Positions 1 through 64,000 of a stretch of DNA of 64,000 nt are shown here, piece after piece. The notes under the pieces were generated by a model. The model worked only from the letters and a program-made list of their open reading frames with translations, ran no database searches and was not told the origin of the DNA. The translations under genes and the position numbers were made by a program. Position 1 is the stretch's first letter. Every line of letters begins with the position of its first letter. The DNA comes from Paenibacillus sp. TCA20 (lineage in GTDB: Bacteria; Bacillota; Bacilli; Paenibacillales; Paenibacillaceae), in NCBI RefSeq assembly GCF_000732325.1, contig NZ_BBIW01000002.1, positions 434,007 through 498,006 of the forward strand. Direction: 5' to 3'.

Positions 1-419
1 TTACCATAGGGCACTCTGAGGTATTCCGCTTGGCCTCCCTGATATCCTCCATAGGTATCTGAATACCCTAAATAACCGCCGCTGTCCTTCGTATCATTAG
101 CATGGTCACATTGGCTTTCCATTTCGTGCTTACAGAAGAAGCACTCTCCACAGGATACGTTAAATGGGACGATGACACGGTCCCCTTTTTTGACATGAGT
201 TACTCCTTTGGCAACTTCCTCGACGATTCCCATGGGCTCATGCCCGATCACATAATCTTCATGCATACCAGGAATCAGCCCATTGTAAATATGCAGATCG
301 GATCCGCATATCGCGCTTGAAGTGACTCGTATAATGATATCGTTATTGTCCTGCAAGGAGGGATCAGCGACCTCTTTCACCTTTACCTTCTTTTTACCTT
401 GATATGTTAATGCTTTCAT
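1..419 (-). CDS. Zinc-dependent alcohol dehydrogenase, N-terminal part (cut by window edge)
   Basis: An NAD(P)-dependent medium-chain dehydrogenase that oxidises an alcohol or aldehyde adduct. About 139 codons are visible. Cys38, His60 and Glu61 match the catalytic zinc site, and Cys90, Cys93, Cys96 and Cys104 match the structural zinc lobe. The long glycine-rich stretch after residue 110 resembles the glutathione-independent formaldehyde dehydrogenase-like branch. The ATG has an AGGAG ribosome binding site. The Rossmann domain and C-terminus lie outside the window, so the substrate cannot be inferred. It diverges from the sigma-factor gene. Confidence 0.9.
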   Translation of the reverse strand, partial: MKALTYQGKKKVKVKEVADPSLQDNNDIIIRVTSSAICGSDLHIYNGLIPGMHEDYVIGHEPMGIVEEVAKGVTHVKKGDRVIVPFNVSCGECFFCKHEMESQCDHANDTKDSGGYLGYSDTYGGYQGGQAEYLRVPYG

Positions 420-495
420 CTAATATCACTCCTTTCTCGCTTATTTTAACCATATGGCTGGATGAACTATCAGATTTATCATTTTTATTTGTGAC

Positions 496-521
496 ATTAA
501 CTTAATGACAATAGAAACGTA
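496..521 (+). promoter_or_regulatory. Possible ECF-type autoregulatory promoter
   Basis: An ATTAAC element is followed after exactly 16 bases by CGTA, about 95 bases before the sigma-factor start. ECF promoters typically carry an AAC core at -35 and CGT(A) at -10, and ECF sigma factors often transcribe their own operon. This is inference from one motif pair; the -35 lacks the usual GA before AAC. Confidence 0.35.
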
Positions 522-616
522 TATTTCAAAATTATGGAGTAAACCTTCAAATTATAGTAAAATAGTGGAATGATTGTCCAAAAATAGAGAAGCTTCATGA
601 TAGAGAGGGGATATAT

Positions 617-1206
617 ATGTCTGACCGGATCCAACTGCTGTTGGCTGCGGACTATAATGATCTAGGCGAATCCCTGCAGAGAGAGATCTACTATGAATAC
701 TATCAGATGATGTACGGGTTTATCGTATATATGTTGAAGGATCACTCCGCCGCTGAGGACATTATTCAGGAAGCATTCATCAAAATTATTAAAAATAAGC
801 CCGAATTTGAAAATGAAGCCAAGCTGAAAGCATGGCTGAAGGTTGTTACCAAAAACACGGCCATTAATTATTTGAGAAAAATAAAAAATATCGTAACCAA
901 CTTGACGCGGACAGTGTTTTCTTAGATGTAGAGACCGCGCAGCAGACATCAGCTTCAATCGAATCCGTAGTGGAAACGAAGATGATGCAGGAATCCATAG
1001 AGCGCTATATGGATAAACTCAAACCCGAGTACCGATCTCTGATCGAATTACGATGGAAGGAAGGACTCAGCTATCGTGAGATGGCAGAACTGCTGGACAC
1101 AAGAGAAGATGTCATTAAGCAGCGTCTCTTCCGCGCCAGAGAACGCATCAAAAAATTGTTGCATAGAGAGTGGGGCGCAGCACATGAGCAAAGAAAAGTC
1201 AAATGA
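617..1206 (+). pseudogene. ECF RNA polymerase sigma factor, frameshifted
   Basis: A sigma-70 family ECF factor that would direct RNA polymerase to a small regulon. The first frame (617-925) encodes region 2, including the DYNDLGE and AAEDIIQEAF stretches. Region 4, with the helix-turn-helix LSYREMAELL, lies in another frame that is open from before 880 to the stop at 1206. Joining the frames at the A tract 883-888 (six A where seven are needed) gives a normal factor of about 196 residues. The GAGAGGGG ribosome binding site precedes ATG 617. The stop overlaps the anti-sigma start, so translation is probably coupled. Either the gene is truncated after region 2 or the base is a homopolymer sequencing error. 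Confidence 0.85.
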
Positions 1207-2117
1207 TTGGCTCGAAGAGCCATTTGACGAAGTATACGAACGAGAGTTTGAGGAGGCCTTCGACCTCGCTTTCGAGAATGCTGCAGCTGCCTCCACATCA
1301 GTGAATAAGGAAGCTATGGCAGCATCCTGGGACAAGGTTAATCATGAGATTCAGAATATAAAGAAACGCAAAAAAACGAATCAAACGCTGGCAGCTTGCA
1401 GGTGTTATCGCCGCTTCAATTACGATGGGTGCAACCATATTCAGCTCTCCAATAGGAACTCAGGCAAATACGTTTGTTCAGAGACTGCAGCAGGTTGGCG
1501 ATAATTTGGTTCTTGTGTTCCAGGGACCTAGGCAGGATTTCTCGGGAGCGAAGACCCCTCCGCCTCCAGGTATGATTGAGAATCCAAGCTACAATTTTAG
1601 CGGGGATCCAGAAGAGCTGTACAGCCAATTCGAGAATCAAGTCAGTGTACAGCACAATTTATTTCTCGTGGAGGTACCCAAAGAAAAGGCGTTCAGCAAT
1701 ACCACATTTCATATAAACAATTTCGATCTCCCGCTGACTCCAACGCATATCAAATATCATCTGCTGCTGGATCAGGAGAATCCGGTTTACCCTGAGAATC
1801 CTTACTTATCAAATGAAATTTATATTGAGTATTTCGATGGAGATGAACGAATAGCGAAAGTTTCTGTTAAGAAAATGTTCTCCGTGAATCCTGGTGCACC
1901 AGAGTCAGGTCCGGCATTCAGCGGAGTTCCTGAGGAAGTTGCACTTGATGATGGTACAGTCGCTGTCTTCTATGAGAATATGGAACATGATCAGCTCGCT
2001 TACCGAAGCAATCTCGTTATGGTCATGCTGATGGGATCCGAATCTATTTCGAAGGAAGAGCTTCTTAAATTCGCTAACATCATTCAAGAGACGAATCAAT
2101 TTCCAATGAAAGAATAG
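1184..2117 (+). pseudogene. Anti-sigma factor-like membrane protein, frameshifted
   Basis: Probable partner of the ECF factor just upstream. The acidic cytoplasmic segment (residues 1-60) is followed by a lysine/arginine patch, one membrane span near residues 69-88, and an extracellular domain of about 220 residues. The reading frame breaks in the A tract 1370-1376: seven A are present where six would keep the frame. Restored, the protein has about 310 residues. The ATG at 1184 lies within the last codons of the sigma gene, as in typical sigma/anti-sigma pairs. No zinc-binding ZAS motif is seen, and the extracellular domain is not recognised. Assignment as anti-sigma rests on position and topology. 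Confidence 0.7.
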
Positions 2118-2126
2118 CTGAGAGAT

Positions 2127-2162
2127 AAAGAGGTGTCTTACGTTTACGTAGGACACCTCTTT
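2127..2162 (+). terminator. Rho-independent terminator after the anti-sigma gene
   Basis: An 11-base perfect stem (2127-2137 with 2152-2162) ending in TTT follows the anti-sigma stop. The A-rich 5' side would also allow function for the convergent gene. Confidence 0.8.
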
Positions 2163-2253
2163 CATGTTCTTTTGGTCTATTTAAAATTACGATAAATCGT
2201 TGTTATATGAATTATTCATATTAAATGAAGATTAATTCCACATTCTCTAGATG

Positions 2254-2748
2254 CTAGTTATACAAATAGCCAGGTGTATAAAATGAAGCCTTTTCCACGG
2301 TACCATTGATTCTAACCATATGTGTAGAGAGCGTTCTGTAATAATAACCCTTATTTAGATTGTATACCGTCTGGTTGGTTTCGACACTTTTGGAATGCGT
2401 TGTAGAATTCGAAACTGCTCTTTCGCTCCTCCAAGCGGAGCCATCCCATCTTTGCAGTGTCACATCCACACTGATGAAATCAGCAGCAAGCTTCGCTTCT
2501 GTATGTCCTGCTATGTAAATACTGCTGGCATTCATCGTTAACTCCGATTTAAATCCAACAAGAAACTGATACGTTGCAAACGGAGTAATAAAACCCGATT
2601 CCTCAGGCGGCTTTGACGTTAATGCCCCGGGTTCACGCTGTTCTTCGGCTCCCGCTAAGCTGGCAGCAATCAGGGATACGATGAGCAATAGAGGAAATAA
2701 AATAATCGTTTTTTGATTTTTCTTAGATTTGAACATTAACATCACCAT
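2254..2748 (-). CDS. Small secreted protein, possibly DUF6147-like
   Basis: A predicted exported protein of about 160 residues. A lysine-rich N-terminus is followed by a hydrophobic core and a likely signal-peptidase site near ASLAGA-EE. The mature part is rich in Ser/Thr/Tyr and looks like an all-beta domain (DVTLQRWDGSAWR). It resembles short secreted Bacillus proteins carrying a DUF6147 domain, but I am recalling the family, not aligning it. The spacing from GAGG favours the third codon (ATG) as the real start. Role unknown. Confidence 0.7.
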   Translation of the reverse strand: MVMLMFKSKKNQKTIILFPLLLIVSLIAASLAGAEEQREPGALTSKPPEESGFITPFATYQFLVGFKSELTMNASSIYIAGHTEAKLAADFISVDVTLQRWDGSAWRSERAVSNSTTHSKSVETNQTVYNLNKGYYYRTLSTHMVRINGTVEKASFYTPGYLYN

Positions 2749-2913
2749 TCCTCACTATGTTATTTGGTTAAATCTATCAAATAGTACGGACGAGGTTTTG
2801 TACTCGTTTCACTGATTAATAGATTGTCATTTGGTGATGACAAAAAATTATGAATCTATTAAAATCCCTTGATTTGAGCAGCGGAAGTTATTTTGTAATC
2901 GTCTCTATGAACA

Positions 2914-2952
2914 CAAAAAAATACTTTACGGTAATGTCCGCCGCAAAGTATT
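2914..2952 (-). terminator. Rho-independent terminator of the CNNM/CBS gene
   Basis: Read on the minus strand, arms 2945-2952 and 2920-2927 (8 bp, extended by a GC-rich inner CGG/CCG) are followed by a T7 run, just past the stop at 2975. Confidence 0.8.
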
Positions 2953-2974
2953 AGACAATGACTAAACTATTTAA

Positions 2975-4357
2975 TTAAGCCCCAGCTTCCTTATGACTGC
3001 TCACTGTCTTCTTCTTGACCTCAATTCTGGATATTCGATGATGATCCACTTCCTCAATTCGATATTGGTAATCACCATACGAGATACAATCCCCTGGCCT
3101 CGGTGGAAAGGAATTCAACATGGATAATGCCCAGCCGCCAAGAGTGTCATAGCCCGACTCTTCAATATCGAGGGACAAGAGCTGGTTAAGCTCCTCCAAG
3201 AGAATGAGTCCATCGATGGAGTATTCAGAAGCTCCTATATATTCCACAAGCGGTCTTTCATTATCAAACTCATCTTGGATTTCACCCAGAATCTCCTCCA
3301 CGATATCTTCAAGCGTCACTAGTCCAGAGGTTCCTCCATACTCATCAATTACGATCGCAATCTGAGTTCTGGACACCTTCATTTGCTTCAGCAGAATGGC
3401 AATCGACGTTGATTCCGGAACCGTAAGAATGGGACGAATCGTCGTTAAATATTCCTCCATCCCTGACATGAACAAATCCTTAAGGTGAACAAAGCCGATA
3501 ATCTGATCCTTATCACCGGTACAGACAGGATAACGGGTCCGCATTTGCATGCTTGCAATGGTCAAATTCTCATGAATCGTCCATTCCGTATTCAAGCAGA
3601 TCATCTCAGTACGAGGAATCATAATTTCTCTAGCGGTTGTTGCGGAGAAATCAAAGATGTTATCAAGCAGTGTATATTCAAATGCATCAATCACACCGTC
3701 ATTTTTGCTGTCCTTCATAAGCTGCAGCCATTCTTCTTCACTCTGTACCTTTTCCTTCTTCACAGATAAATGAGTCCCCTCCTGATGAGCAGGACCTCTT
3801 GCTCCTATATTCAAGCACCAAATGAGAGGAGACATAAAGAACGTAAACAAGATAAGAAATCTGCCTGACTTTCTTAAGAGACGCTCCTGAACATGAGAAG
3901 ACAAAACAGAGGGTATCCATCGTCCTGCCCCAAGATAGGTTAACGTAATGACAATAATAGCAAGCGTTGTAGACAGCACTGCTGCTGGCCATACATCTAG
4001 ACCCATATTTTCCAGAAGCGGTGATAACCTCGAGGAGATTGCAGCTTCACTGAGCCAGCCGAGTCCAATAACGGGCAAAAATATGCCAAGCTGACAGGTG
4101 GTGCGATATTTAGCTTTGTCAGCTGCAAGTATAGATAACACTTCGTGATGATCGGTCTCCTGGCTGCTCACCTGATTACGCACTAGTGACAACCGGCCAA
4201 TAGCACTGTCTAGAGCTGCAAACAACCCGCTGATTAGAGCGAGTGCCAATATAATCATTACATAGATGCCAAACGATAGAGGGTCACTCAAATAAGGTCC
4301 CGTATCCCGAATTCGGTAACGGGTCCACCTCCTTTTTATCGAGCATGAAGTACTCAT
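2975..4357 (-). CDS. CNNM/CBS-domain membrane protein (TlyC/HlyC-CorC family)
   Basis: A membrane protein of the hemolysin C / CorC family, linked in other bacteria to Mg2+ or Co2+ efflux and metal tolerance. Residues about 30-185 hold the DUF21 (CNNM) transmembrane domain. A CBS pair follows at about 240-355 (REIMIPRTEM, then QIAIVIDEYGGTSGLVTLEDI, a hallmark of this family). A CorC_HlyC domain closes the protein at about 375-450. The length of 460 residues is normal. The start is uncertain: a strong AGGAGGT lies about ten codons inside the frame, so translation may begin later, for example at the ATG before IILALAL. The name hemolysin is historical. Confidence 0.88.
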   Translation of the reverse strand: MSTSCSIKRRWTRYRIRDTGPYLSDPLSFGIYVMIILALALISGLFAALDSAIGRLSLVRNQVSSQETDHHEVLSILAADKAKYRTTCQLGIFLPVIGLGWLSEAAISSRLSPLLENMGLDVWPAAVLSTTLAIIVITLTYLGAGRWIPSVLSSHVQERLLRKSGRFLILFTFFMSPLIWCLNIGARGPAHQEGTHLSVKKEKVQSEEEWLQLMKDSKNDGVIDAFEYTLLDNIFDFSATTAREIMIPRTEMICLNTEWTIHENLTIASMQMRTRYPVCTGDKDQIIGFVHLKDLFMSGMEEYLTTIRPILTVPESTSIAILLKQMKVSRTQIAIVIDEYGGTSGLVTLEDIVEEILGEIQDEFDNERPLVEYIGASEYSIDGLILLEELNQLLSLDIEESGYDTLGGWALSMLNSFPPRPGDCISYGDYQYRIEEVDHHRISRIEVKKKTVSSHKEAGA

Positions 4358-4403
4358 ACCACATACAATTGCTGATATATATGCTCCGCTGGCTGAAATA
4401 ATG

Positions 4404-4461
4404 GCAAAAAAATAGCCTTTGATGTCCAGAGTTTTCGTTCTCCTGGATCATCAAAGGCTAT
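4404..4461 (-). terminator. Terminator of cwlJ-gerQ
   Basis: A 13-base perfect stem (4412-4424 with 4449-4461), extended by TCCAG/CTGGA, is followed on the minus strand by a run of T. It sits 30 bases past the gerQ stop. Confidence 0.9.
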
Positions 4462-4490
4462 CCCTTATTTTATATTACGACGTCACTGTA

Positions 4491-4937
4491 TTAACGTCTT
4501 CCGCCACGAGGCGCTGTTGGAGCATACGGATATTCATAGTTCAACGGCTCATCGAATGTTGCATAATCAAAATTCACCATCAGGATGATGATCCGTTGAC
4601 CTGTGTTTGGATCACTGATAATAATGTGGTCGCGGCCTGCCGCTTCAAGGATGCCTTGGAATACTTTAGCGTTCCACTCTCTGTTGCCTTCATATGTCGC
4701 ATAGAATGTACCGAATTTCCCAAGGTTCAATCTAAGTATATTTTCAACAAAAGATTGCTCAGTGAACGGAATAGTTTGCTGAATGACCGCACCATTCGGC
4801 GTCATTACACTTCCGCTGGATACTTCGGGTGGAACTACAGTCATTCCTCCCTGCATCCCTTGCATGTTTCTTGGAGCATTTGCAGGCCCCGAATTTCCGA
4901 TCTTATACGATACAGGCTGATATGGTTGGTTAAACAT
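4491..4937 (-). CDS. gerQ: Spore coat protein GerQ
   Basis: GerQ is a spore coat protein needed for germination through CwlJ; in Bacillus subtilis it is required to localise CwlJ and is cross-linked by a transglutaminase. The first 60 residues are a low-complexity Pro/Gly/Met/Gln segment. The conserved domain follows from about residue 58 (FTEQSFVENILRLNLGK, then GTFYATYEGNREWNAKVFQG). At 148 residues it is slightly shorter than the subtilis protein. It starts 38 bases after cwlJ, the same order as in B. subtilis, and both share one terminator. Expected to be expressed in the mother cell. Confidence 0.93.
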   Translation of the reverse strand: MFNQPYQPVSYKIGNSGPANAPRNMQGMQGGMTVVPPEVSSGSVMTPNGAVIQQTIPFTEQSFVENILRLNLGKFGTFYATYEGNREWNAKVFQGILEAAGRDHIIISDPNTGQRIIILMVNFDYATFDEPLNYEYPYAPTAPRGGRR

Positions 4938-4975
4938 TTAAATACCTCCCTAATAGTAAGGTGTGCATCAATGTG

Positions 4976-5398
4976 CTAAAAAACCGCCGGACAGTCCGCC
5001 CCAGATGGGCTGAAGAAACAGTGTGCACGGAATCTTCCGGTATTCTGTTGGTTATACCAAGTTGCCGGACATGCTCCAGCTGGTCTGAAGAACCAGAGGG
5101 CATTGCTTGCAGGCCATACTTTTTCACCGTTAATAACACGTCTGGCCAAACGAATTTCGGACTCTCTCGCCGCTTGATAAAAGTATCCTTTTTGAATCGC
5201 CTCAAAGCCGCCTGGTGACTGGTATACCATATCGTTAATGGAGCGAATATTACGAAAATCAAGACATCCGCCAAGGATCCGGTTCACACCCACGTTCCCT
5301 ACCAGAAGCATACCTGTTTCTCCGTCTTCCTCTGCCTCGGCTCTCATAAGCCGTGCGAGCACTTTTACATCCTCAGAATTTGCTTTAATAACCGCCAA
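4976..5398 (-). CDS. cwlJ: Spore cortex-lytic cell wall hydrolase CwlJ
   Basis: A SleB-family hydrolase that degrades spore cortex peptidoglycan during germination. The protein has 140 residues without a signal peptide, as usual for CwlJ. The likely start is TTG at 5398: it has GGAGG eight bases upstream and gives MAVIKANSEDV, matching the start of known CwlJ proteins. A longer frame to 5527 exists but adds an unconserved N-terminus. Conserved segments are LARLMRAEAE (Glu21 is the likely catalytic acid), GNVGVNRI, GYFYQAARESE and LWFFRP. It is transcribed with gerQ. Confidence 0.93.
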   Translation of the reverse strand: MAVIKANSEDVKVLARLMRAEAEEDGETGMLLVGNVGVNRILGGCLDFRNIRSINDMVYQSPGGFEAIQKGYFYQAARESEIRLARRVINGEKVWPASNALWFFRPAGACPATWYNQQNTGRFRAHCFFSPSGADCPAVF

Positions 5399-5499
5399 AT
5401 ACGTTCCCTCCTCCCTGTAAGTCGTAAGCCTCTCGCCTAGTACCCTATATCCTATTGTGCATTCGCCCAGTTCGTGACACTTCTCTACAAAAAAAATAC

Positions 5500-5540
5500 A
5501 AAAAAATCCTGCATCCGCGTCAAGCAACGATCTACAGGAT
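5500..5540 (-). terminator. Probable terminator of the 5619-5987 gene
   Basis: On the minus strand ATCCTG (5535-5540) pairs with CAGGAT (5506-5511), with a further ATC/GAT pairing inside and a T run after it. It lies between the upstream gene and cwlJ, so cwlJ should have its own promoter. Confidence 0.55.
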
Positions 5541-5618
5541 AGGCAAAACCAATGAAAATAACGAATAATGTTAAACAGACGAGTGTCACTACTTTCTGTC
5601 CAGTTAGAAATAAATTTC

Positions 5619-5987
5619 TTAATCCTGATCTTTAAACAAACGATCTAAGTAATCCTTCAACGACTCATGATGTGAGATTTCATAAGATATGTCCATATAT
5701 TTAGGAAAAAAACCACTGCCAATCAACACATCATCCTTGATTACAATCATTCTTTTCTTCAACTCCACTGCTATTCCGAATTCAATATACGCATGCGGAT
5801 CCCATTCATTCGAAACAACAACATAATCCGCGTTCTCTATATTTATCCTGGATTCCTTAATGCTGTTCATATTGGTTTGGGTAATATTTATTTCATTCTG
5901 TAAAAACAACATGGCGTTTAGTTCTTTCCCTGGAATCGTAGGAATAGCAGGACCCGCAGCAAGAATGATATGTACGTTCTTCTTCAT
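5619..5987 (-). CDS. Small protein resembling nucleoside 2-deoxyribosyltransferase-like domains
   Basis: Not a gene I recognise by name. The 122-residue protein has a start like a Rossmann-type fold (VHIILAAGPAIP). The central segment ADYVVVSNEWDPHAYIEFGIA resembles the region of nucleoside 2-deoxyribosyltransferase/DUF4406-type proteins in which a glutamate before a Gly-Ile/Leu-Ala carries the active site. A beta strand (RMIVI) follows, as in that fold. The ATG has a good AAGGAG site. It could hydrolyse or transfer nucleotide sugars, or be a TIR/SLOG-like nucleotide sensor. No adjacent effector gene is present. Fold assignment is inference. Confidence 0.6.
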   Translation of the reverse strand: MKKNVHIILAAGPAIPTIPGKELNAMLFLQNEINITQTNMNSIKESRINIENADYVVVSNEWDPHAYIEFGIAVELKKRMIVIKDDVLIGSGFFPKYMDISYEISHHESLKDYLDRLFKDQD

Positions 5988-6079
5988 CAGATAACACTCC
6001 TTCCTCTAACTTCCATAAATTACACGAACAATGTAACAACGAATCTAACACTCGCACTTAACCTTCTTCTTTACTTGGC

Positions 6080-6373
6080 TTAAGGTCTTAATTGTATTAA
6101 CCCGATAGTCATACAAATCATACTAATGGCCCAAAGTATTCCAATCCATCCGATCGTTAGGGAATTCTGTGATGAACTGGCTGTTGCTCTCGTTTCCAAC
6201 AGTTGGATTCACCCCATTGCTCCCCAAGAAAATAAAACTAAATGTGCTAAGATAAAGCCGTAGCCTGCTTTTTTATGTCTAACCATTAACACAATTACAA
6301 TGACAACAACCGTTCCCATAACCGCTAACATACAGAATGATAGTAATAATAGTACCTCTTCTTCTAATAGCAT
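6080..6373 (-). pseudogene. Small membrane protein interrupted by an in-frame TGA
   Basis: The frame starts at ATG 6373 with AGAGGAG seven bases upstream. It encodes a strongly hydrophobic first span (residues about 8-30), then RHKKAGYG, then a second span that stops at TGA 6209-6211 after 54 codons. The same frame continues without another stop to TAA 6080, adding a linker and a third span (IGWIGILWAISMICMTIGLIQL). The intact product would have about 97 residues and three spans. A TGG (Trp) to TGA change would explain the break. Family unknown; either a pseudogene, a truncated protein or a sequencing error. Confidence 0.65.
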
Positions 6374-6423
6374 TGAATTCTCCTCTTAAGCTCATAGGTT
6401 GGTTAGACATAGCACTCGTATTC

Positions 6424-6455
6424 AAAAAAACACCGACGCAAATAACGCCGGTGTT
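6424..6455 (-). terminator. Terminator of the GH95 gene
   Basis: On the minus strand AACACCG pairs with CGGTGTT around a GCGTTATTTGCGT loop and is followed by seven T. It lies 50 bases beyond the GH95 stop codon. Confidence 0.85.
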
Positions 6456-6502
6456 AATAGGGTAATGACTCATTTCAAGTTGATCGATAAGCGTATTATA
6501 TA

Positions 6503-8803
6503 TTAGTAAGCAGTTATTATATACTTATCACCCTTTACAGTCGGCAACTCTAATAAATTCCCAACGCGTTCTGCCGATAATTCACTTCCATCTGCTGATG
6601 CAATACGTATGAGGGAATCCGAGTAAATACGAAGCTTCTCTCCACGATCCGAAGTAATTACTCCGTTTGTGAGTTTATGCTCCTCCCATTCGATATCAAT
6701 TGTGAAGCCTCCTCTTGCGCGAAGTCCTGTTACACTCCCTTGCTTCCAAGCTTGTGGTAAGGCCGGAAGAATCCGGATACCATCAAGATGACTTTGCAGC
6801 AGCATCTCGGCAATTCCTGCAGCTGCCCCAAAGTTGCCGTCAATCTGAAATGGAGGGTGATTGTCAAACAAGTTGGGAAGTGTTGATTTCTTCAGCAGCT
6901 CTCTAGTATGATAGTAAGCCTGCTCTCCGTCCAACAAACGAGCCCAAAAATTAATAATCCACGCTCTACTCCATCCTGTATGTCCTCCACCATTCTTCAA
7001 TCGACGATGAAGTGTAATCCTGGCTGCATCAGCTAAGTCCGGGGTATAATCCGGACTAATTGTAGTTCCCGGATGAAGAGCAAACAGATGAGAGATGTGC
7101 CTGTGTCCAGGATCTTTTTCTTCATAATCTACTAGCCACTCCTGCAGTTGACCATATTGGCCTACTTTCATATCGGGTAGACGAGAAATGATCTTCGCCC
7201 ATTCCTTACGAAGACTCTCATCGGTGCTTAGCAACCTACTGGCCTCAATACAGGCATTCAATAGCTCTGTTAAAATTTGATTGTCCATAGAAGGACCGTA
7301 GCATAGAGTACCTGACTCTCCGCTAGGAAGCCCATACCGATTCTCCGGTGATACGGAGGGATTCGTCACAAGATACCCTTCAGGACTTTCGATGAGAAAA
7401 TCTTGAAAGAACAAGGTAGCCTCTTTCATCGTTTCATAAGCCTGTTCCAAGAATGCTGGATCAGGATTATATTTGTAGTGTTCCCATAGATGAAGCGTCA
7501 ACCATGCGCCGCCCATAACCCATTGTGTAGCAGGTGGATAAATATCCTGCGGCGCGGTATCTGCCCAAATATCGGTATTATGGTGAGCGACAAACCCTCG
7601 GCAGCCATACATTTTCTCTGCTGTTACACGGCCGTTCGCCCTCATTCGTTCGATCAATTCAAACAACGGTAGATGACATTCTGCAAGATTACAGCTCTCC
7701 GCTGGCCAATAATTCATCTGGGTATTAATATTAATCGTAAACTTACTGTCCCAAGGCGGCGACATGGAATCATTCCATATCCCTTGCAGGTTGGCTGGCA
7801 GTGATCCAGGACGGCTGCTCGAAATAAGCAAATATCGCCCAAAGTGAAAATGTAACGCGTATAGACCCGTATCCTCCCCTCCTGATTGCAACTTTTCCAG
7901 CCGCTTATTTACGGGTTCAACAGAAGGCGACTCGGAGGGCTTTCCCAGGTTAAGCTGCACTCTATTAAACAAATGCTGATAGTCCTGAATATGTGTTTCT
8001 TTTAAGAGGTTAAATTCCTTGACTGCGGCCTGATTCAACAGCTCGTAGCATTGCTTCTTTGGGTCCTTGAAACGAAAAGTGCTCGCGACAGCGAGGAGGA
8101 TAACAACCTCATCTGCCTGATCTATTATCAGATGCTCACCCACTACCCTAACGGTTCCACCGACAGGGATGGCTTTGGCAGCCGCGCTATAAACGAGCCC
8201 CTCCCTTCCACCGCAATCATTGGTCATTACAATCGTGTCCGTTCCATGCCGATGAGACTCATCCATATGCTTGCCCTTCTTCCGTTCAAATCGGGAAGTG
8301 AGAGACAATGCACCAGGGCGGTCCGCTTCAAGTCTTATTATCATCACCTGATCCGGATAACTGCAAAATACCACCCGTCGATAGGTAATACCACCATATT
8401 CATAGGTTGTGATAGCCACCGCTTTTTCCAAATCGAGTTCCCTGCGGTAATTGGCCAGCTCCCCTTCAGGATGATCAAAATGAATGAAAAAGTCCCCCGC
8501 CGTTAAATAATGCCTCTGACTGCGTGGTGTTCCGGAAAAGGCGGCTTCTGATAAACGATGGGCTTCGATCAGCCTTCCCTCAAACAGTAACTCTCGAATA
8601 AGAGAGAGGTTCGCAAGAGCATCCGGGTTGTTTCGATCTCTCGGACCTCCATACCAGATTGAATCTTCGTTAAATTGGATTTGCTCCTCTTCAACGCAGC
8701 CAAATACCATGCCGCCTAATCTTCCATTCCCGATCGGAAGGGCTTCATTCCAGTTTAGGGCTGGTTGGTCGTACCATAACGTCGTTTCGGCAGTTAATGA
8801 CAT
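6503..8803 (-). CDS. Glycoside hydrolase family 95 protein (alpha-L-fucosidase-type)
   Basis: GH95 enzymes are inverting hydrolases, mostly 1,2-alpha-L-fucosidases, with some alpha-L-galactosidases. At 766 residues it is full length. The N-terminal beta domain (about 1-260) starts with LWYDQPALNWNEALPIGNGRLGG, split here only by its normal variability. The (alpha/alpha)6 barrel carries the family signatures. Asn358 and Asn360 in ININTQ, Glu555 in LQEW and Asp655 in QIDGNFG correspond, from memory, to the catalytic Asn421/Asn423, Glu566 and Asp766 of Bifidobacterium AfcA. No signal peptide is seen, so it should act in the cytoplasm on imported oligosaccharides. It follows the zinc dehydrogenase by about 60 bases on the same strand. 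Confidence 0.93.
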   Translation of the reverse strand: MSLTAETTLWYDQPALNWNEALPIGNGRLGGMVFGCVEEEQIQFNEDSIWYGGPRDRNNPDALANLSLIRELLFEGRLIEAHRLSEAAFSGTPRSQRHYLTAGDFFIHFDHPEGELANYRRELDLEKAVAITTYEYGGITYRRVVFCSYPDQVMIIRLEADRPGALSLTSRFERKKGKHMDESHRHGTDTIVMTNDCGGREGLVYSAAAKAIPVGGTVRVVGEHLIIDQADEVVILLAVASTFRFKDPKKQCYELLNQAAVKEFNLLKETHIQDYQHLFNRVQLNLGKPSESPSVEPVNKRLEKLQSGGEDTGLYALHFHFGRYLLISSSRPGSLPANLQGIWNDSMSPPWDSKFTININTQMNYWPAESCNLAECHLPLFELIERMRANGRVTAEKMYGCRGFVAHHNTDIWADTAPQDIYPPATQWVMGGAWLTLHLWEHYKYNPDPAFLEQAYETMKEATLFFQDFLIESPEGYLVTNPSVSPENRYGLPSGESGTLCYGPSMDNQILTELLNACIEASRLLSTDESLRKEWAKIISRLPDMKVGQYGQLQEWLVDYEEKDPGHRHISHLFALHPGTTISPDYTPDLADAARITLHRRLKNGGGHTGWSRAWIINFWARLLDGEQAYYHTRELLKKSTLPNLFDNHPPFQIDGNFGAAAGIAEMLLQSHLDGIRILPALPQAWKQGSVTGLRARGGFTIDIEWEEHKLTNGVITSDRGEKLRIYSDSLIRIASADGSELSAERVGNLLELPTVKGDKYIITAY

Positions 8804-8865
8804 TCGGTCCTCCTGAAATATAAGTCGTATATATAATTCTTACTTTAGCTGCAATCGACTTGCCT

Positions 8866-9885
8866 CTATAATTCCACTACAGCTTTAATCACTTTCGATT
8901 CAGGCTCTAGCCACTCATCAAACAAATTAGCCATCTCTTCTAACGAAGCACGATGAGTAATATACTGATCCAGATTGATTCTGCCTGTGGAGATAGTCTT
9001 TATGACGTGAGCAAAATCCTCTCTTGTTGCATTCCGGCTGCCCATAATGGTTAGTTCTCGTTTATGAAACTCTGGGTCGTTGAACGTAATATTGCCCTTA
9101 ACGAGACCTACATATAGCAAAGTCCCGCCATGAGCAGTATAATTGAAAGCATTTGTCATGGATGTAATATTACCCGTTGCATCAATGACGATGGGCATAA
9201 GCGCTCCAGCCGTTAATTTTGAGAGCTGCTCAAGCAGGTCCTCGTCAGCTGCGTTAATGGTATGGTTAACCTTAGCCCACGAGCGGCAAAAATCTAACCG
9301 TTCCTTGTTAACATCCATAGCAATGACATTGGCTCCTGCCTCTTTTGCGAGTGTCATGACACCAAGTCCAATGGGTCCGCCTCCAATAACAAGCACTTCT
9401 GTACCTTCACAAATTCCGGATCTGCGAACCGCATGAGCACCAATAGCCAGCGGCTCGATCATTGCTGTATGGTCCAGGGATAATCCTTCGGACTTTAATA
9501 GATGTGATATCGGAACCTTAATTCTTTCGCACAGTCCCCCGTCCACATGTACTCCCAATACTTGAAGCTGCATGCAGCAGTTGGGTCTCCCCGATCTGCA
9601 GGCTATGCAATGATTACAGTGTAAATAAGGAACAATGGTGACCTGATCTCCTGGTAATATGCCTTGATCTTGGTTGCTAATCTTTGTGACGATCCCAGCC
9701 AGTTCATGTCCTAAGATGCGCGGATATTCAAAAAAAGGCTGGTTCCCTTGATAAGCGTGCAGGTCGGTCCCACAAATGCCAACCCGCTTTATTTCAATTA
9801 CTGCTTCATCCTGCCCCAGTATCGGCTCAGGTAAATCTGTAGCATAACGAAACGTTCCGATTTGTTCGCAAATGATACCTCTCAT
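8866..9885 (-). CDS. Zinc-binding medium-chain dehydrogenase (sugar/polyol type)
   Basis: An NAD(P)-dependent dehydrogenase of 339 residues, full length for the sorbitol/threonine dehydrogenase group. Cys38, His60 and Glu61 form the catalytic zinc site; Cys90, Cys93, Cys96 and Cys104 form the structural zinc site; GGGPIGLG near residue 168 is the cofactor loop. It is co-oriented with the GH95 gene 60 bases downstream. A role in oxidising a sugar released by that enzyme, such as L-fucose or a derived acid or polyol, is plausible but inferred only from context. The start has a strong GGGAGGG ribosome binding site. Confidence 0.88.
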   Translation of the reverse strand: MRGIICEQIGTFRYATDLPEPILGQDEAVIEIKRVGICGTDLHAYQGNQPFFEYPRILGHELAGIVTKISNQDQGILPGDQVTIVPYLHCNHCIACRSGRPNCCMQLQVLGVHVDGGLCERIKVPISHLLKSEGLSLDHTAMIEPLAIGAHAVRRSGICEGTEVLVIGGGPIGLGVMTLAKEAGANVIAMDVNKERLDFCRSWAKVNHTINAADEDLLEQLSKLTAGALMPIVIDATGNITSMTNAFNYTAHGGTLLYVGLVKGNITFNDPEFHKRELTIMGSRNATREDFAHVIKTISTGRINLDQYITHRASLEEMANLFDEWLEPESKVIKAVVEL

Positions 9886-10161
9886 TCTTCATATCCCTCC
9901 CGGCTTCCAATGAATGCGGTTACATTTTAACATTTCTTCCTAATCGAATATTCGCGGGAAGGACCTCCATTGCCTTCTTCAGGTAGGTTTTATTTTGTAT
10001 TCTCGTAGGATTCTTTATATTCTGCTGCCATTTGATCTCCGCCGCTCGTTCTCCACCGTTCAACCTCGACACAAATGCTAGAATGCAGTACATCGAATTT
10101 GCTGCTGTAACAGATTTGTCTCTTTTTATGTATCCTGAATATGTATAATCGTCTATAGACG
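9886..10161. other. Intergenic stretch without a supported gene
   Basis: A minus-strand frame of 86 codons crosses this region, but its start lies inside the terminator hairpin at 10162-10190 and has no ribosome binding site. Its C-terminal half looks protein-like (KAMEVLPANIRLGR), so a decayed gene remnant is possible. Nothing else was recognised. Confidence 0.4.
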
Positions 10162-10190
10162 AAAAAAAAGCCGCCCTCATTAGGGCAGCT
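10162..10190 (-). terminator. Terminator of the duplicated-domain protein gene
   Basis: On the minus strand AGCTGCCCT pairs with AGGGCGGCT (one G-T pair) around a short loop and is followed by eight T, 35 bases after the stop codon. Confidence 0.9.
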
Positions 10191-10224
10191 CTGTAATATC
10201 TGACATGCTGTTCAACATTTTTAA

Positions 10225-12228
10225 TTAAGGATTAGCAGTAATCCAATAATCGTAAGAATGGACAACATATCCTTGGTAAGCTTCATAGTTAGCAAGCAAA
10301 TCCGGTAATTTAGCAAGCTCTTCTTCCATGTAAGCTTCTCCTTCTTCATAGAAGGTAATATGATCGCCCTCATGGCTTTGTTTCATCTCAACAGAGACGA
10401 GAAGCGGCTTACCTAAACGGTCTGCAATCTCCATTTCTTGGGCTACAACCGCTGCTATTCCGTTTGATCCCTCTGCGGTATCACGGAAGGCCATTAATGA
10501 AACATGATCAAGTGTCTGAATCATCCATTCACTAACCGTTATATTCTTGCCTGGAAGCTCATATGCGTCAAGCCATACAGCGAGATCGGCACTCGTCTCC
10601 AGATCAGAATTTTTTTTGGTCTCTCGTGCAAAGTATTCCATATTTGCGGCCCATTCTGTAAGTACACGGTCACGGTCAATATGCCAGGCCTCATTTGTAT
10701 ACGGCTCTACATCAACATGGATACCATGGAATTTCTCCTGCTCCGAAGCATGCTGATTATATTCCTTAACATAATTGATTAACCGGGTAATACGGGGTCG
10801 GTTCTCTTCAAGCCCCCATATCGGATGGCCTCCCATGGCATGAACCTCGATCCCCATGGCTGCTGCCTGACTGACAAAATTTCGATACAGCTCAAACGGC
10901 TGCTCCAAATCAAGTCTTACATACAAATAATTTATATTTTTCTCTTCTACAAATTCGAGCACGCGTTCACTGTCATGAATCACTTGCTCTGCTTGCCAAA
11001 TGTACGTCCCCCGGATAGAGCCCGGTTCTGGATCCGGCGTTGGCTCTGGATCCGGTGTTGGCTCTGGATCCGGTGTTGGTTCTGGATCCGGTGTTGGCTC
11101 TGGATCCGGTGTTGGCTCTGGATCCGGTGTTGGCTCTGGATCCGGTGTTGGCTCTGGATCCGGTGTTGGTTCTGGATCTGGTGTTGGTTCTGGATCCGGT
11201 GTTGGTTCTGGATCCGGTGTTGGCTCTGGATCCGGTGTTGGCTCTGGATCCGGTGTTGGTTCTGGATCCGGTGTTGGTTCTGGATCCGGTGTTGGTTCTG
11301 AATCCGGTGTTGGTTCTGGATCCGGTGTTGGCTCTGGATCTGTACCGTTTTCGCTGAGGTTAGACCAATACACATAATCATGCACTGCTACGCCGGCAAA
11401 ATTGCGGTATTCCTGCAGTGATAATGACACCTCGTTAAGTACAGCTTCCATTTCTTCTGCTGATTTACCTGCAAATGAGGTGTACTCTTCACCTGGCATC
11501 GGTTTTGTGTTTACAGCGATAACAACCTTTGCGTCATAAGCTTCCGACCATTCCATTTCTTGCTCAATTACATGAGAAATGCTGTCATCGCCGGTTGCTT
11601 TATCACGGTAAGCCATTAAAGTGATTTGATCAAACCTATTCATGAACCATTGGATTAGCGGCGTATCGGTCTCAGGCACTTCATATTGGTCATACCAAAA
11701 AGGCAGGTCAATGGCACTGATTAGAGAAGCATCCTGATTCGCAACGTCTAAAAACAGCTCAAGATTGGTTAAATAGGATTGAATGATAGACTCGCTGTCC
11801 TCGCTCCAATCATTCAGAACATAGGGTTCAATATCCAGATGAATTCCTGCAAACTGTTCCGATTCCTCAGATTCAGCATTGTAATCAACAACCCAGTTAG
11901 CAAATTGAAGCAGCCGTTCTCTCCCACCTTCTGTCGCCCAGTAAGGATGGCCTGCGAGTGCATCAACCTTGATCCCCCGCTCCTGCGCATTTCGCACAAA
12001 GGTCTGATACATTTCCTCTGGCTGATTCATATCAATTCTTAAGTAAATATGATCAATATTTTGATTGTCGGCGTATTCCAGTACATCTTGGCCGCCATCT
12101 GCGATGGTCTCTGCCTGCCATAACCATGTTGCCCGCGTAGATGAATGACTCGATTCAAAAGCAGTCATAAATATAACACTTATGAATAAGACAACCCATA
12201 ATAAACCGCGGGATTGATTGCGTATCAT
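10225..12228 (-). CDS. Exported protein with two barrel-like domains joined by a (PEPTPD)n linker
   Basis: A 667-residue protein with an N-terminal hydrophobic segment ([16 protein letters not shown]), so secreted or membrane-anchored. Domain 1 (about 31-300) and domain 2 (about 418-667) are clear duplicates: both have WQAE, YLR/YVRLD, GHP.W, a GIHLDIEPY or GIHVDVEPY strand, and a LMAYRD or LMAFRD strand. The acidic D-x-E strand and the later LMA(Y/F)RD strand recall TIM-barrel hydrolases of the GH18 type, but the classic DGxDxDxE is absent, so catalysis is unproven. About 17 copies of a six-residue PEPTPD unit link the domains. The ATG at 12228 is preferred: GGAGGGAGG lies just upstream, and an ATG at 12264 would fall at the promoter. 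Function unknown; possibly polysaccharide binding or cleavage. Confidence 0.85.
11024..11347. repeat. Tandem 18-bp repeat encoding PEPTPD units
   Basis: About 17 full copies plus a degenerate last copy of an 18-bp unit (ggYtctggatccggtgtt on the plus strand), most with a GGATCC site. Variation is almost all at GGT/GGC third positions, with single changes such as GGATCT and GAATCC (giving one Ser for Pro). The unit encodes the Pro/Glu/Thr/Asp linker. Such arrays change copy number easily by slippage. Confidence 0.95.
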
Positions 12229-12268
12229 ATCCTCCCTCCAATTCTCCTCTCTTTTTTGAACCAACGCT

Positions 12269-12277
12269 ATTATAGCA
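12269..12277 (-). promoter_or_regulatory. Extended -10 promoter of the duplicated-domain gene
   Basis: Minus-strand TGC-TATAAT is an extended -10 element 41 bases before ATG 12228. No good -35 is seen. It excludes the upstream ATG at 12264 as the translation start. Confidence 0.55.
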
Positions 12278-12291
12278 GTGGATAAAAGTAA

Positions 12292-12328
12292 AAGAATGAG
12301 CCCTGGTGCTCAACTTGGGCTCATTCTT
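12292..12328 (-). terminator. Terminator of the SDR gene
   Basis: A 12-base perfect stem (12292-12303 with 12317-12328), followed on the minus strand by a T-rich tract, 45 bases after the SDR stop. Confidence 0.85.
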
Positions 12329-12372
12329 CTATATTCGGTCTTTAGCCTGATTATTCGATTACAGTCCCAGGA

Positions 12373-13122
12373 TTAGGGCTCATATATCATTTTTCTTGTC
12401 ATACCGCCATCAATGACCAGGTTCTCTCCAGTTACAAAATCGTTGTCAGGTGCCGTCAAAAATAAACAGGCTCTTGCAATATCCTCTGGCTTGCCAACTC
12501 TTTGCGACGGATGCTGGACATGATCTATTTCTCTAAGTTCACTGTAGTCTCCTGTTTCAATCCATCCCGGACTAATACTATTGACCCGAATCCGTTTATC
12601 TGCCAGTGATACAGCCATCGCATGAGTAAGTGCAACAATGGCTCCTTTGGAAGCCGCATAGGCTTCAGAGTTCGGCTCGGACATCGTCGCTCTCGTGGAG
12701 GCCATATTGACTACAGCGCCGCCCTGTTTATTATTCCCCATATATTTAGCCGCTTCTCTTGTCGTTAAAAAACAGCTGCGAGCATTGGTATTCATGACGT
12801 CATCCCATTCATTCAGGGACAATTCAAGCGGAGACTTCCAGATGCCATAACCTGCGTTGTTAATGAGGATATCGATCTTCCCATATTCCCGCATGGCTGT
12901 ATTCATTAAATGTACAATTGCTTCTTCAGACCTAACATCGCAGGCAACAAATATGGCAGTTTCACCTTTTTGACGAATGGCTGCGGCTGCCGCGGCCCCT
13001 TTTTCTTCATTTTGATCGGTAAGGACCACCTTCGCTCCCTGCTCAGCGTATGCTTCAGCTACAACTTTACCAATACCTTGCGCTGCGCCTGTCACGATAA
13101 CAACATCATCTTTGAATTTCAT
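12373..13122 (-). CDS. Short-chain dehydrogenase/reductase (SDR)
   Basis: A classical SDR of 249 residues using NAD(P)(H) on an unknown alcohol or ketone. The cofactor motif TGAAQGIG is at 11-18, NNAG at 88-91, and the catalytic Ser142, Tyr155 and Lys159 are all present (YAASK). PGWIETGD follows as in the family. The acidic residue after the second strand (LTD) suggests NAD preference, which is inference. Stand-alone gene between two terminators, starting with an AGGAG site. Many SDRs of this type are annotated glucose 1-dehydrogenase-like without evidence. Confidence 0.9.
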   Translation of the reverse strand: MKFKDDVVIVTGAAQGIGKVVAEAYAEQGAKVVLTDQNEEKGAAAAAAIRQKGETAIFVACDVRSEEAIVHLMNTAMREYGKIDILINNAGYGIWKSPLELSLNEWDDVMNTNARSCFLTTREAAKYMGNNKQGGAVVNMASTRATMSEPNSEAYAASKGAIVALTHAMAVSLADKRIRVNSISPGWIETGDYSELREIDHVQHPSQRVGKPEDIARACLFLTAPDNDFVTGENLVIDGGMTRKMIYEP

Positions 13123-13311
13123 TATACCTCTCCTTATGACTAGAGATTGGAACCAGCTATAATTTTCTGATAACTATATATTACACAAATTTAGGTTCTG
13201 GCATAAATCCGAATCAATAACCTAATGAAATAGAAATCATGCCCCTAATAAAGAATAATTAATCGAGTATATCTCAATTGAAACGGTTCAGATTCAACAA
13301 GGATTAAAAAC

Positions 13312-13336
13312 AAAAAGCCGCCCCATTGGGACGGCT
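13312..13336 (-). terminator. Terminator of the DUF2500 gene
   Basis: Minus-strand AGCCGTCCC pairs with GGGGCGGCT and is followed by TTTTTG, 14 bases after the stop. Confidence 0.85.
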
Positions 13337-13349
13337 GATCAATGACATG

Positions 13350-13742
13350 CTAACCTCGAACACGTTCGGTATATACTCTGTTATAACGCTTGAACCCAAG
13401 ATATCTGGTCCCCTGAAAAGTAAGCTGGCCTTCATCGCCCTCAGCGCATAAACCATACTCATCTCCGCCGACCTTGAACTCAATCCGATCTCCGCTGTCC
13501 ACTTCAAACGTAATAAAATAGAGCGTCCGCGTATTCTGCCCCTCGCTTTGACTCTGCTGTGATACCTGAATTCTTCTTCCTGTAATTCTTGAAGGGACAG
13601 TCAATACCGGCTGCTTATTGTTCCGTCCCCAAGTAAGGAGCTCTTTTCCCAGGGTCAATGCGACAATACCGAGAATCACGACAAATACCGCCGGGAATAC
13701 CGTTCCGAAAAAATCAAACATCCAGAAAGATTCAAATCCCAT
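13350..13742 (-). CDS. DUF2500 domain membrane protein
   Basis: A 130-residue protein with one N-terminal membrane span (VFPAVFVVILGIVALTLG, about 14-31) and a soluble beta domain. The segment TLYFITFEVDSGDRIEFKV followed by EYGLCAEGDEGQLTFQGTR is typical of DUF2500 proteins, found in many Bacillales. Function unknown. It has a good GGGAGGAG site and its own terminator, so it is probably monocistronic. Confidence 0.85.
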   Translation of the reverse strand: MGFESFWMFDFFGTVFPAVFVVILGIVALTLGKELLTWGRNNKQPVLTVPSRITGRRIQVSQQSQSEGQNTRTLYFITFEVDSGDRIEFKVGGDEYGLCAEGDEGQLTFQGTRYLGFKRYNRVYTERVRG

Positions 13743-13790
13743 GCCGTCTCCTCCCGTCCTCTGATTCTTGTCTGTAAATAACCGACTACT

Positions 13791-13819
13791 TGTTTATGTA
13801 TATGCCGTAGTGCGGTCAA
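13791..13819 (-). promoter_or_regulatory. Possible sigma-A promoter of the DUF2500 gene
   Basis: On the minus strand TTGACC and TAAACA are separated by 17 bases, about 50 bases before the start codon. Confidence 0.45.
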
Positions 13820-13858
13820 CTTGTCAGTTCGCGGAAGAAATACTTCATGGGATTAATT

Positions 13859-15124
13859 TTAAAGGACGCTCCAGCTGGTCCCGCCATCCATCGTCTGCAT
13901 TAATATTGATTTTTTCTCACTGGCATTCTCAAGCAGTACCCACCCTACTTTGGGGCTAACGAACTGCAGCTTGACAACCTCAGGATAATCTACAAGCTTC
14001 TCTGCCAAAACTTGACTTACAGGCAGTCTGTCCCAAGTCTCCCCTTGATCTATCGTATGATAGACATAAGACCCCTGCAGTGCCCAGCCTTCAGACTCAC
14101 TGACAAAAGTAGGATACAAATCCTTGTTCACACCACGCTGAGAAGGCAGATTAAACTGGACATGCTCCCAAATAGAGCCTCCATCTGTCGTAAACAGACC
14201 GCTGTACTGAACACCGCTGCCTTCCGCACAGCCTAAGGGAAGATACATTTGCTGATGATCTACACTTAAGCTCTCTATCTCGCCAAGAGAATAAGAAGAG
14301 CAAGACTCATACAATGCTGATGATCTGTTGAAAAACGGCTCGTTAATAGACCAGGCTTTCCCTGCATTCTTGGTTACATAAATCTTAGGAGCGCCAAGCT
14401 CAAGCACGGATACGACTCCTTGCTCTCCGCCCGTGAACTGCATGCCTTCAACATATCCGCGCAGCGGTATAGCATGATCCGTCTGCTGAAGTGGAGAGCT
14501 TGTCATCACTTCAGACCAATTCATTCCCCCGTCAAGCGTCGAGAATATTTTCTTCTCCTCTTTGCCCGTACCAGCATTGTCACTTGTCATTAAGTAGCCT
14601 TCCTTGGCTGAAGCAAAATGTAGTGCAGTAACCTTCTGAGTCTCCTCCAATGAAGAAATCATCCAGCTCTCCCCGCCGTCATTCGTTCGCAGTACCACAT
14701 TGTCAGTTCCATCTGTTCCGGAACGAACAATCCAGCCATTCATGCCATCCAGGAAAAAAATATCCTCTCCGTAAACCGGATTCGTCGCAAACTTCACATT
14801 AGATGAAGGAGAAATATTCGTCCAGGTCTCCCCATTGTCACGGGTATAATATAAACGCAGCTCGCTTCTCGTTACTCCCCAAGCCAGACCGCCATAACCA
14901 TGAATTAATTGAAAGTCCGTTAATCGTGTCTGAATTTGATATTTGTTCATTTCATCGACTTCGTAATTACTAGGTTCAATAAGCGTAATTGTCTGCCCAT
15001 CTTCCAGCTGCTCTTCCTTTACGACTACTGGCTGAGCCTCCTCGGGTTCCGAAGATGTGCAAGCTGTCAGCGCCAGTGTGAGCATAAGTATACATACTAG
15101 AGCCCGCTTTGTCATTTCTCGCAT
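13859..15124 (-). CDS. Lipoprotein with BNR/YCF48-like repeats
   Basis: A surface lipoprotein: signal peptide ending in the lipobox LTAC (Cys near residue 22). The rest is a beta-propeller-like domain with repeated Asp-box motifs, each of the form x-DxGxxW: RDNGETW, NDGGESW, LDGGMNW, TDGGSIW, DQGETW and MDGGTSW. Such repeats occur in sialidases and in photosystem assembly factor YCF48-like proteins, but no sialidase active site is visible. At 421 residues a single propeller fits. Function unknown. It lies alone between the DUF2500 gene and the permease. Confidence 0.85.
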   Translation of the reverse strand: MREMTKRALVCILMLTLALTACTSSEPEEAQPVVVKEEQLEDGQTITLIEPSNYEVDEMNKYQIQTRLTDFQLIHGYGGLAWGVTRSELRLYYTRDNGETWTNISPSSNVKFATNPVYGEDIFFLDGMNGWIVRSGTDGTDNVVLRTNDGGESWMISSLEETQKVTALHFASAKEGYLMTSDNAGTGKEEKKIFSTLDGGMNWSEVMTSSPLQQTDHAIPLRGYVEGMQFTGGEQGVVSVLELGAPKIYVTKNAGKAWSINEPFFNRSSALYESCSSYSLGEIESLSVDHQQMYLPLGCAEGSGVQYSGLFTTDGGSIWEHVQFNLPSQRGVNKDLYPTFVSESEGWALQGSYVYHTIDQGETWDRLPVSQVLAEKLVDYPEVVKLQFVSPKVGWVLLENASEKKSILMQTMDGGTSWSVL

Positions 15125-15237
15125 GCTATTCCACCTCTTTGTGCCTGTTAAGGCTGTCCTCTAAGTTAGACATTATAGCATACTTTATTTTGAATGAGAG
15201 TCAAAACTGTTACTTGTTCCTCTTTATTCTGTAATAC

Positions 15238-15273
15238 ATTTCGCCCTCCTGGCATCTGCCAGAAGGGCGAAAT
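15238..15273 (-). terminator. Terminator of the APC permease gene
   Basis: A 10-base stem (15238-15247 with 15264-15273) with an inner CTGGCA/TGCCAG hairpin, 22 bases past the permease stop. The minus-strand tail is only moderately T-rich. Confidence 0.75.
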
Positions 15274-15295
15274 TGTTTGTACTTTATTCATGTTA

Positions 15296-16681
15296 TTATT
15301 TCTTAGATTGCTTGTCTCCAAGCTCGCTGTTCCGGTATCCATAAAAGAAATAAATACATAGACCGACGAGAATCCATACGGCAAATCCACCCCAGGTTGA
15401 TCCGTCCAGCTGAAGCATCAGCAGTACACAGAATGCAGCGCTCAGCAGTGGAAGAAACGGCACCCAAGGTACAGAAAATCCTCGTTTGAGATCTGGCCTG
15501 GACTTGCGCAGACCAATAACACCAAGCGATACGACAGCAAATGCAAACAGGGTTCCAATGATGGTCAGGCTGGCAAGCTGATCCAGCGGCAGCAATCCGC
15601 ACAGGAGTGCGATAATAATGCCTACCATCCATGTACTGCGAACAGGGGTCTGTTTCTTCTCATCCACTTTAGATAAGAACTTAGGCAGCAGCCCATCCCG
15701 AGAGATCGCAAACAAGAGCCGGGTCTGACTAAACAATAGAACAAGCAGCACCGTCGTAATACCCACTATGGCTCCCACTGAAATAAGTCCTGCTACAAAG
15801 TCTTGTCCAACAAAACGTAATGCGAAAGCGACAGGGTCCGCAACTCCAAGATTGGTAAAAGGAACCATCCCGGTCAGGACGACAGCGACAAGTGAATACA
15901 TAATCATACATACAATAAGTGATCCAATAATTCCTATAGGAAGATTACGCTGCGGGTTTTTGACTTCTTCTGCCGCTGTAGCCACCGCATCGAATCCAAT
16001 ATAGGCGAAAAACACAACGGCCGCACCACTCATTACTCCTGTAAAACCAAATGGCATGAAGGGAGTCCAATTGTCAGGTTTCACATAAAATGCACCAACC
16101 AGAATGAATATGATGATAACTGCTATTTTGACAATAACCATAATTGCATTAAATCTTGCCGTTTCTCTCGCTCCCTGGGTGAGTAATAAGCATATCGCCA
16201 AAATAATGAGAACGGCCGGCAAATCTATGATTTGTCCCTGCGACAAATTAAAAGCACCGGATATAGCGGTGGGAAGATGCATGCCGAAGCCTTCCAGCAG
16301 CCCTTGAACATAGGCTGACCATCCGCTTGCTACCGATGCCGCAGCAACACCATACTCTAGTACCAGTGTCCAGCCCATTAACCAACCGACCACTTCACCG
16401 AATGCGGCATAGCTGTAAGCATAGGCACTACCCGATACAGTAACTGTGGAAGCCAGTTCTGAGTAACACAACGCTGCCAGAATACAAGCGATGGCGGCAA
16501 TAACGAAGGAGATCATTAGTGCGGGCCCTGCATGCTCTGCAGCGGCTTGTCCGGTAATAACGAAAATACCGGTACCAATAATAGCACCGACCCCAAGTGA
16601 TATCAGATCCAGCGCCCCAAGTGTCTTCTTAAGGCCTGTACCCTTGTTCAGGTCAAAATGCTTCTTGCGAAATAAATCCAT
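15296..16681 (-). CDS. APC-family amino acid permease (YfnA-like)
   Basis: An inner-membrane amino acid transporter of the cationic amino acid/APC superfamily. The 461 residues hold about 12 to 13 membrane spans. The first shows the family signature GVGAIIGTGIFVITG, and the EYGVAAASVASGW and VFFAYIGFDAVATAAEE segments are typical. The ATG at 16681 is chosen because AGGAGTG precedes it and the protein then starts MDLFRKKHFD like relatives; a longer frame to 16735 lacks a site. Substrate not determinable. Monocistronic, diverging from the FMN-riboswitch transporter. Confidence 0.9.
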   Translation of the reverse strand: MDLFRKKHFDLNKGTGLKKTLGALDLISLGVGAIIGTGIFVITGQAAAEHAGPALMISFVIAAIACILAALCYSELASTVTVSGSAYAYSYAAFGEVVGWLMGWTLVLEYGVAAASVASGWSAYVQGLLEGFGMHLPTAISGAFNLSQGQIIDLPAVLIILAICLLLTQGARETARFNAIMVIVKIAVIIIFILVGAFYVKPDNWTPFMPFGFTGVMSGAAVVFFAYIGFDAVATAAEEVKNPQRNLPIGIIGSLIVCMIMYSLVAVVLTGMVPFTNLGVADPVAFALRFVGQDFVAGLISVGAIVGITTVLLVLLFSQTRLLFAISRDGLLPKFLSKVDEKKQTPVRSTWMVGIIIALLCGLLPLDQLASLTIIGTLFAFAVVSLGVIGLRKSRPDLKRGFSVPWVPFLPLLSAAFCVLLMLQLDGSTWGGFAVWILVGLCIYFFYGYRNSELGDKQSKK

Positions 16682-16960
16682 AATGTCACTCCTAGATGAA
16701 TGTTGCAACGCTTTAGTGCATTTAAGCACAAACAATTATTATGCGAAAGTTAGCACAGCTTGTCAACTTTAATCCTTGAATTAGAATCATTTGGCTTAAG
16801 CTTTGGTAACAGATTGCCCTGAACTTGAATTTTTATTATAAATTGATCAACCGGCCAAAAATAAGTATTGCTACGATAGCGCTTTCTATATTATTATGTT
16901 GGAGTAGGTTACAACTAATCATCTACTTACTATTTTATACTATCTTAATAAATGAATAAT

Positions 16961-17112
16961 GGATCTTCGGGGTAGGGTGAAATTCCCAATCGGCGGTGAC
17001 GTTCTTGCAATAAAGAACGAAGCCCGCGACTCGCTGCTCAAGCATTCCTTGCGCACGCGACTGACTTGGTGCAATTCCAAGGCCGACGGTTACAGTCCGG
17101 ATGAGAGAAGAT
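16961..17112 (+). ncRNA. FMN riboswitch (RFN element)
   Basis: The conserved blocks are in order: GGATCTTCGGGGTAGGGTG at the 5' side, AATTCCCAATCGGCGGTGA, the GAAGCCCGCGA block, then GGTGCAATTCCAAGGCCGACGG, TACAGTCCGGATG and the closing AGAGAAGATC, which pairs with the 5' end. This is the aptamer that binds flavin mononucleotide. It sits 150 bases upstream of an EamA transporter and should repress it when FMN is abundant. Confidence 0.97.
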
Positions 17113-17120
17113 CATCGATT

Positions 17121-17207
17121 ACATGCGGTTGTTATATGAAGACGCATGTTTATTTGATCACCCCTGTTGATTGTGCATGGTTACATGTGCGTATTCACAT
17201 GGGTTTT
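17121..17207 (+). promoter_or_regulatory. FMN riboswitch expression platform with terminator
   Basis: Downstream of the aptamer, ACATGCG pairs with CGCATGT (about 17121-17150), and a second hairpin CATGTG/CACATG (17184-17201) is followed by GGTTTTTT. The second is a candidate intrinsic terminator. The exact antiterminator pairing was not worked out. Confidence 0.6.
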
Positions 17208-17260
17208 TTACTATCTGAAGATACCATATTCAAATTCTCACTTACGAAGGAGTTTGGAAT

Positions 17261-18220
17261 ATGGAACACACGAACAAAAAAGCATTACCTGCAGCCGGCT
17301 CAACCGGCTTCTGGCTCGTCGCACTCGGAGCAGCACTATGGGGTATCGGTCCTCTGTTCCGGATTCATCTGCTGGACTACATGACCTCGACGCAAGTCGT
17401 CCTGATTGAGCATCTCCTTGTCTGTCTGGTTGCTGTACCGATTCTATGGATTAACCGATCTGAGCTGAAAAACCTGCGTCTGAAGCATGTATTCGCTCTG
17501 CTTGTCATATCCTGGGGAGGATCTGCACTAGCTACCGTTATTTTTACAATAGCCTTGTCCAGTGGTGATCTGAATGCGGTTGTGCTGCTGCAAAAAATGC
17601 AGCCGATCTTTGCCATCCTGCTCGCAAGGCTGATTCTCAAGGAGACGCTGCCCAAACGTTTCGTCTTCTTCTTCATTATCGCTATTGTGGGAACGTATTT
17701 GCTTACCTTCGGATTCACCATTCCTTTTGGAACAAACAGCGAATGGATTAAAATAGGAAGCCTATTATCCTTACTCGCCGCAGCTCTATGGGGTGGATCT
17801 ACGGTGATGGGACGCCTGCTTCTCGGGCAAGCGCAATACAAGACAGTAACCTCTCTTCGATATGTACTCGCGCTGCCTTTACTCCTTATTATGACCTGGA
17901 TGGAAGGAGCATCGATGAATCTTCCACAGGCAGGAGCGGATCTTGCGAGCATCGGAGTTAACTTGCTGGCACAGGCTTTGCTTCCTGGCCTGCTGAGTCT
18001 GCTGCTATATTATAAAGGCTTATCTTCGACCAAAGCATCGATGGCTACCCTTGCCGAGCTTAGCTTCCCGATGATGGGTGTGCTCGTAAACTGGATCGCT
18101 TTTGGACAGTTGGTTACTCCTGCTCAGCTCATTGGTTTTGTGCTGATCTGGACGACATTGTTTATATTTGCTCGTCAGCAGCAACAGAGCAGCCAGCAGC
18201 TGGTCTCGCGCACGACATGA
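17261..18220 (+). CDS. EamA/DMT-family transporter under FMN control, likely flavin transporter
   Basis: A 319-residue drug/metabolite transporter with ten predicted spans in two EamA repeats (about 17-150 and 165-305). Each has the repeat signatures (ALGAALWGIGPLF and LLAAALWGGSTVMG; the conserved LLLAR(L)ILKE at the end of repeat one). A polar N-terminus and a Gln/Ser tail flank the core. The FMN riboswitch upstream strongly suggests riboflavin or FMN precursor uptake. EamA proteins with this role are known elsewhere (ImpX and RibN groups), but sequence kinship to those was not tested. Ribosome binding site AAGGAG lies before ATG 17261. Confidence 0.88.
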   Translation: MEHTNKKALPAAGSTGFWLVALGAALWGIGPLFRIHLLDYMTSTQVVLIEHLLVCLVAVPILWINRSELKNLRLKHVFALLVISWGGSALATVIFTIALSSGDLNAVVLLQKMQPIFAILLARLILKETLPKRFVFFFIIAIVGTYLLTFGFTIPFGTNSEWIKIGSLLSLLAAALWGGSTVMGRLLLGQAQYKTVTSLRYVLALPLLLIMTWMEGASMNLPQAGADLASIGVNLLAQALLPGLLSLLLYYKGLSSTKASMATLAELSFPMMGVLVNWIAFGQLVTPAQLIGFVLIWTTLFIFARQQQQSSQQLVSRTT

Positions 18221-18294
18221 GATGAAAGGATTAAGATGAGGCTGAGCTGGATTTTGATCTCTATATCTTCTAGACTTGAAGAGTTATAGCGAAG

Positions 18295-18322
18295 TCGCTG
18301 TCCATTTGGACGGCGATTTTTT
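18295..18322 (+). terminator. Terminator after the EamA gene
   Basis: TCGCTGTCC (18295-18303) pairs with GGACGGCGA (18308-18316), one G-T pair, followed by TTTTTT. Confidence 0.85.
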
Positions 18323-18438
18323 ATATATAAATAAATTTTTACTTTCTCCTCCATCTTCCCTCCAACTGCACATGGCAACCTGACAGATTTATGCGTTATG
18401 ATAGAGAGAACGATTAGAAAGGGATGATCAATTAGCCT

Positions 18439-19932
18439 ATGACTTCTTTTCCTTATACATCATATGACGCGGTAGGGCTCGCACAGCTGATAAGAGATAA
18501 ACAAATTTCTCCAGTAGAGCTTGTAACTGCTGCCATGGAACAAATCGATCAATTGAATCCTGAGCTGAATGCCGTGGTCCGTACTCGCTACGAAGCAGCA
18601 CTGCAGGAAGCAGGTGAGGTGAATACACTCGCCCAGCCTTTTGCAGGTGTCCCCATATTGCTAAAAGACATTTCACAAGCAATTGCTGGTGAGCCTCTGA
18701 CATCAGGTTCTAAATTATTTGCTGAACACAAGCCACTCTACGATTCTCATTATGTAGCCAAGCTTCGGAGAGCCGGTTTTATTCCGATTGGACACACCAA
18801 CACCCCGGAATTTGGACTTAAGAATATTACCGAGCCTAAGCTGCACGGCCCTTCAAGAAACCCATGGAATACAGACCACTCTCCAGGCGGCTCCAGTGGA
18901 GGATCGGCATCAGCCGTTGCTTCCGGCATGGTACCCATCGCCGGAGCAAGTGACGGCGGAGGGTCAATTCGCATCCCCGCTTCGTTCAGCGGGCTGTTCG
19001 GATTAAAGCCTACCCGTGGACGTACTCCTGTAGGACCCGGGGTTGGCCGGCAGTGGCAGGGCGCATCCATTGATTTTGCCCTGTCGAGAACGGTGAGGGA
19101 TAGTGCGGCACTGCTCGATGTACTGCAAGTGCTTCAGAACGAGGCTGCATTCCAAGTACCGCTGTACCCGGGAAGATACGTGGAAGATATGTATTTAACG
19201 CTTGAACGGAAATATCGAATTGCCTATACATTGGATTCTCCAGTAGGCACACCTGTCAGTGAGGATGCCAAGGAGGCCGTGCGCAAGGTCGTGAAATACC
19301 TGGAATCTGAAGGACATATTATTGAAGAAAAACAAAGTCCGGTAAACGGCGTTCATCTCATGGAGAACTATTATATGATGAACAGCGGTGAGATGGCAGC
19401 CATGGTACTGAAGATGGAACGTGGACTTGGAAGAACCATTACTTCAGAGGATATCGAAATTGAAGGCTGGGTGCTTCTTGAGGCTGGCCGAAAATTATCC
19501 GCAGCGGAATTTGTACATAGTCTCGCAGAATGGGATGTTGCTGCCGCACAAATGGCTTCTATTTTTGACCGATATGATTTCTATATCACACCGACTAATG
19601 CCTATCCGGCTCCGCAGATTGGTGAACTGACGCCTGGGCCCGCGAAGATCGAACAGCTGCTTAGGGTAAGTGAGTTATCTAAGGACAAGCAGCAAGCGCT
19701 TATCTATGATATGTTTGAACCTAGCTTAACTTACACTCCGTTCACCCAGCTTGCTAATTTGACAGGTACTCCGGCTATGAGCCTTCCCCTTCATCTTAGT
19801 CAGTCCGGGCTGCCTATGGGTGTTCAGTTCATGTCTGCTAAAGGAAGAGAGCATGAGATGCTGCAGCTGGCACACCTGCTTGAGAATACAGACCTGTGGA
19901 TTTCTCCTTTAGCTTCTGGAGGTGAACATTAA
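18439..19932 (+). CDS. Amidase (amidase signature family)
   Basis: A 497-residue amidase of the GatA/fatty acid amide hydrolase type, hydrolysing an amide of unknown identity. The Ser-cisSer-Lys triad is visible: Lys76 in LLKD, Ser151 in SPGGSSGGSA, and nucleophile Ser175 in DGGGSIRIPAS. There is no GatB or GatC nearby and the sequence around the triad is of the general amidase type, so it is not the aminoacyl-tRNA amidotransferase subunit. The start has only a weak AAGGGATGA site. The phosphopantetheinyl transferase starts 5 bases downstream, so the two are co-transcribed. Confidence 0.9.
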   Translation: MTSFPYTSYDAVGLAQLIRDKQISPVELVTAAMEQIDQLNPELNAVVRTRYEAALQEAGEVNTLAQPFAGVPILLKDISQAIAGEPLTSGSKLFAEHKPLYDSHYVAKLRRAGFIPIGHTNTPEFGLKNITEPKLHGPSRNPWNTDHSPGGSSGGSASAVASGMVPIAGASDGGGSIRIPASFSGLFGLKPTRGRTPVGPGVGRQWQGASIDFALSRTVRDSAALLDVLQVLQNEAAFQVPLYPGRYVEDMYLTLERKYRIAYTLDSPVGTPVSEDAKEAVRKVVKYLESEGHIIEEKQSPVNGVHLMENYYMMNSGEMAAMVLKMERGLGRTITSEDIEIEGWVLLEAGRKLSAAEFVHSLAEWDVAAAQMASIFDRYDFYITPTNAYPAPQIGELTPGPAKIEQLLRVSELSKDKQQALIYDMFEPSLTYTPFTQLANLTGTPAMSLPLHLSQSGLPMGVQFMSAKGREHEMLQLAHLLENTDLWISPLASGGEH

Positions 19933-19937
19933 GACCC

Positions 19938-20651
19938 ATGGACATTCTTGGGGTCAAGCTGCACTCCGCCATGGAGCAGCCCATTGATTTGAATGAGATC
20001 GTAGGAGGTCTGCCCTGTGAACAGCAAAAGAAAATTCGCAGGTTCAGACGTTTCCCTGACCAATTAAGATCTCTATGCGGAGAGCTGCTAATTCAGAGCT
20101 ACGCTGTCGAGCATTGGAAGCTGCCCCCTAACAAGCTGGACAGGCAGACCAACCACTTTGGCAAACCTGAATTTGTTCATTATCCGACGCATCATTACAA
20201 CATCTCTCACTCAGGGGCCTGGGTGGTAGCTGCTTTTGACCGACATCCGGTTGGCATTGATATTGAAGAGTTAAATGATGTAGACCTGACTCTTGCAGAT
20301 CGATTCTTCACTCGGAACGAGGCGGAGCTGGTGCATAACCAGGCAGACCTAGAGCAGAAGCAGATGTTCTACACTCTTTGGACTCTTAAGGAGAGTTATG
20401 TAAAAGCGAAAGGTGCCGGACTTTCAATTCCTCTTGATTCTTTCGAATTTGGTATAACCCATCAAGGTGAGGTTACATTCTCTAGCACTAACGCGGGAAA
20501 TGAAGAAGCTTGGTCCTTTAGAAGTTATGCAATCGATCCTGATTACTCGCTCGCGGTTTGCAGCCGATCTGAGCAAATACCAGAATCCATCGATCTCATT
20601 ACCTTAGATCAGCTCTTAGCAGATCATTCGATACTCCGAAGCAAGTCGTAA
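19938..20651 (+). CDS. 4'-phosphopantetheinyl transferase (Sfp type)
   Basis: Transfers the phosphopantetheine arm of coenzyme A to a serine on carrier proteins of polyketide, nonribosomal peptide or fatty acid synthases. The 237-residue length, NISHSG near residue 88, GIDIE at 106-110 with the Mg2+ ligands Asp108 and Glu110, and WTLKESYVKAKG from 148 define an Sfp-type enzyme. No carrier protein or synthase gene lies in this window, so it probably serves clusters elsewhere. It follows the amidase by 5 bases. Confidence 0.93.
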   Translation: MDILGVKLHSAMEQPIDLNEIVGGLPCEQQKKIRRFRRFPDQLRSLCGELLIQSYAVEHWKLPPNKLDRQTNHFGKPEFVHYPTHHYNISHSGAWVVAAFDRHPVGIDIEELNDVDLTLADRFFTRNEAELVHNQADLEQKQMFYTLWTLKESYVKAKGAGLSIPLDSFEFGITHQGEVTFSSTNAGNEEAWSFRSYAIDPDYSLAVCSRSEQIPESIDLITLDQLLADHSILRSKS

Positions 20652-20655
20652 ATTA

Positions 20656-20697
20656 AAAATCACGCCAGCAGAGTCGTTACTATGCTGGCGTGATTTT
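20656..20697. terminator. Bidirectional terminator between Sfp-type gene and MFS gene
   Basis: A 15-base perfect stem (20656-20670 with 20683-20697) with A and T flanks on the two sides, placed between convergent genes. Confidence 0.92.
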
Positions 20698-20724
20698 ATG
20701 TTAAACATATGTGCTCACTTCATG

Positions 20725-21972
20725 TTAACTAGCGACATTAGCTTGTTTATCAGCTGGCTGATCCATCTTCCGATCACGCATCTTATAGTGGGCGAGCAGC
20801 AAGAATGGAATGCCACACGCTGTCATTAGCGCCAAAGGCATAAATATCATTACCGGTTGATCCACAGATAGCGAGGTTAACAGCCAGCCTCCGATGACCG
20901 GGGCGAGTACATTCCCCATATTGTTAAATCCGATCATACCGAAATAAGTTCCGCGCAGCTCTGGTTTCGCGATCCTGTCTACCAATAGATCCATAAGTGT
21001 AAACATCAGCACTTCTCCAATTGTAAATATTACGACACCAAGCAGCAGCATCCATCTGGATTCAAACAATCCAAATACAAGCAAACTACTGGCCACAAAA
21101 GCATTACCTACGATTAAAGAAACCGCGGGAGGAAAATTCTTAAACCATCTTACCAGCGGATACTGCACGATCAGCACGACCACGGCATTCATGGACAGCA
21201 TGTAAGTAAACATTTCTGCTCCATTTTCGAAGCTTGGGCTGAGCTCAAGATATTGCGGGAGCGTCGAACTAAAATGTCCATATCCTAAGACACAAAATAT
21301 AGAACCAATCAGCACATACATAAAGGTACGATCACGGCTAGTCACCATGAAAGCTTCTTTTAAAGATACGGACTGTGCTGTGACAGCACGGCCAAGGTCA
21401 ATATCACTTCTTCTACCGAACTGGAATATAAGAACCAGCCCATATAAGATGTATACCAACCCAGCGGCTATGAATGGAGCTCCGCTCTGTGATGTTCCAA
21501 ACTGCAATCCGAGTAAAGGACCGATCACGACACCGACATTAATGGCCGCATACCTCAAATTAAAGATTAGCAGCCTGTTCTTCGGATCTGTAATATCCGA
21601 CAGCATCGCTCGTGAGGTGGGCTCAAATACAGCTCGGCACAGCCCATTTAGTGCGTTCATAACAAAGAACATCCAAATCTGATTGGCCACGGCAAAACCG
21701 ATAAATACAAGTGCCCAGCTAAAAATCGAGAAGATCAGTACTTTTTTACGTCCTATTCGATCCGATATGTATCCCCCATAAAAACTGGCAAATACGCCGA
21801 TCAGGGAGCTGACAGCGACAACCATACCTGCCTCCGCTGGACTTGCTCCCATCGATTTAATAAGATAGATCGACAGAAAAGGAATGCTCATTGATGTGGC
21901 CATTCTCCCGAACATCGTTCCTACGATAATGGTCCAGGCGAGCGGGTGAATCTGTTTTAAATGACTGTTCAT
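20725..21972 (-). CDS. MFS transporter
   Basis: A 415-residue major facilitator with 12 predicted spans. The loop 2-3 motif GGYISDRIGRKKVLIFS and the later MFS repeat sequence VDRIAKPELRGTYFG identify the family; the VGSLIG- and GYGHFSSTLPQYL-type regions resemble drug-efflux members of the MdtH/YttB kind. Substrate unknown; probable exporter. Monocistronic, with the shared terminator at 20656-20697. Confidence 0.87.
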   Translation of the reverse strand: MNSHLKQIHPLAWTIIVGTMFGRMATSMSIPFLSIYLIKSMGASPAEAGMVVAVSSLIGVFASFYGGYISDRIGRKKVLIFSIFSWALVFIGFAVANQIWMFFVMNALNGLCRAVFEPTSRAMLSDITDPKNRLLIFNLRYAAINVGVVIGPLLGLQFGTSQSGAPFIAAGLVYILYGLVLIFQFGRRSDIDLGRAVTAQSVSLKEAFMVTSRDRTFMYVLIGSIFCVLGYGHFSSTLPQYLELSPSFENGAEMFTYMLSMNAVVVLIVQYPLVRWFKNFPPAVSLIVGNAFVASSLLVFGLFESRWMLLLGVVIFTIGEVLMFTLMDLLVDRIAKPELRGTYFGMIGFNNMGNVLAPVIGGWLLTSLSVDQPVMIFMPLALMTACGIPFLLLAHYKMRDRKMDQPADKQANVAS

Positions 21973-22013
21973 ATTGCCTCCGTCTGTGTCTGCAAATAAG
22001 TAAGTTAGTACAT

Positions 22014-22042
22014 ATCATTTCAGCTTATTTGCTATCTGTCAA
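22014..22042 (-). promoter_or_regulatory. Probable sigma-A promoter of the MFS gene
   Basis: A perfect minus-strand TTGACA is followed after 17 bases by AATGAT, 42 bases before the ATG. Partial dyads (ACATG repeats) flank the -35. Confidence 0.5.
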
Positions 22043-22161
22043 TACATGTAAACACATGCTCAAGGGGAATACGAGCAGTGGTAATTAGATAACTCTATGT
22101 TTTTCTATTATGAATTTTTCATATATTGAATTAATCACATTATATTTCTATTCATTCTCAT

Positions 22162-22199
22162 AAAAAAACCTTAGGATGATATATTCACCCTAAGGTTTT
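22162..22199 (-). terminator. Terminator of the aldo/keto reductase gene
   Basis: AAAACCTTAGG (22165-22175) pairs with CCTAAGGTTTT (22189-22199); the minus-strand side ends in seven T, 14 bases past the stop. Confidence 0.9.
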
Positions 22200-22213
22200 G
22201 ATTAAAAGCGATA

Positions 22214-23107
22214 TTAAGTTCTACCCGTCCAGTCGTCGGATGCAACTTCTATCCACCGCTCACGGATGATCTCGTAATCTTCCTTGGCAAGCAGCCGCTC
22301 TCGTAACAGATCCGCGTTCTCCTGCCAACGATTTGGCTTCTTGGTACCTACAATGGCCGTATCCACACCAGGCACTGATAAAGTAAAGCCTAGCGCCTTA
22401 GCAATAACCTCCTCATTGCTCTCACCTAAAAATCCGTAATTCAAGTCCCGTAACCGATTCCAATATACAAATGGATATGCCGTTTCTTCCAGCGTATCAT
22501 AAGTCCAGGCAACGTTGGCCAGCGGCCGTTTCGCTGTCACGCCCATTCCCCGCTTCCGGGCTTCCGGAATGGTCAGCTCAATCGCCTCTTGATCCGCTAT
22601 ATTGACAGAAGTTTCTAGGCTGTCGAACACGCCCGTCTGAACGGCATACAATGCATCCTTATGATCTCCGCTGTAGCCAATAAATCTTGTTTTCCCTGCT
22701 TCCTTGGCCCGTTTCAATACTTCAATAACGGAGCCCTCTCGAAGCACTTCTTCCGAGCAGCTATGCAAATGAATCATATCCACATATTCCGTGTTCAGTC
22801 TTCTCAAGCTGCGATCGATCGATTTGGACAGCATAACCGGATCCCAATCAGGCTGATCAAATCCAGAAGCATGTCCACACTTCGTGAACAGATACACTTC
22901 CTCTCTCTTGGGACCAAGCACCTGCCCGATCAATTCCTCACTGTCTCCGTAACATTCCGCCGTATCAATCACATTTAATCCGGCTTCAATCGCACTTCCG
23001 AGCAGACGATCGACCTCAGGCTTCGAAATGCCGGTTCCGATCTCTGATCCGCCAAAACCCAGTACGCTGACCTTCATTCCTGTTTTTCCATAAGAGCGCT
23101 GTTCCAT
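22214..23107 (-). CDS. Aldo/keto reductase
   Basis: A 297-residue NADPH-dependent oxidoreductase with the AKR barrel. GFGGSEIG opens the fold. The catalytic residues are seen as Asp in NVIDTAECYG, Tyr in the same segment, Lys in LFTKCGH and His in MIHLHSC. SVPGVDTAIVGTKKPN near the C-terminus is the usual cofactor segment. No ferredoxin-like cysteine cluster is present, unlike the related iron-sulfur AKRs. Substrate unknown. Stand-alone gene. Confidence 0.9.
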   Translation of the reverse strand: MEQRSYGKTGMKVSVLGFGGSEIGTGISKPEVDRLLGSAIEAGLNVIDTAECYGDSEELIGQVLGPKREEVYLFTKCGHASGFDQPDWDPVMLSKSIDRSLRRLNTEYVDMIHLHSCSEEVLREGSVIEVLKRAKEAGKTRFIGYSGDHKDALYAVQTGVFDSLETSVNIADQEAIELTIPEARKRGMGVTAKRPLANVAWTYDTLEETAYPFVYWNRLRDLNYGFLGESNEEVIAKALGFTLSVPGVDTAIVGTKKPNRWQENADLLRERLLAKEDYEIIRERWIEVASDDWTGRT

Positions 23108-23507
23108 AAAATCTAGCCTCCTTGGGTAAATGTCAATTTTATTAAAATATCTGACATGTTCGTATTACCACCTCATGAAAAAGCGAAACATTACGAGGTG
23201 CTCTCTCCATATTTATTTCAATTTCAAAGCTTCGTACTGAATTAGACTACAAAAAGCAGTATATTATGACTGCTGCACTTCATTCATCTCCTAGTCAGCA
23301 ATATTCTTGTTGTCCAAGAAATTATACTACAAGGAAGGAGAACGATAAATCTACAATTTAGTTGATCTAACTACATATTCCATTCATCATTGTAAATTCT
23401 TTTTGAAATTCGACCATAGGTATAAAAACGAAATTTGCGGCTTATAAGACAGACAATTTTACATTTAACTCGAAAAACTCCACGAATCATGACTCAATAT
23501 GTAGAAA
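23108..23507. other. AT-rich intergenic region upstream of the phosphonate importer
   Basis: About 400 bases with no convincing frame. I looked for PhoP-type TTAACA direct repeats and known riboswitches and recognised none. It must contain promoter elements of the leftward aldo/keto reductase gene. Confidence 0.5.
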
Positions 23508-23535
23508 TTGATGGAAACCTAGCCAAATTTATAAT
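23508..23535 (+). promoter_or_regulatory. Sigma-A promoter of the phosphonate importer operon
   Basis: TTGATG and TATAAT are separated by 16 bases, leaving a leader of about 110 bases before the TTG start at 23650. Confidence 0.55.
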
Positions 23536-23649
23536 CCCTCTGACACTACGTTTATAAATATATAACATTCCAAAGGTACAATGAGCTTGTCTTTCAAGAT
23601 AGGGATAAGCGCCTTGCCTTGAATAATCAAATTTATCGGGGGTTATGAA

Positions 23650-24756
23650 TTGAAAAAAAGAAACATGCTTCTTACTACTTTTACTCTGCTTACCGCTCTA
23701 ATTGCAGGCTGTGGCTCTAATGCCGGCACTTCATCACAAGAATCAACGGCGCCTACCACTTCACAGACTTCGGATAACACAGGAACTTCTGGCGAAGCAG
23801 CCAGCACAACCCAAACCATTGATCAGCTCAAAATCAGCTTTGTTCCTTCCAAAGACCCGGAAGATATTATTACAGCAACGGACCCGCTTAAGGATCTCTT
23901 GAAGGAGCAGCTGTCTACACAAGGCTTTGAGGTGGGAGAAATCAGCATCGATGTAGGTACGACCTATGAAGCTGTCGGTGAAGCACTATCCGCAGGAACG
24001 ACAGATATCGGCTTTATTCCCGGCGGAACCTACGCGCTGTATGATGACGGAGCTGATGTCATTCTGACCGCAACTCGTGCAGGATTGTCCAACGACTCTG
24101 ATGCTCCAAAAGACTGGAATGAAAACAAACCAACGGAACCAACTAGTGAGCAAGCAACCTATTATCGCTCCCTGGTCATCGCAGGGCCATCTGCTAAAGG
24201 ACAAGAGCTTGCTGAGAAAGTGAATAACGGCGAAGAACTCTCCTGGGAAGAATTGAATGACGCTAACTGGGCAGTTATGTCAACAACTTCTTCTGCAGGT
24301 TATATTTATCCAACGCTGTGGCTGCAAAGCAACTACCAGAAGAGCATCACGGATCTGTCCAATGTCGTGACATCCGATTCTTACGGCAGCTCCTTTGGCC
24401 GACTGGCTGCAGAGCAGGTCGATGTTATCGTTGCATTTGCTGACGCTAGACGCGATTACGCTGAACAATGGACTAGTGAATTTAACCGCACAAGCCCGAT
24501 CTGGGATGAGACGAATGTCATCGGTGTAACCCAAGGAATCTACAATGATACGATCAGCGTGAGCAAGAACAGTGAAGTCATTACCGATGATCTCAAAGCC
24601 GCTCTTCAGGAAGCATTTATCGAGATCGCGAAGACAGAAGAAGGTAAGAATGTCATTGCTGTATACAGCCACGAAGGCTACCAAAAAGCTCAATCCTCTG
24701 ACTATGACGGTGAGAGAGAAGCACAAGAGCTGATTCGTAACATGAAAAATCAATAA
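23650..24756 (+). CDS. phnD: Phosphate/phosphite/phosphonate ABC transporter substrate-binding lipoprotein
   Basis: Binds phosphonates, phosphite or related phosphorus compounds outside the cell and delivers them to the PhnE permeases. The lipobox LIAGCG puts the lipid-modified Cys near residue 21, followed by a Ser/Thr/Gln-rich tether to residue about 58. The periplasmic-binding domain begins with KISFVPSKDPEDI, a PhnD-family start. Length 368 is slightly long because of the tether. The start is TTG with GGGGG upstream. A terminator-like hairpin separates it from the ATPase gene, which would let the binding protein be made in excess. Confidence 0.9.
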   Translation: MKKRNMLLTTFTLLTALIAGCGSNAGTSSQESTAPTTSQTSDNTGTSGEAASTTQTIDQLKISFVPSKDPEDIITATDPLKDLLKEQLSTQGFEVGEISIDVGTTYEAVGEALSAGTTDIGFIPGGTYALYDDGADVILTATRAGLSNDSDAPKDWNENKPTEPTSEQATYYRSLVIAGPSAKGQELAEKVNNGEELSWEELNDANWAVMSTTSSAGYIYPTLWLQSNYQKSITDLSNVVTSDSYGSSFGRLAAEQVDVIVAFADARRDYAEQWTSEFNRTSPIWDETNVIGVTQGIYNDTISVSKNSEVITDDLKAALQEAFIEIAKTEEGKNVIAVYSHEGYQKAQSSDYDGEREAQELIRNMKNQ

Positions 24757-24798
24757 GATAAACGGAACCAAACCAAATAATATGCTTTTAAAAAAAGT

Positions 24799-24834
24799 GA
24801 GAGCATCAGGCTTCTAATGATGTTCTCCTTTTTC
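24799..24834 (+). terminator. Internal terminator between binding protein and ATPase genes
   Basis: GAGAGCATCA (24799-24808) pairs with TGATGTTCTC (24818-24827), one G-T pair, followed by CTTTTTC. Probably gives partial termination within the operon. Confidence 0.7.
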
Positions 24835-24872
24835 ATCTCGGCAGCAGAAACCATAGGAATGGAGTTTGACCC

Positions 24873-25655
24873 ATGATCGAGTTTATCAATGTACAAAAGA
24901 CCTATCAGAACGGCACAACTGCACTGCAAAATATTAACCTCAAGATCGAGCAAGGCGAATTCGTTGCTGTCATCGGACTGTCCGGAGCAGGTAAGTCGAC
25001 CCTCATTCGGTGCATTAATCGTATGCATGATATTACAGACGGACAGCTGTTTGTAGATCAAGTCGATGTATCCAAGCTAAGAGGCAAGCAGGTGCGGAAT
25101 TTTCGTAAGAGAATCGGCATGATTTTTCAATCCTTCAATTTAGTCAACCGAATCAGCGTGATCAACAACGTCCTTGTCGCCTTTGTCCCGCATCTTCCGA
25201 TGTGGCGCAAGCTGACCGGAATCTTCACCAAAGAACAGAGAATAAAAGCACTCGAGGCTTTAGATAAAGTAGGTATTCTCGACAAAGCTTATGTTCGGGT
25301 AGACCAGTTGTCGGGCGGACAGCAGCAGCGGGTAGCACTTGCACGGACACTTGCCCAGAACCCTGACATCATCCTAGCGGACGAGCCGATCGCTTCCCTT
25401 GACCCGGTCACCTCCCGAATTGTGATGGATGACTTTAAGAACATCAATGAAACCTTGAACATCTCTGTCATTATGAACATCCACCATGTGGAGGTCGCAC
25501 TCGAGTATGCGGAGCGTATTATCGGGGTTCGAGCAGGCGAAATTGTATTTGACGGTCCACCGTCTGAAGTCACTAAGGACACCCTGGATGAAATATACGG
25601 CAGCAAGCTCAAGGATGTTCCCCTCCCGGAGGAGGTGGCACTGACTCATGTATGA
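24873..25655 (+). CDS. phnC: Phosphonate ABC transporter ATP-binding protein
   Basis: The 260-residue ATPase that powers the importer. Walker A GLSGAGKS is at 35-42, the signature is LSGGQQQRVALAR, Walker B is DIILADEP, and the H-loop histidine lies in IMNIHHVEVAL. The insert NVLVAFVPHLPMWRKLTGIF is typical of PhnC. It overlaps the following permease gene by 8 bases, so the two are translationally coupled. Confidence 0.93.
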   Translation: MIEFINVQKTYQNGTTALQNINLKIEQGEFVAVIGLSGAGKSTLIRCINRMHDITDGQLFVDQVDVSKLRGKQVRNFRKRIGMIFQSFNLVNRISVINNVLVAFVPHLPMWRKLTGIFTKEQRIKALEALDKVGILDKAYVRVDQLSGGQQQRVALARTLAQNPDIILADEPIASLDPVTSRIVMDDFKNINETLNISVIMNIHHVEVALEYAERIIGVRAGEIVFDGPPSEVTKDTLDEIYGSKLKDVPLPEEVALTHV

Positions 25656-26463
25656 TAAATTGTTTCCGCCAAAACAGATGGTGCTGGATAACGGCAAGGT
25701 CGTTATGCAAAAAAGAACACGACTTCCGCTGATTCTTATTATTCTTGCGATTCTGACTGCAGCATCCGTTCAATTAACCGGCTTTGATCTTCAATTGCTA
25801 TTTTCGAGAATCAAAAACTTCTTCAAAATATTAGGTGAAATGGTTCCTCCGAATTGGAGCTACTTCCCGAAGCTGCTGGAAGCACTTCTCGCGACACTGC
25901 AAATGTCACTGCTCGGCTCTATGATTGGAGCGATCCTCGCTCTGCCGTTTGCCCTGCTCGCTTCTTCCAACGTGATGAGGAACAAGGTGATCACTTCGAT
26001 CTTCAAGATTATGATGAGCTTATTAAGAACATTGCCGACGCTGGTCACCGCCTTGATTGCGACCTTTATCTTTGGACTCGGACCTATGGCAGGCCTCGTC
26101 GCCATTATTTTATTCACGCTATCTTATGTCGGTAAGCTTCTATATGAGCAAATTGAGAACGTCGACATGGGACCTTTCGAAGCGATGGAGTCGATTGGAA
26201 TGAATCGGGTGGAAGCTTTTCGCTATGCTATTTTTCCACAAGTGCTCTCCCGGTATCTATCTACATCCTTGTTCTGCTTCGAGGGGAATGTTCGCTATGC
26301 AGCCATTCTTGGTTATGTAGGCGCCGGAGGGATCGGTCTTCTCATCAAGGAGAACCTGGGCTGGCGTGATTATTCGAACGTTGGCATGATCGTTTTTGCA
26401 CTGGTTATCACGGTATATATTATCGAATCCATCAGTGAACATTTCAGAAAAAAGTTAACATGA
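25648..26463 (+). CDS. phnE: Phosphonate ABC transporter permease, first copy
   Basis: A 271-residue permease with about six spans. The EAA-type cytoplasmic loop MGPFEAMESIGMNRVEAFRYAIFPQVLSRYLS is split over this region and contacts the ATPase, and GYVGAGGIGLLI is the usual C-terminal segment of PhnE. It overlaps phnC by 8 bases and is 13 bases from the second permease gene. With the second PhnE it probably forms a heterodimer. Confidence 0.92.
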   Translation: MYDKLFPPKQMVLDNGKVVMQKRTRLPLILIILAILTAASVQLTGFDLQLLFSRIKNFFKILGEMVPPNWSYFPKLLEALLATLQMSLLGSMIGAILALPFALLASSNVMRNKVITSIFKIMMSLLRTLPTLVTALIATFIFGLGPMAGLVAIILFTLSYVGKLLYEQIENVDMGPFEAMESIGMNRVEAFRYAIFPQVLSRYLSTSLFCFEGNVRYAAILGYVGAGGIGLLIKENLGWRDYSNVGMIVFALVITVYIIESISEHFRKKLT

Positions 26464-26476
26464 GGAGATCCATGCT

Positions 26477-27283
26477 ATGACAACCATTGAGAAGCAATTG
26501 GGTGCTTCCCCTCGGAATCATCGATATATTTTGACGGTTACCATTATTGTACTGATTCTGTTCATCTGGTCACTAGACACTGTAAGCTTCGAGGACGTGA
26601 ATCAAAAAGGAATTTCGATTGCATTAAATATATTAACAGGTATTGTGACTCCCGATCTCGAACTGCTGTTCAGTCTAACCGAGCAAGGAGTGCTCTACCT
26701 GCTGCTTCAAACGACAGCCATCGCCATACTGGGAACACTTGTCGGTGCCGTGCTGTCTGTTCCGCTCTCTTTTCTAGCAGCATCCAATATCGTACCAAAG
26801 CCTATCGCTTGGCTGACAAGGCTGCTGCTCATCATGATTCGAACGATTCCCGCACTTGTATATGGGCTCATGTTCATTGGGGTAACGGGACCCGGACCGT
26901 TTGCAGGCGTACTGACCATCGGACTAACCTCTATCGGCATGCTGTCCAAATTGTATGTTGACTCCATTGAAGAATTGGACAAGCAGGTACTGGAATCGAT
27001 GACCTCTCTTGGCTGCAATACATTTGAGAAGATCCGATACGGTATCATCCCGCAGCTCTTTTCGCTGTTTATGTCGGTGACAATCTACCGTTTCGACATG
27101 AATATGCGTGAAGCCTCGATCCTGGGACTCGTTGGCGCAGGAGGAATCGGTGCCCCTCTCATCTTTGCGATGAATAGCTACCGCTGGAACCAAGTCGGCT
27201 CCATTCTGATTGGCTTAGTGATTTTTATCCTTCTCATCGAATGGATGTCCAATAGACTTCGCTCCAAGCTCGTTAATGGCTAA
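26477..27283 (+). CDS. phnE: Phosphonate ABC transporter permease, second copy
   Basis: A 268-residue PhnE paralogue. ESMTSLGCNTFEKIRYGIIPQ is its EAA loop and GLVGAGGIGAPL its C-terminal signature. It is clearly related to, but divergent from, the preceding permease. Paired phnE genes are common in Gram-positive importers of this family. The gene ends the operon; no C-P lyase or phosphonatase genes are adjacent. Confidence 0.92.
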   Translation: MTTIEKQLGASPRNHRYILTVTIIVLILFIWSLDTVSFEDVNQKGISIALNILTGIVTPDLELLFSLTEQGVLYLLLQTTAIAILGTLVGAVLSVPLSFLAASNIVPKPIAWLTRLLLIMIRTIPALVYGLMFIGVTGPGPFAGVLTIGLTSIGMLSKLYVDSIEELDKQVLESMTSLGCNTFEKIRYGIIPQLFSLFMSVTIYRFDMNMREASILGLVGAGGIGAPLIFAMNSYRWNQVGSILIGLVIFILLIEWMSNRLRSKLVNG

Positions 27284-27368
27284 TCTTTTGAATCAAATAT
27301 ACCCTTAAGTTAATCAGCTAAAGGTATTATGAAATTTGTTCTTTTATATCTAATAAATCATTGCAAGC

Positions 27369-27399
27369 CAAAAACCTCCGAATGCATTCGGAGGTTTTA
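27369..27399. terminator. Bidirectional terminator between phnE and the nucleotidase gene
   Basis: AAAACCTCCGAAT folds on ATTCGGAGGTTTT as an almost loopless perfect palindrome with A and T flanks, placed between two convergent genes. Confidence 0.92.
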
Positions 27400-27433
27400 T
27401 TTACGATGTTCTGAGCGGGAGAGTACAGCTGGT

Positions 27434-29020
27434 TTAGTAGATCACTCTCCAATTGTTATTGCAGGAAGCATGTATGGTTTCTCGCTTCATGATATAGTCT
27501 GCCAAAATTTCCGTCATATCTGTCGGGATCTCCCGTACGACAGGCTTGTTCACCAGCATGGAGAAGTTCCCTCCCCCTCCTGCCCGATAGCTGTTCATGA
27601 CCACTTCATATTCAGCGTCATCCGCTAATGAAGAGCCTTTGAATAACAGCTTCGTGACTCGGCTTCCTTCAGGTCTGGAAATGTCCAATTCATATTCGAT
27701 TCCTTCCCACATGTCATAATTAAAATGCTGCGGCTTCGGCAGAAGATAGCTATCCGAAGTTCTAAGACCTGTTCCATTCGCATCCAGACTGAAATAACAA
27801 GCATTCTGCTCTAGTGCCGCCCGGATATCGCTGCCGGTCAGAAGCAGCACTTTGAGTGTATTCGGATAAATATAATTAGAGACGACATCTCTCATCGTAA
27901 TGTGCTCGGTGAACCCTCTCGCTTCATTGGTAAATATTGCGGCACAGGAGATGGGTGCCCCTGTTGACTCCATTTGTACCCGATTAACGAACTCCGTAAA
28001 AGCATGATCTCTCTGTCTTGCAGCCATGGGATCTGTAATCGACATATCCCCTTCGACTCTGCCAATCGGCTGATCCAGCCATGCTTGAGTTCTTCGTTCA
28101 CCTTCGGCAAAGATCTCCAGTATTTCTGGATCTGCCTGTGCATCCTCTGCATGCAGGAGTATGGCATTCCTGTCACGGATTACCCACCCACCTTCAGGCT
28201 TGCGGCTAAACATCAGCTGCACCTTCGATATCGCCTGTCCTGAAGAGCCAGGCTGCACATAGACCACTCCGTTCAGCTCTCCCGCGAGCAGACGATGCTG
28301 ATGACCTGTGAGCAGCACATCAACACCTTCAAGCCGCATGCACATCTCATAACCCTGATTCTCTCCTGTCAGAGGCTCGGTGGCATCTCCTGTATGAGGA
28401 TCACGTTCAAACCCGCCGTGATAGCTTACAACGATGGCATCCGGCTTCTCCATCTCTCGAATGTGAGTTACCCAGCGCTGCGCCGAGGCAAGGGCATCCT
28501 CGAATGCCAGGCCTTGAATGTTCGAGGGTTCCTCCCAGTTCGGAATATAGTGCGTCGTGACACCCAGAACAGCAACTCGAATGCCCTCCTGCATCTCAAA
28601 TAGACGATAAGGCTGTCCAAACGCCGGCCGGCCATCCGTCTCATTCACAATATTAGCCGACAGATAAGGGCACTTCGTATCCTCCATCGTGCGCTGTAGC
28701 AGCTCCATCCCGTAGTTAAACTCATGATTGCCAATTATCGCTGCATCGTATTCCAGTGTATTTAACACAGTCGCTGCAGGATGAACACCCTTCCTATCGT
28801 ACTTGGCGTAATGATACATGAAGGGAGTCCCCTGCAATAGATCTCCATTGTCCAGCAGCAGTAGAGACGGATCCTCCATCCTTTCTTTACGAATGAGCTC
28901 TGACAGTTTGGCATAGCCGAGCGGCTTATCCCCTGGTCCCCGGTAATCTGTTGGATAGATATGGCCATGTACATCACTTGTCTGGAGCAGTGTAATCGTT
29001 ACTGTATTTGTTGAATTCAT
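27434..29020 (-). CDS. Bifunctional metallophosphatase/5'-nucleotidase
   Basis: A two-domain 528-residue enzyme of the UshA/5'-nucleotidase family, which hydrolyses nucleotides or 2',3'-cyclic nucleotides. The N-terminal calcineurin-like domain shows Asp16-x-His18 (DVHGH), DNGD, GNHEFNYG and GHQH, the two-metal ligands. The C-terminal 5'-nucleotidase domain (about 330-500) carries NEARGFTEH, YIYPNTL and NSYRAGGGG. There is no signal peptide, so like B. subtilis YunD it is probably cytoplasmic. Facing the phosphonate importer suggests a shared theme of phosphorus salvage; co-regulation is not shown. Confidence 0.9.
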   Translation of the reverse strand: MNSTNTVTITLLQTSDVHGHIYPTDYRGPGDKPLGYAKLSELIRKERMEDPSLLLLDNGDLLQGTPFMYHYAKYDRKGVHPAATVLNTLEYDAAIIGNHEFNYGMELLQRTMEDTKCPYLSANIVNETDGRPAFGQPYRLFEMQEGIRVAVLGVTTHYIPNWEEPSNIQGLAFEDALASAQRWVTHIREMEKPDAIVVSYHGGFERDPHTGDATEPLTGENQGYEMCMRLEGVDVLLTGHQHRLLAGELNGVVYVQPGSSGQAISKVQLMFSRKPEGGWVIRDRNAILLHAEDAQADPEILEIFAEGERRTQAWLDQPIGRVEGDMSITDPMAARQRDHAFTEFVNRVQMESTGAPISCAAIFTNEARGFTEHITMRDVVSNYIYPNTLKVLLLTGSDIRAALEQNACYFSLDANGTGLRTSDSYLLPKPQHFNYDMWEGIEYELDISRPEGSRVTKLLFKGSSLADDAEYEVVMNSYRAGGGGNFSMLVNKPVVREIPTDMTEILADYIMKRETIHASCNNNWRVIY

Positions 29021-29145
29021 TATTTTATGTATCCTCCCATGCTCTAACTGCGGTATACTCCCATCCTATTGTAAAAGAAAAGCAACAACGCATCGTAAAG
29101 GTTTGTTTATTTAAAGTTAATTATCCGTTTACAATGGTCCTGTGT

Positions 29146-29193
29146 ATGCAGTCAAAAGAACCACCTTCCCTCATTACAGGAAAAGATGGTCCT
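29146..29193 (-). terminator. Possible terminator of the GNAT gene
   Basis: On the minus strand a GGACCATC...CC arm pairs imperfectly, with several G-T pairs, with GGGAAGGTGGTTC and is followed by TTTT. Confidence 0.45.
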
Positions 29194-29202
29194 CACAATG
29201 TG

Positions 29203-29335
29203 CTATCTACTTGGTTTAAACAGAATCAAATCAGCCTTTTGCTCCGATTCTTTTTGTGATTCAACAATATTCGTCTCAATCAGACCTGGACATACCGCAT
29301 TGACCCAAATCACCAAATTATTGTGGGCTGAACCC
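29203..29335 (-). pseudogene. Remnant of a short-chain dehydrogenase gene
   Basis: Between the nucleotidase and acetyltransferase genes a minus-strand frame reads VNAVCPGLIETNIVE followed by a short tail and stop. This matches the segment after the catalytic YxxxK in SDRs (normally IRVNAVCPGxIxT). Nothing encoding the cofactor-binding or catalytic part is present, so it is a decayed fragment. Confidence 0.5.
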
Positions 29336-29339
29336 AGGT

Positions 29340-29822
29340 TCAAGTCACGAAATGCTGGCTTGGATTCCCCGACTCGGGGTGGAATCGCTCACGGAACTGG
29401 CCGTCCGTATACGTACCGATCACCTTCCGCCAGAAGGCCTGGGCAGCGACATTCGTACGAACCTGTGACACCTTCCATTCCCCGGGGAAACGGCGGAACA
29501 GCTCCTGAGCTGCCCAGGTGCCAACCCCGCTGCGACGATATTTCTGCATCACAAAAAACTCCGTCATATAGTAATCGCCCTCACGGCGTTCGGACAATCG
29601 TTCAACTAACGCGAATCCGGCAGGCACTTGTCCGCTTCGAATAAGAAAGGGGAACTTGTCCGAACGGATAAAATACTCATTCAAGTTCGGATATTCGGGG
29701 AAGACTCCATCACTGTTCACATCAATATCTAAATACTTGGTAAAATCATATAAATAGAATTGCATCAAATGCCTTATAACCTGGCTCTCTTCCCTGGATA
29801 CAATAGTGAGGCTTAATTCCAT
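29340..29822 (-). CDS. GNAT-family N-acetyltransferase
   Basis: A 160-residue acetyl-CoA dependent acetyltransferase. The conserved acetyl-CoA loop is FFVMQKYRRSGVGTWAAQELF (split motif A: Y-RR-x-G-x-G), followed by VRTNVAAQAFWRKV as motif B. The N-terminal segment has YLYDFTKYLDIDV, seen in a subgroup of predicted acetyltransferases in Firmicutes. Acceptor unknown. Confidence 0.85.
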   Translation of the reverse strand: MELSLTIVSREESQVIRHLMQFYLYDFTKYLDIDVNSDGVFPEYPNLNEYFIRSDKFPFLIRSGQVPAGFALVERLSERREGDYYMTEFFVMQKYRRSGVGTWAAQELFRRFPGEWKVSQVRTNVAAQAFWRKVIGTYTDGQFRERFHPESGNPSQHFVT

Positions 29823-30041
29823 TTTATATCACCCCGCGCTTGTCTTTTTTATATACTCTACGTCTATTAAACACGATTACACCGAATCCATTCTACTAAA
29901 CTATAAAACTTTCGTTTCAGACCTTCAAGCGTACTGTCTGATCCTCTTCCTTCTTCTTGGCGGAATGCTTTTTCCTTTGAAAAATCAATGTGGTAAAATA
30001 AGGTCAATCCATAAATCTAATAAACCGGGGGTTACATTGCT

Positions 30042-31124
30042 ATGCATATACAAAAAGAAACCGACCGCAAAAAGCTAGATGAACGTGTTGTAACCATGCC
30101 CTGGTTCGTTCAGCAATTCATTGACTACAAACTGCCGGACCTGTCACCCTCTACTCTGCTGGAGTATGTCAGGGATTACGATACATTTTTTACCTGGCTT
30201 CGTGCAGAGGGATTATCTGCGGCGGAGAAGAACTCAGATGTCACCTTGAAGGATCTGGAAGTACTCCGTATGGACAGCATCACAGGCTATCGGATCTACT
30301 TAACGACGAAGAGAGAAGGCGCAAATTCACGTATCACAATATCCCGCAAGCTGTCCTCTCTCCGCTCACTCTTTCATTATCTCAGCCAGATTGCAGAGGA
30401 CGAGGAGTTTTACCCGCTCCTGAAGCGTAATATTATGGCCAAAATCGAGATCAAGCGCGTTCATAAGCCCAAGGATACAGCGGCCAAGCTCAAAGGTAAA
30501 ATACTAGAGGAGGATGAGCTGCTTGAATTTATCGGCTACATATTAGAGGGCTATGCGAAGGATGTCGAGAAGAACAAGCAAGCTCTGTACTCCCATGAAC
30601 AGAATAAGGAAAGAGATGCTTGCATCGCCAGTCTCATTCTCAATTCAGGCCTGCGGGTATCCGAAGTCGTGAATCTAAACGTCGATGATCTTGATCTTAA
30701 TAACAAGGTGCTCTATGTATACCGTAAGGGCAACAACGATGAAACCTTCAAGAATCCAGTCTATTTCCGAGAGCAGGCAAAAGACGATCTTCTCACTTAT
30801 ATGCAGCTGCGGACACTTCGCTACCATACACCCAAAAGAGAAAAAGCACTCTTCGTCACGGTCCCCAATGGTCAAAAAGATGGGAAACGCATGACAAAGC
30901 GTGCCATTCAAGCGATGATTATCAAGTATGCCAAACGTTTCGGGAAGCCTTATCTCACGGTTCATAAGCTTCGGCATTCCTTTGCAACCGACTATTATTT
31001 ACAAAATGATATCTATAAGACCAAGGAGCAGCTGGGTCATGCCTCTACAGAAACAACAGAGGTCTATGCACATCTAACCGATAAAACGATGTCCGAAGCT
31101 ATTGAACGCCGCACCGAATCATAA
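30042..31124 (+). CDS. xerS: Tyrosine recombinase XerS
   Basis: A tyrosine site-specific recombinase that resolves chromosome dimers; in streptococci XerS acts alone at a difSL site. The 360-residue length and the sequence match Bacillales proteins annotated XerS. The N-terminal core-binding domain covers about 18-125. The catalytic set is complete: Arg205 in NSGLRVSE, Lys229, His308 and Arg311 in VHKLRHSFA, His333 in LGHAS, and nucleophile Tyr342. No phage or integron genes are near, supporting a housekeeping role. Its 3' end overlaps the convergent mobB gene by 26 bases. Confidence 0.9.
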   Translation: MHIQKETDRKKLDERVVTMPWFVQQFIDYKLPDLSPSTLLEYVRDYDTFFTWLRAEGLSAAEKNSDVTLKDLEVLRMDSITGYRIYLTTKREGANSRITISRKLSSLRSLFHYLSQIAEDEEFYPLLKRNIMAKIEIKRVHKPKDTAAKLKGKILEEDELLEFIGYILEGYAKDVEKNKQALYSHEQNKERDACIASLILNSGLRVSEVVNLNVDDLDLNNKVLYVYRKGNNDETFKNPVYFREQAKDDLLTYMQLRTLRYHTPKREKALFVTVPNGQKDGKRMTKRAIQAMIIKYAKRFGKPYLTVHKLRHSFATDYYLQNDIYKTKEQLGHASTETTEVYAHLTDKTMSEAIERRTES

Positions 31125-31626
31125 AATTTGCAATGCTCGTGACTTGATCACGATTGTAACAGGCTGCCGATTCAGGCAGCTGTTCTTTATTCAGCCATTC
31201 TAAATCGACAGCAATAACTGCCCTCACCTGTTCTAGCTGAAGTAAAGCAAGATCCTCCTGTTCTCGCACCATGAGCAGCTTAGGATAGGATGCTTTCTTA
31301 AACCCCTCCACCAGAATGTAATCATAGGCAGAGAATCGCTTGATGATATCCTCAAGAGATGCACTCCGTTTCTCGATGACCGCATGTCTGGTATCAGAAA
31401 TAACTGCAACGGCTTCAGCACCAGCTTCACTATATTTACCACTGTCGGTATTCGGATGATCCATATCAAAATGGTCATGCCCGTCATGCTTAATGACAGC
31501 CGCTTTATACCCTCGTTCTCTCAGCTCTTGCACCAATCTTGTAATCAGTGTCGTTTTTCCCGCATTCTTATATCCGATGACTTGCCAAATCCTCGATTGA
31601 ACACGGTGTGTATCGTCAGAATTCAT
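31099..31626 (-). CDS. mobB: Molybdopterin-guanine dinucleotide biosynthesis protein MobB
   Basis: A P-loop GTP-binding protein that assists MobA in making the molybdenum-guanine dinucleotide cofactor. The Walker A motif GYKNAGKTT is at 18-26, followed by KAAVIKHDGHDHFDMDHPNTDS, a segment typical of MobB that is split only by variable residues, and by the Walker-B-like DYILVEGFKK. It has 175 residues and lies 16 bases after moeA on the same strand. Its 3' end overlaps xerS. Confidence 0.93.
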   Translation of the reverse strand: MNSDDTHRVQSRIWQVIGYKNAGKTTLITRLVQELRERGYKAAVIKHDGHDHFDMDHPNTDSGKYSEAGAEAVAVISDTRHAVIEKRSASLEDIIKRFSAYDYILVEGFKKASYPKLLMVREQEDLALLQLEQVRAVIAVDLEWLNKEQLPESAACYNRDQVTSIANFMIRCGVQ

Positions 31627-31642
31627 CCTGCTCCCCCTTCAT

Positions 31643-32917
31643 CTAGCATCCGGCTGCCGTGTTCAGCTTAAGCAGCTCTACGGGATCCCCTGCCTTAAGA
31701 CCTTTGGATTCTGGACGAACTATAATGAGACAATCACTATCCTTAATCGTGACCATCACACTCGACTCGTCCACTTTTGCTGCAGATGCATATACTTTTC
31801 CGTCCTTAATGCTTAATTTGCCCCGAACATAACGAGTGAAGTTGTTTACCTTGGCGTAATCCTCTCCTAAGGTTGCGGTCCACTTCTCCAAATAAGGCGA
31901 ATCTGAAGCCTGCATCATTCGAAGAGTCGGTCTGACGAACAACTCAAACCCGACATAACATGCGCCTGGATTACCCGACAGGGCGAACAGTAATTTACCC
32001 TGTACGACAGCAGCCGTGGTCACACTGCCAGGCCGCATCATGACCTTGTTAAATAGCATTTCTACATCATCCTGCCGAACAAGATCGCCCATAATATCAT
32101 AGTCCCCGACGGAGACCCCGCCAGTCGTTATAATTACATCATACTTCTGGACCACTTCCTCCAGCATACGCCGTGCAAGTTCAATATCATCCACAATGGA
32201 GCCGAGCAGATGCGGCTCACCGCCGGCCTGCTTCACTTGAGATAAGAGCATGTAGCTGTTGCTGTTCCTAATTTTGCCGGGCTGCAGTTCTTCATCTACA
32301 CGAAGCAGCTCTGTTCCTGTTGCGAAGACAGCGACCTGCGGCTTACGATATACCGGCACCTCGTGGAATCCGAAGGTGGCGAGGACCGATATTTCTCCTG
32401 CAGACAGCAGCGTCCCCTTTTTGATCAGCAGGTCACCTTCTGAGATCTCTAATCCAATGGGGGTAACATTAGTGCCTGATGTGACAGAACGTTTGAAGCC
32501 GACAGACGCGGCTTCAGCTTCACTTCGGACCTCGGCAGCCTCGATCATAACCACTGCATCGGCTCCATCCGGCACTTGTGCTCCTGTCATAATTCTGGCC
32601 GCTGTTCCAGATTGAATAACTTTATCTGACGCATATCCACACGGAATTTCATCTATGACTTGAAGCCATATTTGATTCGTACTGGAAGCCTCATGAAGAT
32701 CGCTGCTCTTCACAGCATATCCATCCATCCCTGATCTCCGAAAATAAGGGTAGGGGTGCGGTGCGTGAATATCTCGACTAATCGTATGGCCATGCACCTC
32801 ATCAATGCTTACGAGCTCCGTGTCCATCTCTTGTATATACTTCGTTAACATCTGCTGAGCAGCCTCGACTTGTATCGCTTTACGATTAAATTTTGGATCA
32901 GTTGATAGATTTACCAT
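31643..32917 (-). CDS. moeA: Molybdopterin molybdotransferase MoeA
   Basis: Inserts molybdate into adenylylated molybdopterin to form the molybdenum cofactor. The ATG at 32917 is chosen because AAGGAG lies seven bases upstream and gives a normal 424-residue protein; a longer frame to 33013 exists. The domains are recognised by PYFRRSGMDGYAV, MTGAQVPDGADAVV, ATGTELL, TTGGVSVGDYD and ALSGNPGACYVGFE. It forms a two-gene unit with mobB. No moaA, moaC, moaE or molybdoenzyme gene is in the window. Confidence 0.94.
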   Translation of the reverse strand: MVNLSTDPKFNRKAIQVEAAQQMLTKYIQEMDTELVSIDEVHGHTISRDIHAPHPYPYFRRSGMDGYAVKSSDLHEASSTNQIWLQVIDEIPCGYASDKVIQSGTAARIMTGAQVPDGADAVVMIEAAEVRSEAEAASVGFKRSVTSGTNVTPIGLEISEGDLLIKKGTLLSAGEISVLATFGFHEVPVYRKPQVAVFATGTELLRVDEELQPGKIRNSNSYMLLSQVKQAGGEPHLLGSIVDDIELARRMLEEVVQKYDVIITTGGVSVGDYDIMGDLVRQDDVEMLFNKVMMRPGSVTTAAVVQGKLLFALSGNPGACYVGFELFVRPTLRMMQASDSPYLEKWTATLGEDYAKVNNFTRYVRGKLSIKDGKVYASAAKVDESSVMVTIKDSDCLIIVRPESKGLKAGDPVELLKLNTAAGC

Positions 32918-33011
32918 CTTATACTCCTTATGTTTATCATCTTTTTCCAAAGTGTAGCGGCTTCTTACGATCCCTGCAAGGTCTTCATAGTCCAATTCCT
33001 CAATTCTGTTC

Positions 33012-33059
33012 AAAAAAAAGAGCTGAGTCTAAAGATTAAATCTACTTTAGATCCAGCTC
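33012..33059 (-). terminator. Terminator of the pspA operon
   Basis: Arms 33045-33059 and 33020-33034 pair over 15 positions with two mismatches; the minus-strand side ends in eight T. It separates the DUF4247 gene from moeA. Confidence 0.88.
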
Positions 33060-33095
33060 CGTTCTTATTTGTTTGTCTTCCCTGTTTACCTTTAC

Positions 33096-33851
33096 TTACC
33101 TTCGCCTTGTAATACGTCCTGAACCCATTTTCGTTTTGGGCCGGCTGCTCTTCTTCGGAGATGAGAATATACTTGATCCACTGCTCTTTCCTCGTTCAAT
33201 CTTACCTTTGCTGGAAGAAGAGGACGATGAGGAGCCTCGTTCGAGCACGCTGTTTCCTGAGGTTGACTTGCTTGTATCTCCTGAATCTCCCAGCCCTCTC
33301 CTAATAATGGATCCACTCTTGTTCGTCGTTAGCGGAGGTGCCATCGACTTATCGTTATCCGTAGGCGTCCGATACGTTCCTTGGGATGGTTTATAAGTCT
33401 TCTGGGTCGTATAACCCCGATATTTCCCTGCGCCTTTTAACGAATCAAACATACTGTCGAGAATCGATGCCGTTATATAACCCTGGAGAAAAGAAGAGCT
33501 GTAGTTCTGTCTGACATATTCTTGCGAGTCCACTTCAATGAGCGTATCTTCCGGTGTTTCTGGGTCTTGCTGCAGATGATATAACTCATCAGGATATACA
33601 AGGAACATTCGCTCTGTATCCTGTGGAGATACTTCTTCCGGTGATCTCTCTTCCATCAGCTCACTCGCAACTTCAGGTACGGTCATACCAGCGGCACGAT
33701 ATACATAGGAAGTTGAATTGCCGCTGCCATTCACAGATTCGAGCGGGTAGTTCTCTTTGACCGCAGACGCTGTTCCACATCCACTAAGTACTGAGACGAA
33801 TAAACTGAGGACAAGTACAATTTTGATCATGTAAAAAAAACGCTTGTTCAT
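33096..33851 (-). CDS. DUF4247 lipoprotein, last gene of the pspA operon
   Basis: A 251-residue lipoprotein. The signal peptide ends in the lipobox VLSGC (Cys near residue 25). A conserved domain of about 100 residues (PEVASELM, ERMFLVYPDELYHLQQDPETP, VRQNYSSSFLQGY) matches what I recall of DUF4247. The C-terminal 80 residues are low-complexity Ser/Lys/Arg and end in a basic tail, which could bind phospholipid or teichoic acid. It starts 12 bases after the DUF4178 gene. Function unknown; position suggests an outer-leaflet component of a membrane-stress system. Confidence 0.8.
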   Translation of the reverse strand: MNKRFFYMIKIVLVLSLFVSVLSGCGTASAVKENYPLESVNGSGNSTSYVYRAAGMTVPEVASELMEERSPEEVSPQDTERMFLVYPDELYHLQQDPETPEDTLIEVDSQEYVRQNYSSSFLQGYITASILDSMFDSLKGAGKYRGYTTQKTYKPSQGTYRTPTDNDKSMAPPLTTNKSGSIIRRGLGDSGDTSKSTSGNSVLERGSSSSSSSSKGKIERGKSSGSSIFSSPKKSSRPKTKMGSGRITRRR

Positions 33852-33863
33852 GGTTAACCTCTC

Positions 33864-34370
33864 CTAGGTTGCCCGAATAACTTTAACATCTGCTGGAATG
33901 ATGTGCTCTCCCTCGTACAGCATAAAACGTCCATTTTGCCATTCAATCCTGAGCAGGTGATTGTCATCAGACTGATACTGCCAGACATGCTGCTCTCCGC
34001 TTTGGGAGAAAGGAGTTCTTCCTGTTGTCAGCACATGCCCTGCGTATTGTTCTTCCATATGATAATCTCGGTCATCAAGCTCTATTGTTGTCGGTACTTC
34101 ATCCGGGCTGTCGAGTCGTCCATCAATCGGCTGGTACAATCCGTAGGTGAGTCGTTCCCTCTCTTCTATATGCAGGTAAGCAAGCTGATTGCCGTCTTGA
34201 AGCGTAAGCACGACTGCATTGCGTCCACGATTCTGCACTCTTCCGACGACCTCGTAAGTGATCAGTGATACCTCGCATATATCTCCAGGAGCCAGCTGCA
34301 GCATACTCTTCTCTTGCGGCTCCGGCTTTGGCTTCGACAGCAGATTCGTTACTCTTTTCCATATACTCAT
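33864..34370 (-). CDS. DUF4178 protein of the pspA operon
   Basis: A soluble cytoplasmic protein of 168 residues. The domain begins with LAPGDICEVSLITYEVVGRV and ends with LRIEWQNGRFMLYEG, as in DUF4178 proteins. The segment YLHIEERERLTYGLYQPID lies between. Function unknown. It lies between DUF350 and DUF4247 genes with short gaps (35 and 12 bases). In other bacteria DUF4178, DUF350 and PspA-like genes recur together, which I state from memory. Confidence 0.82.
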   Translation of the reverse strand: MSIWKRVTNLLSKPKPEPQEKSMLQLAPGDICEVSLITYEVVGRVQNRGRNAVVLTLQDGNQLAYLHIEERERLTYGLYQPIDGRLDSPDEVPTTIELDDRDYHMEEQYAGHVLTTGRTPFSQSGEQHVWQYQSDDNHLLRIEWQNGRFMLYEGEHIIPADVKVIRAT

Positions 34371-34405
34371 TATCTATCAATCCCCTATTTCTTACTCGAT
34401 CCTCA

Positions 34406-34810
34406 TTATAGTGAAGCCGAAATGATCAATGCCCCAACCACATGCAGTGTTCCGGAGAACAACCCATATCCAATCTTGCCCTGCTGCATGCCTCCATCAA
34501 TATCAAAGGCAGCGAACCTGCGAATGATGAAATGGACGACAGCTTCGATCACAAGCAGAATGATAAAAGAAATAACGGAGACGATTAATGCGTCTCCTAA
34601 ATGATACGATACAGATATCGAAGAAGACAAAATGTAGCCCTGTGCGAACAGCTTCATAATAAGTCTTGTTGTTACCGCCATATTGCCTGCCTTCACTTCT
34701 GCAAAATCCTTATACTTCGTAAACAGCGAATCGATATACATCAGTATAAATAGCAATACAGCTCCCGATCCTGTCCATACCAGCATGCGTAAAATATCCA
34801 TAAATTCCAT
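34406..34810 (-). CDS. DUF350 membrane protein of the pspA operon
   Basis: A 134-residue integral membrane protein with about four spans: residues 7-25, 55-75, 77-97 and 115-132. The pattern resembles the DUF350 (YjfL-like) family, which in Escherichia coli sits next to the PspA-like yjfJ. Function unknown, possibly sensing or stabilising the membrane. It starts about 130 bases after pspA, beyond a terminator-like hairpin. Confidence 0.82.
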   Translation of the reverse strand: MEFMDILRMLVWTGSGAVLLFILMYIDSLFTKYKDFAEVKAGNMAVTTRLIMKLFAQGYILSSSISVSYHLGDALIVSVISFIILLVIEAVVHFIIRRFAAFDIDGGMQQGKIGYGLFSGTLHVVGALIISASL

Positions 34811-34850
34811 CTTGGCCTACATCCCCCACTGTTCAAGATAACTCCTCATG

Positions 34851-34886
34851 AAAAACGAAGGAGAAACTTTAAAGGTCTCTCCCTCG
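34851..34886 (-). terminator. Partial terminator between pspA and the DUF350 gene
   Basis: CGAGGGAGAGA pairs with TTTCTCCTTCG (34876-34886 with 34856-34866; two G-T pairs), followed by TTTTT on the minus strand. It would make pspA more abundant than the genes after it. Confidence 0.65.
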
Positions 34887-34938
34887 CTTATATATGTGCT
34901 GATCCTGTTATCCATTCATAGATTGATCAACATTACGC

Positions 34939-35607
34939 TTATTTATTGTCGTATTGCTTCATCAGCGCAGCGAGTTCGTCCTCAACAGCCTGGTCTTTAC
35001 CAAGATTCTCAAACTCTTCGTCGAGAGATTTATCCTTCTTGTTCATTTCATTGCTTGCTTCTGCCAAGGCTTCAGCCTGCAGCATTTTATCTTCCATCCG
35101 TTTAAGACCGGCTGTTGCAGAATCTGAGCTAAAGTCATTCATCGCCTTGTTAATCTCAGTTTGTGCTTTGGCTGCATTATAACGGGCAACCAGAGTTTCA
35201 CGCTTGCTCTTCATTTCAGTGAGCTGCTTGCGCATCTCCTCCAGCTTGCTGCGGAGATTATCAGCCGCCGCCTTGTTTTGGTCGTAACTTGTCTTGTATT
35301 CAGTAAGCTTCGCTTCTGCATTCTTCTTCTCTTCCAATGCGCGACGCGCCAGATCAATATTCTGGGCCTTGGCTGCGGTGTGAGCCTGCTCTTCACGCTT
35401 CTTAACCAACGCTTCTTGCTCTTCGTACAGAGACTTGAATTTCTTCTCTAGGGCAATCTGAGAAGCAACCGCCTTCTCTGCGTCCTCAAGGTCTTCCTGC
35501 ATATCACGAATATATTGATCCGTTAATTTAATCGGGTCCTCTGCTTTATCAATCAGTGCATTAAGGTTAGACATCGTAACATCACGTAATCTTTTAAAAA
35601 ACGACAT
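34939..35607 (-). CDS. pspA: PspA/IM30-family membrane-stress protein
   Basis: PspA-family proteins are peripheral ESCRT-III-like polymers that bind damaged cytoplasmic membrane. At 222 residues it has normal length. The N-terminal amphipathic helix (FFKRLRDVTMSNLNALID) and the conserved EDPIKLTDQYIRDM open the family; the rest is charged coiled coil, with NFDS-like NDFSSDSATAGLKRMEDKM near 158. It is the first gene of an operon with DUF350, DUF4178 and DUF4247 genes. A sigma-W-type promoter lies 74 bases upstream, matching B. subtilis where pspA (ydjF) is a sigma-W target. Confidence 0.94.
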   Translation of the reverse strand: MSFFKRLRDVTMSNLNALIDKAEDPIKLTDQYIRDMQEDLEDAEKAVASQIALEKKFKSLYEEQEALVKKREEQAHTAAKAQNIDLARRALEEKKNAEAKLTEYKTSYDQNKAAADNLRSKLEEMRKQLTEMKSKRETLVARYNAAKAQTEINKAMNDFSSDSATAGLKRMEDKMLQAEALAEASNEMNKKDKSLDEEFENLGKDQAVEDELAALMKQYDNK

Positions 35608-35680
35608 TTCATATTCCTCCCAATGGTTTTCTATTCGCCTTCTTCTTCATAACTCATCAATTTTGCATCTAATCCAATAT

Positions 35681-35706
35681 TACGAATCAATTTAAAATAC
35701 GTTTCA
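35681..35706 (-). promoter_or_regulatory. Sigma-W-type promoter of the pspA operon
   Basis: On the minus strand TGAAAC (35701-35706) is followed after exactly 16 bases by CGTA (35681-35684), the consensus of B. subtilis sigma-W promoters. It starts 7 bases after the namA stop and gives a leader of about 65 bases to pspA. Confidence 0.85.
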
Positions 35707-35712
35707 AAATAA

Positions 35713-36735
35713 TTAAAAACCTCTTAAATAAGGCTTGGGTATAGACTGCTTGCCGCTAATAGCTTGGGATGCGTGCAACGCCCAATACGGATCACGCAGC
35801 ATTCCCCGTCCGACCGCAACGAGATCGGCTTGACCCGATTTAACCACATTTCTCGCATCCTCATAATCCTCCAGCAGGCCAACCGCAATCACCGGAAGCT
35901 CCAGCTCATTCTTGAATATATGGGCCAAATCCACCTGATATCCGGCTCTTGCGGCAGGGCCTCCATCCGAGCCAATCGGGCCTTCTCCTCCAGAGGTGAT
36001 ATGGAAGATATCCACGCCCGCATCCTTATATTTTTGACTAAGTTCAACCGCATACCGAACATCATAGCCATGATCTACATACTCCTTCGCGGAAATACGC
36101 ATGATGATCGGCATTTCACTCGGAATCACTTCTTTAACCGCCGTAATCACCTCAACACCAAAACGGGATAAGTCCTGACCGTATTCGTCCTCACGGAGAT
36201 TTGTCAGAGGAGAATGAAATTGATGAATTAAGTAACCATGTGCTCCGTGTATTTCAACGGTATCAAAGCCAGCCTCTACTGCCCTTCTCGCCGCTTCCTT
36301 ATAATCGATGACCAACTGCTTCACTTCTTCATACTCAAGCGCTCTTGGCACGTCATACCGCTCGCTGAATGGAATGGCAGAAGGTGCAACAGGTGGCTTC
36401 GCATCTTGAGCCTTACGGCCTGCATGCCCCAGCTGAATACCGATCTTACACCCGTAGGAATGAACGGCGTCAACCAGTCTTCGATAGGATGGAATTTGGT
36501 CATCACTCCATAGTCCTGTATCCAGATCGGTAATTCTTCCGTCCGGATGTATACCCGTCATTTCAACAATAATCAATCCCGTACCGCCTACAGCGCGGCT
36601 GACATAATGTACGTAATGCCACTCATTAGGAATCCCATCCTCCTGCGTAACACTGTATTGACACATCGGCGGCATGACAACGCGATTTTTAATTTCCAGG
36701 CCCTTTATCTTAATAGGCTCAAACAATTGACTCAA
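35713..36735 (-). CDS. namA: NADPH dehydrogenase NamA (old yellow enzyme, YqjM type)
   Basis: An FMN-containing ene-reductase that reduces activated C=C bonds and quinones or nitro compounds with NADPH. The 340-residue length is that of YqjM. The active-site Cys25 and Tyr27 in PPMCQYS match the redox-tuning Cys26 and Tyr28 of YqjM, and the His pair lies in EIHGAHGYLIHQF. GRGMLRDP near the end is the phosphate-binding loop for FMN. The gene ends directly at the pspA promoter, but its own promoter is upstream in the divergent region with the deacetylase gene. Confidence 0.94.
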   Translation of the reverse strand: MSQLFEPIKIKGLEIKNRVVMPPMCQYSVTQEDGIPNEWHYVHYVSRAVGGTGLIIVEMTGIHPDGRITDLDTGLWSDDQIPSYRRLVDAVHSYGCKIGIQLGHAGRKAQDAKPPVAPSAIPFSERYDVPRALEYEEVKQLVIDYKEAARRAVEAGFDTVEIHGAHGYLIHQFHSPLTNLREDEYGQDLSRFGVEVITAVKEVIPSEMPIIMRISAKEYVDHGYDVRYAVELSQKYKDAGVDIFHITSGGEGPIGSDGGPAARAGYQVDLAHIFKNELELPVIAVGLLEDYEDARNVVKSGQADLVAVGRGMLRDPYWALHASQAISGKQSIPKPYLRGF

Positions 36736-36884
36736 GCGCCCCTCAGCTCCTCGTCTTTTTTTCTAGAATAATATCATCCTGCTAAGGTAATAACAAACAA
36801 GTAACACCTTGTTCCTTGCTACCAATTTCGCATAATGCAATACAGTTTAGCCTTCAAATACATAACAAAGGAGTTAAATTATTA

Positions 36885-37709
36885 ATGAAGCGTTTGTCAT
36901 GTTACATCTTGATGTTAATGCCCTCTATTGCCATTATTAGTGCTTTGATATCCCCAGACTTATCGAATGCCTTCTATAAGAATCATACGAATTCTATACA
37001 GCCGGCGGCCATTCACAAGCCCGATTCTTCAAGAGCTTCCTCCGAACGTAATACACCAACTCTGGGACAGCTGCGTAAGAAATACAGCCATTACTTCCTT
37101 ACCAATGGACCAAGGGTTAACAAGGTGGCGCTAACATTTGACGATGTTCCCGATCCTAGGTTTACTCCGCAAATTCTAGATATTCTTAAGAATCACGGTG
37201 TAACAGCTACCTTCTTTGCGAATGGTCATCGGATCGCAAAATATCCCAACATTTTCAGGAGAATTCATGAAGAAGGTCACGCGATCGGTAATCACAGCTA
37301 TTCACATCCTAACTTCAACCGATTGTCCGTTCCTGAATTTGTGAGTGAAATTCAAAGAACAGAGCAGGCTGCCTATCCGATTATTCAGTATTATCCAAAA
37401 ATGATCCGTCCCCCTTATGGAGAAATTACCGAGGATCAATTAAAGTGGGCTGCAGAACACTCCTATCGCATTGTGAATTGGAATGTAGATTCACTCGACT
37501 GGAAGGGAATCGGCAAGAACGAGGTTATACAGAACATTATGTCTAACATCAGACCAGGAGCGATTGTCCTTCAGCATGGCGGAGGCGGCGTAGGCTCAGA
37601 TCTCAGCGGTACGATTCAGGCGCTGCCTGAAGTGATTACCAGGCTCCAAGCCTTAGGCTATGAGCTTGTCACCGTGCCTGAGCTGCTTGGAATCAGCCTG
37701 GAAAAGTAA
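36885..37709 (+). CDS. Polysaccharide deacetylase (NodB domain), exported
   Basis: Removes acetyl groups from peptidoglycan or another surface glycan. The 274-residue protein starts at ATG 36885, after AAAGGAG, with an N-terminal hydrophobic segment acting as signal peptide or anchor. The NodB domain starts near residue 79. Motifs are VALTFDD (catalytic and metal Asp), HSYSHP (metal His pair), RPPYGE, the NVDSLDW segment, and IVLQHGGGG with the catalytic His. All metal ligands are present. It diverges from namA. Confidence 0.92.
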   Translation: MKRLSCYILMLMPSIAIISALISPDLSNAFYKNHTNSIQPAAIHKPDSSRASSERNTPTLGQLRKKYSHYFLTNGPRVNKVALTFDDVPDPRFTPQILDILKNHGVTATFFANGHRIAKYPNIFRRIHEEGHAIGNHSYSHPNFNRLSVPEFVSEIQRTEQAAYPIIQYYPKMIRPPYGEITEDQLKWAAEHSYRIVNWNVDSLDWKGIGKNEVIQNIMSNIRPGAIVLQHGGGGVGSDLSGTIQALPEVITRLQALGYELVTVPELLGISLEK

Positions 37710-37711
37710 AA

Positions 37712-37745
37712 AAACTCGTGAAGGCCGCTGGCTCTTCACGAGTTT
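37712..37745 (+). terminator. Terminator of the deacetylase gene
   Basis: AAACTCGTGAA (37712-37722) pairs perfectly with TTCACGAGTTT (37735-37745), directly after the stop codon. Confidence 0.88.
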
Positions 37746-37796
37746 ACATAGTTCAGGTTATTCGGTTATTCAACCCGATTGATTGGATTCATTGAT

Positions 37797-38463
37797 TCAT
37801 TCTTTGATGAAATATAATTTCACGTCCTGGATTCCAAATTCACTTACAAAGCTCGGACTTCCAGGAATAAAGATATCAATTTTGTTACCTTTTATGGCAC
37901 CGCCAATATCCGTAGCCGTGGCTACAAAAGCCTTATCCGGCAGCCCGTCATGAGAATGTCCGGTTACGAGAACCTTGGTTCCAAGAGGGATGACATCAGG
38001 ATCTACCGCAATGGTACCGAGCTTCAGATCATTGCCGAAATAATCGACGGCTCCGTATCCGCCGTTCTCCGCAGGATCCGAGGAGTAAGCTGTCGCTTTG
38101 ACATTCAGCGTTTTGCTATAATCAAAATTCTTGCCCCACGCCTCAACCACTTTGTTTGAGCTGTCTACATTTAAGCTTGCAGTCACTGCTTGATTGCTGT
38201 TACTGCCAGCTGCTTGAGCCGTCAATTTCGACGTTGTTGGTATTGTAATCTTCAGTCCGCCGTAAATGTTATATGGCGAGAGTTTTTTTATTTGCATTCA
38301 TTAGTTGTTGTAGATTTACTTTATACTTTTTGGATAGTGTGTAAAATGTGTCCCCTTCTACAGCAGTATGCACCTTGGCCGCCTGCGCGGGAACAACCTG
38401 AACCATCAAAGCCGCACCTAAGATCGCTGCAGCAATGCTAGTCTTCTTGAAAGATTTAAACAT
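37797..38463 (-). pseudogene. LysM and 3D domain cell wall protein, frameshifted
   Basis: A secreted peptidoglycan-binding protein of the YocH/3D family. ATG 38463 has GGGAGGA upstream. The signal peptide ends near PAQAA, then one LysM domain (HTAVEGDTFYTLSKKY, then VNLQQLMNANKK). The frame breaks there: seven T are present at 38283-38289 where six keep the frame, and translation as written stops a few codons later. The next frame continues the LysM end (SPYNIYGGLKITIP) and the 3D domain, with ATAYSS and the Asp-containing ATDIGGAIKGNKIDIFI. Restored length is about 221 residues. Third homopolymer frameshift in the window. Confidence 0.87.
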
Positions 38464-38568
38464 AATGTCCTCCCTCATGAATCTGACTGACGTAAATATA
38501 TCACAATTTTGTAACCTTGTATTATGTAAATGTTGGAAACTGCTGTCTAACCGGCTCCAATCTATACA

Positions 38569-38599
38569 CAAAAATACCCCAGACACGAATGTCTGGGGC
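38569..38599 (-). terminator. Terminator of the amino acid ABC transporter operon
   Basis: CCCCAGACA (38577-38585) pairs with TGTCTGGGG (38590-38598); the minus-strand tail is TATTTTTG. It follows the ATPase gene by 25 bases. Confidence 0.9.
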
Positions 38600-38623
38600 A
38601 GTAATCATTACAAAATATAAGTG

Positions 38624-39346
38624 TTATAATACCTTGCTGAGAAAATCCTTCGTACGCGGATGCTGAGGATTCGTGAATACTTCCTCTGGTGTTCCTTCCT
38701 CAACGATCTTACCGCCATCCATGAATAGAATTCGATCGCCGACTTCGCGGGCAAAGCCCATCTCATGTGTAACGATGACCATGGTCATTCCACCTTCGGC
38801 AAGCTTCTTCATGACATCCAGCACTTCTCCAACCATCTCGGGATCCAGCGCTGAGGTAGGTTCATCAAACAGCATGACATGCGGCTGCATTGCAAGAGCT
38901 CTCGCGATCGCGATACGCTGCTTCTGTCCGCCCGACAATTGGTTAGGATAAATGTTCTTCTTATCGGACAATCCCACGGTCTTGAGAAGATCATCGGCAA
39001 TTTTGTCGGCTTCTTGTGCAGCAATATTTTTCACCGTGACTGGGGCAAGTGTAATGTTCTCTCCTACTGTCTTATGAGGAAACAGATTAAAGTGCTGGAA
39101 TACCATGCCCATTTTTTCACGGGTAGAGTTAATGTTATGCTTCGGATCTGTTATGGAATTGCCTTCGAACAAAATGGTTCCATCGCTCGGCACTTCCAGC
39201 AGATTCAGGCAGCGTAGAAATGTACTTTTGCCTGATCCTGAAGGACCGATTACGACGACAACTTCACCTTTGCCGATCTCGATATCAATTCCCTTCAAAA
39301 TATTGAGATCTCCAAAGGATTTATGCAAATTTTTAACGATTATCAC
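38624..39346 (-). CDS. Polar amino acid ABC transporter ATP-binding protein (GlnQ type)
   Basis: The 240-residue ATPase for the fused transporter encoded just upstream. Walker [11 protein letters not shown]-loop FQHFNLFPH, signature [15 protein letters not shown], Walker [15 protein letters not shown] and the H-loop [11 protein letters not shown] are complete, and the last is typical of the glutamine/polar amino acid class. Its start overlaps the end of the permease gene by 14 bases, showing translational coupling. Confidence 0.93.
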
Positions 39347-40787
39347 TTGTTCTCAGCTTCCTTTCAAATGCACCTAGCAGCTTGGACAGCATGAAGGTAA
39401 GAATGAAGTAGATGACCGCGGCAATGATATACGGGCTCAGACCTTGATACGTAATACTGCGAACCGTATTCGCCTGGTACATAATATCCATCATACCGAT
39501 GACGGAAATAATAGACGATTCCTTAATAATGGTAATAAATTCATTACCGATGGCCGGAAGAACTGTCTTCATCGCCTGCGGCAAAATGATATGTCTCAGT
39601 GCTGCTCCACGCGTCATACCGAGTGAACGGGCAGCTTCCATCTGTCCTTTGTCCACTCCCTGAATTCCTGCTCTGAAAATTTCAGCGAGATAGGCCGAGC
39701 TGTTAATGGATAATGTGATTACACCGGATTGCAGTGGTGAGAGATTAATACCAAATACCAAGGCCAAACCATAGTGAATAATCATCAGCTGAACGAGCAT
39801 TGGTGTACCGCGCAGCACTTCAACATAAGCGGTACCCAGCCATGCGAGGATCTTAATTCCCGACATGCGTACCAGTGTAATAATAAGACCAATGAGGAAA
39901 CCGAAGATTACACCGAGAGCGGACAGCAATAACGTGTATCCAATCCCTTTGGCATAATAGCTGCGGTACTCCCAAGCTACTTCAAAAATATTTTTGTCTC
40001 CCGTCTTGCCTGCTGCCAGAAGACTTGCTTCCTCTACCATTTCAGTAATTCTGTCGTCTGCTTTAAGTTCGGCAAGTGTTTCATTAATAACGGCTAGCAG
40101 CTCAGTATTACCTTTTTGTACCCCAATCGCAGCATCGGATTCCGATTCATCCGGTACAGCATCAGCGAGCACAATGTCATCGTTTAAGTAACCAGCTGCA
40201 ACCGTATCCTCTACGATTAGCGCGTCGACTCGCTCCGTTTCAAGCTGCATTACGATATCACCGATCTTATCCAGTGAGGTTATACTCGCATTCGGCACTC
40301 CCTGCGCAATTTCCTCTTGAATGGAACCTTTCTGAACACCGAGCTTCGTGTTCTCAAGATCAGCCATCGTCTTATACTTGTCCGTATCTTCAGCACGAAT
40401 CACGACAACCTGTCTTGCTTTATAATACGGATCCGAAAAATCGATGCTTTGCCGACGTTCTTCCGTCGGAGTCATACCGGATATAACGATGTCAACACGA
40501 CCGCTCTGCAGCGCTGGAAGCAGGCTGTCAAAGCCCATATCCTGAATAACCAGCTCAGCTCCCATCTTCTCCGCGATCGACTTTGCAATTTCGATATCAA
40601 AACCGACAATTTGATCCTGACCATCTATCGTTGTATGAAACTCATAAGGGGGGAAATCTGCACTAGTTCCCAATATTAGCTGTTGTTTGTCACTATTAGC
40701 ATCCTGTGCATAAGCCGTTTGAAGTCCTGCAGGAAGCAGGATGATCATGCACATAAAGAGCATTAGCAACCGAAATGTTTTCTTCAA
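39333..40787 (-). CDS. Fused substrate-binding/permease protein of an amino acid ABC transporter
   Basis: One polypeptide holds a signal peptide (1-28), an extracellular type-3 solute-binding domain (about 37-260: [42 protein letters not shown]) and a HisM/GlnP-type permease domain (about 275-480) with the EAA loop [22 protein letters not shown]. Such fusions are known in lactococcal GlnP. The TTG at 40787 is the likely start: AAGGAG lies nine bases upstream and the product then begins with a normal signal peptide. A longer frame to 40892 would begin upstream of the promoter. Likely substrate glutamine, glutamate, cystine or a similar amino acid. Confidence 0.92.
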
Positions 40788-40842
40788 CCCTTGTCTCTCC
40801 TTAACTGACTTATAATTATAATTGTTAATAATTCGAATCATC

Positions 40843-40871
40843 ATTATAAGTGAAAATGTATGAATATGCAA
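40843..40871 (-). promoter_or_regulatory. Sigma-A promoter of the fused amino acid transporter
   Basis: Minus-strand TTGCAT and a perfect TATAAT are spaced by 17 bases, 56 bases before the TTG start at 40787. Its position rules out translation from 40892. Confidence 0.78.
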
Positions 40872-40961
40872 TGAACTTCCAATAATTTTCACGCTTATTC
40901 GCTTACAATCGACTCGAACACTCGAAATTCGACAAAGTTAAAGACGATATTATACTGACAA

Positions 40962-40970
40962 TGCTATAAT
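40962..40970 (+). promoter_or_regulatory. Extended -10 promoter of the M20 peptidase gene
   Basis: TGC-TATAAT lies 56 bases before the TTG start at 41026. No clear -35 element is seen, as is common with extended -10 promoters. Confidence 0.5.
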
Positions 40971-41025
40971 GCTTGTGTAATGAGGCCATCCATTAAATAG
41001 GCCGCCACGAGGAGAGCGATTTGAA

Positions 41026-42198
41026 TTGAACAAACAGACCATTAATCAGACCATTGATCAATATAGTTCCCGTTTCAAAGAGATTTCATTATATATTGGT
41101 CAGAACCCGGAGCTTGGAAACGAAGAATTCCTTGCATCCGCAAGACTTAAGGAAGAACTGATTTTCCATGGCTTTGAAGTCGAAGCACCTATACTTGGCC
41201 TTGAGACCGCATTTATCGGTACTTACAGCGCTGCTAAGCCCGGACCAAGAATCGCACTGCTCTGTGAGTACGATGCCCTTCCTGAACTAGGGCATGCCTG
41301 CGGCCACCACTTAATCTGTATGATGAGCTTGGGTGCAGCAGTGGGTCTCAAATCCGTCATTGATGAGATCGGGGGTTCCATCAAAGTATTTGGAACGCCT
41401 GCTGAGGAAACCAAAGGCGCCAAAGTACCCATGGCTGCTGCCGGATTATTCGACGACTGTGATATTGCCATGATGACGCATCCATTTTATGCATATGAGA
41501 AATCAGGCACCTCCCTGGCCATGGATGCTATCCAATTTGAGTTCTTCGGTAAATCCTCACATGCAGCTGCAAGTCCCCATGAAGGGATTAACGCACTTGA
41601 TGCTGTTATTCAAACGTTCAACGGCATTAATGCTTTCCGTCAACAAGTGAAGAGCACTGTTCGCATCCATGGCATTATTAACCATGGCGGTGAAGCTGCC
41701 AACATTATTCCGGATTACGCCTCAGCCCAGTTTTATGTCCGGGCATCTACACGCAAAGAGCTTGAAGTGTTAACGGAACGCGTCATTAAAATTGCAGAAG
41801 GAAGCGCTCTTCAAACCGGCTGCACTTTGAAGACGTCCAATTATGAAACTTCATACGACGAGATGAACACGAATGAGATTTTGTCTGATGTCTTTAGTGC
41901 CAACTTAGTAGAGCTTGGTATTAGCAAGGACGAGATCAGTACTGGAGACGATCACGGCTCCATGGATATGGGCAATGTATCTTTAAGAATTCCAGCCATC
42001 CATCCGTACATCAAAATTATTGAGGAGAAGCATGCGCTTCATTCAAAGGAATTTAGAGATTTGGCAATGGAGGAACGAGCACTCTCAGGCATGATTCTCG
42101 CGGCCAAGGCACTCGGAAACACCGCTTATGATGTCATCACACAACCAGAACTGCTTACCCGGATTAAAACAGCTCACCATGCAGTAAATCACATTTAA
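41026..42198 (+). CDS. M20-family amidohydrolase/dipeptidase
   Basis: A 390-residue zinc amidohydrolase of the M20D type (aminoacylase, carboxypeptidase or p-aminobenzoyl-glutamate hydrolase-like). Metal-site segments are LGHACGHH at 89-95 and GTPAEETKG near 127; the dimerisation domain has GKSSHAAASPHEGINALDA. The start is TTG after GGAG. It lacks a signal peptide. Next to an amino acid importer, a role in releasing amino acids from imported conjugates or dipeptides is possible, though the genes diverge and co-regulation is not shown. Confidence 0.88.
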   Translation: MNKQTINQTIDQYSSRFKEISLYIGQNPELGNEEFLASARLKEELIFHGFEVEAPILGLETAFIGTYSAAKPGPRIALLCEYDALPELGHACGHHLICMMSLGAAVGLKSVIDEIGGSIKVFGTPAEETKGAKVPMAAAGLFDDCDIAMMTHPFYAYEKSGTSLAMDAIQFEFFGKSSHAAASPHEGINALDAVIQTFNGINAFRQQVKSTVRIHGIINHGGEAANIIPDYASAQFYVRASTRKELEVLTERVIKIAEGSALQTGCTLKTSNYETSYDEMNTNEILSDVFSANLVELGISKDEISTGDDHGSMDMGNVSLRIPAIHPYIKIIEEKHALHSKEFRDLAMEERALSGMILAAKALGNTAYDVITQPELLTRIKTAHHAVNHI

Positions 42199-42256
42199 AT
42201 TCAGCAAATGAATCAATTTCATAAATCATTAAATGAAATTCCCGTCAAAAGAAAAA

Positions 42257-42285
42257 AGGGTACCGAGTTTAATTCTCGGTACCCT
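42257..42285. terminator. Bidirectional terminator between the M20 gene and glgA
   Basis: AGGGTACCGAG pairs perfectly with CTCGGTACCCT; T-rich tails lie on both strands. It can serve both the M20 gene and the glgB-glgA operon. Confidence 0.9.
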
Positions 42286-42401
42286 CTTTATAATGAAGCA
42301 ACTAAGTTAACACTTTATGCCGCCTACAAGCCCAAGTGAGATCGCTAAATAGTTAAGGCTGATATAAATGACTTCATTGTAAATAGTTAAACGAGTTGAA
42401 G

Positions 42402-43838
42402 TTACTTCGCCGTTAACCTCTCGTATATATCCGTATAGGCTTCTGCCGATACATCCCAGCTGTAATCTCCGTTCATCGCATTATACATAATTATCTGCCA
42501 ATGATCTTTGAGACCATAGAACTGCAATGCTCTTCTGATTGTAAACAGCATGTCATGTGCATTGTAATTGGTGAAAGTGAAGCCTGTTCCTTCTCCTGTA
42601 AACTCGTTGTAGGCCTGTACCGTATCATTCAAACCACCTGTCTCACGAACAATCGGGATGCTTCCATACTGTAATGCGAGCAGCTGGCTGATTCCGCAAG
42701 GCTCAAACATGGAAGGCATCAGAAACAGATCACTGCCGGCATAGAATCTTCTGGATAAGCCTTCATTAAACCTTATTTGTGCTGACATCTTCTCAGGATG
42801 ACGAAGACCTGCCTCATAGAACCAGTGCTCGTATGCATGTTCACCTGTACCCAGTAGAATAAACTGGACATCATCGTAATACAATAGCTCATCAAGTGTT
42901 CTGCATACCAGATCCAGACCTTTGGACTCTACAAGACGAGTAACCATTGCGATGACAGGAACCTCAGGTCGAACGGGCAATCCAAGCTCCTGCTGAAGAG
43001 CGGTTTTATTTTTAAGCTTTAACTCCATATCAGCTGAGGTATAAACCGCAGCGAGATCTCTATCGTTCTCAGGGTTATAACTGTCCGTATCAATTCCATT
43101 AACGATTCCCGACAGCTTGCTGCCAAGCGATCGAAGCAGTCCATCAAGACCATATCCGTAGTGAGCTGTCTTAATCTCCTCAGCATAAGTCGGACTAACC
43201 GTCGTCACATGATCGGAATACACTAAACCGGCCTTCATAAAGTTTAGATTACCGTAGTACTCTACACCATCCATCGTAAAATACTGATCATGTAAATTTA
43301 GTAAGTCATGATGTACCTCGTACGGGAATATACCTTGATACAACAGATTATGAATCGTAAACACCGTTCTAATGGACTGATATTCAGGGAGATGATCATA
43401 ATGTGCCTTTTTAATTAGCGGGATCATTCCTGTATGCCAGTCATGACAATGAATGACATCCGGCTCGAAATCCAGAAATGGGATTACTTCCAGCACCGCA
43501 CGATTATAGAAGGCGAATCGTTCACCATCATCCATGTAACCGTATATTCCATCTCTGCCGAAGTAATATTCATTATCGAGGAAATAGAATGTAATGCCGT
43601 TATGAACGAGACGCTCTACTCCGCAATACTGCTTGCGCCAGCCGACGTATACATCGGCCACCGTTACGGGCTCCATCTTCTCACGGTAACGGTCATTTAT
43701 GCCTTTATATTTGGGTAACACAACTCGAACATCAACCCCATTTTTACGCAATGCCTGAGGCAGTGCGCCGATGACATCGGCCAGTCCTCCCGTTTTGATG
43801 AATGGATGCCCTTCTGCTGCGGCGAATAGTACATTCAT
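42402..43838 (-). CDS. glgA: Glycogen synthase
   Basis: Adds glucose from ADP-glucose to the growing alpha-1,4-glucan. The GT5 signature KTGGLADV at 15-22 is the ADP-glucose-binding loop; the C-terminal half has the GT-B segment MPSMFEPCGISQLLALQYG with the conserved Glu. With ATG 43838 (AAGGAGGA upstream) the length is 478, normal for the family; a longer frame to 43982 covers the glgB tail and is not the start. It follows glgB by 31 bases. Confidence 0.95.
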   Translation of the reverse strand: MNVLFAAAEGHPFIKTGGLADVIGALPQALRKNGVDVRVVLPKYKGINDRYREKMEPVTVADVYVGWRKQYCGVERLVHNGITFYFLDNEYYFGRDGIYGYMDDGERFAFYNRAVLEVIPFLDFEPDVIHCHDWHTGMIPLIKKAHYDHLPEYQSIRTVFTIHNLLYQGIFPYEVHHDLLNLHDQYFTMDGVEYYGNLNFMKAGLVYSDHVTTVSPTYAEEIKTAHYGYGLDGLLRSLGSKLSGIVNGIDTDSYNPENDRDLAAVYTSADMELKLKNKTALQQELGLPVRPEVPVIAMVTRLVESKGLDLVCRTLDELLYYDDVQFILLGTGEHAYEHWFYEAGLRHPEKMSAQIRFNEGLSRRFYAGSDLFLMPSMFEPCGISQLLALQYGSIPIVRETGGLNDTVQAYNEFTGEGTGFTFTNYNAHDMLFTIRRALQFYGLKDHWQIIMYNAMNGDYSWDVSAEAYTDIYERLTAK

Positions 43839-43869
43839 TAGTGCTTCCTCCTTGATCGATGCTTTCGCT

Positions 43870-45969
43870 CTACATATATACTGCTGGTGTGTTTTGTTTA
43901 TACAATCGGAGCATCCTGCAGTGCTTGTTGGGTTGTCGTTTTTTGGGCTTGACGGCTTTTTTCTTATCCAGTGCAATCTCATTTTTGAGTTCCACAGGCT
44001 TAGCGTCCGATTTTACTCTGCCACGGGTTGTCTTCTTCAAAATAACAACACTGAGAGGCGGAAGCGTGAGAACCAGACTGTTCGGCTGTCCATGCCAGGA
44101 AGTTTTCTCCGTGCGGATCTCATTATTAACATGCTGCCCTTCTCCGCCAAATTCCGTGTCGTCACTATTGAAAATTTCAGTATATGAACCAGGTCTTGCG
44201 ATTCCTATGCGATAATTCTGTCTAGCCACAGGCTGAAGATTAATGACGACAATCAGTGTATCTCCTGGCTTCTTGCCTTTTCGGAGATAGGAAATAACAC
44301 TTTGTGAGTGATCATCTGCTGATATCCATTCATAGCCTTCACCCGAGTGATCCAGTTCCCATAGTCCTTTTTCCCGGATATACAGTTCATTCAGCGCCTT
44401 AGAGTAGGCATGAAGCTTACGATGACTCTCATAATCCAGCAAGAACCAATCTAGGGGCTCTTCATCCTTCCATTCGATAAACTGACCGAATTCCCCTCCC
44501 ATAAAGAGCAGCTTTTTGCCAGGAAAGGTCATGAAATAACCGAGAAGCGCACGAAGTCCTGCAAATTTCTGCTCATAGTTGCCTGGCATCTTGTCCAGCA
44601 GCGACTTCTTCCCGTGCACCACCTCATCATGTGAAAGTGGAAGCAAGTGGTTATCCGCCTGCGCATAAACAACAGGAAAGGTAAGCAGATTGTGCTTATA
44701 AGGCCGATAACGGAAATCTGTTTTGAAATACTCCAAGGTATCGTTCATCCAGCCCATGTTCCATTTGTAATTGAAGCCAAGTCCGTCAGCAAATACAGGG
44801 CTTGTCACACCAGGCCATGCGCTTGATTCTTCCGCCATCATGAGTGCATTAGGATAATAATGATAGATCGTCGTGTTTAACTGTTTTATAAAATCGATGG
44901 CTTCCAAATTTTCGACGCCGCCAAATTCATTTAAAGTATATTGGCCTTCGTTTTTCTCAAAATCCAGCCTGAGCATACTCGTGACCGCATCAATCCGAAG
45001 TCCATCAATATGATATTTTTCCATCCAGTAAATGGCGTTAGAGATCAGAAACGATCTCACCTCCGGCTTTGAATAATCAAAGCTCAGTGTACCCCAGCCT
45101 GGCTTATCGGATTTGAGTGGATCCGCATACTCATAGAGCGGTGTACCGTCAAACATACGAAGTCCGTGTGCATCTCTCGCAAAATGAGCAGGTACCCAGT
45201 CCAGAATCACGCCTATACCGGCTTGATGAAGCTGGTCAATCAAGAACATCAAATCTTTAGGAGTACCATACCTGCTGGTTGGGGCAAAATAACCTGTATT
45301 CTGATAACCCCAGGACAGATCGTAGGGATGCTCACTGAGCGGCATGAACTCGACATGAGTGTAGGACATTTCAACAAGATAAGGGATGAGCAGCTCCGCC
45401 ATTTCTCGGTATGTATAGAAACTCATATCATCCTTTTGCTTCCATGTTCCAAAATGCATTTCATATATATGGAGCGGTTTATTGTAAGGCTCCTTCTGTT
45501 TGCGGCGCCAAGCCGCATCATGCCATACATATCCTTCGATGTCCGCTGTTACCGATGCCGTTGCCGGTCTTACCTCTGCCTCGAAGGCATATGGATCTGC
45601 ACGGAGCAAGGATTCACCATGGGGAGAAATAATATGATATTTGTAAAAAATTCCTTCTTTAATTTCAGGAAAAAAACGAGTCCAAAGTCCCGAATCGGGT
45701 ATCTTATATAAGAGATCAGACTCGCCAAGGCCGTGATAACCGTTCCGATCGTGAGCAAGGCCCACTTTTATCGCGTTGGGAGCCCATACCGTAAACCGGT
45801 AACCCTTAACCCCATCTTCCACAACGGGGTGTGCCCCCATAAAGTGATGACTGAAATGAGACGTCCCTTCATGAAAATAATAAATATCTTCAGAAGAGAT
45901 GATGGATTGTTCCAACCATTTGTTCTCGGTCAAAAGATCACCTGCTTTTTTAATTAGAATTTCAAACAC
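43870..45969 (-). CDS. glgB: 1,4-alpha-glucan branching enzyme
   Basis: A GH13 transferase that makes alpha-1,6 branches in glycogen. The N-terminal CBM48 domain (about 45-140: GYRFTVWAPNA) precedes the barrel, with DGLRIDAV (nucleophile Asp), MMAEESSAWP (acid/base Glu) and PLSHDEVVHGK (third acid). The core ends at about 650 (LPPLSVVILKK). After it comes a 45-residue Lys/Arg-rich tail not expected in GlgB. The start is uncertain: GTG 45969 is the longest, but TTG 45933, after AGGTGA, gives an N-terminus closer to relatives (ISSEDIYYFHEG). Operon with glgA, divergent from glgC. Confidence 0.94.
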   Translation of the reverse strand: MFEILIKKAGDLLTENKWLEQSIISSEDIYYFHEGTSHFSHHFMGAHPVVEDGVKGYRFTVWAPNAIKVGLAHDRNGYHGLGESDLLYKIPDSGLWTRFFPEIKEGIFYKYHIISPHGESLLRADPYAFEAEVRPATASVTADIEGYVWHDAAWRRKQKEPYNKPLHIYEMHFGTWKQKDDMSFYTYREMAELLIPYLVEMSYTHVEFMPLSEHPYDLSWGYQNTGYFAPTSRYGTPKDLMFLIDQLHQAGIGVILDWVPAHFARDAHGLRMFDGTPLYEYADPLKSDKPGWGTLSFDYSKPEVRSFLISNAIYWMEKYHIDGLRIDAVTSMLRLDFEKNEGQYTLNEFGGVENLEAIDFIKQLNTTIYHYYPNALMMAEESSAWPGVTSPVFADGLGFNYKWNMGWMNDTLEYFKTDFRYRPYKHNLLTFPVVYAQADNHLLPLSHDEVVHGKKSLLDKMPGNYEQKFAGLRALLGYFMTFPGKKLLFMGGEFGQFIEWKDEEPLDWFLLDYESHRKLHAYSKALNELYIREKGLWELDHSGEGYEWISADDHSQSVISYLRKGKKPGDTLIVVINLQPVARQNYRIGIARPGSYTEIFNSDDTEFGGEGQHVNNEIRTEKTSWHGQPNSLVLTLPPLSVVILKKTTRGRVKSDAKPVELKNEIALDKKKAVKPKKRQPNKHCRMLRLYKQNTPAVYM

Positions 45970-46058
45970 ATTATTACCCCATTTTCACCAATTTGAATAG
46001 CAAAAATAGCTCAAAATCAATTTTTTATTTATTTTTCAAGTTTTTCTGAAAAGGTTGT

Positions 46059-46070
46059 TTCACGGGTGAA
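46059..46070. promoter_or_regulatory. Dyad in the glgB-glgC divergent promoter region
   Basis: TTCACGGGTGAA is a perfect 12-base palindrome centred about 60 bases before glgC and 95 bases before glgB. It could be an operator for a factor that controls both directions; no regulator is identified. Confidence 0.3.
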
Positions 46071-46125
46071 GGTCGCCGTTTAATAATATCTCAACGTCAA
46101 CATTAACATTCGGGAGGGAAACGAA

Positions 46126-47349
46126 ATGGCTAAGAAAGACTGCATCGCCATGTTGCTCGCAGGAGGAGAAGGAAAGCGCCTTGCGCCTTTGACATCGAGC
46201 ATTGCTAAACCTGCTGTTCACTTTGGTGGAAATTATCGGATTATCGATTTTCCTCTCAGCAACTGTGTAAATTCAGGAATTGATACAGTGGGAGTATTAA
46301 CACAATATGAGGCTGAATCACTGCATCAACATATTGGTGAAGGTGAGCCTTGGAGACTGAACCAATCTGGCGGGAATGGAATATCACTCCTTCCTTCTTG
46401 GAATATTGGATGTGAAGAAGGATATTGCGGAACTGCTGATGCTATATATAAAAACATTGAATTTATTGATCAACATGATCCGGAAGACGTACTTATTCTG
46501 TCTGGAGATCACATTTATCAAATGGATTATCGTGAGCTGCTTCAATATCACACCGACAAAGGTGCTAAGGCGACGATTGCTGTTATCGAAGTACCTTGGA
46601 ATGAGGCACATCGCTTTGGTGTGATGGGTGCGGATGAAGACATGCGTGTTACCGAGTTCGTTGAAAAACCAGCGAAACCGGAGAGCAACCTGGCTTCAAT
46701 GGGTATTTATGTATTTAAGTGGAGCTACTTAAAGGAGCATTTGCTTCGTGATGCGGCCATTCAGGAATCTGGACATGACTTCGGTAAAGATCTTATTCCA
46801 GCCATGCTTACGAGCGAAGACCCGCTATATGTATACAACTTTAACGGGTATTGGAAAGATGTAGGCACGGTTCAATCGTTATGGGATGCCCATATGGATC
46901 TCTTGAACGGAGTAACCTTGAACAAGGAATCTGAACAAACGTGGCCGATGTTCACTCGCCAATGGCGTACTAAACCAAGTGCTCATAAACCGAGAACAAG
47001 CAGCTTTGATACTTGTATGGTTCATGAATCATGTGCCATTGAAGGTGATGCAGACCGTTCGGTCATCTTCTACGGTGTCGAAATTGGAAAGTCAAGCTCC
47101 ATTAAAGACAGTGTAGTGATGCCGAATGCGAAGATCGGACGTAATGTAACGATCGAGCACGCAATTATTGGCGAAGGTGCCATTGTAAGAGATGGCGCAG
47201 TCATCAAAGGCAAAGTAGACGAGATCGTAGTCATTGGACCTCATGAGACCGTCGTTTCTAAGCCTGCGGTACGTACTCAGCCTAACCGTCTGCTTAAAGA
47301 AGTATATGAAAAAACAGGTCGCCTTCGTGCGGAAGGCTTATCATCATAA
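46126..47349 (+). CDS. glgC: Glucose-1-phosphate adenylyltransferase
   Basis: Makes ADP-glucose from ATP and glucose-1-phosphate, the committed step of glycogen synthesis. The nucleotide loop is [32 protein letters not shown] and [10 protein letters not shown] are family signatures. The C-terminal left-handed beta helix starts near residue 290. At 407 residues it is slightly longer than B. subtilis GlgC. GGGAGGG precedes the ATG. It stands alone, divergent from glgB-glgA; no glgD follows, so the enzyme should be a GlgC homotetramer unless glgD lies elsewhere. Confidence 0.95.
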
Positions 47350-47363
47350 TAACATTTTCGAAC

Positions 47364-47399
47364 GAAAAGAGCACCCCTTCTTCTAGGAGTGCTCTTTTC
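47364..47399 (+). terminator. Terminator of glgC
   Basis: GAAAAGAGCAC (47364-47374) pairs with GTGCTCTTTTC (47389-47399); the stem continues with CCT/AGG across one bulge. Flanks allow action for the convergent GNAT gene as well. Confidence 0.9.
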
Positions 47400-47431
47400 A
47401 CTTGCAAAATAATAGGGTGCCAGCTTACACC

Positions 47432-47959
47432 TTAACGTTCGTACAAATTTACAACCCGGACTCCCATGTCCGTAACGCCTTGATGCTTGAATCCAAGCCC
47501 TTGGTAAAATGCATTAAGCTTAGGACTATGCGTAATACAATCCAGCCTTAAGGCCCTCTTACCTTTAGAGGTGACAATCTCTTCTGCCGCATCAAGCAGC
47601 CACTCACTGATTCCACGTTTGCGGTACGCTTGACGAACCGTTAGTCGATGCAGATAGCCGTATTGATCATCATTAAGAGGACCCCAATACGATGGATCAC
47701 TGCCTTGCAGCGTGAACATACCGACAGGTACTTTGTTCAGATAAGCGACATATACTTCACGGTCATCAAAATAGGAGCGGACAGATTCCGAGGTAAACAT
47801 GTCCGGTGTCCAATGCTTCAATTCGCTTGCAACCATCCATTCCGCTGCTTCCTTCAACAGAAAAACAATATCATTCGTTTCTTCAGGGGTGGCTTTGACT
47901 AGTACAAGCATGCCCTCTTGTTCTTCTCTTTGCTTAATGAGCTCTAGATTGTCTAACAC
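47432..47959 (-). CDS. GNAT-family N-acetyltransferase
   Basis: A 175-residue acetyltransferase. LTVRQAYRKRGISEWLLDAAEE is the acetyl-CoA binding motif A and KLNAFYQGLGFKHQG motif B. The GTG at 47959 is chosen because GGAGG lies eight to nine bases upstream; the longer frame to 48019 overlaps the kinase gene and lacks a site. It starts 23 bases after the histidine kinase stop, so it may be the last gene of that operon. Acceptor unknown. Confidence 0.86.
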   Translation of the reverse strand: MLDNLELIKQREEQEGMLVLVKATPEETNDIVFLLKEAAEWMVASELKHWTPDMFTSESVRSYFDDREVYVAYLNKVPVGMFTLQGSDPSYWGPLNDDQYGYLHRLTVRQAYRKRGISEWLLDAAEEIVTSKGKRALRLDCITHSPKLNAFYQGLGFKHQGVTDMGVRVVNLYER

Positions 47960-47981
47960 GATCTCTCTCCTCCAATACCCA

Positions 47982-49415
47982 TTATGCTTCAATGGTTCCT
48001 TGCTGATCCTGCTCCTCATGAGGCTCTTCCTTCAAGGCAGGCAAGCGAACCGTAACTGTCGTGCCATTGCCGAGTTCACTCTGCATGCTCATGATGCCCC
48101 CATGAAGCTCAATGAGCTGCTGGCTGATAGCAAGTCCAAGGCCCGTACCACCATGCTGGTGATCCACTTGATAGAAGCGGTCTTTTACTTTTGCCAAATG
48201 CTCTTCACTGATCCCGATCCCCGTATCCTGAACCGACACGATGATGAATTCATCTTCGCGCTGAAGTGTAATGTAGATCCACGAATTCATGTGAGAGAAC
48301 TTGATTGCATTGTCAATGACATTAAGAAATACCTGCTTCAAACGATTGCCATCGCCCAAAATAAGATATTCCTCTTCCTCAGCGTCCAGCTTAAGCTGGA
48401 TTTGCTTCTGCTCTGCCTTTGCCCATACATTCAGCATCACTTCCTGCATGACTTCACGTACACTAACTGACCCTTTAACCATTTTCATTTCGTTTTGCTG
48501 CAGCTTAGAGAAATCTAACAGCTCCTCTACCAGCCCGATTAATCGATTCGTTTCGTTCGATATAATCTTTAGACCCATCCGCGTCTCATCTGGATCATAA
48601 CCTCCGGATTCAAGCGTTTCATTCCAGCCTTTAATGCTGGTAAGCGGGGTCCTCAGCTCATGAGAGATCGACGAAATAAAATCATCCTTGACCTGGTTGC
48701 TGCGCACAATTTCCTGAGCCATATAATTCAGCGTTGAGGCCAGCTCTCCAATCTCATACTTGTAATCCCCTTCGATCCGGACATCGAACCGGCCCTTCGC
48801 CATTTCAGCGGAGACTCCAGTAATGATGTTGATGGGCCTTACAATAGAATTAGCGAGCCCAATACTTATCGTGAAGACAAGAACGAGGACACCAACGACA
48901 ATCAGACTGGACCAAATAAGGATATCGATCAGTGCTTCATTGACACGCTCCATGCTTGTTACGTAACGGGCGATGTACACATTGTCATTACCATAATCAA
49001 TCTTCGTCGACACCGCCATTACGGACTCCCCTGTTACCGAGTCTTTCCCGATCCAGCGTCCTGTGCTGCCCTTCAGCGCCTGAGGTATATCACTCGTCTG
49101 AATAGTTCGGTCGGACTCAAAGCCCGAGGACAAGGCAAGCACATTTCCTTCTGTATCCAATATTTCTAGAGAGGTATTGTCCAGCTTGAGATAGTACATC
49201 AGATTGGATATAAACGAGCTTTCATTGCTGCTGTCTATAAATGAAGAATTATAGTATCGGATTACATTTTTCGAATTGGATTCAATGTAATTATAGATAC
49301 TGTCATAATAATATTTCTGCATCGCAACCAGGAAAATAGATTCGATCAGCAATAGCGCAAGCAGAACGAGAATAAAATATTGCAGAACTATTTGCCTGCG
49401 TATGCCTTTCATCAT
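47982..49415 (-). CDS. Membrane sensor histidine kinase
   Basis: A 477-residue kinase. Two membrane spans (about 12-32 and 164-186) flank an extracellular sensor domain of about 130 residues, then HAMP (187-240), the DHp domain with phosphorylated His252 in SHELRTP, and an ATPase domain with NVIDNAIKFS, DTGIGI and GGTGLGLAI. The start overlaps the response regulator stop by 4 bases, a typical coupled pair. The sensor domain is unrecognised. The upstream lipoprotein and ABC ATPase are possible sensory partners. Confidence 0.93.
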   Translation of the reverse strand: MMKGIRRQIVLQYFILVLLALLLIESIFLVAMQKYYYDSIYNYIESNSKNVIRYYNSSFIDSSNESSFISNLMYYLKLDNTSLEILDTEGNVLALSSGFESDRTIQTSDIPQALKGSTGRWIGKDSVTGESVMAVSTKIDYGNDNVYIARYVTSMERVNEALIDILIWSSLIVVGVLVLVFTISIGLANSIVRPINIITGVSAEMAKGRFDVRIEGDYKYEIGELASTLNYMAQEIVRSNQVKDDFISSISHELRTPLTSIKGWNETLESGGYDPDETRMGLKIISNETNRLIGLVEELLDFSKLQQNEMKMVKGSVSVREVMQEVMLNVWAKAEQKQIQLKLDAEEEEYLILGDGNRLKQVFLNVIDNAIKFSHMNSWIYITLQREDEFIIVSVQDTGIGISEEHLAKVKDRFYQVDHQHGGTGLGLAISQQLIELHGGIMSMQSELGNGTTVTVRLPALKEEPHEEQDQQGTIEA

Positions 49416-50110
49416 TGAGCTCTACCCTTCCACTTGTAGCCATGCCCCCAAACCGTTTGCAAGTATTCCGGCTCTGAAGGGTTGTCTTCAATTTTTTGAC
49501 GCAGACGACGAATGTTCACGTCCACGATTTTGGGATCTCCCATATATTCTTTGCCCCAGACATGATCAAGAAGCACATCACGGCTCAGCGGTGTATTTTC
49601 TTTCTCCAGGAAGAATTGCACCAGTGAAAATTCGGTCGGTGTAAGTTCAATCGCTTGACCGTTTCTTTTGAACAGCTTGGAAATAAGATCTAAGGAGAAC
49701 GGTCCTGATTCAAATGTAACCTTGGCAGCTGTTTCACGGTGAACGTTCACTCTCCGGAGCAGCGACTGAATGCGTGCAATAAGCTCAGTAGGGCTAAATG
49801 GCTTGCTGACATGATCATCCGCTCCAACCGATAACGCATAGACTTTATCTTGCTCCTGCACCTTAGCTGTCAAGAAGATAATCCCGATGCGCTCGTTTGT
49901 TTCCCGAATTCGGCGGCAGACTTCAAACCCATCTATTCCAGGAACCATGACGTCAAGAAGAGCAATATCGATATCATTTACAGAGTTGATAATTCTCATT
50001 GCCTCCATACCGTCTCCTGCTTCAAGCACTTCAAAGCCATTACGCTTCAAGTTCAACACGATAAAACTGCGGATCGATTCCTCGTCTTCCATAATCAATA
50101 CTTTACTCAT
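49412..50110 (-). CDS. OmpR-family response regulator
   Basis: A 232-residue DNA-binding regulator. The receiver domain has acidic pocket EDE at 8-10, phospho-acceptor Asp53 in LLDVMVPG, and Lys in the VSKPFSP loop. The winged helix starts near 130 (LFKRNGQAIELTPTEFSLV) and ends with WGHGYKWKG. Its ATG directly abuts the lipoprotein stop (TAA-ATG), and its 3' end overlaps the kinase gene by 4 bases. Target genes unknown; autoregulation of this operon is likely but not shown. Confidence 0.94.
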   Translation of the reverse strand: MSKVLIMEDEESIRSFIVLNLKRNGFEVLEAGDGMEAMRIINSVNDIDIALLDVMVPGIDGFEVCRRIRETNERIGIIFLTAKVQEQDKVYALSVGADDHVSKPFSPTELIARIQSLLRRVNVHRETAAKVTFESGPFSLDLISKLFKRNGQAIELTPTEFSLVQFFLEKENTPLSRDVLLDHVWGKEYMGDPKIVDVNIRRLRQKIEDNPSEPEYLQTVWGHGYKWKGRAQ

Positions 50111-51442
50111 TTAATCACTCATTCCTTCCTGTTCCATCTCTTGCGGGATATTATCCGGTTCCGTTACACCTGCCTGTTTTGGTAAACGATATCCGATGAC
50201 CTGATTGCTCGACCGGACAATCTGTTTCCATTCATCTTTTACTTTCTCCCACTCATCAAGTGAGAAGAATTTGATCTCTGCTACAGTCTCATCCGTATCG
50301 ATCAGCTTGAAGCGAAGATATTTATCCTTGACCGATTTCGTATCCAGTGTAACATTTCCGTGCTGCTCCGGCTTAAGGTTGAAATAAAACCGATCCTGAT
50401 CATCACGGTACTGCTGCATAACAAAGGTCATGTCATCCTTCCCGTTCCACTGATAGAAGGAATAGAAGTAGAGCTTCTCGCTGTCGACAAACATCTCCCA
50501 GCCTGGCGGAATTTCGAGCAGTCCAAATTCAACAATTCCATCGTTGTTAATATCTTCACTCACGATTTTTCGCGGCTTGAAGGTGATATCTATTCCTTTA
50601 TAAGCCTCAACAAGCTGGTTGTTCTCCATATACACAACATCTGTGTAGGAATTGGATGCATCTAGACCGATATCAAGTAAAATACCTGTATGATTCGGTG
50701 AGATTTTACCCGCCGATACGTTGTAGAAGTCCCTCATGCGAGTTTCGATTGTCAGCTTGTCAATCGGTTCGAACACTTCATCTATATATTGATAGACCGT
50801 TACGGTTCCTTGACCGCTTGTCGGCAATATATTCATGATCGTCAGATCATTAATGCCGTCCCCATTCATATCCATTGGATTGCGGGACTCATCTACAATG
50901 ACATACTTGGAATAAGGCATTTCCAGTATCTTTTGAAGGGTGCTGCCATTATAACTATAGGATGCAAGCCAGTTCTGGGCATTCTGTTCCACACTGTTCG
51001 AGAAGCCGGCGATAATTTCCAGATCGTCATCTCCTGTGATGTCTTGCAGCCGGAATGAATTGAGGACCGATCCAAGACCATCAAAGGTTAATTTCTTAAC
51101 CCAGGTCACCCCTCGCTTCTCAAGCACCATCCCATGGATTTTCACTTCTTCATCCGGTGTGTCATAGAAGACGACGGCCTCCATCACTCCGTCATTATTC
51201 AAGTCTTTCTGAATAATCTTGTTAGACATCTCTCTTGGCTGTGTAATCGTAGAGCCTTCAGGTAATTCCCCCTGAATAACGCTGAGCAGATTCTCCCGCT
51301 CCGATGTCAGCTGCGGCGTTTTCATAAGCGACTTGGGATCGTTGAAAGAATCAAGTCCGTTCGCGCAGGCAGTAAGCAGCATAAGTACGGCAAACAGCAG
51401 CACTGCATGAAATATCCTTTTTATATGTTGTGCATTTAACAC
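50111..51442 (-). CDS. Lipoprotein with calcium-type D-x-N/D-x-D-G repeats
   Basis: A 443-residue lipoprotein; the lipobox LLTACA sets Cys near residue 26. At least four repeats of the EF-hand/FG-GAP type occur: DLNNDGVMEAV, DITGDDDLEII, DMNGDGINDLT and DINNDGIVEFG. This pattern suggests a calcium-bound beta-propeller outside the cell. Its stop abuts the response regulator start, and the ABC ATPase gene ends 20 bases before it, so it is central in a signalling operon. It may be a sensor accessory protein; no homologue is named. Confidence 0.85.
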   Translation of the reverse strand: MLNAQHIKRIFHAVLLFAVLMLLTACANGLDSFNDPKSLMKTPQLTSERENLLSVIQGELPEGSTITQPREMSNKIIQKDLNNDGVMEAVVFYDTPDEEVKIHGMVLEKRGVTWVKKLTFDGLGSVLNSFRLQDITGDDDLEIIAGFSNSVEQNAQNWLASYSYNGSTLQKILEMPYSKYVIVDESRNPMDMNGDGINDLTIMNILPTSGQGTVTVYQYIDEVFEPIDKLTIETRMRDFYNVSAGKISPNHTGILLDIGLDASNSYTDVVYMENNQLVEAYKGIDITFKPRKIVSEDINNDGIVEFGLLEIPPGWEMFVDSEKLYFYSFYQWNGKDDMTFVMQQYRDDQDRFYFNLKPEQHGNVTLDTKSVKDKYLRFKLIDTDETVAEIKFFSLDEWEKVKDEWKQIVRSSNQVIGYRLPKQAGVTEPDNIPQEMEQEGMSD

Positions 51443-51462
51443 CTGATCACTCTTTTCACTCG

Positions 51463-52188
51463 TTAAATCTTGTTTTTTTCGTGCATGGTCAGACGCCGGC
51501 CCCGGATATCAAAGGCAATTTTTCCTTCAGATAGCCCCCATATCCTTGCCGCATGACGTTCCGCTAGCTCGATAGGAAGTACGGCAATCACAGTAACATT
51601 CTCTTCCGAGCACAGCTTCTTAAAGTTCTCAAGCACACTGTCTGCTGACTTCGGATCGAGTCCAATAACAGGCTCATCCGCCAAAATAACCTTGGCGCCA
51701 TGAGTCAGTGCTCTTGCGATCGCCACACGCTGCCGCTCTCCGCCGCTAAGCTGTCCAGCCTTCATATGGGCTTTATCTAGCAAGCCCACACTCTCAATAA
51801 TGTCCATGGCTCCCATATAATCATCCGAACGTACCATCCCGGTCACCATTCTCCACCAAGGCGTTTGCCCTGAACGACCAATAAGTACATTCTTGAGCAC
51901 CGTCTTATTCGTGAACAGCTCTGGATTCTGCTCCAAATAGGCCCATTCGCGCTTAATCTGCTTTTTACCAGCATAACCAGCACCGAAGATATCCGTACCA
52001 TGTACCGTAAATTTTCCTTTATCCCATTGCTCCTTCAGGGCCAAACAACGAAGAAGCGTGCTCTTACCGCTGCCGCTGCCGCCCACAATCCCGATAAATT
52101 CCCCTTGCTGCATGTCAAAGCTTATCTCACGAAGCACCGGAAGCTTGTCCGCACCTACGCTTTTTGCTAGATTCTCTACTCTGATCAT
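51463..52188 (-). CDS. Orphan PhnC-like ABC ATP-binding protein lacking the H-loop histidine
   Basis: A 241-residue ABC ATPase. Walker A GGSGSGKST, Q-loop Gln in YLEQNPELF, signature LSGGERQRVAIARAL, Walker B VILADEP and D-loop GLDPKSA are all intact. The insert LIGRSGQTPWWRMVTGM resembles PhnC proteins. The switch histidine is missing: where PhnC has a His before the last helix, this protein has VIAVLPIELAERHA, with Pro and one residue fewer. No permease gene is adjacent. It heads an operon with a lipoprotein and a two-component system, so it may serve regulation rather than transport. Confidence 0.88.
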   Translation of the reverse strand: MIRVENLAKSVGADKLPVLREISFDMQQGEFIGIVGGSGSGKSTLLRCLALKEQWDKGKFTVHGTDIFGAGYAGKKQIKREWAYLEQNPELFTNKTVLKNVLIGRSGQTPWWRMVTGMVRSDDYMGAMDIIESVGLLDKAHMKAGQLSGGERQRVAIARALTHGAKVILADEPVIGLDPKSADSVLENFKKLCSEENVTVIAVLPIELAERHAARIWGLSEGKIAFDIRGRRLTMHEKNKI

Positions 52189-52275
52189 TTACGCTTTAAC
52201 TCCTCTTATCCGTAGATTGTATATTCTTAGTTTATTGGAAAAAGAGTCGATTTACCATATGAGAACAAACATTCC

Positions 52276-53457
52276 TCAGATTAGATTTGTTTTTGATCCC
52301 TGTTTCGATCGAAAAAAGAAGCCTGCTATTCCAAATACCAGGTAACAGCCGCCAAGAAGCCAGAACATGGCACCCGGAGCACCGAGCCCCAGCATGATAC
52401 CTCCTAGATTCGGCCCTAAGATGCTTCCTATATTAAATTGAAAAGAAGCGACAACATTTGCAGATGGAAGCAGCTGCTTCGGAAGAATATCAGCAGCATA
52501 TGCGAGCCCCAGTGAGAAGAAGGAGCCCACAAGCCCACCGGCAAGTGTAAGTAGAATCAAGGTATACCAAAAATGAGTACCGACCATTGGAATCATTAGA
52601 AAGAATAAACCTCCTAATATTCCGCTGATCATCAGTATCTTTTTACGCCCGTATTTGTCACTAAGTGCACCTAACGGGAGCTGCAGCAGCAGTCCGCCAA
52701 TCCCTACAAAGGGCAGGAGCGTTGAAATGTCATTCTCAGAGAATCCGATTCGAAGCCCATATATTGGGAAGTTACTGTTCATTCCCGACTCCATATAACC
52801 GTACAGGAAGGCTGGCAGGAGTGCATACCACGCAAGCATGAAGCCTATTCTGTACCGCCCCTTGACCTGCTGCGTCGTACTCATTTTCTCCGGGCGTGTA
52901 TCCGGCAGTCGTAGTGCAAGGAACAGCACAACAAGCATGATTAGAAACAATATGACGAACGGCAGCATTTGATTGTAATCCAGCAATTTAATACCTAGTG
53001 GTCCAAGACTAAATCCGATACCGTATGACATTCCGTAAATCGATATATTTCTTCCTCTTGAGCCCGGAGGCGTCACCAGCAGAACCCACAGCTGTGTTGC
53101 ATAGTGTAATGCGCTGTCTCCAATTCCGACGAGGAACCGAAGCAGAAACCATAACCGCAGATCCGGGAAAACCGGAAATAAAATTAACGGGATCATGACT
53201 ACAATAAGTCCTGCAACAATCAGTTTCTTAAAGCCGACTGCACCCAGAATTCGTTCTGCAACCAAAGTCATTGCAAAAGAACCGACATACATGACTGCGG
53301 CATTCATGCCGTTCACACTTGAGGATACGCCCATCTTCTCAATAAATATGGAAAGAACGGGTAATAATAAACCTTGACTTAAGCCTGCTACAATAATAAT
53401 TGCGATTAAGATCAAAAAATGCCGTGATGATCCTTCTTGGTGTATTCCCTTCTTCAA
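52276..53457 (-). CDS. MFS transporter
   Basis: A major facilitator with 12 predicted spans. The second-half loop motif PLGALSDKYGRKKILMISG is the standard MFS motif A, and LPVLSIFIEKMGVSSSVNGM opens the first half. The TTG at 53457 is favoured (AAGGTAGG upstream; the product begins MKKGIHQ), giving 393 residues; the longer frame to 53499 covers the leader hairpin. Probably an exporter. It diverges from an ArsR-like regulator, which is its most likely controller. Confidence 0.87.
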   Translation of the reverse strand: MKKGIHQEGSSRHFLILIAIIIVAGLSQGLLLPVLSIFIEKMGVSSSVNGMNAAVMYVGSFAMTLVAERILGAVGFKKLIVAGLIVVMIPLILFPVFPDLRLWFLLRFLVGIGDSALHYATQLWVLLVTPPGSRGRNISIYGMSYGIGFSLGPLGIKLLDYNQMLPFVILFLIMLVVLFLALRLPDTRPEKMSTTQQVKGRYRIGFMLAWYALLPAFLYGYMESGMNSNFPIYGLRIGFSENDISTLLPFVGIGGLLLQLPLGALSDKYGRKKILMISGILGGLFFLMIPMVGTHFWYTLILLTLAGGLVGSFFSLGLAYAADILPKQLLPSANVVASFQFNIGSILGPNLGGIMLGLGAPGAMFWLLGGCYLVFGIAGFFFRSKQGSKTNLI

Positions 53458-53492
53458 TGCGAACCTACCTTTCACTTGAACAAAAAGAAAAA

Positions 53493-53508
53493 TCGTCATC
53501 GCTGACGA
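53493..53508 (-). promoter_or_regulatory. Small hairpin with T run in the MFS leader
   Basis: Minus-strand TCGTCA-GCGA-TGACGA is followed by TTTTTCTTTTT, about 35 bases before the TTG start and after the promoter. Short for a terminator, but could attenuate. Confidence 0.4.
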
Positions 53509-53568
53509 CCTGTCACTGTCCTCTATTATAGCCCTCCGGCTGAGGAAACGGGTTACAAAGTATTCAAC

Positions 53569-53597
53569 ATTATAGTGGACAATACGCCCAAATACAA
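53569..53597 (-). promoter_or_regulatory. Sigma-A promoter of the MFS gene
   Basis: Minus-strand TTGTAT and perfect TATAAT are spaced by 17 bases, about 110 bases before the MFS start and 75 bases before the divergent regulator. Confidence 0.68.
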
Positions 53598-53670
53598 GCG
53601 ATAATGAAATGAACGCTTACTTTTCGTAAAAGATAAGCTGATACCTGTGATAGGAGGTCTGTTTATACAG

Positions 53671-54588
53671 ATGAGTTATCAGGTGAAAGTTGACGTTTCT
53701 CCCATTTATGAGCTGCTGAACAGCTTTATGGTTTATGTAACAAGAAGATGGGTTCGCAGTCTTGATCTCGGTCCAGAATGGATTGAGAACATAGACAGCA
53801 CATTAAGCTTGGATGTACGGGAATCCATTAGAGCTGCTGCTGCTTGGCCTTTCAGCGATTATGATGTGCTGTTTGCATGGACGGCACTGCGGGAGCAGAC
53901 GAGCGAGGTACAGCCATTCCTTGAAGAAATGGCGGGCAGGCCTATTGAGGAGCTCTTTCAAATGGTCCGTCCCTTGCTTCCAGATCTGACGGTTGAGCAG
54001 GCTTCCCGAATACGGGATCATTACATCCCTCTGCTTCAGCTATGGGACAAGCATTATTATCAATCGCTTCTTCCCGAATACCGAAAGCTTATAGAGGAAG
54101 ACAGCTCCGAGAAAGAACTGCTATTGACGAAGATGAGTCCTGACCGACTGGTGGACTATGCAACAGCAGGCCTTATCGTAGAAGACATTCCGGGGTTAAA
54201 AAAAATTATATTGTTTCCAACCGTTCATAACAGACCGATTAATATGTATTGCTTCTACGAAGGTATGCTATTAATTCAGTATCCGGTTGATGTGCCTGAA
54301 GAGCGTGATGATGAACCGCCTGTCAGCCTGCTGAGACTAACCGAAGCCATTTCTGATCCTGAGAGATTACGCTTGCTTCGTTATATATCTAATCAGCCTA
54401 AATCCATTAAACAGATGTCCAGTGAGCTCAGTCAGTCCGAAGAATTTCTTCGTCCCCATCTTATGGCTCTGCGTGTATCCGGCTTGCTGCAAACCCACTT
54501 AGGTGAGGATCAAAGTGAAAAATATAGCCTGAGAACGGATGGACTATCGGAGCTTAACATGTATCTGGAAGCTTACATTCAAATATGA
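53671..54588 (+). CDS. ArsR-like winged-helix transcriptional regulator
   Basis: A 305-residue regulator. The C-terminal third (about 215-300) has LTEAISDPERLRLLRYISNQPKSIKQMSSELSQSEEFLRPHLMALRVSGLL, split across variable residues, the helix-turn-helix layout of ArsR/DUF5937-type proteins. The N-terminal 200 residues are an unrecognised helical domain that may bind a ligand. ATG 53671 is used because AGGAGG lies inside the longer frame. It overlaps the HAD gene region and diverges from the MFS gene. Confidence 0.82.
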   Translation: MSYQVKVDVSPIYELLNSFMVYVTRRWVRSLDLGPEWIENIDSTLSLDVRESIRAAAAWPFSDYDVLFAWTALREQTSEVQPFLEEMAGRPIEELFQMVRPLLPDLTVEQASRIRDHYIPLLQLWDKHYYQSLLPEYRKLIEEDSSEKELLLTKMSPDRLVDYATAGLIVEDIPGLKKIILFPTVHNRPINMYCFYEGMLLIQYPVDVPEERDDEPPVSLLRLTEAISDPERLRLLRYISNQPKSIKQMSSELSQSEEFLRPHLMALRVSGLLQTHLGEDQSEKYSLRTDGLSELNMYLEAYIQI

Positions 54589-54617
54589 CAACGTTAGAAC
54601 AGCAAGGAGTGAAAATA

Positions 54618-55370
54618 ATGAAATCCTACGTACCGCAGCAGATTATATTTGATCTTGACGATACACTCATACACTGCAACAAATACTTCAATTTAACGCT
54701 CGGTGCGTTTTACGAACTCATGCAGGAATGGTTTTGCGATTACAACATTACAATTGATGAAGTGAGATCGAAGCAAATTGAGATCGATGTGTCCGGGGTT
54801 AACATTTTCGGCTTTGCCTCCCAGCACTTCCCGCAATCCCTGATTGATACATACGTATTTTTCTCCAAAAAAGTTCACAGAGCCATCGACCAGGATGAAC
54901 AGGCCCAGCTCCAAAAGCTAGGTATGAGCGTATACGAGCAGGAGGTCGAAGCTTATCCTGGCATGGTAGAAACGCTGGAGCTGCTTCGTGACCAGGGTCA
55001 TACGCTCCATCTGTATACAGGTGGAGAGCATATGATCCAGCAGCGCAAAATCGACCAAATGAAGCTTGGCGAGTACTTTGATGATCGAATCTATATTACG
55101 AAGCACAAAAATATTGAAGCACTCGAAGCCATCATTTCGAAGGGGAATTTTGACCGCTCCGTCACCTGGATGATTGGCAACTCGCTGCGTACGGATATTG
55201 AGCCCGCGATTTCTGCAGGAATTCACGCAATCTACATCGAGCAGGACGTGGAATGGCAATATAACGTAATTCAGCTGAACAAGCCGGACAATTATTCCTT
55301 ATACACGATCAAGAAGCTGGTCGATGTTCCTGATGTAATCCAAGGATACTTATCAGGTCTACAAAATTAG
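54618..55370 (+). CDS. HAD-family hydrolase
   Basis: A 250-residue haloacid dehalogenase-type phosphatase. Motif I FDLDDTLIH holds nucleophile Asp12 and acid Asp14; motif II is LYTGGE; the Lys of motif III lies in ITKHKN; motif IV is WMIGNSLRTDIEPA. The start is ATG 54618 with AAGGAG upstream; an ATG at 54585 overlapping the regulator stop also exists. It forms a unit with the regulator. Substrate unknown. Confidence 0.9.
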   Translation: MKSYVPQQIIFDLDDTLIHCNKYFNLTLGAFYELMQEWFCDYNITIDEVRSKQIEIDVSGVNIFGFASQHFPQSLIDTYVFFSKKVHRAIDQDEQAQLQKLGMSVYEQEVEAYPGMVETLELLRDQGHTLHLYTGGEHMIQQRKIDQMKLGEYFDDRIYITKHKNIEALEAIISKGNFDRSVTWMIGNSLRTDIEPAISAGIHAIYIEQDVEWQYNVIQLNKPDNYSLYTIKKLVDVPDVIQGYLSGLQN

Positions 55371-55381
55371 GTGTAATTTAC

Positions 55382-55438
55382 AAAAGAACTGTCCACTCCC
55401 CTTAAGTTCGCTTTCTTGGGGTGTGAGACAGTTCTTTT
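55382..55438 (+). terminator. Terminator after the HAD gene
   Basis: AAAAGAACTGTC (55382-55393) pairs with GACAGTTCTTTT (55427-55438), and the stem continues with CACTCCCC/GGGGTGTG with one mismatch. Usable by the convergent topB too. Confidence 0.92.
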
Positions 55439-55479
55439 TATGTGGGTTATATGCTCGTTTGAGTCGGGATCAACTGCAA

Positions 55480-57825
55480 CTACTCACGCTCTAGTGTCAG
55501 CTTCCCTGTTGCTTCATCGGCCAGGACAATTCTCGCTTTATTGACAGCTCCTGTACTTGTCTTAAATGACAACAGCTGTGTCTTGCCTTTGGACAGCAAC
55601 GACTCAAGCATCTTCTCGGAGATTTGTTTGCCCGCAAAATCCTTCCATATGACAAATCCGCAGCCTTGCTTGAAATGACTGCAGCCATATCCTTTACGGC
55701 CTTCAATGATTGTCCCGCCGCAGCCCGGACGCGGGCAGCTGCCGAGTGCGGTACGCCTACTAGAAGTCTTGGCAGACCCCGATGTACGGGTTGACGCAGC
55801 AAGGGAACCTGTGGCAGATGATGCTGTCGATACTCGGGAAGCTGAACTTCCTTTAGATATAGAGGAAGTATTCGACGCAGACGATTTACTCGAACCAGCT
55901 GATGCTGACACTCTTGTCCCTCGCTTGGTGCCCTTAGCGCTGCGGCCTCCTCTGCCTCTCTTATTCATATCCTCATCTCCAAAAGCATCCTTCGCTGCAG
56001 GCTGCTGTACACGGACCTTCTCAATGATGGAGATCGTGAACCGTTTAACATTGTCCATGAACTTGTCCTGTGCAGCTTCACCCTTGGATATTTGATTCAG
56101 CCTGCGCTCCCATTGTCCTGTCATTTCCGGAGAAGCGAGCAGATCGACTCCCGCACTACGAATTAACTCTATAGCGGTGCGGCCTTTTTGTGTTATCGTC
56201 ATCTTCTTGCCCGTCAGCTGGATGTAACCAACCTGCTTAAGCCGTTCAATAGTCGCTGCTCTTGTCGCTGGAGTTCCAAGGCCTGCGTCCTTCATCGCAT
56301 CTCTAAGCTCATCATTCTCAATCTGCTTTCCTGCACTTTCCATCGCTTTCAACAGAGTTCCTTCCGTGTAGCTCTTCGGCGGCTGAGTCTGCTTCTCTTT
56401 CATTTCGCTCTTCTTGCATGAGACCGGCTGCTCGCTGTTCAGATGGAAAGGCTCAGACGTATGCTCCTCCTGCTCCTCATCATCCCCGTCTTTCTTGCTT
56501 CGGCGCTTCTTGGCAGCGGAATCCTCTGGTGGCAGAACAACCTTCCAGCCTAAGGACAGCAGCTCCTTCACATTTGTTTTGAAGGTCTCTTTTTCCACTT
56601 CCGTAAAAACAGTATGCTGCTTGTACTCCGCCGGCGGATAGAAATGAGATAGAAAACGGCGCACGATCAGATCATAGATCTGATTCTCGTCTTTACTTAA
56701 AGAGCCCGCTTTCTTGAGTGTGGGCAAGATGGCGTGATGATCCTCGACGCGCTGTGGATTGCAGACACTTCGATTACCTTTGTGCACAAATGAAGGATTC
56801 GCCCCTTCCGCCAGCTCGGCGTAAGGTCCATTTTTCAGCAGCTGTAGAGTCTTCTGCATGCCATCAATATTTTGCTCGGTCACATAATTCGAATTCGTCC
56901 GCGGGTAAGAAATAACCTTGTGCTTCTCATACAGTGCCTGAGCAATATCCAATGTTTTTTTGGCAGGAAAACCAAACTTGGCGTTGGCCTCTCGCTGCAA
57001 TAGCGTCAGGTCATACAGCTTAAACGGGTATTCCTTCGTATTCTTCACATCGTATTTGGCGATGCGTCCCTGCTTGCCTTTGACCTTGTCCGCTATATTC
57101 TGGGCGACATCACTGGACGTCAGCCGATCGCCTTGCCACACACCTCGATACTCCGTCTTCTCCTGCTTGAAGGTGGCTGCGACTTCATAGTAGGTCAGAG
57201 AATCAAAGGCTTCAATTTCCTTCTCCCGGTCATAAATAAGGGCAAGGACAGGCGTTTGTACTCTGCCGACAGACAGAAGGGCATTATGTCTAGTGGTAAA
57301 GGCTCTCGATGCATTCATTCCAATCAGCCAATCTGCCTCGCTCCGTGCTCTTGCCGCTTCCGTCAAATGATAGAAATCCGACGCGTCATGCAGCTGGTCG
57401 AAGCCGCGTTTAATGCTCTCAGCTGTCAAATCCGAAATCCACAGCCGCTTAACAGGCTGGCTCAGCTTAAGCTGCTGCTGGATGAGGTCGAATATATACT
57501 GACCCTCACGCCCTGCATCACACGCATTGATGATCAGATTCGCCTTTCGCGCGAGCTCCCCAATGGTTTTGAGCTGATCCTTCGTCTTCGGATTCGGTAC
57601 AATCTTGAATCGATCGGGTATGATGGGCAGATCATCAATACTCCATCTCTTGTACTTGGAGTCATATGCCTCCGGCTGAGCCAGTCCCAGCAAATGGCCA
57701 ATCGCCCAAGTAATGATGTACCTTTCTCCCTCCAGATACGTTCGGTTGTTTTTGGCACGCGGTTCCACCACGGCTGCTATCGTTCGTCCCATGTCGGGCT
57801 TTTCCGCGATAATGAGCGTCTTCAT
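55480..57825 (-). CDS. topB: DNA topoisomerase III
   Basis: A type IA topoisomerase that decatenates DNA and resolves recombination intermediates. The TOPRIM domain (1-135) has IIAEKPDMGR and NACDAGREGQ; the active-site Tyr is in VISYPRTNSNYV (near residue 310). The 781 residues exceed the usual 720-730. An acidic/basic insert lies at about 445-490 (KKRRSKKDGDDEEQEEH), and a Ser/Thr/Ala-rich low-complexity linker at about 640-700. After it comes a zinc-ribbon-like CPRPGCGG...CSHFKQGC and a Toprim-C-type tail. Start ATG 57825 follows GGGAGGA. Confidence 0.95.
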   Translation of the reverse strand: MKTLIIAEKPDMGRTIAAVVEPRAKNNRTYLEGERYIITWAIGHLLGLAQPEAYDSKYKRWSIDDLPIIPDRFKIVPNPKTKDQLKTIGELARKANLIINACDAGREGQYIFDLIQQQLKLSQPVKRLWISDLTAESIKRGFDQLHDASDFYHLTEAARARSEADWLIGMNASRAFTTRHNALLSVGRVQTPVLALIYDREKEIEAFDSLTYYEVAATFKQEKTEYRGVWQGDRLTSSDVAQNIADKVKGKQGRIAKYDVKNTKEYPFKLYDLTLLQREANAKFGFPAKKTLDIAQALYEKHKVISYPRTNSNYVTEQNIDGMQKTLQLLKNGPYAELAEGANPSFVHKGNRSVCNPQRVEDHHAILPTLKKAGSLSKDENQIYDLIVRRFLSHFYPPAEYKQHTVFTEVEKETFKTNVKELLSLGWKVVLPPEDSAAKKRRSKKDGDDEEQEEHTSEPFHLNSEQPVSCKKSEMKEKQTQPPKSYTEGTLLKAMESAGKQIENDELRDAMKDAGLGTPATRAATIERLKQVGYIQLTGKKMTITQKGRTAIELIRSAGVDLLASPEMTGQWERRLNQISKGEAAQDKFMDNVKRFTISIIEKVRVQQPAAKDAFGDEDMNKRGRGGRSAKGTKRGTRVSASAGSSKSSASNTSSISKGSSASRVSTASSATGSLAASTRTSGSAKTSSRRTALGSCPRPGCGGTIIEGRKGYGCSHFKQGCGFVIWKDFAGKQISEKMLESLLSKGKTQLLSFKTSTGAVNKARIVLADEATGKLTLERE

Positions 57826-57861
57826 CCGTCCGTTCCTCCCTATTTTAGCCCTGTACGAGCC

Positions 57862-57899
57862 AAAAAGGAGCTTCCCTCATATTTTGACGGAAGCTCCTT
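57862..57899 (-). terminator. Terminator-like hairpin in the topB leader
   Basis: A perfect 11-base stem (57865-57875 with 57889-57899) and TTTTT on the minus strand, 37 bases before the topB start codon. Any topB transcript must pass it, so it is either an attenuator or a backup terminator of gltD transcripts. Confidence 0.75.
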
Positions 57900-58005
57900 G
57901 CTTCTAAGTACCCTCATTATAGCAGAAAACTTGATGTTTCGTAAGTTTCAAGCATTTTTGCTGTATCGCGCCGTTCCGTGAACGAATGGGTCTGCTGGAC
58001 GCCAA

Positions 58006-58059
58006 TTGCCCGCTGATTTTTATAATTCAATATACAATAGGTATAAAATCAGCGGGCAA
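58006..58059. repeat. Large inverted repeat upstream of topB
   Basis: Arms 58006-58024 and 58042-58059 pair over 18 bases with a single bulged T. There is no T run on either strand, so it is not a standard terminator. It lies between the gltD terminator and the topB leader hairpin. Confidence 0.8.
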
Positions 58060-58157
58060 AAGCGCACGCTTCGCTCCCTCAGCCCCATTTCGTTCCCTCC
58101 ACTATACATACAGCTGAACTACTTTCAAAAAACGAGAACATCAAGTTAAAGGAAGGA

Positions 58158-58198
58158 AGCAAAAGCCCCTATGAACTTAGGAAAGTTTCATAGGGGCT
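58158..58198 (-). terminator. Terminator of gltD
   Basis: AGCCCCTATGAA (58164-58175) pairs with TTCATAGGGGCT (58187-58198), followed by TTTT on the minus strand, about 50 bases past the gltD stop. Confidence 0.9.
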
Positions 58199-58246
58199 GA
58201 TATGATATTGAAGATAATACCGGTAGCACGGGTACGAAATTATAAA

Positions 58247-59734
58247 TTATACAAGAACGGTAGAGCCCATCAGGTACTTATCCACCTCACGAGCGGCTTC
58301 GCGTCCCTCGTTAATTGCCCATACGACAAGACTTTGTCCACGTCTCATATCACCTGCTGCAAATACTTTATCGACATTCGTCGTATATTTGCCATAGCGG
58401 GCTTTGACGTTCGAACGCCGAGTTGTTTCAAGTCCAAGCTGCTGCGGAATCGTTTGTTCCGGTCCATCAAAACCGATGGCAATAAAAGCGAGATCGGCTT
58501 CAAAGACACGCTCTGTGCCTTCAATCGGCTGGTAGATTTTGCGTCCTGTTTCATCAACGATACGCTGAATTTGTACCGTATGCAGTTCCTTCAGGTTGCC
58601 CTTCTCGTCACCAACAAATTTGGTCGTCATGATAGAGAACTCACGCGGATCGTTGCCAAACACGGCTTTTGCTTCTTCTTGTGCATAATCAAGGGTGTAC
58701 ACGTTAGGGAATTGCGGCCATGGATTCGTAATCGGATCACGTTCAAGCGGTGCCTTATCATGTGTACCGAACTGTGTTACGCTTTTGGCGCCATGACGCA
58801 GTGAAGTGGCAACGCAGTCAGATCCCGTGTCCCCGCCGCCAATGACGATGACCTTCTTGCCTTCCGCAGAAATATAGTTTCCGTCGGCAAGATTGGAATC
58901 CAGGTAGCTCTTGATCGTTCCATTGAGGAAGTCCATTGCATAATGTACTCCGTTAAGCTCGCTACCTTCAATATTAAACTCACGCGGCTTCGTCGCTCCT
59001 CCGCACAATACAACGGCATCATACTGCTCCGTCAGCTCCTGGGAAGAGATGTCCTTACCAATCTCCGTATTCGTAATGAACGTAATACCTTCTTGTTTTA
59101 ACAGATTCACACGGCGTTCTACGACACCTTTGTCCAGTTTCATGCTAGGAATACCATAAGTCAGCAGTCCACCCACACGATCGGCACGCTCATAGACGGT
59201 CACGAAATGTCCGGCTTTGTTCAGCTGCGCAGCTGCTGCAAGTCCGGCAGGACCTGATCCAACGACCGCTACACGTTTGCCCGTCCGTTTTTCAGGCGGA
59301 TTAGGAACGACCCAGCCTTCCTCAAATCCTTTTTCAATAATAGCTTCCTCTATCGTCTTGATCGTTACAGGCTGACCAATCAAGCCCACGGTACAAGAAC
59401 CTTCGCAAGGGGCAGGGCACACACGACCCGTAAACTCAGGGAAATTGTTCGTCTTATGCAAACGGTCAAGCGCTTCCTTCCAGAGACCACGGTAAACAAG
59501 ATTGTTCCATTCGGGGATCAGGTTATGCACCGGGCAGCCTGAAGTTCCCCCGATCATATCGATTCCGGTGTGACAGTAAGGTGTTCCGCAATCCATGCAT
59601 CGTGCACCTTGAGTACGGAGTTCTTCTTCTGACATGTGCTTGTGGAATTCCTCCCAGTCCTTGATCCGCTCTTCGGGAGGTCTGTCAGCCGGCAGCTGTC
59701 TTTTATACTCCATAAATCCTGTAGGTGTAGACAT
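58247..59734 (-). CDS. gltD: Glutamate synthase small (beta) subunit, NADPH-type
   Basis: The flavoprotein subunit that passes electrons from NADPH to the large subunit of glutamate synthase. The N-terminal iron-sulfur domain has [10 protein letters not shown] and CPAPCEGSC; two dinucleotide folds follow ([12 protein letters not shown] near 150 and [11 protein letters not shown] near 285), then [18 protein letters not shown] 59734 gives 495 residues, normal length. The large subunit gene gltA is not next to it in this window, so it is either elsewhere or this protein serves another partner. Confidence 0.93.
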
Positions 59735-60111
59735 GTTACAATTTCCCCCATCCATTCTCATCTGCATCAACGATACGGGCTATCCTATAAAATCCGAACA
59801 ATAGCGATATAGTTGACAGTTCGTGTAGAGTTTTTGACTATTGTATCACAAAAAAGCACAATTTGTACTTATCCGAATCACGAATTTTAAATCTTGATGT
59901 ACAAGCGGCTTATATCCACATCATAGTACAACATTCAGAAACTCACCTAAATCTATATTTCAACTATAGTAGCACCCGCAAATCCTGATGTTAAATGGAC
60001 TATGCGCACAATAATTTGTATTATTCATCACAAATCGCGTCAACTTATGATCGATTTTATTTATCAGGGTTTTCATAAAAAGTGTTTGTACAAACATGTC
60101 ACTTAAAGTGT
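59735..60111. other. AT-rich intergenic region upstream of gltD
   Basis: About 375 bases with no convincing frame. It must hold the gltD promoter and the dfrA terminator: near 60077-60127 an AAAAAGTGT/ACACTTTTT pairing is possible. I looked for a TnrA-type TGTNA-N7-TNACA site and found no good match. Confidence 0.5.
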
Positions 60112-60597
60112 TTACACTTTTTTTCTGTAAAATTGGAACGTGAACTCATATGGATTTTTCTCATCTTTTTCACCGTGAATCTCCTCTGTCAAATCCCACT
60201 CATCCCAATTAATATCGGATATGTAGGTGTCCCCATCCATTGTTTCATGGATCCGGGTGACGATGAGTCGATCCGCATAGGGAAGAAATTCCTCATATAC
60301 CTTGGCACCGCCAATGACGAACAATTCCTCTTCTTTTGCGAGCTCAACACCCTCAATAACCGAATGAATCACCTCTGCACCTGGCAGCTCTAGCTCTTGT
60401 CGAGTAAGCACGATATTTCTGCGATTAGGCAGTGCTCTGCCCCTGAGGGAATCCCAGGTTTTACGGCCCATGATGATGGGGTGCCCAGTCGTCTGGGATT
60501 TGAAGAAATCCATATCTTTCGGAAGCCGCCAAGGCATGCCATTGTCCTTGCCAATTACACCATTCGCGCTCATGGCCCATATCATCGTAATCCCCAT
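60112..60597 (-). CDS. dfrA: Dihydrofolate reductase
   Basis: Reduces dihydrofolate to tetrahydrofolate with NADPH. At 161 residues it is normal length. IWAMSANGVIGKDNGMPWRLP opens the fold (variable at single positions), Asp28 is the active-site acid, IIMGRKTWDSL and FVIGGAKVYEEFLP bind NADPH. GGAGG precedes the ATG. It lies 19 bases after thyA, forming the common thyA-dfrA pair: it regenerates the folate oxidised by ThyA. Confidence 0.96.
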   Translation of the reverse strand: MGITMIWAMSANGVIGKDNGMPWRLPKDMDFFKSQTTGHPIIMGRKTWDSLRGRALPNRRNIVLTRQELELPGAEVIHSVIEGVELAKEEELFVIGGAKVYEEFLPYADRLIVTRIHETMDGDTYISDINWDEWDLTEEIHGEKDEKNPYEFTFQFYRKKV

Positions 60598-60616
60598 GGT
60601 ACACCTCCTATTTTAA

Positions 60617-61411
60617 TCACACAGACACCTGCGCCTTAATCGCCGGATGATGCTCATAATTCTCAAACTCAAAATCTTCATATTTATAATCGAAAATAGA
60701 ATCGGGCTTGCGTTTAATAACCAGCTTCGGCAATGGGTACGGCTCACGTGCCAGCTGAGTGTTCACTTGCTCCAAATGGTTCAAATAGATATGAACATCT
60801 CCACCTGACCATACGAAGTCGCCAACTTCAAGATCACATTGCTGTGCGACCATATGTGTTAGAAGTGCATAGCTTGCAATATTAAACGGCAGTCCCAGGA
60901 AGGTATCCACCGAGCGCATCGTTAACATGCAGGACAGCTTGCCCCCGGCTACATAGAATTGGAACACAAAATGGCACGGTGGCAGCTTCATGTGCTCAAT
61001 CTCGGCTACGTTCCAGGCACTGACGATATGTCTTCTCGAATCCGGATTATTTTTAATTGAATCAATGACATTCGCAATCTGGTCAATAAACTGTCCATCT
61101 GGAGTCTCCCAGGCTCTCCATTGTGAACCATATACAGGTCCCAAATCTCCATTCTCATCGGCCCATTCATCCCAGATACGGACCCCATTTTCTTTAAGAT
61201 AACGGATATTCGTATCGCCGCTTATAAACCATAGCAGCTCATGTATGACGGATTTAAGATGAATACGCTTGGTTGTAACAAGCGGAAATCCCTTCGACAG
61301 GTCAAACCGAAGTTGACGTCCAAATACAGAGATTGTACCTGTTCCGGTGCGATCTTCCTTTTTGACTCCATGCTCTAAAATATCTCTAAGCAGCTCTTGA
61401 TAGTCTTTCAC
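60617..61411 (-). CDS. thyA: Thymidylate synthase
   Basis: Makes dTMP from dUMP with methylenetetrahydrofolate. The GTG at 61411 gives exactly 264 residues and places the nucleophile at Cys146 ([12 protein letters not shown]), as in Escherichia coli; the longer frame to 61447 adds 12 residues. [11 protein letters not shown], the [10 protein letters not shown] phosphate site, and [18 protein letters not shown] are present. Co-transcribed with dfrA. Confidence 0.96.
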
Positions 61412-61472
61412 AGCAATCCTTGCCCCTTTCTTAAGTAACCATTCCATAAAGGTATTATGAATGGGATTGACT

Positions 61473-61481
61473 ATTATAACA
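61473..61481 (-). promoter_or_regulatory. Extended -10 promoter of thyA-dfrA
   Basis: Minus-strand TGT-TATAAT, about 60 bases before the thyA GTG. No clear -35. Confidence 0.5.
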
Positions 61482-61512
61482 GTTTACCATGTGAAACCAG
61501 GTCAGTCAGCAG

Positions 61513-61554
61513 AAAAAAAGAGGCAAAGAGAACGAGTTACCGCTCTCTTGCCTC
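61513..61554 (-). terminator. Terminator of the pyruvate dehydrogenase operon
   Basis: GAGGCAAGAGAG pairs, with one bulge, with CTCTTTGCCTC and is followed by seven T on the minus strand, 45 bases past the lpdA stop. Confidence 0.9.
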
Positions 61555-61599
61555 CAAATCAATGCATGCTGTTTAATGATTGAAACTCAATGTAACTAA

Positions 61600-63015
61600 T
61601 TAACGTACCATTGTGTGGATTGGATGACCCAGTACCACTTCAGATGCTTCCATAACGATTTCACCGAGTGTTGGATGCGCGTGGATCGTCAAGGAAATAT
61701 CCTCAAGCGTAGCACCCATCTCAATAGCAAGACCGATTTCAGCAATCAGGTTCGAAGCTTCCAGACCAACGATTTGTCCGCCCAGTACAAGACCTGTTTC
61801 TTCGTCAGCAACCAGCTTCACGAAGCCTTCAGGATGTCCAAGGGAAACGGCACGACCGTTACCTGCATAAGAGAATTTACCGGATTTAACTTTGTATCCT
61901 TTCTCTTTTGCTTCTTTTTCCGTGTAACCCACGCTGGAGCACTCAGGATCAGTGAACACAACAGCTGGCATTACTTTATAATCAACAACAGACGGCATTC
62001 CTGCGATAACTTCTGCTGCTACTTTACCTTCGTAAGAAGCTTTGTGTGCAAGTGCAAGACCTGCAACGATGTCGCCGATTGCGAAGATGTGCTTATGGTT
62101 CGTACGACCTTGGTTGTCAACTTTAACGAAACCGCGCTCGTCTGTTTCAACACCGATCAGATCCAGACCAAGCTCACCATCTGTATTAGGACGACGTCCT
62201 ACAGTTACGAGCAGGTAGTCAGCTGTAACTTCTTTGCTTTCGCCGTTTACGCTGTACTTAACAGTAACATCTTTATCCGTTTGCTCAGCGCTTTCTGCTT
62301 TTGCATTCGTTACGATTTCGATGCCCGTTTTCTTCATGTTCTTCGCAACAAGCGTAGTCATGTCTTTGTCAAATCCAGGAAGCACTGTATCCATACCTTC
62401 GATAATGGTTACTTTCGTTCCGAATTTGGAGTACATTTGACCAAGCTCAGCACCAATGTAGCCGCCGCCGATAACGATCATGCTTCCAGGTACTTCTTGC
62501 AGGTTCAGAGCTTCTGTTGAGGACAGAATGCGTCCGCCAAACGGGAATGGCTTCAGTTCGATTGGACGGGAACCTGTTGCGATAATTGCATTTTTGAAAC
62601 GGTAACGCGGAGATTCATGATCGTTGAATACACGCGCTTCGTTTTCGTTAATGAACATGCACTCGCCGTTGAATATTTCAACTTTGTTGCCTTTAAGAAG
62701 GGAGCTTACGCCGCCAGTCATCTTTTTAACAACGCCGTTTTTGAATTCTTGCGTTTTTGTAAAGTCAACTTTGACATTCTCAGCAGTTACACCGAATTGA
62801 TCTGCATGTTTTGCATTTTCAAATGCATGTGCTGCAGAGATCAAAGCTTTAGAAGGAATACAACCGCGGTTCAGACACACACCGCCAAGCTCGGATTTGT
62901 CAACGATAAGCACTTTTTGTCCAAGCTGTGCCGCACGAATTGCAGCAACATAACCACCAGGGCCAGCACCAATGACTAGAGTATCAATATCGAGAGAAGC
63001 GTCTCCTACTACCAT
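61600..63015 (-). CDS. lpdA: Dihydrolipoyl dehydrogenase (E3)
   Basis: The FAD enzyme that reoxidises dihydrolipoyl groups on the E2 of pyruvate dehydrogenase, reducing NAD+. The 471 residues include the FAD loop VIGAGPGGY (14-22), the redox disulfide Cys47/Cys52 in GGVCLNRGC, the NAD loop [20 protein letters not shown], and the catalytic His in IHAHPTLGE. It starts 4 bases after pdhC and closes the operon (pdhD of B. subtilis). Confidence 0.96.
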
Positions 63016-63019
63016 GTTT

Positions 63020-64000
63020 TTATACCTCCATTACCAGCAGCTCGGGATTAGCGAGCAGGGATTTAATGTAGTTCATAAAGTTTTGAGCTGTTGCACCATC
63101 GATAATACGGTGGTCGAAGCTTAGGGACAGAGCCATAACTGGAGCTGCCACTACTTGACCGTCTTTAACAACCGCTTTTTCACTGATACGTCCAGTTCCA
63201 AGGATTGCAACTTCAGGGAAGTTGATGATCGGAGTGAAGAACATACCGCCTGCAGAACCGATGTTTGTAATAGAGATGGTGCTGCCCTTCATTTCGTTAG
63301 GGGACAGTTTGCCATCACGGCCGCGGGAAGCAAGATCACGGATGCTGTCAGCGATCATCCAGATGCTCTTACGATCTGCATCATGGATAACAGGTACGAT
63401 CAGACCGTTGTCTGTATCTGTAGCGATACCGATGTTGTAGTATTTTTTGTAAACAATTTCGTTTGCTTGCTCGTCGATCATTGCGTTCATTACAGGGAAC
63501 TCGCGAGTCGCTGCAATAAGTGCTTTGACGATGAATGGCAAGTAAGTCACTTTAGTGCCTTTTTTCTCAGCGATCGGCTTCATACGAGTACGGAAGGCAA
63601 CCAGCTCAGTTACATCTACTTCGTCCATGATGGTAACGTGCGGTGCAGTGTATGCAGATTTAACCATCGCATTAGAGATTGCTTTGCGGATACCTTTGAA
63701 TGGTACACGCTCTTCTTCAGCACGAGCATTCGCTGCTGCTGCCGGTGCGCTAGCTGCTTCTTTTGTTTCTTCAGCTGTAGATGCTGCTGGTGCAGAAGCT
63801 GCTTGACCGCCGCCGTTCTTGAATGCTTCAACATCTTCTTTTGTTACTTTACCGTTGTTGCCAGTACCTGTAACTTCAGCGATGTTAACGCCTTGCTCAC
63901 GAGCAAATTTGCGAACGCTAGGAGTTGCGAGAACTTCTTTTGCAGGTGCAGAAGAAACTTCTTTCTCTCCGCCTTCTTTGGCTTCGCTTGGGCTGCTTGC
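63020..64000 (-). CDS. pdhC: Dihydrolipoamide acetyltransferase (E2), C-terminal part (cut by window edge)
   Basis: Core of the pyruvate dehydrogenase complex, transferring acetyl groups from lipoyl arms to CoA. The frame is open to the right edge, so the lipoyl domain is missing. Visible parts are the E1/E3-binding domain ([16 protein letters not shown]...[13 protein letters not shown]), an Ala/Pro/Glu-rich linker, and the catalytic domain ending in [15 protein letters not shown] with the active-site His and Asp. The Ala-rich linker is typical of E2. lpdA follows after 4 bases. Confidence 0.96.

What the first reader, a model, noticed from the sequence alone, without database searches (positions are those of the whole stretch)
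33012..35706. PspA-DUF350-DUF4178-DUF4247 operon behind a consensus sigma-W promoter
Seen: four co-oriented genes (PspA-family, four-span DUF350, soluble DUF4178, cationic-tailed DUF4247 lipoprotein), one strong terminator at the end, a weaker one after pspA, and TGAAAC-N16-CGTA just before pspA. Known: B. subtilis pspA (ydjF) is in the sigma-W regulon, and E. coli yjfJ (PspA-like) and yjfL (DUF350) are neighbours. Inference: this is a complete membrane-stress module with a cytosolic polymer, a membrane protein, an adaptor and an outer-face lipoprotein. The lipoprotein's basic C-terminal tail is a candidate lipid or teichoic acid contact. The functions of the last three genes are not known to me.
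Basis: partly seen in the sequence, partly recalled or inferred. Interest (0 to 1): 0.72.

Follow-up and report, generated by a model that had tools for sequence, protein, structure and literature searches.

The report
Sigma-W membrane-stress operon built on PspA
Four neighbouring genes in a Paenibacillus-type bacterium form a cell-membrane stress operon that looks switched on by the stress regulator sigma-W; many relatives keep the same switch even where the gene order changes or the genes have split apart, which ties three proteins of unknown function to the membrane-repair protein PspA.

Summary
On the minus strand lie pspA (PF04012), DUF350, DUF4178 and a DUF4247 lipoprotein gene, a TGAAAC-N16-CGTA site 73 nt upstream of pspA, a hairpin with a T-run after pspA and a stronger one at the operon end.

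The sigma-W reading is stronger than one motif match. The genome encodes SigW over its curated cut-off. In 250 genomes of the class, 67 carry DUF4178, and the strict site precedes the first module gene in 47 of 67 (permuted motifs: mean 0.06). It stays when the order is DUF4178>PspA>DUF4247>DUF350 (7 of 11). In the Tumebacillus family, where pspA lies elsewhere, the unlinked pspA has its own strict site in 6 of 7 and the DUF4178 operon in 3 of 7. None of 15 other PspA paralogues sampled has one. Five module genomes without SigW have no strict site.

Best reading: a SigW-controlled PspA partner set that replaces ydjGHI of B. subtilis. DUF350 and DUF4178 dock PspA on the membrane and the lipoprotein works outside; these roles are inferred. 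The PspA-DUF350-DUF4178 association is published (2024). The arrangement without a polyamine enzyme and its SigW control through operon reshuffling were not found in print by my searches.

The parts
35681..35706 (-). SigW-type promoter TGAAAC-N16-CGTA
   Evidence: Exact match located; conserved upstream of the first module gene in 47 of 67 class loci and 63 of 80 named loci
34939..35607 (-). pspA, 222 aa, PspA/IM30 family
   Evidence: PF04012 178.3 bits, cut-off 33.9; belongs to a clade of module PspA proteins, support 0.935
34855..34887 (-). hairpin plus T-run between pspA and DUF350, candidate partial terminator
   Evidence: -18.8 kcal/mol by script, -16.7; a hairpin with T-run at this place in 14 of 14 same-genus loci
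34406..34810 (-). DUF350 (YjfL family) membrane protein, 134 aa
   Evidence: PF03994 85.6 bits, cut-off 26
33864..34370 (-). DUF4178 protein, 168 aa, predicted all-beta with N-terminal helix
   Evidence: PF13785 108.6 bits; AlphaFold2 mean pLDDT 90.5
34332..34370 (-). N-terminal amphipathic segment of the DUF4178 protein (residues 1-13)
   Evidence: helix 4-10 in the model, low local confidence (blocks 52 and 64); hydrophobic moment 0.62
33096..33851 (-). DUF4247 lipoprotein, 251 aa, lipobox LSGC with Cys25
   Evidence: PF14042 94.7 bits; Cys25 invariant in a 61-sequence alignment; lipobox
33096..33440 (-). mostly disordered basic C-terminal tail of the DUF4247 protein (residues 138-251), net +19, ending GSGRITRRR
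   Evidence: low pLDDT over most of it; charges and tail comparison
33012..33060 (-). terminator at operon end: hairpin and eight T
   Evidence: -20.4 kcal/mol, z -3.8; sequence

Best explanation
This is a SigW-controlled envelope-stress operon in which one subfamily of PspA is produced together with its own membrane partner set, DUF350, DUF4178 and DUF4247. It takes the place that ydjGHI has next to pspA in B. subtilis. When SigW is released from RsiW, transcription starts before pspA. A hairpin after pspA lets only part of the transcripts continue, so the structural protein PspA is made in excess over the three partners. The likely work is as follows: the DUF350 integral membrane protein and the DUF4178 protein (cytosolic, all-beta, amphipathic N-terminal helix) form the inner-face docking site for PspA; the DUF4247 lipoprotein acts on the outer face, its acidic folded domain near the membrane and its conserved basic tail reaching phospholipid head groups or teichoic acid. 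Shown here: gene row, promoter conservation, SigW presence, hairpin, phyletic dependence on PspA. Inferred: SigW activation of the transcript, partial termination in vivo, docking and the outer-face role.
For: SigW over its curated cut-off in the genome (248.7 against 243.1 bits). The same strict site lies 81 nt before rsiW and 41 nt before an nfeD-like gene of the genome (the NfeD match is below its cut-off). Strict site before the first module gene in 47 of 67 class loci, in at least one locus of 17 of 26 genera and 10 of 15 families; permuted motifs give a mean of 0.059 of 67. In the order DUF4178>PspA>DUF4247>DUF350 the site moves with the operon start (7 of 11). Of 882 other genes in the fetched stretches, 11 have a strict site within 200 nt; 10 are DUF4178 as first gene and one is rsiW. 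Unlinked pspA of the Tumebacillus family: own strict site in 6 of 7, and these PspA proteins fall in the module clade; 0 of 15 other PspA paralogues sampled have a site. SigW not found in 5 of 67 module genomes, none of which has the strict site (P 0.0016). All 67 DUF4178 genomes have a PspA match, against 89 of 183 others (read by eye; Fisher). In B. subtilis YdjI, with the help of YdjG and YdjH, is needed to bring PspA to the membrane (abstract of PMC8581546).
Against: No expression data and no interaction data. Exact motif count in the genome equals the control (14 and 14). 20 of 67 loci lack the strict site; 10 of these have a one-mismatch site at the usual distance and 10 do not, and five of the latter (L123, L125, L172, L178, L182) are in genomes with SigW, two of these below the SigW cut-off. 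The namA gene ends 6 nt before the -35 element and no terminator was listed between, so read-through is possible. Some loci lack DUF350 or DUF4247, so neither is indispensable. G015 has an unlinked PspA of the module type with no site. Genus-mates are not independent: the SigW-less cases are about two lineages, and two of the five genomes are incomplete (79 and 86%). No fold match gives a function for DUF4178 or DUF4247.
Confidence: 0.62

Rival explanations
1. Polyamine-membrane system. The core function of DUF350, DUF4178 and the lipoprotein is to sense or handle polyamines or aminopropylated lipids at the membrane, and PspA is recruited to that; the window operon is a reduced form that lost its polyamine enzyme.
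For: In the order DUF4178>PspA>DUF4247>DUF350 the next conserved gene encodes a long protein with a C-terminal spermine synthase domain (cluster c15; PF01564 in the two members scanned). PMC11237479 describes PspA operons with DUF350, DUF4178 and a 7TM-spermine synthase, and DUF4247 in a variant of operons with polyamine genes (section 19). E. coli yjfIJKLMC carries a peptide-spermidine ligase (annotation).
Against: The long protein is full length only in the 4 genomes of that order among 18 chosen genomes searched; of the other 14, own genome included, 13 have only partial matches in shorter open frames and one has none. Nothing polyamine-related stands in the window operon or in its immediate neighbours namA, moeA and mobB.
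Confidence: 0.17
2. The four genes are only co-regulated. PspA acts alone on damaged membrane, and DUF350, DUF4178 and DUF4247 form a separate SigW-controlled antimicrobial-resistance complex without contact to PspA.
For: The Tumebacillus family keeps DUF4178 and DUF4247 apart from pspA. SigW regulons hold many unrelated functions (recalled).
Against: All 67 DUF4178 genomes have PspA, and the unlinked PspA of the Tumebacillus family is of the module clade with its own SigW site in 6 of 7; the link was kept in two different gene orders.
Confidence: 0.16
3. Another ECF sigma factor, not SigW, uses this promoter.
For: The genome has 20 match rows of varied strength to the SigW profile, i.e. many ECF-type factors; some ECF factors share the TGAAAC element (recalled).
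Against: The strict CGTA element is conserved with 16-17 nt spacing, the same site precedes rsiW, and strict sites are missing in the five genomes without SigW.
Confidence: 0.05

Closest known systems
B. subtilis pspA-ydjGHI operon (PMC8581546 abstract; PMC3498285 passages)
   Same: SigW-controlled pspA as first gene with membrane and membrane-associated partners.
   Different: Partners are a zinc-ribbon, a TPM and an SPFH/band-7 protein (PMC11237479 section 19, PMC8581546 abstract); the window operon has DUF350, DUF4178 and DUF4247 and the genome has no TPM match.
PspA operon group with spermine synthase, DUF350, Ctha_1186 lipoprotein and DUF4178 (PMC11237479, section 19)
   Same: PspA, DUF350, DUF4178 and a lipoprotein in one operon.
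   Different: No spermine synthase, different order, lipoprotein is DUF4247, no CesT/Tir gene seen among the Pfam-identified neighbours. The word sigW does not occur in the paper's text, and none of the passages with sigma that I saw concerns these operons.
E. coli yjfIJKLMC
   Same: PspA-family YjfJ and DUF350 YjfL in a row of small genes of similar logic.
   Different: YjfK is DUF2491 and YjfM is DUF1190; profile comparison with DUF4178 and DUF4247 gave no convincing relation, apart from a short N-terminal resemblance of YjfK to DUF4178 (E 0.0009 for one comparison, probability 22.6).
DUF4247-DUF2617 polyamine operon variant without PspA (PMC11237479, section 19)
   Same: DUF4247; the parent group has DUF350.
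   Different: No PspA, polyamine genes present.

Membership tests
PspA/IM30 family | PF04012 over gathering score | tested here: met
   178.3 bits, cut-off 33.9
PspA/IM30 family | NCBIfam equivalogs for PspA or LiaH | tested here: not met
   107 of 242.95 bits and 117.9 of 380 bits: a family member, not these equivalogs
SigW regulon | SigW encoded in the genome | tested here: met
   TIGR02948 248.7 bits, cut-off 243.1
SigW regulon | SigW-type promoter before the operon, conserved in relatives | tested here: met
   47 of 67 class loci, permuted control 0.059
SigW regulon | transcript depends on SigW | not testable with these tools
   no expression data
pspA-ydjGHI type | TPM-domain gene next to pspA | tested here: not met
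   no PF04536 match at E <= 0.001 in the own genome; the operon genes and three neighbours have other domains
PspA-spermine synthase operon group of PMC11237479 | PspA, DUF350 and DUF4178 in one operon | tested here: met
   (gene row and domains)
PspA-spermine synthase operon group of PMC11237479 | 7TM-spermine synthase fusion in the operon | tested here: not met
   absent from the gene row; own genome has only a partial match, 33% identity over residues 243-472 of 521
PspA-spermine synthase operon group of PMC11237479 | CesT/Tir-like gene beside pspA | tested here: inconclusive
   the gene upstream is NamA-like and the others are DUF350, DUF4178, DUF4247 and MoeA by Pfam; no profile comparison for CesT/Tir was made
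E. coli yjfIJKLMC type | DUF2491 and DUF1190 proteins | tested here: not met
   window proteins hit DUF4178 and DUF4247 only; profile comparisons not convincing
Bacterial lipoprotein (DUF4247 product) | signal peptide and lipobox cysteine | tested here: met
   N-terminal helix 3-24 in the model, LSGC, Cys25 invariant in 61 sequences; no dedicated lipoprotein predictor was run

The most novel reading that the evidence does not exclude
DUF4178, DUF350 and DUF4247 form a SigW-controlled transmembrane docking complex that belongs to one PspA subfamily and replaces YdjGHI in many Bacilli: DUF350-DUF4178 nucleates PspA polymers at the inner leaflet in answer to a state read outside by the lipoprotein's conserved basic tail. 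SigW, not gene order, has held the set together through three arrangements of the genes.
Probability: 0.3. Interest if true: 0.72.

Novelty: new variant of a known kind. Interest (0 to 1): 0.5.

Why it matters
How PspA is placed on the membrane outside Proteobacteria and the B. subtilis model is largely open (my reading of the papers seen). Here three unknown families are tied to one PspA subfamily by shared regulation that survives rearrangement, which gives a short, testable list of candidate docking partners in Paenibacillus, Brevibacillus and relatives, many of which make or meet membrane-active peptides (recalled).
Full report
What is there. The window lies on a 586-kb contig of a 5.63-Mb, 32-contig genome. 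Named close relatives of its proteins are nearly all labelled Paenibacillus, with a few other labels such as Neobacillus mesonae. Minus-strand order is namA (35713-36735), promoter, pspA, DUF350, DUF4178, DUF4247, terminator, moeA, mobB. Gaps are 128 nt after pspA, 35 nt after DUF350 and 12 nt after DUF4178 (from the coordinates). namA, moeA and mobB are ordinary neighbours.

Survey of the families. In 250 genomes drawn evenly from the class, at E <= 0.001, DUF4178 occurs in 67, DUF4247 in 57, DUF350 in 157 (154 over cut-off) and PspA in 156 (141 over cut-off). I fetched the 66 other DUF4178 loci and two DUF4247-only loci of one genome, G085, and annotated them with profile models grown from the window's own proteins. 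Among the 67 DUF4178 loci, window included: PspA>DUF350>DUF4178>DUF4247 39; DUF4178>PspA>DUF4247>DUF350 11; PspA>DUF350>DUF4178 5; PspA>DUF4178>DUF4247 3; PspA>DUF4178 1; DUF4178>DUF350 1; forms without PspA in family f36 7. So 50 of 67 hold all four families together and 59 of 67 hold PspA with DUF4178. In the second order the next conserved gene encodes a protein of about 520 residues with a C-terminal spermine synthase domain; the published group has this as a 7TM fusion. In family f36 a YidC-type gene follows DUF4178 in five of seven loci (cluster c31; one member scanned, PF02096), with two DUF4247 genes in two of these.

Names. A scan of named genomes with a DUF4178 alignment of the first order gave Brevibacillus, Paenibacillus, Aneurinibacillus, Cohnella, Ectobacillus and others: 190 relatives, of which the best 80 were kept. 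72 of these 80 have exactly the window's order. This set overlaps the class sample and is biased to close relatives.

The promoter. One exact motif match proves little: the genome has 14, and so has the reversed control. Position separates them: 6 of 14 are intergenic with a gene 20-120 nt downstream, against 0 of 14 control matches; I set this criterion after seeing the 14 positions. The six include pspA, rsiW (81 nt) and an nfeD-like gene (41 nt), which fits the SigW regulon of B. subtilis, where pspA-ydjG-ydjH-ydjI and yuaF-yuaG(floT)-yuaI are listed (passages of PMC3498285). Across 67 loci the strict motif with 15-17 nt spacing stands within 300 nt of the first module gene in 47; 43 have a 16-nt and 4 a 17-nt spacer. 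Two thousand draws of permuted elements gave a mean of 0.059; the highest, 23, is TGAAAC with ACGT, which is the same site read one base earlier; the next is 4. At least one locus is positive in 17 of 26 genera and 10 of 15 families. In the named set 63 of 80 are strict, 11 have one mismatch, 6 none. Of the 20 strict failures among the 67, 10 have a near match such as AGAAAC, CGAAAC or TGCAAC 47-93 nt upstream and 10 have none there. The two G085 loci have no strict site.

The site follows the operon, not the gene. When DUF4178 is first, the site is before DUF4178, 7 of 11 in the second order and 3 of 7 in f36, and no strict site stands within 350 nt before pspA in any of the 11. Of 882 other genes of at least 100 residues in the fetched stretches (module genes other than pspA included) only 11 have a strict site within 200 nt: ten DUF4178 first genes and rsiW. 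I then fetched PspA genes of the f36 genomes and of others to test whether an unlinked pspA would carry its own site. It does in 6 of 7, at 72-76 nt, and the seventh has TGCAAC at 74. These seven PspA proteins fall with the module PspA proteins (67 of 82 leaves, FastTree support 0.935, midpoint rooted). None of 15 other paralogues has a site; these were a chosen sample, not all, and several are followed by genes that look by eye like the Lia membrane protein, kinase and regulator. One counter-example is G015, whose unlinked PspA is of the module type but has no site.

SigW itself. SigW (E <= 1e-45) was found in 146 of 250 genomes, 131 over the curated cut-off. By eye, 61 of the 67 module genomes are among them. 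Rescoring of the other six showed a SigW gene split between two frames in G214, at most 112 bits in G021, G041 and G072, and nothing at E <= 1e-25 in G052 and G057. None of these last five module loci has the strict site, against 47 of 62; the chance of that by random placement is 0.0016, but four of the five are one family and two genomes are incomplete, so it is about two events.

Dependence on PspA. All 67 DUF4178 genomes have a PspA match, against 89 of 183 others, weak matches included (lists read by eye; Fisher 1.9e-17, not corrected for descent). The reverse does not hold: PspA is common without DUF4178.

Expression ratio. A hairpin with a T-run stands between pspA and DUF350 in 14 of 14 same-genus loci, window included, and in 32 of 44 loci by a loose criterion. 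This fits excess PspA over its partners; in vivo termination is not shown.

The proteins. DUF4178: model at mean pLDDT 90.5, all-beta after an N-terminal helix 4-10 that is amphipathic (moment 0.62) but modelled with low confidence. It starts MSIWKRV, much like PspA's MSFFKRL and YjfK's SGFFQRL; this is a lead, not a test. DUF4247: lipobox, a folded part modelled well to about residue 118, net charge -16 over residues 25-137, and a mostly disordered tail with net +19. Tail ends are alike within each arrangement: in the window's type mostly a Gly-rich turn, a hydrophobic residue and then basic residues (GSGRITRRR here), RGGG[PI]xxGK in all 11 loci of the second order, G-x-G-[KR]-V in f36 (one locus of the window's type, L135, has an unrelated tail). 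No PDB relative and no meaningful fold match were found.

What is known. In the held library DUF4178 occurs in one paper, PMC11237479, and DUF4247 in three (the other two seen as listings). I read section 19 and passages of PMC11237479: it reports PspA with DUF350, DUF4178, a lipoprotein and spermine synthase, and DUF4247 in a variant without PspA; Paenibacillus, Brevibacillus, Tumebacillus and sigW do not occur in its main text. PMC9239133 holds no Paenibacillus, DUF350 or YjfL (passages). SigW control of DUF4178 operons was not found, which cover open-licence papers only.

Verdict. The mechanism, docking of PspA by DUF350 and DUF4178 with an outer-face lipoprotein, is the most likely reading by analogy with YdjG, YdjH and YdjI, and remains to be tested.

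Noticed in passing
L184 5028-9475 (G000:C20): Two further PspA paralogues in tandem in the own genome, followed by genes that look by eye like the Lia membrane protein, kinase and response regulator; no SigW-type site.
   Followed up: partly
L185 5306-5331 (G000:C19): A strict SigW-type site lies between the sigW gene and rsiW, 81 nt before rsiW, so rsiW may have its own SigW promoter.
   Followed up: partly
L006 939-1460 and 1501-1526: NfeD-like gene (below Pfam cut-off) with a strict SigW-type site 41 nt upstream; the downstream stretch may be a flotillin gene, not checked.
   Followed up: partly
L173 4859-6952 and L175 7451-9522: In family f36 (Tumebacillus family) the DUF4178 operon contains a YidC-type gene (PF02096, scanned in L173) between two DUF4247 paralogues.
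   Followed up: partly
L142 8759-9112 and its cluster c11 (17 loci): A gene of the PAC_bac family (PF21758, one member scanned) lies just upstream of pspA in many Paenibacillaceae and is not beside pspA in the window.
   Followed up: no
G214:C1:267941-268490: The SigW gene of a Brevibacillus-family genome is split between two frames although its module keeps the strict promoter; sequencing error or real loss not decided.
   Followed up: no
L015 1576-2055: 159-residue secreted or membrane protein rich in Gly, Ser and Asn with a strict SigW-type site 50 nt upstream.
   Followed up: no
L012 1605-2765: 386-residue multi-span membrane protein with a strict SigW-type site 79 nt upstream.
   Followed up: no
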